Shown here: positions 1 to 23,993 of the stretch, piece by piece
Layout of the letters: each line of letters opens with the position of its first letter
Numbering within the stretch: position 1 is the first letter of the stretch
IMG/VR virus record: IMGVR_UViG_3300042465_003547
Coordinates: 1 to 23,993 of that record
Source of the DNA: a virus
Length of the DNA: 23,993 nt
Reading direction: 5' to 3' (one strand)
Translations under genes and position numbers: made by a program
Notes under the pieces: model-generated
What the model was told of the DNA's origin: nothing
The model's input: the letters and a program-made list of their open reading frames with translations, nothing else
The model's database searches: none

Positions 1-274
1 GGACGTGCTGCGGCAGCTTGTTGATCGTCAGGCACGGCCGCGCGTTGATCGTCTGCCCCTGCACCGCGCCGCGTGTCGCCAGCACGTCCGCCGGCCACTG
101 CCAAGCGTTGTCAGGCGAGCCCGCCATAAACCGCAGATCGTCCAGCTCGTCCTCGCGAGTGTCGCTGTAGGCGGACATCGCCACCGTAAAGCGATGCCGC
201 AGCGTCGACAGGCGCTCGTCGCCCTCGTCGGCGCTGGCTACCTTGCCGGCGTCCCTGACATCACTTGCAGCCAC
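1..274 (-). CDS. Portal protein, P22-like, N-terminal part (cut by window edge)
   Basis: The portal is the dodecameric ring at the capsid vertex through which DNA is packaged and ejected, and it docks TerL. The first 91 residues are visible. They include a conserved-looking stretch around residues 55-90 with tryptophan-rich NAWQWPADVLATRG, then QGQTINARPCLTINKLPQHV, which resembles the N-terminal region of P22-type podovirus portals. I chose the GTG at 274 because an in-frame TGA lies just upstream and AAAGG sits about nine bases before it. The start overlaps the end of the preceding small gene by 14 bases. Position directly after TerL and three tiny genes is typical of a packaging module. 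The rest of the gene continues beyond base 1. Family placement is by recognition of motifs only. Confidence 0.82.
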   Translation of the reverse strand, partial: MAASDVRDAGKVASADEGDERLSTLRHRFTVAMSAYSDTREDELDDLRFMAGSPDNAWQWPADVLATRGAVQGQTINARPCLTINKLPQHV

Positions 275-425
275 TAGACTTGCCTTTCATCGCCGGCTTC
301 TTGGCCGCCGCGCGCTTGGTCGAATAGGCGATGGCCACGGCCTGTTTCTGCGGCTTTCCAGCCTTCATCTCAGCCTTCACGTTCTTGCGGAAGGCTTCTT
401 TGCTGGTGCTTTTGACTAGCGGCAT
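261..425 (-). CDS. Small basic phage protein with KQAVAIAYS motif (54 aa)
   Basis: This 54-residue, lysine/alanine-rich protein reads MPLVKSTSKEAF, then a helix containing GKPQKQAVAIAYSTKR, then a Lys-rich tail ending in SGCK. The KQAxAIAxS signature recurs in many tiny phage proteins encoded near terminase and portal genes, some grouped as DUF6496; I am not sure this one belongs there. Its ATG shares one base with the stop of the upstream gene (TAATG), and AGGAAG precedes it, so translational coupling is likely. It ends inside the portal gene. Function is unknown. The charge and small size would suit nucleic-acid or scaffold binding, but that is inference. Confidence 0.75.
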   Translation of the reverse strand: MPLVKSTSKEAFRKNVKAEMKAGKPQKQAVAIAYSTKRAAAKKPAMKGKSSGCK

Positions 426-586
426 TATTTCTTCCTCGTCTTGGCTGACTGCTTGAACGCCTTGGCCGTCGGCGCACCCTCTGCGCCCGGTTTACGCATC
501 TTCTCGCCCGAGCCGGCTTTGATGCGTGCGCGTTTGGCGTGGATTGCAGCATACAATCCGGGGCTTCCGGGCTTTTTCATGGGCAT
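425..586 (-). CDS. Small basic conserved phage protein, PGSPGLYAAIHAKRARI type (53 aa)
   Basis: A 53-residue, strongly basic protein with MPMKKPGSPGLYAAIHAKR followed by a GSGEKMRKPGAEGAP segment and a Lys-rich C-terminus. I recognise this layout from tiny proteins in marine and freshwater phage genomes, where it has no assigned role. The start at 586 is preferred because GGAG lies six bases upstream of it; an ATG at 592 sits directly against that GGAG and one at 580 lies inside the stop of the preceding gene. It overlaps the previous gene by ten bases and shares one base with the next start, so it is part of one tightly coupled packaging transcript. No catalytic residues are visible. Confidence 0.75.
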   Translation of the reverse strand: MPMKKPGSPGLYAAIHAKRARIKAGSGEKMRKPGAEGAPTAKAFKQSAKTRKK

Positions 587-837
587 TTCCATCTCCGAAG
601 ACTAGCTTTTGCGCGCTCGCCATTCTTGGCTTTAGCTGCGACGGAGCCCATACGGGCACAAAATGACGCCTTCCGGCCCTTGTCAGCCTCGGTCTTGGGG
701 TTGGGTGCAGGAGCCTTCAGCTTGCTCCCCGTCGCCGCGTTATACTTGGCCCGACCCTTCGCGGTCAGGCCAGCGCCCGCCTTGGTGGACAGCTTCTCAC
801 CACGGCCAACAGACAGAGAAACAGATTTTTTAGCCAT
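577..837 (-). CDS. DUF6321-like small basic phage protein (86 aa)
   Basis: An 86-residue basic protein. Residues about 20-45 carry GAGLTAKGRAKYNAATGSKL, followed by a PAPNPKT linker, then KGRKASFCARMG and a C-terminal KASLRRWKC. The pairing of a GLTxxGxxxYxxxxGSKL block with SFCARM and a final RxWxC matches DUF6321, found beside terminase genes in many phages and without known function. The ATG at 837 shares one base with the terminase stop (TGATG). An ATG five codons further upstream is possible but lies inside TerL. Two conserved cysteines flank the basic C-terminal block. DNA or RNA binding is plausible but not shown. Confidence 0.8.
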   Translation of the reverse strand: MAKKSVSLSVGRGEKLSTKAGAGLTAKGRAKYNAATGSKLKAPAPNPKTEADKGRKASFCARMGSVAAKAKNGERAKASLRRWKCP

Positions 838-2363
838 CAAGAGGCCATCCAACCGGAGGAAATCGCCCCACCATAGCCGACCCGGCGTCTGTTGTCCATC
901 GGCCGCGCCTCGCGGTGGGCCACGGGATAGGCGAATGTGATGGCGATAGCGTCGGCCGCATCTGGTGAGGCCAGCCCCCGCGCCTTCATATCCTTCTTGC
1001 TCTCCAAAAAGATCGTGCCCTTAGAGTCCGGCTTCATCATCGGCCCGGTCAGGTCAGACTTCAGGAAGCGGTCCTTCGGGATGCTGGCCGTCTTCAGCCA
1101 CTCCTTCATCGCGCCCCACATCTCAGCCCGCTTGTTGCCATACATCAACGGTTTGACGGACTTCTGACCGAAGTTAACTCCGCGCACCTTGTAGCGCTGC
1201 TCCTTCAGACGGTCGACGACGCCCGCGCCCAGCCCGCCCTCGTCGATGACCACCAGCGCCGGGCGGAACTCCTCGATAGCGTCGATGACGCGCCCCACCA
1301 CCTCCATGGTGTCGTCGCCACGGTAGCGCCGGATCGCGATGATGTCGCGCCCCTGCCTTACCGCAATGACCGTCGCGTCCGCCCCGAACCGCGCCGGGTC
1401 CACCCCGACCACAATCGGCGCGGACGGATCCTTTGACGGCGGTCTTGCCATGGCTTCTTCAGCGAGCATGGATCCAATGAACTGATCGTCTGAGGCGTTG
1501 GGGAACTCTCCGTAGACCTCGACGTGGGCTGCGCTGCTGTCAGGGCCATATTCGTCGATAATCTGCTGATAAACGGCCTTGTCAGTTCCCTCCACGCTTC
1601 GGGCGTCAACAGTCTTGGTTCGCCAGAACTCTCGCTTGGAGTTGAAGCATTCGTAGAAATATCCTGAGTTGCGCCGGGGGTTGCTGAAAGCAAGCCAAAA
1701 GCGATTAGGAGTATTTTCCGTGAAAAAACCGGCAGCAACAGACCAGATTGCATCGTCAATACCACTCGCCTCGTCGAATACGAGCATGACGCCCGCAAAG
1801 TTATGCACGCCCGCGTAGGCGTCAGGATTCTCTGCCGACCACAGCCGTCCCTCGACGCCCCAGTAGCGCGTGCCGAGCTTCAGGTCGCGCTCCACGAGTT
1901 CTGCGATCCATTTGGCAGGGAGGACGCGGGTCGCGCTTACCTCGAACCAGTGGCTGTGCAGGGCCATGCTGAGCCACTTCGTAATCTCCGCCCATGTGAC
2001 GCTGCGTAGCTGCGCTTCCGAGTTGGCCGACACGATGGTCGTCGACCCGATCCGGGTCGTCAGCATCCAGATCACGAGCCATGAGACGAGGGCCGACTTA
2101 CCGATACCGCGCCCGGATGACGTGGCCATCCTGAAGGTCTGGAAGTCTACGCGCCCGCCGTTGGCCTTGATGTGGTCTCGCAGCTCGATCAGCACCTCGC
2201 GCTGCCATTTGCGTGGGCCGCTGTGGCCCTCCAGCGGCGTGCCGGGCTTACCCCACGGAAACGCCAGCCTCACGAACGTCAGCGGGTCGTCCTTCACCTG
2301 CGACGCCCATAGCGTCGCCATCAACTTCTGCTCGTCCGTCGCTGAGAAGATCGGCGCTTGCAT
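837..2363 (-). CDS. Terminase large subunit (packaging ATPase and nuclease)
   Basis: TerL is the motor that pumps DNA into the prohead and cuts it. This 508-residue protein has the expected two domains. The ATPase domain has a Walker A motif SSGRGIGKS at about residues 82-90 and a Walker B LVFDEAS at 194-200 with D197 and E198. The RNase H-like nuclease domain has acidic residues in VGVDPARFGADATV (D322), VVIDEGG (D374) and SPDAADA (about 468-471). Length is normal for the family. The start at 2363 has GAGGGG ten bases upstream; Met15 (2321) is an alternative. The gene overlaps the end of the small subunit by 116 bases in a different frame. It is followed by small basic genes and the portal. 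Confidence 0.95.
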   Translation of the reverse strand: MQAPIFSATDEQKLMATLWASQVKDDPLTFVRLAFPWGKPGTPLEGHSGPRKWQREVLIELRDHIKANGGRVDFQTFRMATSSGRGIGKSALVSWLVIWMLTTRIGSTTIVSANSEAQLRSVTWAEITKWLSMALHSHWFEVSATRVLPAKWIAELVERDLKLGTRYWGVEGRLWSAENPDAYAGVHNFAGVMLVFDEASGIDDAIWSVAAGFFTENTPNRFWLAFSNPRRNSGYFYECFNSKREFWRTKTVDARSVEGTDKAVYQQIIDEYGPDSSAAHVEVYGEFPNASDDQFIGSMLAEEAMARPPSKDPSAPIVVGVDPARFGADATVIAVRQGRDIIAIRRYRGDDTMEVVGRVIDAIEEFRPALVVIDEGGLGAGVVDRLKEQRYKVRGVNFGQKSVKPLMYGNKRAEMWGAMKEWLKTASIPKDRFLKSDLTGPMMKPDSKGTIFLESKKDMKARGLASPDAADAIAITFAYPVAHREARPMDNRRRVGYGGAISSGWMAS

Positions 2364-2754
2364 CTATGATTAGCCCCTCGATGACGCGCTGTTTGGCCTC
2401 TTCCAGCGCCGCCGTGATAGATATGGTCTGGTTGACCTCGACCTGCACCGACTGCGGCGCGGTCCATTTATGCGCGAACTTCAGCATGTCCATGGCCGCT
2501 TTGGTGTCGCCACTTTTCGCGGCTTTCATCATCACGTCGGCCAGTTCCGCCTCTCCGTCAGCGCGCCCTTTCGTTTCGGCATACTCCGCAATCGGGTCGA
2601 GCTGCACAAGCGTCCGGTATTCGTGCGGCGTCAGCCCGGCCGCCAGCGCCATGGAGTCGCCGCGCAGGCCCTTCTTCGCCGCTTCGTAGATGCGCTCCAG
2701 CACCGCTTCCGTCGCGGCGATCTGGCGCGGCTCATAGGGGAGTGAGTGAAACAT
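2248..2754 (-). CDS. Probable terminase small subunit
   Basis: This 168-residue protein lies immediately upstream of TerL, the usual place of TerS, which recognises the packaging site. The N-terminal half (residues about 15-60, RQIAATEAVLERIYEAAKKG then DSMALAAGLTPHEYRTLVQ) reads as a helix-turn-helix. It is followed by an acidic helical region containing ELADVMMKAAKSGDTKAAMDM and a segment VEVNQTISITAALEEAK seen before the C-terminus in this kind of TerS. The last 38 or so residues are coded inside TerL and are low in recognisable content. No good Shine-Dalgarno site precedes ATG 2754, and a TATAAC hexamer lies only six bases before it, so a leaderless message is possible. Confidence 0.8.
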   Translation of the reverse strand: MFHSLPYEPRQIAATEAVLERIYEAAKKGLRGDSMALAAGLTPHEYRTLVQLDPIAEYAETKGRADGEAELADVMMKAAKSGDTKAAMDMLKFAHKWTAPQSVQVEVNQTISITAALEEAKQRVIEGLIIDASADLLSDGRAEVDGDAMGVAGEGRPADVREAGVSVG

Positions 2755-2941
2755 GGTTTGTTATAGCATGAAAAAATAAAAATAAAACTTGTTTACATTA
2801 CAGCAGTAAAAAATAAAAAATTTTGTGCAGACCCTGCGTATTTCTTAACGGAGAGCCCAAGGCCCTGATCCCCCGCCCTGAATGTCCACAGCCTAATGGC
2901 AACAGATTAATGTCTACGTCTGTCAACGCTTAAGCCATAGC

Positions 2942-2953
2942 GTTTACGTAAAC
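2942..2953. promoter_or_regulatory. Perfect palindrome GTTTACGTAAAC, candidate operator
   Basis: GTTTACGTAAAC is a perfect 12-base palindrome. The half-site GTTTAC recurs at 2791-2796 and, inverted, at 3193-3198, and the neighbouring GTATACGTATG (3183-3193) has a similar alternating core. Such spaced dyads often bind a phage repressor or activator. The regulator is not identified; the MarR-like protein at 6210-6539 is one candidate. Confidence 0.4.
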
Positions 2954-2970
2954 AAACATGAGACGAACTG

Positions 2971-3049
2971 TTTAGGCGATTTAGGCGGTTTGTTTTCAGG
3001 TCGCGTTGAGATTTTAGCTTTAGGCGGTTTAGGCGGTTTGTTTTCAGGT
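2971..3049. repeat. Two 31-bp direct repeats with tttaggcg sub-repeats (iteron-like)
   Basis: Copies lie at 2971-3001 and 3019-3049, offset by 48 bases, and differ at one position only (a or g at base 9). Each begins with two tandem 9-base units of the form tttaggcgR-like, followed by tttgttttcaggt, so four such units occur within 79 bases; a further ttaggcga lies at 3133-3140. Direct iterons of this kind are a hallmark of initiator binding at origins, but could equally be regulator sites. Confidence 0.7.
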
Positions 3050-3127
3050 TCGGTCACGCGTTTTGCGTGGGGGCAAATAACGCGCGCCCAGACGACCGCG
3101 CGCATAGTCTACCATTTTAATGGGTTA

Positions 3128-3147
3128 TGCTATTAGGCGATATAGCA
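3128..3147. repeat. Inverted repeat TGCTAT-8-ATAGCA
   Basis: TGCTAT (3128-3133) and ATAGCA (3142-3147) form a six-base dyad whose eight-base loop contains another taggcgat unit. It lies between the direct repeats and the early promoter. It could be a protein-binding dyad or a small hairpin. Confidence 0.35.
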
Positions 3148-3327
3148 AAGACGTTTTAAGTCGCTATACATTTTTACTGTATGTATACGTATGTAAACAT
3201 TTATATTTTTTTGACCTTTAATATATAAAAACAACTCAAATAGTATAACGCCCGGTTATCGCTCGTGTTTCCCGCGCCTAAGTCACAGACAAAGACAAGA
3301 TAAAAAATGACCTAATCAAAAATCTTG

Positions 3328-3356
3328 TTGCACTCGCCGCCGAATCGCGCTATCTT
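3328..3356 (+). promoter_or_regulatory. Early promoter, TTGCAC-17-TATCTT
   Basis: A sigma-70-type promoter with -35 TTGCAC (3328-3333), a 17-base spacer and -10 TATCTT (3351-3356). Predicted start of transcription is near 3363, about 20 bases before the first small gene at 3384. The -35 is embedded in TTGTTGCAC, which recurs in the proposed promoter of the replication operon. It would drive the plus-strand early operon. Confidence 0.6.
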
Positions 3357-3383
3357 GTGAGCATCGGTAACAGGATAAAGCCC

Positions 3384-3467
3384 ATGCCTACCATGATCGA
3401 CGCAATCCAAACCTTCGCCGCTTGTTTCGCCATTGCCGGCGCAATCGTCGCGGCGCTAACCGCCTAA
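3384..3467 (+). CDS. 27-aa hydrophobic micropeptide
   Basis: ATG at 3384 follows AGGA with an eight-base spacer and is the first start codon after the early promoter. The peptide begins MPTMIDAIQTF and continues with a run of small hydrophobic residues, FAIAGAIVAALTA, long enough for a single membrane helix. It may be a true early membrane peptide or a leader coupled to the next gene. The stop TAA is followed by ctgtaacaaa, a leader sequence repeated downstream. No homologue is recognised. Confidence 0.45.
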   Translation: MPTMIDAIQTFAACFAIAGAIVAALTA

Positions 3468-3488
3468 CTGTAACAAAGGAACAAGACA

Positions 3489-3731
3489 ATGAGATACACC
3501 GTCACAATATCTGAATTCGTAGACGCGCCCGACGCGGAAGAGCAAGCTCGCGCGACTTGGCACTATTTTGACGATCTTACCTTGTCGCAAGCATGGCGCA
3601 TTGTAGAGCGCCACGCGCGGCGCGGTTTCAATCGCTATGGTGGTGAAATCGCCCGCCAGAATTGGGGCGCGCGCGGCGGCGCGTTTCCGCATAACTATCG
3701 CGCCGCGATAATCCGGCTTGATACCTTCTAA
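3489..3731 (+). CDS. Hypothetical early protein (80 aa)
   Basis: An 80-residue protein starting MRYTVTISEF with AAAGGA about nine bases upstream. It has a beta-like N-terminus, an acidic helix (PDAEEQARATWHYFDDL), and a basic, aromatic C-terminal half rich in Arg, Asn and Gly. It could be a small DNA- or RNA-binding protein, but I recognise no family. It lies second in the early operon, 21 bases after the micropeptide gene and 30 bases before the clamp-like gene. A long antisense reading frame covers it but is not supported. Confidence 0.65.
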   Translation: MRYTVTISEFVDAPDAEEQARATWHYFDDLTLSQAWRIVERHARRGFNRYGGEIARQNWGARGGAFPHNYRAAIIRLDTF

Positions 3732-3761
3732 CTGTAACAAACACACACAGGAGTGAATACA

Positions 3762-4343
3762 ATGGAACTGAATGTAAAATATCTCAAAGCCGCCGCCATC
3801 GTCGCCAGCAAAGAAGAGACGCGCTATTATCTGAAGGGCGTGGCCGTGCAAGCGGGCGACAAGGGCGCGTTTATCGTGGCGACCGACGGCCATCGTGCAA
3901 TGGCCATCCGTCAAACGAGCGAGGCGCAGGCGCCAGTCGATATCATCATTCCGGCGGATATAATCGCCGGAATCAAGCCTAGCAAATATGATGAGCGCGC
4001 CGAATTGACGCAAGAGAGCGCGAATCGTTGGCGAATTGACTATTGCGGGACAAGCATTGTCTTTTCGCCGATTGACGGAACATTCCCCGAATGGCGGCGC
4101 GTTGTGCCGAAAGAAATTTCGGGCGAGACGGCGCAGTTTAATCCGGCGTACGTCGGCGATTTCGCCAAAGTAGCCAAAGCTCTCGTGGCCAAAGGCGATT
4201 GCGTCAAAATCGCCCAAAATGGCCAAGGCCCGGCGCTTGTCACGTTCGGCGATGACATTGACGGCTTTGGCCTTCTAATGCCGACGCGCGCTAATCAGGC
4301 GTCCACCGTATGGGATAGCGCGCCGTCATGGGCGACTGTCTGA
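3762..4343 (+). CDS. Sliding-clamp-like protein (DnaN-related, shortened, 193 aa)
   Basis: The sequence resembles parts of the bacterial DNA polymerase III beta clamp, which encircles DNA and tethers polymerase. Residues 38-50 (FIVATDGHRAMAI) match the conserved ATDGHR strand. Residues 60-70 (DIIIPADIIAG) match the following I-I/V-P block, and 105-117 (DGTFPEWRRVVPK) matches the DGxFPxYRRVLP motif. The C-terminus, with ALVTFGDDIDGFGLLMPTRAN, resembles the end of clamp domain III, including the terminal MPxR. At 193 residues it is about half of a 370-residue clamp, so domain I and part of the domain II/III junction seem absent. ATG 3762 has AGGAG eight bases upstream, which is better than the GTG at 3753. 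It sits in the early operon, far from the polymerase gene. Confidence 0.75.
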   Translation: MELNVKYLKAAAIVASKEETRYYLKGVAVQAGDKGAFIVATDGHRAMAIRQTSEAQAPVDIIIPADIIAGIKPSKYDERAELTQESANRWRIDYCGTSIVFSPIDGTFPEWRRVVPKEISGETAQFNPAYVGDFAKVAKALVAKGDCVKIAQNGQGPALVTFGDDIDGFGLLMPTRANQASTVWDSAPSWATV

Positions 4344-4352
4344 TAACCACTG

Positions 4353-4373
4353 GCGTCGCGCCATGCGCGGCGC
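4353..4373 (+). other. Strong intercistronic hairpin (9-bp stem, 3-nt loop)
   Basis: GCGTCGCGC (4353-4361) pairs fully with GCGCGGCGC (4365-4373), with one G-U pair, around a CAT loop. It lies between the clamp-like gene and the next one, 32 bases before the next ATG. No T-run follows, so it is not a classical terminator; it may protect the upstream message or pause RNA polymerase. Confidence 0.5.
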
Positions 4374-4405
4374 TATCATAACAAACGCACATAGGAGAGA
4401 CTACA

Positions 4406-4660
4406 ATGAGCTATAATGGATGGACCAACTACGCGACGTGGCGCGTGAACCTCGAAATGTTCGACGGAATGGTAATCGACCCGCTGAACGAATGGTCGCC
4501 TGATCCGACAACCTTTGCAAACCAGCTTATAGACTGGGCGCGCGACATGATCGAAGAAACTTCGACGGAAGGCATAGCGCGCGACTATGCGCTCGCATTC
4601 CTCCAAGATGTTAACTGGCGCGAGATAGCCCAACATTTGCTCGCGGCCAATGCAGACTAA
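4406..4660 (+). CDS. DUF7249-like early phage protein (84 aa)
   Basis: An 84-residue protein starting MSYNGWTNYATWRVNLEMFD. The NGWTNxxTWxVNL opening is typical of a common small phage family (DUF7249) that occurs in early regions of many phages and has no established role. The rest is acidic and helical, with a DWARDMIEE segment and a C-terminal FLQDVNWREIAQHLL that recurs as NWxEIA in relatives. A GGAG element lies about ten bases before the ATG. The C-terminus overlaps the start of the next gene by 11 bases. It is probably a soluble host-interaction protein, but this is inference. Confidence 0.82.
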   Translation: MSYNGWTNYATWRVNLEMFDGMVIDPLNEWSPDPTTFANQLIDWARDMIEETSTEGIARDYALAFLQDVNWREIAQHLLAANAD

Positions 4661-4817
4661 CCCGCGCCCCTTATGGTCCGAGATCATGCGCGTGCGACGC
4701 GAGATACAGGACGCACTTTGGCAAGGCGACGTAGACCGCGCCGCCGCGCTCTATCGCGAGCTAGACCGGCTCGAAATGCTGCAATCATATGGAGAAACCC
4801 ACGATGTTGACCATTGA
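4650..4817 (+). CDS. Hypothetical helical protein (55 aa)
   Basis: A 55-residue protein starting MQTNPRPLWSEIM and continuing as one long charged amphipathic helix (RREIQDALWQGDVDRAAALY, then RELDRLEMLQ), probably a small coiled coil. The ATG overlaps the end of the preceding gene by 11 bases, and the gene overlaps the next by 14. It is too short to assign. Tight overlap on both sides and natural amino-acid composition support it being real. Confidence 0.6.
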   Translation: MQTNPRPLWSEIMRVRREIQDALWQGDVDRAAALYRELDRLEMLQSYGETHDVDH

Positions 4818-4968
4818 ACTGGATCAGGATGTTTTCGAGGCGCTACGTGACCATCTCGAGACGCTAAACCCGCGCCCGCCGCTGTTAGAGCTTCTGCGGG
4901 CGCAAGTAAATGACATTTACGACGAAGAATCGGAAAAATACTGGATGGAGAAATGGTCCAATGGCTAA
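4804..4968 (+). CDS. Hypothetical acidic protein (54 aa)
   Basis: A 54-residue acidic protein starting MLTIELDQDVFEAL, with a proline-rich turn (NPRPP), then a helix and a C-terminal KYWMEKWSNG. The ATG at 4804 follows GGAGAAA with a suitable spacing and overlaps the previous gene by 14 bases. Its stop shares eight bases with the next gene. No known family is recognised. Confidence 0.6.
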   Translation: MLTIELDQDVFEALRDHLETLNPRPPLLELLRAQVNDIYDEESEKYWMEKWSNG

Positions 4969-5254
4969 TCTGGAATACTACTTCGAAGACCTTCAGGTCT
5001 TACCCGGCTGTAACATCGTCGCCAGTGGCGTCGCGGACGTAAACTTCCAGCTAGAGCCGCCCGACCCCGACAGTGGCTGGCCACGGTGGACGGTCTATGA
5101 TCTAGAAATAACCGGGATCGCGCTGGACCCGCTCGCGCTCGGCGAGACGGGGCTTATGCTCGACACGAAGCACCCCCTTTACCCCCTGATTGAAGAAGCC
5201 CTGTATAAGGACGACAAACTTGTAGAGGCTTGTCTTAACCATGAAGACGACTGA
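4961..5254 (+). CDS. Hypothetical acidic protein (97 aa)
   Basis: The protein starts MANLEYYFEDLQVLPGCN and has alternating strand-like segments, including NFQLEPPDPDSGWPRWTVYD and EITGIALDPLALGETG, and an acidic C-terminus ending NHEDD. A compact mostly-beta domain is likely. I take ATG 4961 rather than earlier in-frame codons because GGAG lies ten bases upstream and the gene then overlaps its neighbour by only eight bases. Phages often encode similar WPRWxVYDLEI proteins of unknown function. The end overlaps the following micropeptide gene by 14 bases. Confidence 0.7.
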   Translation: MANLEYYFEDLQVLPGCNIVASGVADVNFQLEPPDPDSGWPRWTVYDLEITGIALDPLALGETGLMLDTKHPLYPLIEEALYKDDKLVEACLNHEDD

Positions 5255-5327
5255 GGCCATCATATTGGGCGCGGCCGTCGCCGCGTCCGCGCTAATCCTT
5301 ATCCTGTCATACATCGTGGGAGGCTAG
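5241..5327 (+). CDS. 28-aa single-TM micropeptide
   Basis: MKTTEAIILGAAVAASALIL followed by ILSYIVGG forms one continuous hydrophobic helix with a lysine near the start, as in phage membrane micropeptides. It overlaps the previous gene by 14 bases, and the next ATG follows the stop by four bases. The stretch GTGGGAGG at its end supplies the Shine-Dalgarno site of the next gene. Function is unknown; small inner-membrane peptides in early operons may act in superinfection exclusion or host inhibition. Confidence 0.5.
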   Translation: MKTTEAIILGAAVAASALILILSYIVGG

Positions 5328-5331
5328 AGAC

Positions 5332-5508
5332 ATGGGCTACATGAAAGAACTATGGGAAGACTACGCGCCCTACCGGGCGGCGCTTAAGGTGCTATCAGAG
5401 GGCGCGCTGACGGTCATGCTAGGCAATGAGACAAATGAGCTACGCATGGACCTGATACGGGCCGAACTGGAGGCACGCAGATGCGACGCGTCTACCTTAC
5501 CAAAGTAA
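5332..5508 (+). CDS. Hypothetical helical protein (58 aa)
   Basis: A 58-residue protein starting MGYMKELWEDYAPYRAALKV and predicted helical throughout. It is acidic in the first part and basic at the end (LEARRCDAST). GGGAGG lies nine bases before the ATG. It overlaps the next gene by 28 bases. Related short WEDYAPYR-type sequences occur in phages, but I cannot attach a function. Confidence 0.6.
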   Translation: MGYMKELWEDYAPYRAALKVLSEGALTVMLGNETNELRMDLIRAELEARRCDASTLPK

Positions 5509-5795
5509 CATGGCAGAATGAGCGTAAGACACTGACCATGTACGACGCCGACGGCTTGCCGTGGGGTCAGATTTACCTGCCAAAGGCCGACGACCGCGCC
5601 TTGTTCGTGGCCGCACGGGCGCTGACGTTCGCAATCGAGGGAGATTTCAGTGGACGAGATAGACCAAAAGATCATGCGGATCATCGAGGAAGAAGCAAAA
5701 GCGAACGGCACGACCGTGGGCGTGCTGATCAACCACGACAGGATGATGTGGCGCTGCGCGATCCGTCAACGGATAATGTGGAGGGCGCGGACTGA
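5481..5795 (+). CDS. Hypothetical protein with out-of-frame overlapping tail (104 aa)
   Basis: The start at 5481 has a strong GGAGG seven bases upstream. Residues 1-55 (MRRVYLTKVTWQNERKTLTM, then YDADGLPWGQIYLP and ALTFAIEGDF) look like a small beta domain. From about residue 57 on the sequence becomes a low-complexity, charged stretch rich in Arg, Asp and Ser because it reads through the next gene, which starts at 5650, in another frame. The conserved part is probably the first 55 residues. The long tail may be genuine overprinting or the result of a lost stop codon or frameshift. Confidence 0.5.
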   Translation: MRRVYLTKVTWQNERKTLTMYDADGLPWGQIYLPKADDRALFVAARALTFAIEGDFSGRDRPKDHADHRGRSKSERHDRGRADQPRQDDVALRDPSTDNVEGAD

Positions 5796-5886
5796 ACTGA
5801 AGGCGTCATATCCAGCTATCGGGCGCGTTATGCGCCGCACGCACGCCGCCGTCCTGCGGGGAGTCCGCACCTATGAAGAAAGATAA
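5650..5886 (+). CDS. DnaA domain IV-like DNA-binding protein (78 aa)
   Basis: The C-terminal 45 residues resemble DnaA domain IV, the helix-turn-helix that binds DnaA boxes. ELKASYPAIGRVMRRTHAAVLRGVRTYE has the spacing of the DnaA motif, in which SLxEIGxxFGxRDHTTVLHAVRxI carries the signature HTTVLxxVR; here it is HAAVLRGVR (about 65-73). The N-terminal 25 residues are an acidic helix. No ATPase domain is present. GTG 5650 follows GAGGGAG with a six-base spacer, better than any ATG nearby. A stand-alone domain IV could target the phage origin or compete with host DnaA. Family placement rests on the motif alone. Confidence 0.6.
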   Translation: MDEIDQKIMRIIEEEAKANGTTVGVLINHDRMMWRCAIRQRIMWRARTELKASYPAIGRVMRRTHAAVLRGVRTYEER

Positions 5887-5941
5887 TGCCATGGCAATAA
5901 TCATAGCCGTCCTGATCGAAATACTGTTGGGGGTAAAATGA
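5873..5941 (+). CDS. 22-aa hydrophobic micropeptide
   Basis: MKKDNAMAIIIAVLIEILLG followed by VK is a charged start followed by a 14-residue hydrophobic run. It overlaps the previous gene by 14 bases and shares ATGA with the next start, an arrangement seen across this operon. It may be a membrane peptide or only a coupling leader for the next gene. Evidence for translation is positional. Confidence 0.35.
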   Translation: MKKDNAMAIIIAVLIEILLGVK

Positions 5942-6138
5942 CCTTCGAAGAGCAATATGAGGCCATACAGGCCGTCATTCCTGACCTGCCTAGGGACATA
6001 CCGGCCTATCAGGTAAACCCGCCCCTGTGGGCTTTCTGGCGCACTGTAGAGCCATCCGCGCCAGAACATCCCATAATGACCGAACAGGAGATCGTGCGCC
6101 GGCTCGACCTTCTTTACATGGGCGACGGCGCGTGCTAA
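5938..6138 (+). CDS. Hypothetical protein (66 aa)
   Basis: A 66-residue acidic protein starting MTFEEQYEAIQAVIPDLPRD, then a proline/tryptophan segment (NPPLWAFWRTVEP) and a C-terminal helix (TEQEIVRRLDLLYMG). ATG 5938 shares ATGA with the preceding micropeptide, and GGGGG lies about six bases upstream. It is the last gene before a strong terminator. No family is recognised. Confidence 0.6.
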   Translation: MTFEEQYEAIQAVIPDLPRDIPAYQVNPPLWAFWRTVEPSAPEHPIMTEQEIVRRLDLLYMGDGAC

Positions 6139-6162
6139 AGCGTGACGCGTTTTCTCCCCAAC

Positions 6163-6193
6163 TGCCCGGCATAAAAACCGGGCGTTTTCTTTC
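6163..6193 (+). terminator. Rho-independent terminator ahead of the MarR-like gene
   Basis: GCCCGG (6164-6169) and CCGGGC (6178-6183) form a six-base GC stem, extended by a T-G pair, around an A-rich eight-base loop, followed by gttttcttt. It lies 25 bases after the stop of the last early gene and 16 bases before the ATG of the regulator at 6210. Confidence 0.75.
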
Positions 6194-6209
6194 CCTGAAA
6201 GGTAGTCTA

Positions 6210-6539
6210 ATGGAAAATATACACAGACTAGTAAAAATATTCCGCAGAATGAGCCCCTACATGACTTCCGCACAGATGGAATTTATTCTGACGGTGGCGC
6301 TGTATCCGGGCGAGGGGACCGTGTCCTATGCAAACCGGCTGAAGATAGAGAAAGCCGCCGCGTCGCATCTCATCTCGCGGCTGGGCTCGCGCGGGCGCAC
6401 CTACAGCAAGGGCGTTAGAGTGGAGGGGCTGGGGTTGCTAACACAGAAACCGTCGCCAACCGACGCGCGGGCGACAGAGGTCTACCTAAGCCCAAAAGGT
6501 GAGAAGTTGGTCCGGGTTCTATTGACCGCGCTGACGTAG
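6210..6539 (+). CDS. MarR-like winged-helix regulator (109 aa)
   Basis: MarR proteins bind DNA as dimers through a winged helix. Here residues 16-35 (YMTSAQMEFILTVALYPGEG) and 38-60 (VSYANRLKIEKAAASHLISR) give the helices, the second being the recognition helix. A basic hairpin (RGRTYSKGVRVEGLGLL) and strand TEVYLSPKGEKLVRVLL form the wing; the LSPKGEKL ending is common in MarR proteins. ATG 6210 follows AAAGG at a seven-base spacing, and the longer upstream frame lies in another gene. The usual N- and C-terminal dimer helices are short, so the protein is smaller than typical (about 140 aa). It sits behind a terminator and converges on a minus-strand gene, overlapping it by 21 bases. Confidence 0.7.
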   Translation: MENIHRLVKIFRRMSPYMTSAQMEFILTVALYPGEGTVSYANRLKIEKAAASHLISRLGSRGRTYSKGVRVEGLGLLTQKPSPTDARATEVYLSPKGEKLVRVLLTALT

Positions 6540-6842
6540 GCCAAAGATTCCGCGCATCATATTCTGCGGCGGCGGGGCCATGGTGTTTTGATAGAGCCCG
6601 GTCATTTCCAGATAGGGCTGCAAATAGGACAGCAACCGCCGTCGCATCTCTTCCTTGCGTAGATACGCGTCAACGCCCGCGCCCGTGTCGTCGAGCCCGC
6701 TATAGTCCTGCGACTGCTGAAACGCCCGCGCGCGCTCCCAGAATGCCTGCTGTTCGGGAGACTTGCCCAGAAAATCCGCGATAGGATCGCTGGACGCAGG
6801 GGCCTGCCGCATGTATTCAATCCGGCCGGAGGGCTTTGGCAT
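6519..6842 (-). CDS. Hypothetical protein (107 aa)
   Basis: The 107-residue protein starts MPKPSGRIEYMRQAP and has acidic and helical segments (DFLGKSPEQQAFWERARAFQ, then LDDTGAGVDAYLRKEEMRRR), then an aromatic segment and a basic C-terminus. Composition and codon choice look natural, although the Shine-Dalgarno site is weak. The start is interleaved with that of a plus-strand gene (CATG at 6840-6843), and the end overlaps the MarR-like gene by 21 bases. It is probably the last gene of the long leftward replication operon, or has its own promoter inside 6841-7092. No family is recognised. Confidence 0.5.
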   Translation of the reverse strand: MPKPSGRIEYMRQAPASSDPIADFLGKSPEQQAFWERARAFQQSQDYSGLDDTGAGVDAYLRKEEMRRRLLSYLQPYLEMTGLYQNTMAPPPQNMMRGIFGLRQRGQ

Positions 6843-7092
6843 GAACGCACCCGAATACGAGGAACGTCTGAAGGCGCTCCAGCAAGAGGTTTCGAAAGCA
6901 TACCTTGCCGGATATTCCGAGGCGCGTCAACGCGCCCAGTGGACCATCACCGGGGCGTTGGACGAGGCCGCACGGCTGCGACTCGCGCTCGAATCGGCGC
7001 TGGACGAGATCCACGACGAAGCGACCCGCACCCGTATTCTAGCAGCAATGCACCGAAGCAAACCACCAGATCAATTAGGTTCTGAACCATAG
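6841..7092 (+). CDS. Hypothetical coiled-coil protein (83 aa)
   Basis: An 83-residue helical protein starting MNAPEYEERLKALQQEVSKA, with further charged helices (EAARLRLALESALDEI) and a Pro/Gly tail. It looks like a coiled coil or small DNA-associated protein. GGAGGG lies seven bases before the ATG, a very good ribosome site. It is an isolated plus-strand gene between two minus-strand genes, and its 3' end overlaps one of them by 22 bases. Its promoter would have to lie within the 6519-6842 gene. No family is recognised. Confidence 0.6.
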   Translation: MNAPEYEERLKALQQEVSKAYLAGYSEARQRAQWTITGALDEAARLRLALESALDEIHDEATRTRILAAMHRSKPPDQLGSEP

Positions 7093-7274
7093 CCGAGCCC
7101 GTCCAGTAAGGCCCGAGCCTGCTCATGCGCGTGGCAAAGCTGATCGATCAGCTCGGACGAACACTCATCGTCCCCCGGACTGGACGCCCAGTCAAGGTAA
7201 AGTTCGACGGCCTCGGTCAAGTCACCCAGATGTTTTAGGAATATTGGATACACGTTCAGCGAGGGAGACGACAT
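7071..7274 (-). CDS. Hypothetical acidic protein (67 aa)
   Basis: A 67-residue acidic helical protein starting MSSPSLNVYPIFLKHLGDL, followed by TEAVELYLDWASSPGDDE and a second helix with two cysteines and His-Glu-Gln. It starts 53 bases inside the end of the primase-helicase gene, with AAGGAT and AGGG upstream. It would be co-transcribed with the replication genes. No family is recognised. Confidence 0.6.
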   Translation of the reverse strand: MSSPSLNVYPIFLKHLGDLTEAVELYLDWASSPGDDECSSELIDQLCHAHEQARALLDGLGYGSEPN

Positions 7275-9549
7275 TTTCCCTATCCTTCCCTTCGCCCGTT
7301 ATGTCGGCCAGCGCACGCCTTACGTCCGACCGGTTCCATTCCGCCAGACGCGGTTTCACAAAACAATGCTTTTTTGACGGCAGATCTGACGAGTAACAGA
7401 GCCCCTTGTCAACCCAGCCCGCTTCCTTCAGCGCATGGAACAGCGCCGGGCGCACGACACGAGTAGCGTTGTCCATCGGATCGTTCAGCTTGGCCAGGAA
7501 CGTATGCCACGGCCCGCTGATAACATCGACGTTAAACGGCGCTTCGCCCTTCTCGATCATGTGGTAGACGTGGCTCTCAGCGTTACTCATGCCGACATAG
7601 ATCAGTTTAGTCTTGTATTCCGTCATGGGCGGGATCGCCTGCGGGTTGAACTTCGACACATCCCGCGCACGCAGCCAGCCTGTCACGGCCTCGAAGCCGC
7701 CCTTGTGATACCAGCCCCACATTGCCTGCGCCTCGCCCGGCGTCATCTTGGGCGCGTCGGACCACACGCAGAACCATCGCCGGTCGTCAGAGTCGAGCGT
7801 GATCGGCATGTCCTCGTTGGTAAACGCCAGCATGAACAGCCGGTTAACCATTTGATAAGGATGCAGGCCCTTGCGGTTAATAACGAGCGTCTCCGGCGGC
7901 GCGGCGATGATCGGTTTCAGCTTGTTTGCGAGCGCGCGGCGGTCCTTGGCGTCGGGCTCCTTCAGCTCGTTAAGAACGACGATCTCCGACTCTAGCTGGT
8001 AACCCCACTGGCTCGTCAGGCTGTCGTTGTCGATCAGGCCCTTGTTCTTCTCGTGCGGCCCGCACACGCTCCAGATGAACGGTGCCCACATGGTGTCCTT
8101 ACCGCAGCCGCCCTTGCCGCCGTGCAGGATCGCATGGTTGATCTTTATGTTCGGGTGCTGGGCCTTATAGGCCATCACATCCCATATATGCTCCAGCTCA
8201 TGCTCGTCGGGAATGAGACGTTGGCAGTGGTCGATCCACCGCTGCGGGTCGCCCGCGCTCTTGATCTCCGGCCGGGCGTCGCGCCACATGTTGCCGTAGA
8301 CGAGCCCGTCCTTCGTGACCATCCAGTCCTCGCCGGCTGCGTAGGTCAGCCCGTGCAGGGCGTAAGCGCCCTTGTCCTCACGGAATGTGTCGAACCACGA
8401 CGACGCCTCGATGCGGCGCTTCTTGCCCTCAGAGTTAGACACCACGCACTCAACGCCCTTGAACAGAGCGTTGAACGCCTTGCGGCTGATCTCGCTGCAC
8501 GTATGCCGGTCAAAGTAAGCGTCGTCTGAAATGATATAGGCGAAGCGGTCGTGCCACTCGCTGCGCGATTCACGGCCAGCCTGCTTGCGCTCGGTCTCGG
8601 CGATGATCTCGGCCGCCACGTCAGGGTTGGCTTTCGTCGGCTTCAGGCTGCTAAGCGGCTTCATCGCCTCGGCGATCAGTTCCTCGCGGATCCCCGGCCT
8701 GTGCTTCGGGCCGCCCTGCTCGGCGACCCAGTCGCAGAAGTAATTACTGTCAAGATGTTCGCAGTGGCCATGGTAGCAACAGAACGCACGCGACTGCGGC
8801 ATGTAGCGGGCTTCTAACTGGCCGTCTGTATGCTCGGCATGGTTCGGACAGACAACGCCGCACCAGCCCTCACTGTTTACGCGTGACGTAACAAGCCCCT
8901 GCTCGTTAAGCCACGCCATCACGTCATCGTTTCCGGTATCCGTAAGACGTAAATGATTCGCGCGGCTGCTTTCTTCGTCGGGCGTAACGCCAAGCGCCTC
9001 GCATATCTCTTGCAGTGTATACTCAATGTCTGGATCGAATACCGCCTCACGGCACTCGAACGCCTCGCGTCCGGGCTTCTGGTTTACGCTGCCCGGAAGA
9101 CGGCAATTACGCACGGCGTTAGTCGCGCCCGGATCGGTGTAGCCTGCACGCGCTATAGCTGACAGTGCGGCGCAGTGCTGCTCAACCGTAGGTTGATCGC
9201 TGTAGGCATACCAGTATTGGAAGTTGCCGGGGCTCGTCTCAACGATAGCAGTCGGCGCGAGCGGCGGCGTCTTCGATTTCGTGCCGATGTCGTCTAACAT
9301 CATAAACAGAACATGCGTGCAGTTCGCCACGCTGGCGGACGGCTTGCCGTTCTTGAATCGGTCGATGATGAACGAGCCGGTATTGATGAACCAGCTCTCA
9401 CCATCCCTGCGCTTGTGCGATGGCATGTAAGCCGGCCATGTGTAGCGCGGCGTTCCGTCAGCGTGCAGCTTGCCGGTGTCGATCTGTTTGACGATCAGCG
9501 CTGTCTCGCCTTCCGGAGCGAGGCTTGTAAAGTATTCAAAGAGTGTCAT
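7222..9549 (-). CDS. Primase-helicase: RepB-like primase plus DUF5906 helicase (775 aa)
   Basis: This should unwind the fork and make primers. The N-terminal part (about 60-180) matches RepB-like archaeo-eukaryotic primases: LFMMLDDIGTK (80-91) gives a catalytic Asp pair, SPGNFQYWY (106-114) the middle motif, and NAVRNCRLPGSVNQK (144-158) the conserved Arg and LPGSxN. A Cys/His cluster at 230-263 may bind zinc. The C-terminal part is an SF3-like helicase of the DUF5906 type, with Walker A GGKGGCGKDT (477-486), acidic EIVVLNELKE (522-531) and FMLAFTNEDMPITLDSDDRRW (572-592) as sensor region. The start shares ATGA with the polymerase stop, so both genes are coupled. Length is normal for the fused type. 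Confidence 0.9.
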   Translation of the reverse strand: MTLFEYFTSLAPEGETALIVKQIDTGKLHADGTPRYTWPAYMPSHKRRDGESWFINTGSFIIDRFKNGKPSASVANCTHVLFMMLDDIGTKSKTPPLAPTAIVETSPGNFQYWYAYSDQPTVEQHCAALSAIARAGYTDPGATNAVRNCRLPGSVNQKPGREAFECREAVFDPDIEYTLQEICEALGVTPDEESSRANHLRLTDTGNDDVMAWLNEQGLVTSRVNSEGWCGVVCPNHAEHTDGQLEARYMPQSRAFCCYHGHCEHLDSNYFCDWVAEQGGPKHRPGIREELIAEAMKPLSSLKPTKANPDVAAEIIAETERKQAGRESRSEWHDRFAYIISDDAYFDRHTCSEISRKAFNALFKGVECVVSNSEGKKRRIEASSWFDTFREDKGAYALHGLTYAAGEDWMVTKDGLVYGNMWRDARPEIKSAGDPQRWIDHCQRLIPDEHELEHIWDVMAYKAQHPNIKINHAILHGGKGGCGKDTMWAPFIWSVCGPHEKNKGLIDNDSLTSQWGYQLESEIVVLNELKEPDAKDRRALANKLKPIIAAPPETLVINRKGLHPYQMVNRLFMLAFTNEDMPITLDSDDRRWFCVWSDAPKMTPGEAQAMWGWYHKGGFEAVTGWLRARDVSKFNPQAIPPMTEYKTKLIYVGMSNAESHVYHMIEKGEAPFNVDVISGPWHTFLAKLNDPMDNATRVVRPALFHALKEAGWVDKGLCYSSDLPSKKHCFVKPRLAEWNRSDVRRALADITGEGKDRENVVSLAERVSNIPKTSG

Positions 9550-11471
9550 TTGCCATATCTCTCCATCACGCTCGCTTCTACGTCGAGCGGCAAGCCTTCT
9601 GCCCAGAACGGCGGCGTTGTCATTACTTCTTCTAATCTTGCTTTGGCTTCTTCCGGCTGGTCAGTCTCAATAACGATCTCGTCGTGAACATGCAGAACCA
9701 CACCGTCAAGACGGCGAAGAGCCTCACGAAGAAGGTCATGGGCGGTCGCTTGTGTGACGTTCTCACAAGCCAAGCCGGGCCATAGACGCGCACGGGGCCA
9801 TTCCTTCGCATCTGCGGCAGGCTTCCATGACGCCTTCGCGTATGTAATGCCGCCATCGTCTTCAAATCGGGCGAACGGATAGCAAAGCACACGGCCAGAC
9901 GGCAGGCAATACCAAAGATGCTTGCCGTCTGCGAGGTAGGTTATCTTTCCTGCGGTGAACTCTTTTCCTTTGTTGCGCAGCGCACGAATGTATGCAACTT
10001 CCAGATCACGCCAGAACGGCGGGGCCCAGTCGTTCGCCAACCGCCAGCCGTTTACCATCTTGCGCGCCTGCGGCTCGGGCAGGTTCACACCATAGACGCG
10101 GCCCATCGCAGCGAACGCGCCGATACCGCCGCCGAATCCGCAAGCCAGTTCCTGCACCTTGCCGATCTGACGCTGTTCCTTGTTCACGTCGTCATACGAC
10201 ACGTTGAATGTCTTCGCGGCATTGACTTTGTAAACATCGAGACCTTCGCGGAAATGCTGTAGCTTCTTGTCGCCCCTGTCGGACAACCACGGATTGACGC
10301 GGCCTTCAATGGCTGACCAGTCAGCGACGACGAGCGAAGAACCTTTAGCCGGAATCAGAGCGGGCCGCAGCATACCACGCAATACGTCTGTAACGCGCCG
10401 TCCGTATTTCGGCACGATGGCGTGGCCTCGCACCATCGCGTGTCGCACGCTGGCGGGATCATCTGCGCATTTACGTGTGAAGTTGTGAACCTGCGCGCCG
10501 TAACTAGACGCGCGTCCTGTGGCGGACCCGCCGGCAAAGACAAAAGCGCCTCTAACGCGACCGTCAGCGCAAGCCAGATTGCGAAGACGATCAAACTTTG
10601 CCACGCTCGACGCCCAAAGGTCATCGGCGCACTGTATGACTTCTTTAACATCGGGAGGCACCTCTTCCGGGTCATCCATAGCTAACAGATTGGCGCGGAC
10701 AGTCTTGTCAATCGACATCTTGTCTTCGCGCTGCATGAGCTTCAGCGCTTCAGGGCCAAGCCTTTCTTGCACCCACAGTCGCATACGAGGACTTCGAACG
10801 CTCGTAACCTCTCCGCCCGTGATCTCGACAACCGCAGCCTCGATCTCTCGAAGCTCGTCAGCCGCATACTTGACCGCCGCGCTGCATAGATTGATATCGA
10901 CAAGAACACCACGATCATTAATGCGCTCGTTAACATGGTAGTCCTCCAGTTCCTCGGGCGTCAGATCACGCATTGCTTGGCTGGCGGCGCGCATGGTCCG
11001 CACGTCCTGAAGCGCATATGCGCCTAACTCTGGTAATAAGTCATCTTTGTAAGGCGGTATACAACACGCTCTCACTAGCGCCGCGCCTCTATGATCCTTA
11101 CGCATATTTAACCCGGCAAACCTACCAACATCTTCTAAAGCCCCCGGCATACAGTTGGCGCGCGCTTGCGCGGCTGTGCAATACCAAGATTCAAGCGGCG
11201 GACGGGCCACGCCGTATTTGGGGCAAACGACATGCCATGTAATTAGTCGGTCAAAGGCCGCATTATGCGCCCGTATCTCACCCCTCGCCACAAAATGATC
11301 TTTCATGCGCTGCGGCATAGGTTCGTGATGCCACCATAACTGGACTTCTTCATCGCCAAACGCATATGCCGCGCACAGCATTTCCGTAGTATTGTGCATG
11401 GCGTAATTATAGCCGCCTCTTTCCGGCAGGTCACATTCACTTCGCGTTTCATAATCAAGCCAAAGTATCAT
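9546..11471 (-). CDS. DNA polymerase, family A (641 aa)
   Basis: The replicative polymerase, with an N-terminal 3'-5' exonuclease and a C-terminal polymerase domain. Exo I is WLDYET (D6, E8), Exo II AHNAAFD (N70, D74) and Exo III YALQD (Y152, D156), so proofreading should work. Polymerase motif A is VVADWSAIEG (D384, E389), motif B RQIGKVQELACGFGG (R434, K438) and motif C LHVHDEIV (H596, D597, E598). At the site equivalent to E. coli Phe762 it has Leu442, and Phe446 replaces Tyr766. No 5'-3' exonuclease is present. The start overlaps the HNH gene stop by four bases, and the end overlaps the primase-helicase start by four bases. Confidence 0.95.
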   Translation of the reverse strand: MILWLDYETRSECDLPERGGYNYAMHNTTEMLCAAYAFGDEEVQLWWHHEPMPQRMKDHFVARGEIRAHNAAFDRLITWHVVCPKYGVARPPLESWYCTAAQARANCMPGALEDVGRFAGLNMRKDHRGAALVRACCIPPYKDDLLPELGAYALQDVRTMRAASQAMRDLTPEELEDYHVNERINDRGVLVDINLCSAAVKYAADELREIEAAVVEITGGEVTSVRSPRMRLWVQERLGPEALKLMQREDKMSIDKTVRANLLAMDDPEEVPPDVKEVIQCADDLWASSVAKFDRLRNLACADGRVRGAFVFAGGSATGRASSYGAQVHNFTRKCADDPASVRHAMVRGHAIVPKYGRRVTDVLRGMLRPALIPAKGSSLVVADWSAIEGRVNPWLSDRGDKKLQHFREGLDVYKVNAAKTFNVSYDDVNKEQRQIGKVQELACGFGGGIGAFAAMGRVYGVNLPEPQARKMVNGWRLANDWAPPFWRDLEVAYIRALRNKGKEFTAGKITYLADGKHLWYCLPSGRVLCYPFARFEDDGGITYAKASWKPAADAKEWPRARLWPGLACENVTQATAHDLLREALRRLDGVVLHVHDEIVIETDQPEEAKARLEEVMTTPPFWAEGLPLDVEASVMERYGK

Positions 11472-11857
11472 TGTTGCTTCCGCTTAGTATGCCAATGCCG
11501 ATTTTCATAAGTGTGTATTCTATGACAGTTAGCGCAGAGAACATCGCATTTAGCGATTTCGTCCAATACCTTCGGCCATGCCATTTTAGTGTCTTGGCTC
11601 ACATTAAACAGTTTCTCGCCGCGCGCATGGTTAAAGTCTAACGCCGCCGGATGTTTATTATAGCCGCAAATAGAACAGCCGCGCGCAACTTTAATGGCGT
11701 TAATATCGTTGCGACGCGACTGCTGAAACTTTTGCGTAGTTATCTTTTTGACAGGGCTATTGTTCTTGCACGCATCACAACAGTATTTACGGCGCATATC
11801 TCTATGCTCATAAACACCGTCGCAAGTAGCGCATCGACGTTCAATCCAGATGGTCAT
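11468..11857 (-). CDS. HNH endonuclease with N-terminal zinc motif (129 aa)
   Basis: The protein cleaves DNA through an HNH (beta-beta-alpha metal) fold. Residues 9-30 carry C9, C12, C26, C27 and C30, a treble-clef or zinc-ribbon start. A second half has CSIC (61-64), DFNHARG (74-80), and CDVLCANCHRIH (104-115), the pattern of homing-type HNH proteins. The gene sits inside the replication operon and shares ATGA with the polymerase start, so it is fixed there rather than freely inserted. It overlaps the exported-protein gene upstream by 17 bases. It could be a homing-like enzyme or act in DNA processing; the sequence does not decide. Confidence 0.85.
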   Translation of the reverse strand: MTIWIERRCATCDGVYEHRDMRRKYCCDACKNNSPVKKITTQKFQQSRRNDINAIKVARGCSICGYNKHPAALDFNHARGEKLFNVSQDTKMAWPKVLDEIAKCDVLCANCHRIHTYENRHWHTKRKQQ

Positions 11858-12077
11858 TGGAGTCCGTTCTGCTGCCGAGATATTCGCCGTTCGGGCCGTT
11901 ATAGACGGTGTAGTTGCCGACCTTCGGCGCGGAGATCATACCGCGCTCGGTGTAGAAGAACGACTGATTCGGATAGCGCAGCTCTGTTGCAACAGGACCG
12001 TTCGGCCCGTCGAAGACAGATATTTCCTGCGCGCAGGCTGGCGACGTGAGCGCCATAACTATGAGTAGCCGTTTCAT
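11841..12077 (-). CDS. Predicted exported protein with GPNG repeats (78 aa)
   Basis: MKRLLIVMALTSPACA followed by QEIS is a short signal peptide with a likely Sec cleavage after residue 16. The mature part has two related blocks, VFDGPNGPVATEL (about 21-33) and VYNGPNGEYLGS (about 58-69), which suggests a duplicated beta motif around a GPNG turn. One cysteine (C15) lies in the signal. A 12-codon frame (12114-12076) just before it may be a coupling leader, and GGAG lies about nine bases before its ATG. Finding an exported protein in a replication operon is odd; envelope-directed roles such as superinfection exclusion are possible, but unproven. Confidence 0.7.
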   Translation of the reverse strand: MKRLLIVMALTSPACAQEISVFDGPNGPVATELRYPNQSFFYTERGMISAPKVGNYTVYNGPNGEYLGSRTDSNDHLD

Positions 12078-12107
12078 TATTTCTCTCCCTTCAGCGCGGC
12101 GCGGGCG

Positions 12108-12242
12108 TCAGTCATCTTCCTGATCCCATCTTTTATATCGCCCGCTATTTCCCGTTCTGTCGCCCATAAGCGCCAGAACGATCCGCACAAGGCACATTCC
12201 AACGGTGTAGACGCCGATGGCAGTGAATAGATGCACGATCAT
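12108..12242 (-). CDS. Single-TM small protein (44 aa)
   Basis: MIVHLFTAIGVYTVGMCLVR continues into a hydrophobic helix (IVLALMG), followed by a basic, polar tail (RTGNSGRYKRWDQEDD). One membrane span with the charged tail at the C-terminus is the most likely topology. ATG 12242 shares one base with the upstream stop (TAATG), so I start here rather than at an earlier in-frame codon. No family is recognised. Confidence 0.6.
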   Translation of the reverse strand: MIVHLFTAIGVYTVGMCLVRIVLALMGDRTGNSGRYKRWDQEDD

Positions 12243-12520
12243 TACCACCCCTTCCAGCCGCACAGGGCGACGATGCGCCCCGGCTTGCTTTTCTTCCACT
12301 TAGGCACTTCAGGCGCTACTCGCTTGGTATTCGCCGCGCGGACAGCCGCGATACGCTTCTCTTCGTTACGTTGACGGCGCGCCTCGATCTCTTCCGGCGT
12401 CAGCTTCGCCTTCGCCCGGTCGCGCGCCTTCTGATTGTTACGCGCACGCATCGCCAGATACTGTTTCCGATACTCAGGATCCTCTGCGCAGCGCTGTTTG
12501 ATCTTGGCGTAGTCGGTCAT
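12242..12520 (-). CDS. Small highly basic helical protein (92 aa)
   Basis: A 92-residue, strongly basic protein that is one long charged helix through residue 65 (EYRKQYLAMRARNNQKARDR, then AKLTPEEIEARRQRNEEKR), followed by PKWKKSKPGR and a C-terminal GWKGW. Nucleic-acid binding is likely. It shares ATGA with the preceding gene. The TPEEIEARRQR pattern recurs in small phage and bacterial proteins without assigned role. Confidence 0.65.
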   Translation of the reverse strand: MTDYAKIKQRCAEDPEYRKQYLAMRARNNQKARDRAKAKLTPEEIEARRQRNEEKRIAAVRAANTKRVAPEVPKWKKSKPGRIVALCGWKGW

Positions 12521-12882
12521 TTCAGCCCTATGCCCTGCTTCTCTTTAGCCCGCGCTAACGCTTTGCTCGCTGCGTTCGGGCTACAGCCCATCGCCTCGGC
12601 GATCTTCAGAACGATAAAACCCTTGCAATGCAGCGCCCACGCCTTTGCCTCGCGTTCCGTCAATTCATCTGTGAGTTTGATACACGGGCGTGGCTTTGGC
12701 TTTGGTTTTTCTTCTACGACAACGGGCGCAGGTGGCAGGTCAGGCCACGGCTCGTAGTCCGGCTGGCGGTCCAGCCACTGGACGCGCGGCAGCGTCAGCA
12801 GAATCTGTCTGCGTGCGAACGTGCCGTATTTCGGGTTAGATGCTTCCGTATATCGCGTGATGTATTTTGACTGCGTTTTCAT
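12517..12882 (-). CDS. Sigma-region-4-like HTH protein (121 aa)
   Basis: The C-terminal half (LTEREAKAWALHCKGFIVLK, then IAEAMGCSPNAASKALARAK, residues about 74-114) has the pattern of sigma-70 region 4 or LuxR-type HTH: a first helix, IAxxMGCS turn, and recognition helix. A Pro/Lys/Glu linker (48-67) separates it from an N-terminal domain with many aromatic residues. ATG 12882 has GGGGA eight bases upstream; earlier codons lie in a region that would overlap the upstream gene and the terminator. It could regulate late or replication genes. It starts only about 15 bases after a terminator U-tract. Confidence 0.65.
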   Translation of the reverse strand: MKTQSKYITRYTEASNPKYGTFARRQILLTLPRVQWLDRQPDYEPWPDLPPAPVVVEEKPKPKPRPCIKLTDELTEREAKAWALHCKGFIVLKIAEAMGCSPNAASKALARAKEKQGIGLK

Positions 12883-12895
12883 CTTACTTTCCCCG

Positions 12896-12921
12896 GAAAA
12901 AGACGGGGGCCAAGGCCCCCG
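12896..12921 (-). terminator. Rho-independent terminator inside the replication operon
   Basis: Read on the minus strand, CGGGGGCC (12921-12914), a two-base TT centre and GGCCCCCG (12911-12904) form an eight-base GC stem, followed by TCTTTTTCC. It lies eight bases after the stop of the 12929-13549 gene and just before the HTH gene. Its strength suggests that expression of the polymerase genes needs read-through or another promoter. Confidence 0.8.
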
Positions 12922-12928
12922 CCTCATA

Positions 12929-13549
12929 TCAGCTACGACGACGACGCCCCGTGTCGGCCTCAGCCACCTCTTCGACCGGCCCGTTGAGGCTGATCCAGTC
13001 CGTGACCTCGAACACAGGCGTAAAGACCCGGCCATAGCTCTTGTGCTGGTAATGATCGGTACCAAGTTTTACCAGTGCGACAGAGTTGTCAGGATCTTTC
13101 TCGACCTGCTCGGCGACCTTCATGGCAAGCGCGTGCATGGCTTTCTTTCCGCCGACCGCAGTCGTCGTGAAGCGTGCCTGCACGTCCTTGTCTTCGCCGC
13201 TGATACATTTCAGACTCATACCGACCTGCGGTTCCCAACCACGCTTCGCATTCGGCGGCGGGGGCTCCAGCTCCGGCAGCTCTTCAGTGATCGGGAACAT
13301 ATGCTCGCCAAGCACCTCGCCTTCGCCCCACGCGATGTAGCCGTGGATGAAGGACAAAGGATTGACCGCCCAGATACCGCTGCGATCAATCTCGGTCTGG
13401 TCCGCACCGTAGACCCAGTGACCCGTCTTATCCATTTTAAGGATAACACCCGGTCCTGACGCGGCCTCGTCGGCTGTCTTACGCAACGCAGCCGCTAACG
13501 ACGCGGCCGTGGGAAGGTTGGCGTTACCGAACTTTACGATATTAGTCAT
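12929..13549 (-). CDS. Conserved phage protein next to the recombination nuclease (206 aa)
   Basis: A 206-residue protein with MTNIVKFGNANLPTAASLAA at its start, then strands with GVILKMDKTGHWVYGADQTE and WAVNPLSFIHGYIAWGEGEV, a Pro-rich hinge (ELEPPPPNAKRGWEPQVGMS) and SGEDKDVQARFTTTAVGGKK. The C-terminus is acidic, then GRRRRS. Relatives follow the DUF2800 nuclease in several phages. By position it may be the single-strand-binding or annealing partner of the nuclease, as DUF2815 proteins are elsewhere, but I see no clear sequence match to that family. GAGGTG lies seven bases before the ATG, and the nuclease gene ends one base away. A strong terminator follows. Confidence 0.7.
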   Translation of the reverse strand: MTNIVKFGNANLPTAASLAAALRKTADEAASGPGVILKMDKTGHWVYGADQTEIDRSGIWAVNPLSFIHGYIAWGEGEVLGEHMFPITEELPELEPPPPNAKRGWEPQVGMSLKCISGEDKDVQARFTTTAVGGKKAMHALAMKVAEQVEKDPDNSVALVKLGTDHYQHKSYGRVFTPVFEVTDWISLNGPVEEVAEADTGRRRRS

Positions 13550-13550
13550 A

Positions 13551-14627
13551 CTACTTCACCTCTAGTTTAGAGAAGGCCCGACGAATGTCAGAGCCCAGCG
13601 TAACCACGGCAGGCCGGGGATCGCTTTCCGGTGCTATCGTGGTACCTGTTGAGATGGAAACGAAAAGTTCCTTCGGTAGTTTGCCGCAGATCTTCTCGAC
13701 CTGCGCAGGGCTCTTCAGTTCCATCAAATCCTCGGCAGCAAATCCCATTTCTGCAAGAGTGCTTCTTGCTTTGTCAGGATCGGCCCACTGTCGCGTAGCT
13801 CGCTTGGGGACGAGCTTCCATCCGTCGACAGGCGCTTTATTTTCCAGCATGGTCTGCGCAAGCGCGCGAACGCTCTTCGCCCATTCTTCCGCAAGTATCG
13901 CCATTGCCAGTGCATAGTTCATCTTCTCAGGGTCGATTGCCTTAACCTTCGTCGAGATCGCGCGCTCCAACTGCCCCGTGATCGCAGGGCACGTCGGCTT
14001 CGCAGGGCACCAGCGACAATGATCGCCGTGCTTCAACGGCGCGTCAGGACGGAAGGACATCTGCACAGCGTCGAACAGCGTGCGCTCGAACGCCTTCACG
14101 CGACCGGGCGTTGTAAGCCATCGTCTTACATACGGCGGCTGGACGATGATAAGCTCTATCTCGTCCACGCCCTCAACCGCCCAGCGAGCCTCGGGCGTGC
14201 GCATAGCAGCAGCGGCGTAGAACAAAAGTTGATGGTTCTCTTCAGCGTCCACCGCCACCCCATCACCAAACTTCCAATCAAGAACCACTGCACGACGGCC
14301 AATTCGGCCAATGAGGTCAACTGATCCGAATACACCGGCAAGGAATCCTCCAAAATGCACCGTAAGCTCGGTCTGGAACTCCAGCTCACGATTAGGGTCA
14401 ATTTCGTTTAACGCGTCGAGAGCAAACTTCAGTTTCTCGTTATTGTCAAAGTCATCGACCTTCATGTCCAACGACAGGATCGCGTGCATTGCGTTGTGCA
14501 AACGCGTGCCTTCTTTGGCGTGTACGCTGGACGGGCTGGGCGGGACTTTGTCAACAAGCGCCCGCGAGCCGGGGCAGTTGATAAGACGTTTAGCGGATGA
14601 TCCGCCAACGATAGCGCTGTGTGTCAT
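13551..14627 (-). CDS. DUF2800-type PD-(D/E)XK nuclease with likely Fe-S cluster (358 aa)
   Basis: Proteins of this group are RecB/Cas4-like exonucleases thought to resect DNA in phage recombination and replication. The visible core fits: SSAKRLINCPGS (10-21) with C18, a KEGTRLH helix (38-44) with E39 and H44, GVFGSVDLIG (98-107) with D104, VVLDWKFGDG (114-123) with D117 and K119, and Q133 in NHQLLFYAA. C204, C207 and C213 (CRWCPAKPTC) together with C18 could hold a 4Fe-4S cluster as in Cas4 and AddB. The start at 14627 has an AAGG element upstream and follows a promoter-like sequence; the earlier codon at 14681 would read through that promoter. Confidence 0.88.
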   Translation of the reverse strand: MTHSAIVGGSSAKRLINCPGSRALVDKVPPSPSSVHAKEGTRLHNAMHAILSLDMKVDDFDNNEKLKFALDALNEIDPNRELEFQTELTVHFGGFLAGVFGSVDLIGRIGRRAVVLDWKFGDGVAVDAEENHQLLFYAAAAMRTPEARWAVEGVDEIELIIVQPPYVRRWLTTPGRVKAFERTLFDAVQMSFRPDAPLKHGDHCRWCPAKPTCPAITGQLERAISTKVKAIDPEKMNYALAMAILAEEWAKSVRALAQTMLENKAPVDGWKLVPKRATRQWADPDKARSTLAEMGFAAEDLMELKSPAQVEKICGKLPKELFVSISTGTTIAPESDPRPAVVTLGSDIRRAFSKLEVK

Positions 14628-14649
14628 TACCTTACCTTTCTTACAGCCA

Positions 14650-14678
14650 ACCCTAGACAGGTTTGCGGAGTTGTGCAA
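14650..14678 (-). promoter_or_regulatory. Replication-operon promoter, TTGCAC-17-TAGGGT
   Basis: On the minus strand TTGCAC (14678-14673), a 17-base spacer and TAGGGT (14655-14650) give a sigma-70-like promoter, predicted start near 14643, about 16 bases before the ATG at 14627. The -35 lies within TTGTTGCAC, identical to the early promoter at 3325-3333. The -10 is poor, so an activator may be needed. Confidence 0.45.
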
Positions 14679-14689
14679 CAAATATTTTT

Positions 14690-15007
14690 ATGCTGGAGAA
14701 AGAAATCGAAGCCTACTTCGTCAAGTCTGTGAAGGCGCTCGGCGGTATTGCTTACAAGTTCAATAGCTTGTCAAACCGCGGCGTTAGCGACCGTATCGTC
14801 GTGTTGCCAAACGGCGAGGCGTGGTTCATCGAACTGAAAACGGAGCGCGGGCGTCTGTCCGCGTTGCAGAAAATATTCGCAAGCGACATGCGCAGGCTTA
14901 ACCAGAACTACGCGTGTCTTAATTCCATAGAAGCTGTGGACAGATGGACTTACGACCGTATCAACACGAAGCCGCCGACTTCCTCTTCGCCCACGACAGA
15001 GCCATGA
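14690..15007 (+). CDS. VRR-NUC domain nuclease (105 aa)
   Basis: VRR-NUC domains are small PD-(D/E)XK endonucleases often linked to SNF2-type helicases in phages. Here NRGVSDRIVVLPNG (29-42) has G31 and D34, WFIELKTERGRLS (45-57) has the E48-x-K50 pair, and ALQ (58-60) has the following glutamine. Length of 105 fits the stand-alone form. ATG 14690 is the first good start; an in-frame codon at 14663 would begin inside the divergent promoter. No strong Shine-Dalgarno site is visible. The last 64 bases overlap the helicase gene. Confidence 0.85.
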   Translation: MLEKEIEAYFVKSVKALGGIAYKFNSLSNRGVSDRIVVLPNGEAWFIELKTERGRLSALQKIFASDMRRLNQNYACLNSIEAVDRWTYDRINTKPPTSSSPTTEP

Positions 15008-16221
15008 TCCTCGCGCCGGTTGGTGCAGGAAAAACAGCAATCACGCTCACGGCCATGTCGGACATGACCGCGCGCGGACACTGTGACCGCTGGCTCGTGC
15101 TTGCGCCCAAGCGCGTCTGCCTGTCCGTCTGGCCGGTCGAGGTCAAGAAATGGGCCGATCATCTGAAACTGGCGGTTGCAGTCGGCACGCCGGCACAACG
15201 TAAGGCTGCGTTCGAATCAGACGCGGACATCGTCGTCACCAACTACGACAACATCCCGTCGATAGATCCGACGCATTTTGACGGTATCGTCTTTGATGAG
15301 CTGACACGGCTGAAAAATCCGTCCGGTAAGCGGTTTAAGTTCCTGCTGAAAATCCTCGATCAGTTTCAGATCCGCTGGGGGTTAACCGGATCCTTCACGT
15401 CGAACGGCCTCGAAGACGTATTCGGTCAGTGCAAGGTCGTCGATCAGTCGCTGTTGGGCCGCAGCAAGGGCGCGTTCCTGCAACAGTATTTTTACTGCAT
15501 AAACCGCGAGTATGGCCAGTGGGAGCCGCTGCCCGACGCGCTGCCGAGGGTCATGGAAGCGATCAAGCCGGCGACCTATGTGCTGGAGCCGGGCGAGTAT
15601 AAGGACAAGCTGCCGTCGCTCCACGTCGTCGAGATGCGTTGCGACATGGACATGACGCCATACAATACACTTAAAAAAGAGTTCGTGCTGGAGCTGGGCC
15701 AGACGATCACAGCGCCGACAGCGGCCGTCGTGACGCAGAAACTACAGCAACTCGCGGGCGGGTTTGTCTACGGTGAGGCCGGTCCTGAGTGGCTGTCGGA
15801 CCACAAGTTCGACATGCTCGATGACATTCTCGAAGAGAACCAGCACGCCAACACCATCGTCGTTTACAACTACAAGGAAGAGCTAGCCGAGCTGAAGCGG
15901 CGCTATAAGCTGACCACTATCGACGAAGACAACGCTGTGGATAACTGGAATGCCGGCAAGATCCAACTGCTGGCAATCCACCCCAAGAGCGCCGGGCACG
16001 GGCTCAATCTACAGTTTGGCGGCAACAAGATCGTCTTTCTGTCACTGCCGTGGTCGCTGGAGCTTTACGAGCAGACCATCGGCCGGCTGCACCGAAGCGG
16101 TCAGACGCGCGACGTGTGGTGTTACGTCATCCTCTGTAATAAAACTATTGACGAGCGGATATTCGAAAGTCTAAAAGACAAGCGAACATTGGCTGAGATC
16201 GCCTTGGAGGAACTGAAGTGA
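14944..16221 (+). CDS. SNF2-like superfamily 2 helicase (425 aa)
   Basis: A short SF2 ATPase that probably remodels or unwinds DNA with the VRR-NUC nuclease. Motifs: Q-like LRPYQ (3-7), Walker A APVGAGKT (24-31), motif II DELT (118-121), motif III LTGS (147-150), motif V HPKSAGHGLNLQ (346-357) and motif VI QTIGRLHRSGQ (377-387). The last is characteristic of SNF2-type proteins. No extra domains are present and the length matches phage versions. The start is coded inside the end of the VRR-NUC gene, 64 bases before its stop. The end shares GTGA with the next gene. Confidence 0.92.
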   Translation: MDLRPYQHEAADFLFAHDRAMILAPVGAGKTAITLTAMSDMTARGHCDRWLVLAPKRVCLSVWPVEVKKWADHLKLAVAVGTPAQRKAAFESDADIVVTNYDNIPSIDPTHFDGIVFDELTRLKNPSGKRFKFLLKILDQFQIRWGLTGSFTSNGLEDVFGQCKVVDQSLLGRSKGAFLQQYFYCINREYGQWEPLPDALPRVMEAIKPATYVLEPGEYKDKLPSLHVVEMRCDMDMTPYNTLKKEFVLELGQTITAPTAAVVTQKLQQLAGGFVYGEAGPEWLSDHKFDMLDDILEENQHANTIVVYNYKEELAELKRRYKLTTIDEDNAVDNWNAGKIQLLAIHPKSAGHGLNLQFGGNKIVFLSLPWSLELYEQTIGRLHRSGQTRDVWCYVILCNKTIDERIFESLKDKRTLAEIALEELK

Positions 16222-16451
16222 ATTGGCCGGAACTCCAGAACGTGCTGACCAGCCTGACGGAACGAGAGGTATTGGACCTCTTGGAGGACGAGCGCCGTAA
16301 CGCTCGGCGGTCCACCTTCATCATACGTCTGCACCAGCGTTTTACGACGCTGCGGATGTTGCGTGAACGGGCCGAATTGATGAGAGAAATAGATGACACC
16401 GCACGAACTTCTAAAGCTGGCCGGGGACGTAATCGCCGAGCGCGGCGCTAA
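16218..16451 (+). CDS. Small basic helical protein, GTG start (77 aa)
   Basis: A 77-residue protein starting at a GTG that overlaps the helicase stop (GTGA), preceded by GGAGG with a seven-base spacer. Helices with LTSLTEREVLDLLEDERRNA and HQRFTTLRMLRERAELMRE suggest a coiled coil. The final 20 residues (SKAGRGRNRRARR) are very basic and are coded inside the next gene. DNA binding or helicase partner is plausible; no family is recognised. Confidence 0.6.
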   Translation: MNWPELQNVLTSLTEREVLDLLEDERRNARRSTFIIRLHQRFTTLRMLRERAELMREIDDTARTSKAGRGRNRRARR

Positions 16452-16836
16452 CTACGGCGGAATCGAAGACAACTTCCAGTTGATCGCCGATCTTTCCAGC
16501 CTGCGCCTTGGGCGGAACTTCCATCCTTACGAGATCGCCGTCATCATGGCGTGCGTAAAGAATGCGCGTGCGTTTTCGTCGCCGGATCACCTCGATAGCC
16601 ATGTTGACGCTATGAACTACGAGATGTTCGCGGCGACCTTTGCCGACAATTACATGGCATGGTTCGCGACGACTTTTGAGGGCGGCTCGGAAGTTATCGG
16701 CTATCAGAAAAAGGCCGACCGCAAGCCCGCCAAGGTATCAAAGCCGACACGCGCTGCGAAACTTCCCGTAGTCAGTGACAAACTGAGCGAGCTGACTTCC
16801 TTTCGGGAGACTTCGGAGTTCTCGCGCGGCGCGTAA
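16393..16836 (+). CDS. DUF6378-like phage protein (147 aa)
   Basis: The N-terminal 85 residues match a common phage protein type: AGDVIAERGANYGGIEDNF (10-28), LRLGRNFHPYEIAVIMACVK (37-56) and DHLDSHVDAMNYEMFAATFAD (65-85). Relatives have RGxxYGxxxxNFxxIAxL and HxDSxVDxAGY and are listed as DUF6378, an all-helical group that may be related to nucleotide-pyrophosphatase folds; that link is not certain. The basic, Pro/Ser-rich C-terminus is variable. It overlaps the preceding gene by 59 bases. Its last 99 bases are antisense to the spanin-like gene. Confidence 0.72.
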   Translation: MTPHELLKLAGDVIAERGANYGGIEDNFQLIADLSSLRLGRNFHPYEIAVIMACVKNARAFSSPDHLDSHVDAMNYEMFAATFADNYMAWFATTFEGGSEVIGYQKKADRKPAKVSKPTRAAKLPVVSDKLSELTSFRETSEFSRGA

Positions 16837-16956
16837 CTGCTGATCGACAGTGTAGTTTACGAGCGGAGGGCAACCCCCGCTCGTCGACTGACAACCGCTA
16901 GAACCGACCAGCGTCAAGATCAGCAGCAGTCTCTTCCGTAGTTTTGGGTTTGGCAA
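16738..16956 (-). CDS. Rz1-like outer-membrane spanin lipoprotein, TTG start (72 aa)
   Basis: Spanins disrupt the outer membrane at the end of lysis. This protein starts MPNPKLRKRLLLILTLVGSS followed by GC, a basic N-terminus, hydrophobic stretch and a lipobox-like SSGC with C22 as lipidation site. The mature part has GGCPPLVNYTVDQQLRAARE, then LRSLPKGSQLAQFVTDYGK, a pattern I recognise from Rz1-like proteins in proteobacterial phages: CPPL, then a short helix with LPxGSxLxxxVxDY. The start codon is TTG with AGG six to eight bases upstream; no ATG fits. It is the last gene of the structural-lysis transcript and overlaps the plus-strand gene by 99 bases. Confidence 0.75.
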   Translation of the reverse strand: MPNPKLRKRLLLILTLVGSSGCQSTSGGCPPLVNYTVDQQLRAARELRSLPKGSQLAQFVTDYGKFRSACRL

Positions 16957-16972
16957 TTTCAGCCTGTCGCTT

Positions 16973-17146
16973 TCAATCGTGCTTGGTGCCGCCGGTCACG
17001 TTCCAGTCCTTGGCGGCGATAAGGCCGAGTCCGACCAGAGCGTTCTGGAGATCTTCCCAGTTGACCGTTTTCGTCTGCCATGCGTGCCACAGGACGGTCG
17101 CGAGCGCGAGAACGCCCGAGATGGTGGTGTAGGGGCTGTGAATCAT
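16973..17146 (-). CDS. Putative holin-like small membrane protein (57 aa)
   Basis: A 57-residue protein with one clear hydrophobic span (TISGVLALATVLWHAW, about 8-23) and a second amphipathic stretch (LQNALVGLGLIAAKDW, about 32-47), ending GGTKHD. The GLxLIxAKDxxVTGGT ending occurs in small phage membrane proteins next to endolysin genes. GGAG lies about eight bases upstream of ATG 17146, which overlaps the previous stop by one base (TAATG). Role as holin or antiholin is inferred from size and place. Confidence 0.6.
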   Translation of the reverse strand: MIHSPYTTISGVLALATVLWHAWQTKTVNWEDLQNALVGLGLIAAKDWNVTGGTKHD

Positions 17147-17259
17147 TACATTACTCCTCGGTAATGCCACCCGATCTGGATAGCTAGTTTGCCTATCATT
17201 CCCACGGTCGCCGCCACCGCTGTGACGTATAGCAGGGTCAGGATTCGGGGGTCTGGCAT
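17146..17259 (-). CDS. 37-aa single-TM protein in lysis cassette
   Basis: MPDPRILTLLYVTAVAATVG followed by MIGKLAIQIGWHYRGVM has one membrane helix (about 7-29). It starts 22 bases inside the end of the endolysin gene and its stop shares a base with the next start. With its neighbour it would make a holin/antiholin-like pair. It is not a known family to me, but its placement between endolysin and the second membrane gene supports it. Confidence 0.55.
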   Translation of the reverse strand: MPDPRILTLLYVTAVAATVGMIGKLAIQIGWHYRGVM

Positions 17260-17888
17260 AGTCGTCGAACCAAATCCTGAACTTGTGAATTGGTCTGGAG
17301 AGCCACAATGAGCATGGCGTCGAAACGGGCTTGCAGATCGTCAGGGGGAGGGGGCGGCTCGACGGCGTCCTGAGCCTTGATGATAGCGTCGCGATAGTCG
17401 TCCGCTATGGCCGCGATCTCTTTGGCGCGGTCGGTGCCGTTGATGATACGGCGCGCGTTCACGTAGTCGCGTCGGCCGTCTGCAATATAATCAGATAATT
17501 TCTTGCCGGTAAAAATGCCCTTGGTCATGCCGTCGAACATCACGAATAGCGATGTCGGCCACTCCAGCGCCTTCTCGGGCGTGTTGGCGATCTTGTAGCG
17601 CTCGTAATGGTCCTTCCACGTAAGCTGGACGAGCCCGCGCCCGTAGTAGGGGAAATAGGGTTTAGACTTCAGATACGCCTGCGAGCCATACTCTTTGATC
17701 GGCTGCATCGTGTGCGCCGTCTCCCACTTGACCGTGGCGAGCATATAGGCGAGCTGGTCGTCCGTGACGCCGCGATAGTTGTCGTCGCGGTAATTGATGA
17801 TGTTCTCCATCCCGACGACCTGATCCTGCGTCAGCCTGCCACCGAACAGGCTGTTGCGGACCTCGTCGAAGAAGACGGCCAAATTCAT
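17238..17888 (-). CDS. Endolysin, GH19-like (216 aa)
   Basis: It should cleave peptidoglycan at lysis. The N-terminal 165 residues match GH19 chitinase-like lysozymes: MLATVKWETAHTMQPIKEYG (49-68), with E56 as probable catalytic acid, PYFPYYGRGLVQLTW (77-91), and a helical segment with YKIANTPEKALEWPTSLFVM. The C-terminal 40 residues are a PPPPP hinge and a helix (LQARFDAMLIVALQTNSQVQ), perhaps wall or partner binding. No signal peptide is seen, so release by a holin is expected. It overlaps the upstream gene by four bases and the next by 22. Confidence 0.85.
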   Translation of the reverse strand: MNLAVFFDEVRNSLFGGRLTQDQVVGMENIINYRDDNYRGVTDDQLAYMLATVKWETAHTMQPIKEYGSQAYLKSKPYFPYYGRGLVQLTWKDHYERYKIANTPEKALEWPTSLFVMFDGMTKGIFTGKKLSDYIADGRRDYVNARRIINGTDRAKEIAAIADDYRDAIIKAQDAVEPPPPPDDLQARFDAMLIVALQTNSQVQDLVRRLCQTPES

Positions 17889-18145
17889 CGGTCAGCCTTC
17901 ATAGCGATCATGTCGCGGATCGTGTCGAGCTTGCCGAAGACTTGGCTAAGCGTGTTATTGAACTCGTCGCGGGTGACGTAGCGCCCGGCGACCAGCACCT
18001 CGATCTCGCTGACCTTGTCCGCCAACTCCTTGTCGGCCTTTTGGAGTTCCTTCACAGAAACCCAAACGGTATTGAGGATCCAGCCGCCCATAGCGCCGAT
18101 GACGGCCACGGCCACGTCGAAGAAGATCTGTGTTTCGCTCGTCAT
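17885..18145 (-). CDS. N-terminal TM plus coiled-coil protein, lysis region (86 aa)
   Basis: MTSETQIFFDVAVAVIGAMG is followed by GWILNTVWV, one membrane span near residues 8-29, then a coiled coil (KELQKADKELADKVSEIEVL) and YVTRDEFNNTLSQVFGKLD. The single TM with a periplasmic or cytoplasmic coiled coil is shared by inner-membrane spanins and by accessory lysis proteins. The start ATG 18145 shares a base with the upstream stop (TGATG); a GTG lies one codon earlier. I propose it as possible inner-membrane partner of the Rz1-like protein, but an accessory holin-type role is equally possible. Confidence 0.6.
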   Translation of the reverse strand: MTSETQIFFDVAVAVIGAMGGWILNTVWVSVKELQKADKELADKVSEIEVLVAGRYVTRDEFNNTLSQVFGKLDTIRDMIAMKADR

Positions 18146-19884
18146 CACCGTGCCATCGCGTTCTGGTTTTCAGGAGCCATAACATTTTGAAAACTGACCG
18201 CCCCAGATATAGCCTGACGCGGTGCGGCTTTGACAACGCCTTGGCGACGGCCTTTTGCACGTTCAGCTATCTCAGCCGTCCTAGCTTCGTATTGCTTAGC
18301 TTTAGTTATGGCTTTGCTGAGTTCGGCTGGGTCTTGCATCATCATGCCGATCTCGGTGGCCAGCTTTTCGTCAATTCTGCCCAACGACCGCTTGATAACC
18401 GTATTGGCAATTGTCCACGCGCGGTTAAGGAATGGAATGTTCATAGCGGACGAGATACGCGCCGAAGCTAACTCGTCCACTTCTGGCGCAGCCGCACGGC
18501 CTAGTTTAGCTTGTTCGTCTGCGAGTTTAGTGCGCCGGAACTCGTCGCGGATGTCGTTGACGACTTTCATATCTTCTGGGCCAAGTATGTCTTCCAGCTT
18601 GCTAAAGAACTGCTGTCCTGTGGCCTTCTTGATAGTGCGCGGCGCTTCTTCGACCGCCGTTGCAAACGCGCCAGCGCGAGTCGCTTCGCCAGTCAACGGC
18701 GCGGTGAGCGATTTCTGAAGCTGTTGGGCAACTTGCATACGGTTGATCGGCGCGCTTTGGGCGGCGAAATCGGCGCGCGCTTTCTTATATACGGCGTTCT
18801 TTTCTAACGCTCTAATAAACTCCTTACGTGTGCCTTGAATCGCCGCTTTCTGCGCTCCGGCCAATCCGTAATCACCCGGTTCGCTAACGATTTGATCAAG
18901 CGCCAACTTGACATTATGCAGCGCTTCCATAGGCGTGGCGGCAGCGCCGCGCTCAGCGGCTAAATCGTCAGCAACCTTGAACGCTGCTTTCATGGACGGG
19001 CGGGTAAGCAGATCTTCAGGAAGATTGGGCGCGGCCTGTCTAAACGCTTCGGCGTAATTAGTCTTAGCCGCCGCCGCTCGCGCCTCCTGCGCCGCCGCGA
19101 GTTCTTCTGGCGTGCCAGCTACTTGCGCCATGCGCTGCGCCCGCGACGCTTCCTGCGCCTGCCGCGCGGCATAGGTAGCTTCCGGCACAATCTCAGCGGC
19201 CTGTCTGGCAACAGCCTGCGCGCGAGGGGCGTTAACGTCCGCCAAGGCTTGCGGAATCGACATGCCGGGCGCGGCCGCTTCGAGCGCGGGCTGAATTTCA
19301 GGCGCGCCGAACACGTCCGTTATCATGCGGTTGGCCGGCGACAACGCACGACGAACGGGCGGTGTGGCGGCTTCGGCCAAAGCGTTTACGGCAAAACGAC
19401 TTGGCGCGCGGAGAAGTTGCGCGCCTTGCAGCCCTAACATCGTAGAGACAGGCGCTTCAGCAAAAGTCTCTGCCGGGCTACGAAGAAACCGCCCCGCACC
19501 GCGAAGCATCTCACTACCGGCTGTTGATAGCGTCTGAAGCGGCCGTTCGCGCAGCGCTTGCCCCGCAGCGCCTAGAGCTTCAGGGGTAAAGCCCTGAGAG
19601 ATAGCCATAATATCTTGCGGGATATTACCGGCGACACGTTCGGCATATTCAGGTAGCGGTCGCCCACCAAAATAATCTTCGGCTGCTTTGGTCAACCCGC
19701 CAATAAACTCTACGCCTGCCTGCTCAGTTTCCGGCGAAGCAAACCTAAATTTTTCCGCATCTGGCGTCGGCGCGAACTTGCTGACATTATAGCCGCTGGC
19801 GCGCAGCTTGGCCATGAGCTGTGACTTGGTCGTTCCTTCAGGAACGCCTTCGATGACAGTGCCGTCAGGCAGTTCAACGTCCAT
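18145..19884 (-). CDS. Large Ala-rich internal virion (ejection) protein (579 aa)
   Basis: A 579-residue protein starting MDVELPDGTVIEGVPEGTTK, a short ubiquitin-like motif that starts many podovirus ejection proteins, followed by helical Ala/Glu/Arg-rich segments and a tail with FKGRRQ-like basic sequence. The N-terminal DGTVIEGVPEGTT block with SQLMAKLRASGY is a common marker in phage internal proteins. Such proteins leave the capsid with the DNA and form a channel in the host envelope. It shares one base with the previous gene (TAATG). Assignment rests on motif, composition and place. Confidence 0.75.
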   Translation of the reverse strand: MDVELPDGTVIEGVPEGTTKSQLMAKLRASGYNVSKFAPTPDAEKFRFASPETEQAGVEFIGGLTKAAEDYFGGRPLPEYAERVAGNIPQDIMAISQGFTPEALGAAGQALRERPLQTLSTAGSEMLRGAGRFLRSPAETFAEAPVSTMLGLQGAQLLRAPSRFAVNALAEAATPPVRRALSPANRMITDVFGAPEIQPALEAAAPGMSIPQALADVNAPRAQAVARQAAEIVPEATYAARQAQEASRAQRMAQVAGTPEELAAAQEARAAAAKTNYAEAFRQAAPNLPEDLLTRPSMKAAFKVADDLAAERGAAATPMEALHNVKLALDQIVSEPGDYGLAGAQKAAIQGTRKEFIRALEKNAVYKKARADFAAQSAPINRMQVAQQLQKSLTAPLTGEATRAGAFATAVEEAPRTIKKATGQQFFSKLEDILGPEDMKVVNDIRDEFRRTKLADEQAKLGRAAAPEVDELASARISSAMNIPFLNRAWTIANTVIKRSLGRIDEKLATEIGMMMQDPAELSKAITKAKQYEARTAEIAERAKGRRQGVVKAAPRQAISGAVSFQNVMAPENQNAMAR

Positions 19885-21638
19885 TAGTCACCCAGATCCA
19901 TAAATTTGATGCGCTTGCGTTCCGCCGGCTTTTCAGCAGGAGCCGTCATCTCACCAGCTTTACCGCGCGGAGGCGCAGCCGCTGGCGTAGGCAGATCAAC
20001 GTCAGCGTATCTGGCCAGACGGCGTTTGACTTCGTTCCATGCCTTCAACCGAGCGTTCGCGCCGACACGGGGATTGGCAATATCACCTAAAGCCTGCTCG
20101 ATAAACTCACGGTCTGTATTGGATATTTGCGCGCCAAGACTACCGCCTAGTTTAGTTAGGACGGTATCGTTCAGAGTAGCTTTAAGCGCGGCTATAGCTT
20201 CCATTCCCAATGTGGCTTCGCCGGTCATATATTCAATAGCCCCTGCAATGCCAGTCTGTAGACCGCCGCTCGTAGACTGGCGGATAAGATCCGACACGCG
20301 GTCGTTTCCGGTATCAGGGTTAATTGCTATATCCTGAAGCGTCTCCAGCGCCGCTTTTTGCTGCGCTGCTTTTTCAGTGCCAATGGCAAACGTGCGCTTC
20401 GGCTTCAGCTCCATCGAAGGAACTGGCGGCAGCGGCGCGGCCATTACGTTCACAGGCGCGGGCGCAGGAGCCATCGCGTTCATCGGCGCGGCCGGCGGGG
20501 CCATCATATTGATCGGCGGCCGGATCTGCGGACCGCCCATGAACGACGGCGCACCTGCCGCCGCAAAGGCCGGCACCGCGCGCGAGCCGGGCATGCCCGT
20601 GCCGCGAGCAATATTGGCCTCCTGCATACGCCGCCCGGCGTTAATACCCTTGTTGTCGCCGGCCAGACTCTCAATAGCCCGCGCAATAGTCTCAGGATTG
20701 CCGGACTGCACAGCCGGGACAATACGACTGGGGATAGTGCCGTAGTTATACGCAATAGAGGTGAGCGACGCGCGCACGTTCTCCGGCAAGCGCGCCCAGT
20801 TTTCTTCGCCAACCTTAGCCGCCGCTTTTGGCACGAACTCGGTCTGAATGCGGCGCTGAAGATCACGCTCCGCATCGCGTTCCGTAATAGGAGCCATGCC
20901 CTTACGGACTTTTTCAACAGTGCCGTCTTCGCGCGTTACAGTGTCGCTGCCAAAACCCGTTCGATAAGCATTAACATCATAATAAGGGGTAGCACTGAAT
21001 CGTTCACGTTCTTTAATAAGCGACGTTGTCATATCTGACGTGGGCGCGGCCGTAACTTCTTCAGGAGATACGACGCGTGTGGTGCCTTTAATGCGGTAGC
21101 CGATTATGTTCTTATTCTTATCTTCAACCGGCTCGTACTGCGGGGCGCTGACCAACCCGCCAATGGGCGCGGCCGCGCCGCCGCCAAACTCAGAATACCG
21201 CATGGTCTGCGTTTGACCAGACGGCAGCGTAATATCCTTAGTAGTTTGTTTATATTGCTGTTCTGGCGTCAACAGCACCATTCGACGCGTATCAGCGTCC
21301 CACTTGCGATTGGCCAGCACTTCATATTCAGACGGGAAGATGTCCTTGAACTCGCCGATAGTCCGCAGATAGGCTTCCTGATCGCCTTCAGGCACCGCGC
21401 TCAGACGAGATAGCGCCAAGGAACGAATCTTTTCGTTAAGTTCTTGTAGTTTCACCCTAGCATTAAGCGCCGATTCTTCTTCCTGACGCTGCGCTGCGCG
21501 GCCTTGCAACTCCATCGCCTGCGCGGTCTTGGCCGCCTGCAACTCAGCCAGCCGCGCGGCCTCGCCCTGCTGAAGAGCGCCGAGGAAGTTGACGTTCGGA
21601 ACCTGAAACTCAGGGATCGGCGTGTATTGAACGGCCAT
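19884..21638 (-). CDS. Internal virion protein with GH24 lysozyme domain (584 aa)
   Basis: The N-terminal 200 residues are helical with an Ala/Gln/Glu-rich coiled coil (QGEAARLAELQAAKTAQAME). From about 205 to 345 a T4-lysozyme-like domain follows: LIKERERFSATPYYDVNAYR then TGFG carries E212, D221 and T227 at the E-8-D-5-T spacing of GH24, and a helix with PENVRASLTSIAYNYG. A Met/Pro/Ala-rich linker (about 370-420) precedes a helical C-terminal domain ending KFMDLGD. This enzyme should open peptidoglycan at DNA entry. It ends with a one-base overlap with the next gene. Confidence 0.85.
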   Translation of the reverse strand: MAVQYTPIPEFQVPNVNFLGALQQGEAARLAELQAAKTAQAMELQGRAAQRQEEESALNARVKLQELNEKIRSLALSRLSAVPEGDQEAYLRTIGEFKDIFPSEYEVLANRKWDADTRRMVLLTPEQQYKQTTKDITLPSGQTQTMRYSEFGGGAAAPIGGLVSAPQYEPVEDKNKNIIGYRIKGTTRVVSPEEVTAAPTSDMTTSLIKERERFSATPYYDVNAYRTGFGSDTVTREDGTVEKVRKGMAPITERDAERDLQRRIQTEFVPKAAAKVGEENWARLPENVRASLTSIAYNYGTIPSRIVPAVQSGNPETIARAIESLAGDNKGINAGRRMQEANIARGTGMPGSRAVPAFAAAGAPSFMGGPQIRPPINMMAPPAAPMNAMAPAPAPVNVMAAPLPPVPSMELKPKRTFAIGTEKAAQQKAALETLQDIAINPDTGNDRVSDLIRQSTSGGLQTGIAGAIEYMTGEATLGMEAIAALKATLNDTVLTKLGGSLGAQISNTDREFIEQALGDIANPRVGANARLKAWNEVKRRLARYADVDLPTPAAAPPRGKAGEMTAPAEKPAERKRIKFMDLGD

Positions 21639-21640
21639 TA

Positions 21641-22312
21641 TTATCTCCGTCCGAGAGCGTAGCCGGCGGCCTGAATGCCTTGGCCGAGCGCCTGCGCCAG
21701 AAGGTTCGTCGGGGCCATATAAGAGCTGGCGTTGGCTGCGCCGATATTAGCATAGCCTTGACCAAGCGCCTGACCAAGGTTCTGAAAATTCTGGGCGATG
21801 TTGGTTCCTGTGCCAACGGCGACATTACCGACGCCCTGTGCAGCGCCGAATCCGGTCTGCTGGCCGCCCTGAAGCAACGCGATCTGATTGGCGCGATTGG
21901 CCATAAACCGGTTATAGGCGTTGCCATATTCCTGACTGGCCAGATCCTGCCCAAATCGTTGCGCCGCTTTTAACGCCGCGCCGGACTGAAGCCCTGCCTG
22001 CGCCGCCGCCGTGCGATTGACCGCCTGCATTCCCTGCTGCTCGCGGAAAGCATATCCGGGGTCCATCTGAAGCTGATTAATCGTCGGCTGTTGCATAAGC
22101 GCGCCGGACTCTTCGCCCGGGCGTAGCCCCATAAGAACGGCCAGTCGATTGGTCGCCTCCTCGCCAAATTGTGAGTATGGCTGATACGCCGCTGTCGCCT
22201 GCTCCTGCCCGCGCTGCAATGCTTGCTGAGCCTGCTGAGCCTGCAACGCCTGCATCATCATAGACATCTGAGTGGCTTGATTCTGCGCCTCTGCGGCCTT
22301 ACCCCAACCCAT
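21641..22312 (-). CDS. DNA transfer (ejection) protein with YAFR...SG..LKA motif (223 aa)
   Basis: A 223-residue, Gln/Ala/Gly-rich protein. The N-terminal 50 residues are Met/Gln-rich helix; residues about 85-150 carry PGYAFREQQGMQAVNRTAAA, GLQSGAALKAAQRFGQDLAS and EYGNAYNRFMANR, which I recognise as the core of DNA transfer or injection proteins common in podoviruses and some other phages. The C-terminal half has low-complexity GQALGQGYANIG repeats. It precedes the two large internal proteins, consistent with a three-protein ejection set. AAGGA lies about eight bases before ATG 22312. Exact role in ejection is inferred. Confidence 0.75.
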   Translation of the reverse strand: MGWGKAAEAQNQATQMSMMMQALQAQQAQQALQRGQEQATAAYQPYSQFGEEATNRLAVLMGLRPGEESGALMQQPTINQLQMDPGYAFREQQGMQAVNRTAAAQAGLQSGAALKAAQRFGQDLASQEYGNAYNRFMANRANQIALLQGGQQTGFGAAQGVGNVAVGTGTNIAQNFQNLGQALGQGYANIGAANASSYMAPTNLLAQALGQGIQAAGYALGRR

Positions 22313-22314
22313 CG

Positions 22315-22671
22315 TCAGATCCTTCCTACCGTGCCGTCCGGGCGGCGTTTCATGCCGAGGCGGTCAAAAATACCATACATATGGTCGTGGCCATCGTCCA
22401 CCCGCGTATAAAAACCCGGACGGTCGATTATCTGCTTTAGAAGTCCTTTTGTCAGCCATTTACGTCGCCACTCAGGCAGTATGGAACAATGGACTTCGCC
22501 GTCTTTCTCGAATATAGCGCCTATCGGTTGCCCGTCGCGCTCGATAAGGTCTACATTCCAATCTTTTGCCCGTTCGACATGCTCTTCAAACGAGATCGGA
22601 TAATTCCAGTCTGTCGCGACGTATCCTATTCTGAGGGCGGTCGCGCGATCCTGAACTATCCGCGTCGTCAT
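22315..22671 (-). CDS. GNAT-like phage protein (118 aa)
   Basis: A 118-residue protein with WNYPISFEEHVERAKDWNVD, then IERDGQPIGAIFEKDGEVHC and ILPEWRRKWLTKGLLKQIID. The pattern of strand-turn-strand (GQPIGAIFEKDGEVHCSI), followed by a W(R/K)KW(L/A)T helix, resembles the GNAT-fold internal proteins of podoviruses, which are often inactive as acetyltransferases. A C-terminal RPGFYTRVDDGHDHMYGIFD segment follows. It shares one base with the next gene and lies directly upstream of the ejection proteins. Virion or internal protein is likely; enzyme activity is uncertain. Confidence 0.7.
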   Translation of the reverse strand: MTTRIVQDRATALRIGYVATDWNYPISFEEHVERAKDWNVDLIERDGQPIGAIFEKDGEVHCSILPEWRRKWLTKGLLKQIIDRPGFYTRVDDGHDHMYGIFDRLGMKRRPDGTVGRI

Positions 22672-23006
22672 TACGTCACCACACGTCCGCTAGCGCGGAT
22701 ATTTATGGATGTAGACGCGCTGGCAATAGTCGAGATAAAGCTGCCATTAGACAGAATATGCCCGACAATTTCAGGGAACGTATAACATTCGCTCGGTTGG
22801 AGCGTTTTGGTTTTAACGATCAGGTTCGCGTCGCCGGCTGAGCCTGCTACAGTCACAAGGTTAACGCTGATCGTCGCCGAGGTCGCGCTGTAATTCGTCG
22901 CGGTAAATTTGTCGATGATCGTAGTCACGCCAGTCGACGTATATTGTGTCGTCTGCGTATTTTCCGCAATCTTTGATGGGATTATATTCGTAGGTGTAAC
23001 GGTCAT
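22671..23006 (-). CDS. Beta-sandwich virion protein (111 aa)
   Basis: An all-beta sequence rich in Thr, Ser, Ile and Val: IIDKFTATNYSATSATISVN, NLIVKTKTLQPSECYTFPEI and GSFISTIASASTSINIRASG. The IxxFTATNxSxxxxTxxVNLV and IRASGR motifs are common in small phage structural proteins found among tail-fibre and ejection genes. It may decorate the tail or capsid. The stop shares one base with the next ATG. No signal or TM is present. Confidence 0.65.
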   Translation of the reverse strand: MTVTPTNIIPSKIAENTQTTQYTSTGVTTIIDKFTATNYSATSATISVNLVTVAGSAGDANLIVKTKTLQPSECYTFPEIVGHILSNGSFISTIASASTSINIRASGRVVT

Positions 23007-23014
23007 GGCGCACC

Positions 23015-23290
23015 CTATGATAGACGTTTAAGGCTGATAGAATCTATCATAGCCTGTTGATTTATAGACACAACTTCATTTCGGAATGACTCAGTGGCCG
23101 CCGCGCCCTGACGGACTTCCTTGGCGACTTCAATCTGAAGCATGGGCAGAGCTGTAACGGCGCACATCCACTCGTCTACTTCCTTGCCCGTGTTCGGATT
23201 CGTTCCGCGCAGTAATGTAAACCACGCGCATTTTAATTGCACGCAATCTTTTTTTATGAGCGGGCAGAAGGTTCCGTTCTTCAGTTCCAT
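23015..23290 (-). CDS. Cys-rich conserved phage protein (91 aa)
   Basis: A 91-residue protein starting MELKNGTFCPLIKKDCVQLK followed by CAWFTLLRG, with C9, C16 and C21 and a fourth, C43, in EWMCAVT. The FCPLIKKDCVxLKCAWFxxLRGxNPxTGKEVDEW pattern recurs in phage genomes near tail genes. Four cysteines could bind a metal. The rest is helical, with SFRNEVVSINQQ. Its ATG shares a base with the tail-fibre stop. Function is unknown. Confidence 0.7.
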   Translation of the reverse strand: MELKNGTFCPLIKKDCVQLKCAWFTLLRGTNPNTGKEVDEWMCAVTALPMLQIEVAKEVRQGAAATESFRNEVVSINQQAMIDSISLKRLS

Positions 23291-23993
23291 CAGCTTTTTA
23301 CCGCTATGATGGCGTCTACATACTGAACCGCCAGATTGATGGACGAAGCTGTGAGACTGTGCGTGTGCGGGTCGCCGCTACCGATTGACGAAGTTGAGCC
23401 GCTGATTGATGTGGTCGTGAAACCAGACCCCGTCGCGATAGCTCCGCCAGCAATAAGCCCGACAGAAGAAAACGTATGCGTATGCGCAGGGATCTCGTCT
23501 GTTGTGAGAGCGTGCGCGCCTACGGTCCCTGAGATAGATTGCGAGCTGAACGCAGTCGTAAACGCGACAGAACCGCCAGTTCCAGCCGTCCCTGACACGA
23601 TGCGCAACGCTTTATTATCGTCTGCCGTTGATTTTACCCAGCCTGTTGGCGCAGATGTCTGAACGAACAACATACGCGTGCCCGCCGGCAGGGACGCCCA
23701 AGAGCCGGAAAAAGTAGTAAACGCGGCGGTCATGGGCGTTGTAGCGCCAATAGTAGCGCCGTTTATAGACCCTCCAGAGATAGCCGCGCCGGAAATAGCA
23801 GAGCCGGAAATAGTTCCGTTTACAATAGAACTATTGATTATGGACCCGCCAGAAACATATCCGGCACTCGTAATATTATCAACGACATAGATCTCTACGT
23901 CGTTCGAATCCGTTAATTTGATCTTGTAGGCTGACGCAGGCGAAAACCAGATATTGCATTCGCCACGGCCGTCCAGAATTATAGGGTTGGGAT
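23290..23993 (-). CDS. Tail fibre / collar-type protein, C-terminal part (cut by window edge)
   Basis: The reading frame is open to the right edge, so the internal ATG at 23733 is not the true start; 233 C-terminal residues are visible. The first 40 form a beta domain (NIWFSPASAYKIKLTDSNDV). Next is a stalk of five-residue repeats (SGGSI, NSSIV, NGTIS, GSAIS and so on), then GATIGATTPMTAAFTTFSGS, as in podovirus fibres. The C-terminal domain resembles phage tail collar proteins: ALPxGTRMLFxQTSAPTGW-type, ALRIVSGTAGTGGSVAFTT, DEIPAHTHTFS and HTHSLTAS, with the His-rich HTH motifs. It probably binds the host surface. Confidence 0.82.
   Translation of the reverse strand, partial: PNPIILDGRGECNIWFSPASAYKIKLTDSNDVEIYVVDNITSAGYVSGGSIINSSIVNGTISGSAISGAAISGGSINGATIGATTPMTAAFTTFSGSWASLPAGTRMLFVQTSAPTGWVKSTADDNKALRIVSGTAGTGGSVAFTTAFSSQSISGTVGAHALTTDEIPAHTHTFSSVGLIAGGAIATGSGFTTTSISGSTSSIGSGDPHTHSLTASSINLAVQYVDAIIAVKS

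Follow-up and report, generated by a model that had tools for sequence, protein, structure and literature searches.

A half-length beta-clamp homologue, carried by hundreds of phages, that retains the partner-binding pocket of DnaN

The half-clamp gene and its surroundings

Positions 3762–4343 of the window (the whole 23,993-nucleotide stretch of IMG/VR virus record IMGVR_UViG_3300042465_003547 analysed here) contain a + strand gene, stop codon included, for a 193-residue protein that we refer to as a half-clamp. The gene was defined by an ORF call, Pfam and PHROG matches and purifying selection, and an AGGAG ribosome-binding site (3749–3753, + strand) is present at normal spacing 5′ of the ATG. 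This site ends a 17-nt leader, ACAAAC.CACA.AGGAG (3737–3753), a second copy of which (4381–4397) precedes the next gene; at the tolerance used, the three matches to the leader were a number reached by no shuffle. Comparison with four close IMG/VR relatives (91–95% protein identity) gave dN/dS values of 0.065–0.14, as expected of a working gene.

The half-clamp gene is the second in a run of small + strand genes (3489–6539) located 3′ of an AT-rich gap, and membership in an early operon is plausible. The neighbouring 84-residue protein (4406–4660) gave a weak match to DUF7249 that fell under the cut-off. The gap itself, of ∼700 bases (2755–3488), separates divergent terminase genes from the + strand operon and includes a 31-nt repeat (2971–3001 and 3019–3049, 97% identical); it is a candidate control region or origin. 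Genes for a primase (7222–9549), a family-A polymerase (9546–11471) and a DUF2800 nuclease (13551–14681) lie on the strand opposite the half-clamp, and an SNF2 helicase is encoded at 14944–16221. In phage BcepC6B the half-clamp gene directly adjoins the polymerase gene, and in other phages it stands alone amid structural genes that are encoded on the other strand. No consistent partner gene adjoined the half-clamp across 43 loci; what recurs is limited to short proteins without known function, one of which lies downstream of the half-clamp in 9 of the 43.

Clamp homology, domain architecture and family

The ORF encodes a true homologue of DnaN, with similarity far above chance. Pfam DNA_pol3_beta_2 matches residues 8–110 (E=2e-9), the TIGR00663 dnaN model scores 57 bits (under its full-length cut-off of 138 bits), and a sequence search of the PDB returned beta clamps, down to E=3e-10, with no match to PCNA. 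A profile of the half-clamp family matched E. coli DnaN at E=5e-15. The best Foldseek matches were DnaN structures (E=7e-10, TM 0.75 by query length) together with viral proteins of similar length; the DnaN alignment spans 257 columns and therefore bridges a stretch missing from the phage protein. An earlier note had described the ORF as a half-length clamp-like protein and had named profile comparison with DnaN and fold prediction as the tests that could overturn this description; both recovered the clamp fold.

Half-clamps were aligned with E. coli DnaN and 40 other DnaN sequences to define what has been kept. In E. coli beta numbering, used throughout, two stretches are present: ∼126–253, the complete domain II, and ∼319–366, the second half of domain III. 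Residues 1–125 (domain I) and ∼254–318 (the first half of domain III) are absent. Domain II corresponds to half-clamp residues 1–118 (3762–4115, + strand), as indicated by Pfam, alignments, AlphaFold and the family profile. The second half of domain III, a helix followed by three strands, corresponds to residues 125–176 (4134–4289, + strand) and carries the features FN..Y..D..K and V.MP.R; it is supported by alignments, AlphaFold and a Pfam match in a relative, which covers positions 71–121 only of the 121-position domain III model. The earlier note was thus right that domain I is missing. It also placed a loss in "much of the middle", which holds for the first half of domain III but not for domain II, and the retained end of domain III that it recognized extends beyond the last residues.

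An AlphaFold2 model built with 13 sequences (mean pLDDT 86, pTM 0.82) contains two beta-alpha-beta-beta-beta units, then a helix and three strands, equivalent to 1.5 clamp domains; the third unit has no first strand and the tail (178–187) is disordered. Compared with DnaN (TIGR00663; Pfam PF00712/PF02767/PF02768), the half-clamp shares the fold, domain II, the second half of domain III and the partner pocket, but in sequence and model it comprises 193 residues and 1.5 domains rather than ∼366 residues and three domains, and it lacks domain I, the first half of domain III, both interface regions and the pore residues R197, K198 and R205. PCNA and T4 gp45 form trimers with two full domains per protomer (PMC4858162); their clamp repeat units, and in principle also a pocket for partners, are shared with the half-clamp, which in the model has only 1.5 domains. 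A clamp ring has 12 repeat units and each half-clamp supplies three, so a ring would need four protomers; the trimer given as one example in the earlier note is not the expected way to close it.

The protein belongs to an established phage family. It matched PHROG 3007 at E=5e-33 (residues 1–178 to positions 3–187 of 190), whose members have the same length class and architecture and differ from it only by sequence divergence. By tblastn, half-clamps occur in 183 phage records, and scanning IMG/VR with a profile placed them on at least 422 contigs. Each of the 107 viral ORFs that were examined was half-length (158–320 codons stop to stop), with none long enough for a full clamp, and domain I was sought in 38 carrier records with a single weak match (1/38) under the cut-off. 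Isolated phages with half-clamps, ∼28–34% identical to the window protein, infect E. coli, Salmonella, Klebsiella, Acinetobacter and Burkholderia, and several are in the BASEL collection. The best 80 matches of a genome scan included no prophage copy, all being full-length DnaN of Alphaproteobacteria. Among plasmid matches, one (an Acinetobacter plasmid) covers most of the query, one is short and unassigned, and most others are chromosome-type dnaN; a defence-library scan returned no match.

Members of the family have been annotated before as "DNA polymerase III beta subunit (fragment)", for example Bcep781 gp15 (whose record carries "DNA Pol III b subunit fragment") and Shigella phage EP23 p08. 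Despite the match of their members to clamp sequence, PHROG 3007 and PHROG 12598 both carry the name RusA-like Holliday junction resolvase, and this label now also appears in RefSeq phage annotations. Comparison of PHROG 3007 with the RusA of Bcep781 gave a BLASTP E value of 42 and an hhalign probability of 0.1, and we reject the resolvase label: the family is already catalogued, but mislabelled. A literature search outside subscription journals found no functional study of half-clamps, only mentions in genome tables such as that of a 151-residue protein of Erythrobacter phage R6L.

Retention of the partner pocket and loss of ring features

Eighteen residues of E. coli beta have been published as forming its pocket (PMC11139829), and all 18 fall inside the two stretches that half-clamps keep. 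By alignment, the window protein matches E. coli exactly at 14 of them. Five pocket pieces on the + strand were placed by alignments and the published pocket: RYYL (3822–3833; R152–L155), TDGHRA (3882–3899; T172–L177), PEWRRV (4086–4103; P242–V247), NPAY (4140–4151; N320 and Y323) and LLMPTR (4272–4289; V360–R365). Identity to E. coli, averaged over 54 non-redundant half-clamps, was 0.79 in the pocket vs. 0.18 in 144 other aligned columns (p=2e-8). Because pocket residues are conserved in all clamps, a stricter test was applied that considers only columns at least 90% invariant among 41 DnaN sequences; half-clamps kept 0.87 of such columns in the pocket vs. 0.46 elsewhere (p=6e-4). Both p-values are indicative only, given the shared ancestry of the members. 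V344 and M364 are pocket positions that lack conservation; since R152, Y153 and Y154 make contacts with DNA as well, peptide binding is not the whole reason for their retention. Variant pockets occur as well: in one member (L018) TDGHRL is replaced by TTGAIL, in another (L008) the pocket glycine is replaced by D, and such members may have lost or altered ligand binding.

A functionless, decayed remnant of a captured dnaN would also be shorter than DnaN. The chance of this is negligible in our judgement, since the dN/dS values strongly disfavour it, the truncation is identical in all viral relatives examined, and the pocket has been kept across deep divergence.

Published dimer contacts of the E. 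coli clamp lie in domain I (I78, F106, K74, R96, R103 and R105) and in the first half of domain III (I272, L273 and E298–E304). The domain I contacts and I272, L273 and E298 correspond to gap columns in 91–100% of half-clamps. Few residues align at 300–304, with almost nothing shared and E304 kept in 2% of half-clamps, and these look like alignment spill-over. Judged by the alignments, the regions that supply both native sides of the ring-closing interface are absent. Residues lining the DNA-contacting pore have also changed. R197 and K198 have a pore role in the E. coli clamp (PMC5042465); R197, K198 and R205 are 100% basic in the DnaN set, vs. 22%, 6% and 17% in half-clamps, and the K198 position is acidic in 76%. 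In addition, the core of the third unit has been remodelled, with hydrophobic residues lost at 325, 331 and 359 and gained at 330, 334 and 351.

At the same time, half-clamps have acquired basic residues elsewhere. K or R is present at position 140 in 81% and at position 329 in 83% of half-clamps, vs. 0% at both in the DnaN set; position 332 is K or R in 63%, and the net charge of all three helices is positive. Placed by helix pattern, the new lysines should be exposed on the inner helices and keep the concave face basic, and those at 140 and 329 suggest contact with nucleic acid or with an acidic partner.

Herpesvirus UL42 is a monomeric processivity factor of two full clamp-fold domains that has a basic concave face and leaves DNA unencircled. 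It is unrelated in sequence, and the half-clamp has 1.5 domains, but the basic face and possible DNA contact make a working likeness possible. By analogy, a half-clamp monomer could lie on DNA by its concave face and use its pocket to tether a motif-bearing (host) polymerase or repair enzyme. Conserved new lysines on positive helices, a retained pocket and the gene's position beside a DNA polymerase gene in BcepC6B all suit such an arrangement, which would be of use to phages dependent on host Pol III. It is harder to reconcile with the loss of the invariant DnaN pore residues, K198 to an acid, and the facing of the lysines comes from the helix pattern and not from coordinates. We regard this open clamp as unlikely, though far from negligible.

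Binding partners, the phage polymerase and possible function

The search for canonical clamp-binding motifs covered the window and the proteomes of six complete phages that carry half-clamps. Zero to two were found per proteome, approximately the number expected by chance, and none was in a polymerase; the ligands of half-clamps are therefore probably host proteins. In Escherichia phage Bas78 (PQ850625.1), a 62-residue protein encoded between recombination genes (36050–36238) has QMKLF near its start. This is possibly a clamp-binding motif, although chance is also conceivable (2 found, 0.9 expected).

Association with the phage polymerase is loose. Half-clamp and polymerase occurred together in 22 of 38 records, many of these fragments, and 1552 phage records have this polymerase type vs. 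183 with half-clamps. No family A, B or C polymerase was detected in the complete genomes of Bas78, AB4P2 and Tbat1_6 at the sensitivity used, and these phages presumably need host Pol III. No clamp gene is listed in the examined 23-kb portion of MW202483, the closest isolated relative of the polymerase. Motif counts at chance level and three complete carriers with no detectable polymerase make a dedicated clamp for the family-A polymerase unlikely. A role as its cognate processivity factor is likewise disfavoured by the lack of a canonical motif in the polymerase and the loose co-occurrence, and further weakened by the polymerase being far commoner without a half-clamp. The earlier note had stressed that family-A polymerases are not normally thought to use a DnaN-type clamp. 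That contrast carries little weight given carriers without a detectable polymerase and the record counts, and E. coli Pol I has been reported to bind the beta clamp.

These data also bear on a minimal ring of four half-clamps, in which four protomers of three units would make a 12-unit phage processivity clamp closed by a new interface. The three beta-alpha-beta-beta-beta-like units per protomer fit the arithmetic, and a new interface could need a remodelled third-unit core such as the one observed. Both native interface regions are missing, however, as is the first strand of the third unit in the model, and the polymerase evidence (no canonical motif, far more polymerase than half-clamp records, carriers with no detectable polymerase) argues against it; we consider such a tetramer improbable. 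A phage-specific adaptor or transcription role has a precedent in T4 gp45, since the T4 clamp can activate late transcription (PMC2988020). In a half-clamp, the pocket or the remodelled third unit would bind a phage protein through a non-canonical motif, in keeping with a gene position that is variable and often apart from replication genes. With no consistent adjoining partner gene and a pocket whose strong conservation suits a standard class of ligand, we give this role little chance.

The two functional proposals of the earlier note, a different oligomer or a decoy for host clamp partners, were reasonable. The evidence leans toward a pocket protein that does not form a ring, as nothing has been preserved so well as the pocket and the dimer-interface regions and the pore residues that touch DNA are gone. 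Our preferred reading, held tentatively and at somewhat less than even confidence, is that the half-clamp is a non-encircling protein that binds host clamp-binding motifs as a competitor or recruiter. It would be a small, soluble, ring-less derivative of the beta clamp, probably monomeric, acting outside the host clamp ring. Its pocket would bind the QLxLF type of clamp-binding motif carried by host proteins such as Pol III alpha, the loader delta subunit, Pol II/IV/V, MutS/MutL or Hda. The half-clamp would compete for such partners, or divert them off the host clamp, and thereby alter replication or repair in the host during early infection, with competition assumed over recruitment.

A beta mutant that stays monomeric (I272A/L273A) binds ∼50-fold more tightly to loader delta than dimeric beta does but cannot tether Pol III, so a pocket protein without a ring would be expected to compete strongly and to perform poorly as a clamp. 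The effect may be inhibition, recruitment to phage DNA or a block selective for repair or error-prone polymerases. Simply starving the host replisome is less likely, as carriers that presumably need host Pol III would themselves suffer if it were sequestered outright. Further points against the pocket reading are the retained basic concave face, the position of the BcepC6B gene beside a polymerase gene, the lack of conservation at V344 and M364, and the DNA contacts of R152, Y153 and Y154. Phage Twort Gp168 is a clamp inhibitor that binds the DNA channel of the clamp (PMC11139829). Half-clamps would likewise be expected to disturb host clamp traffic, but by mimicking the clamp and binding its partners.

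At a minimum, a family named "RusA-like Holliday junction resolvase" throughout databases needs relabelling. The proposed function can be tested directly in members from phages already in laboratory collections (BASEL), and if it is correct the half-clamp would provide a single-pocket, ring-free tool with which to measure clamp-binding motifs. More broadly, though with similarly limited confidence, half-clamps, a family widespread in phages, may be detached clamp pockets that capture or redirect host replication and repair enzymes by clamp mimicry. If so, phages would repeatedly have kept a clamp pared down to its docking pocket, a route opposite to that of known inhibitors, which bind the clamp.
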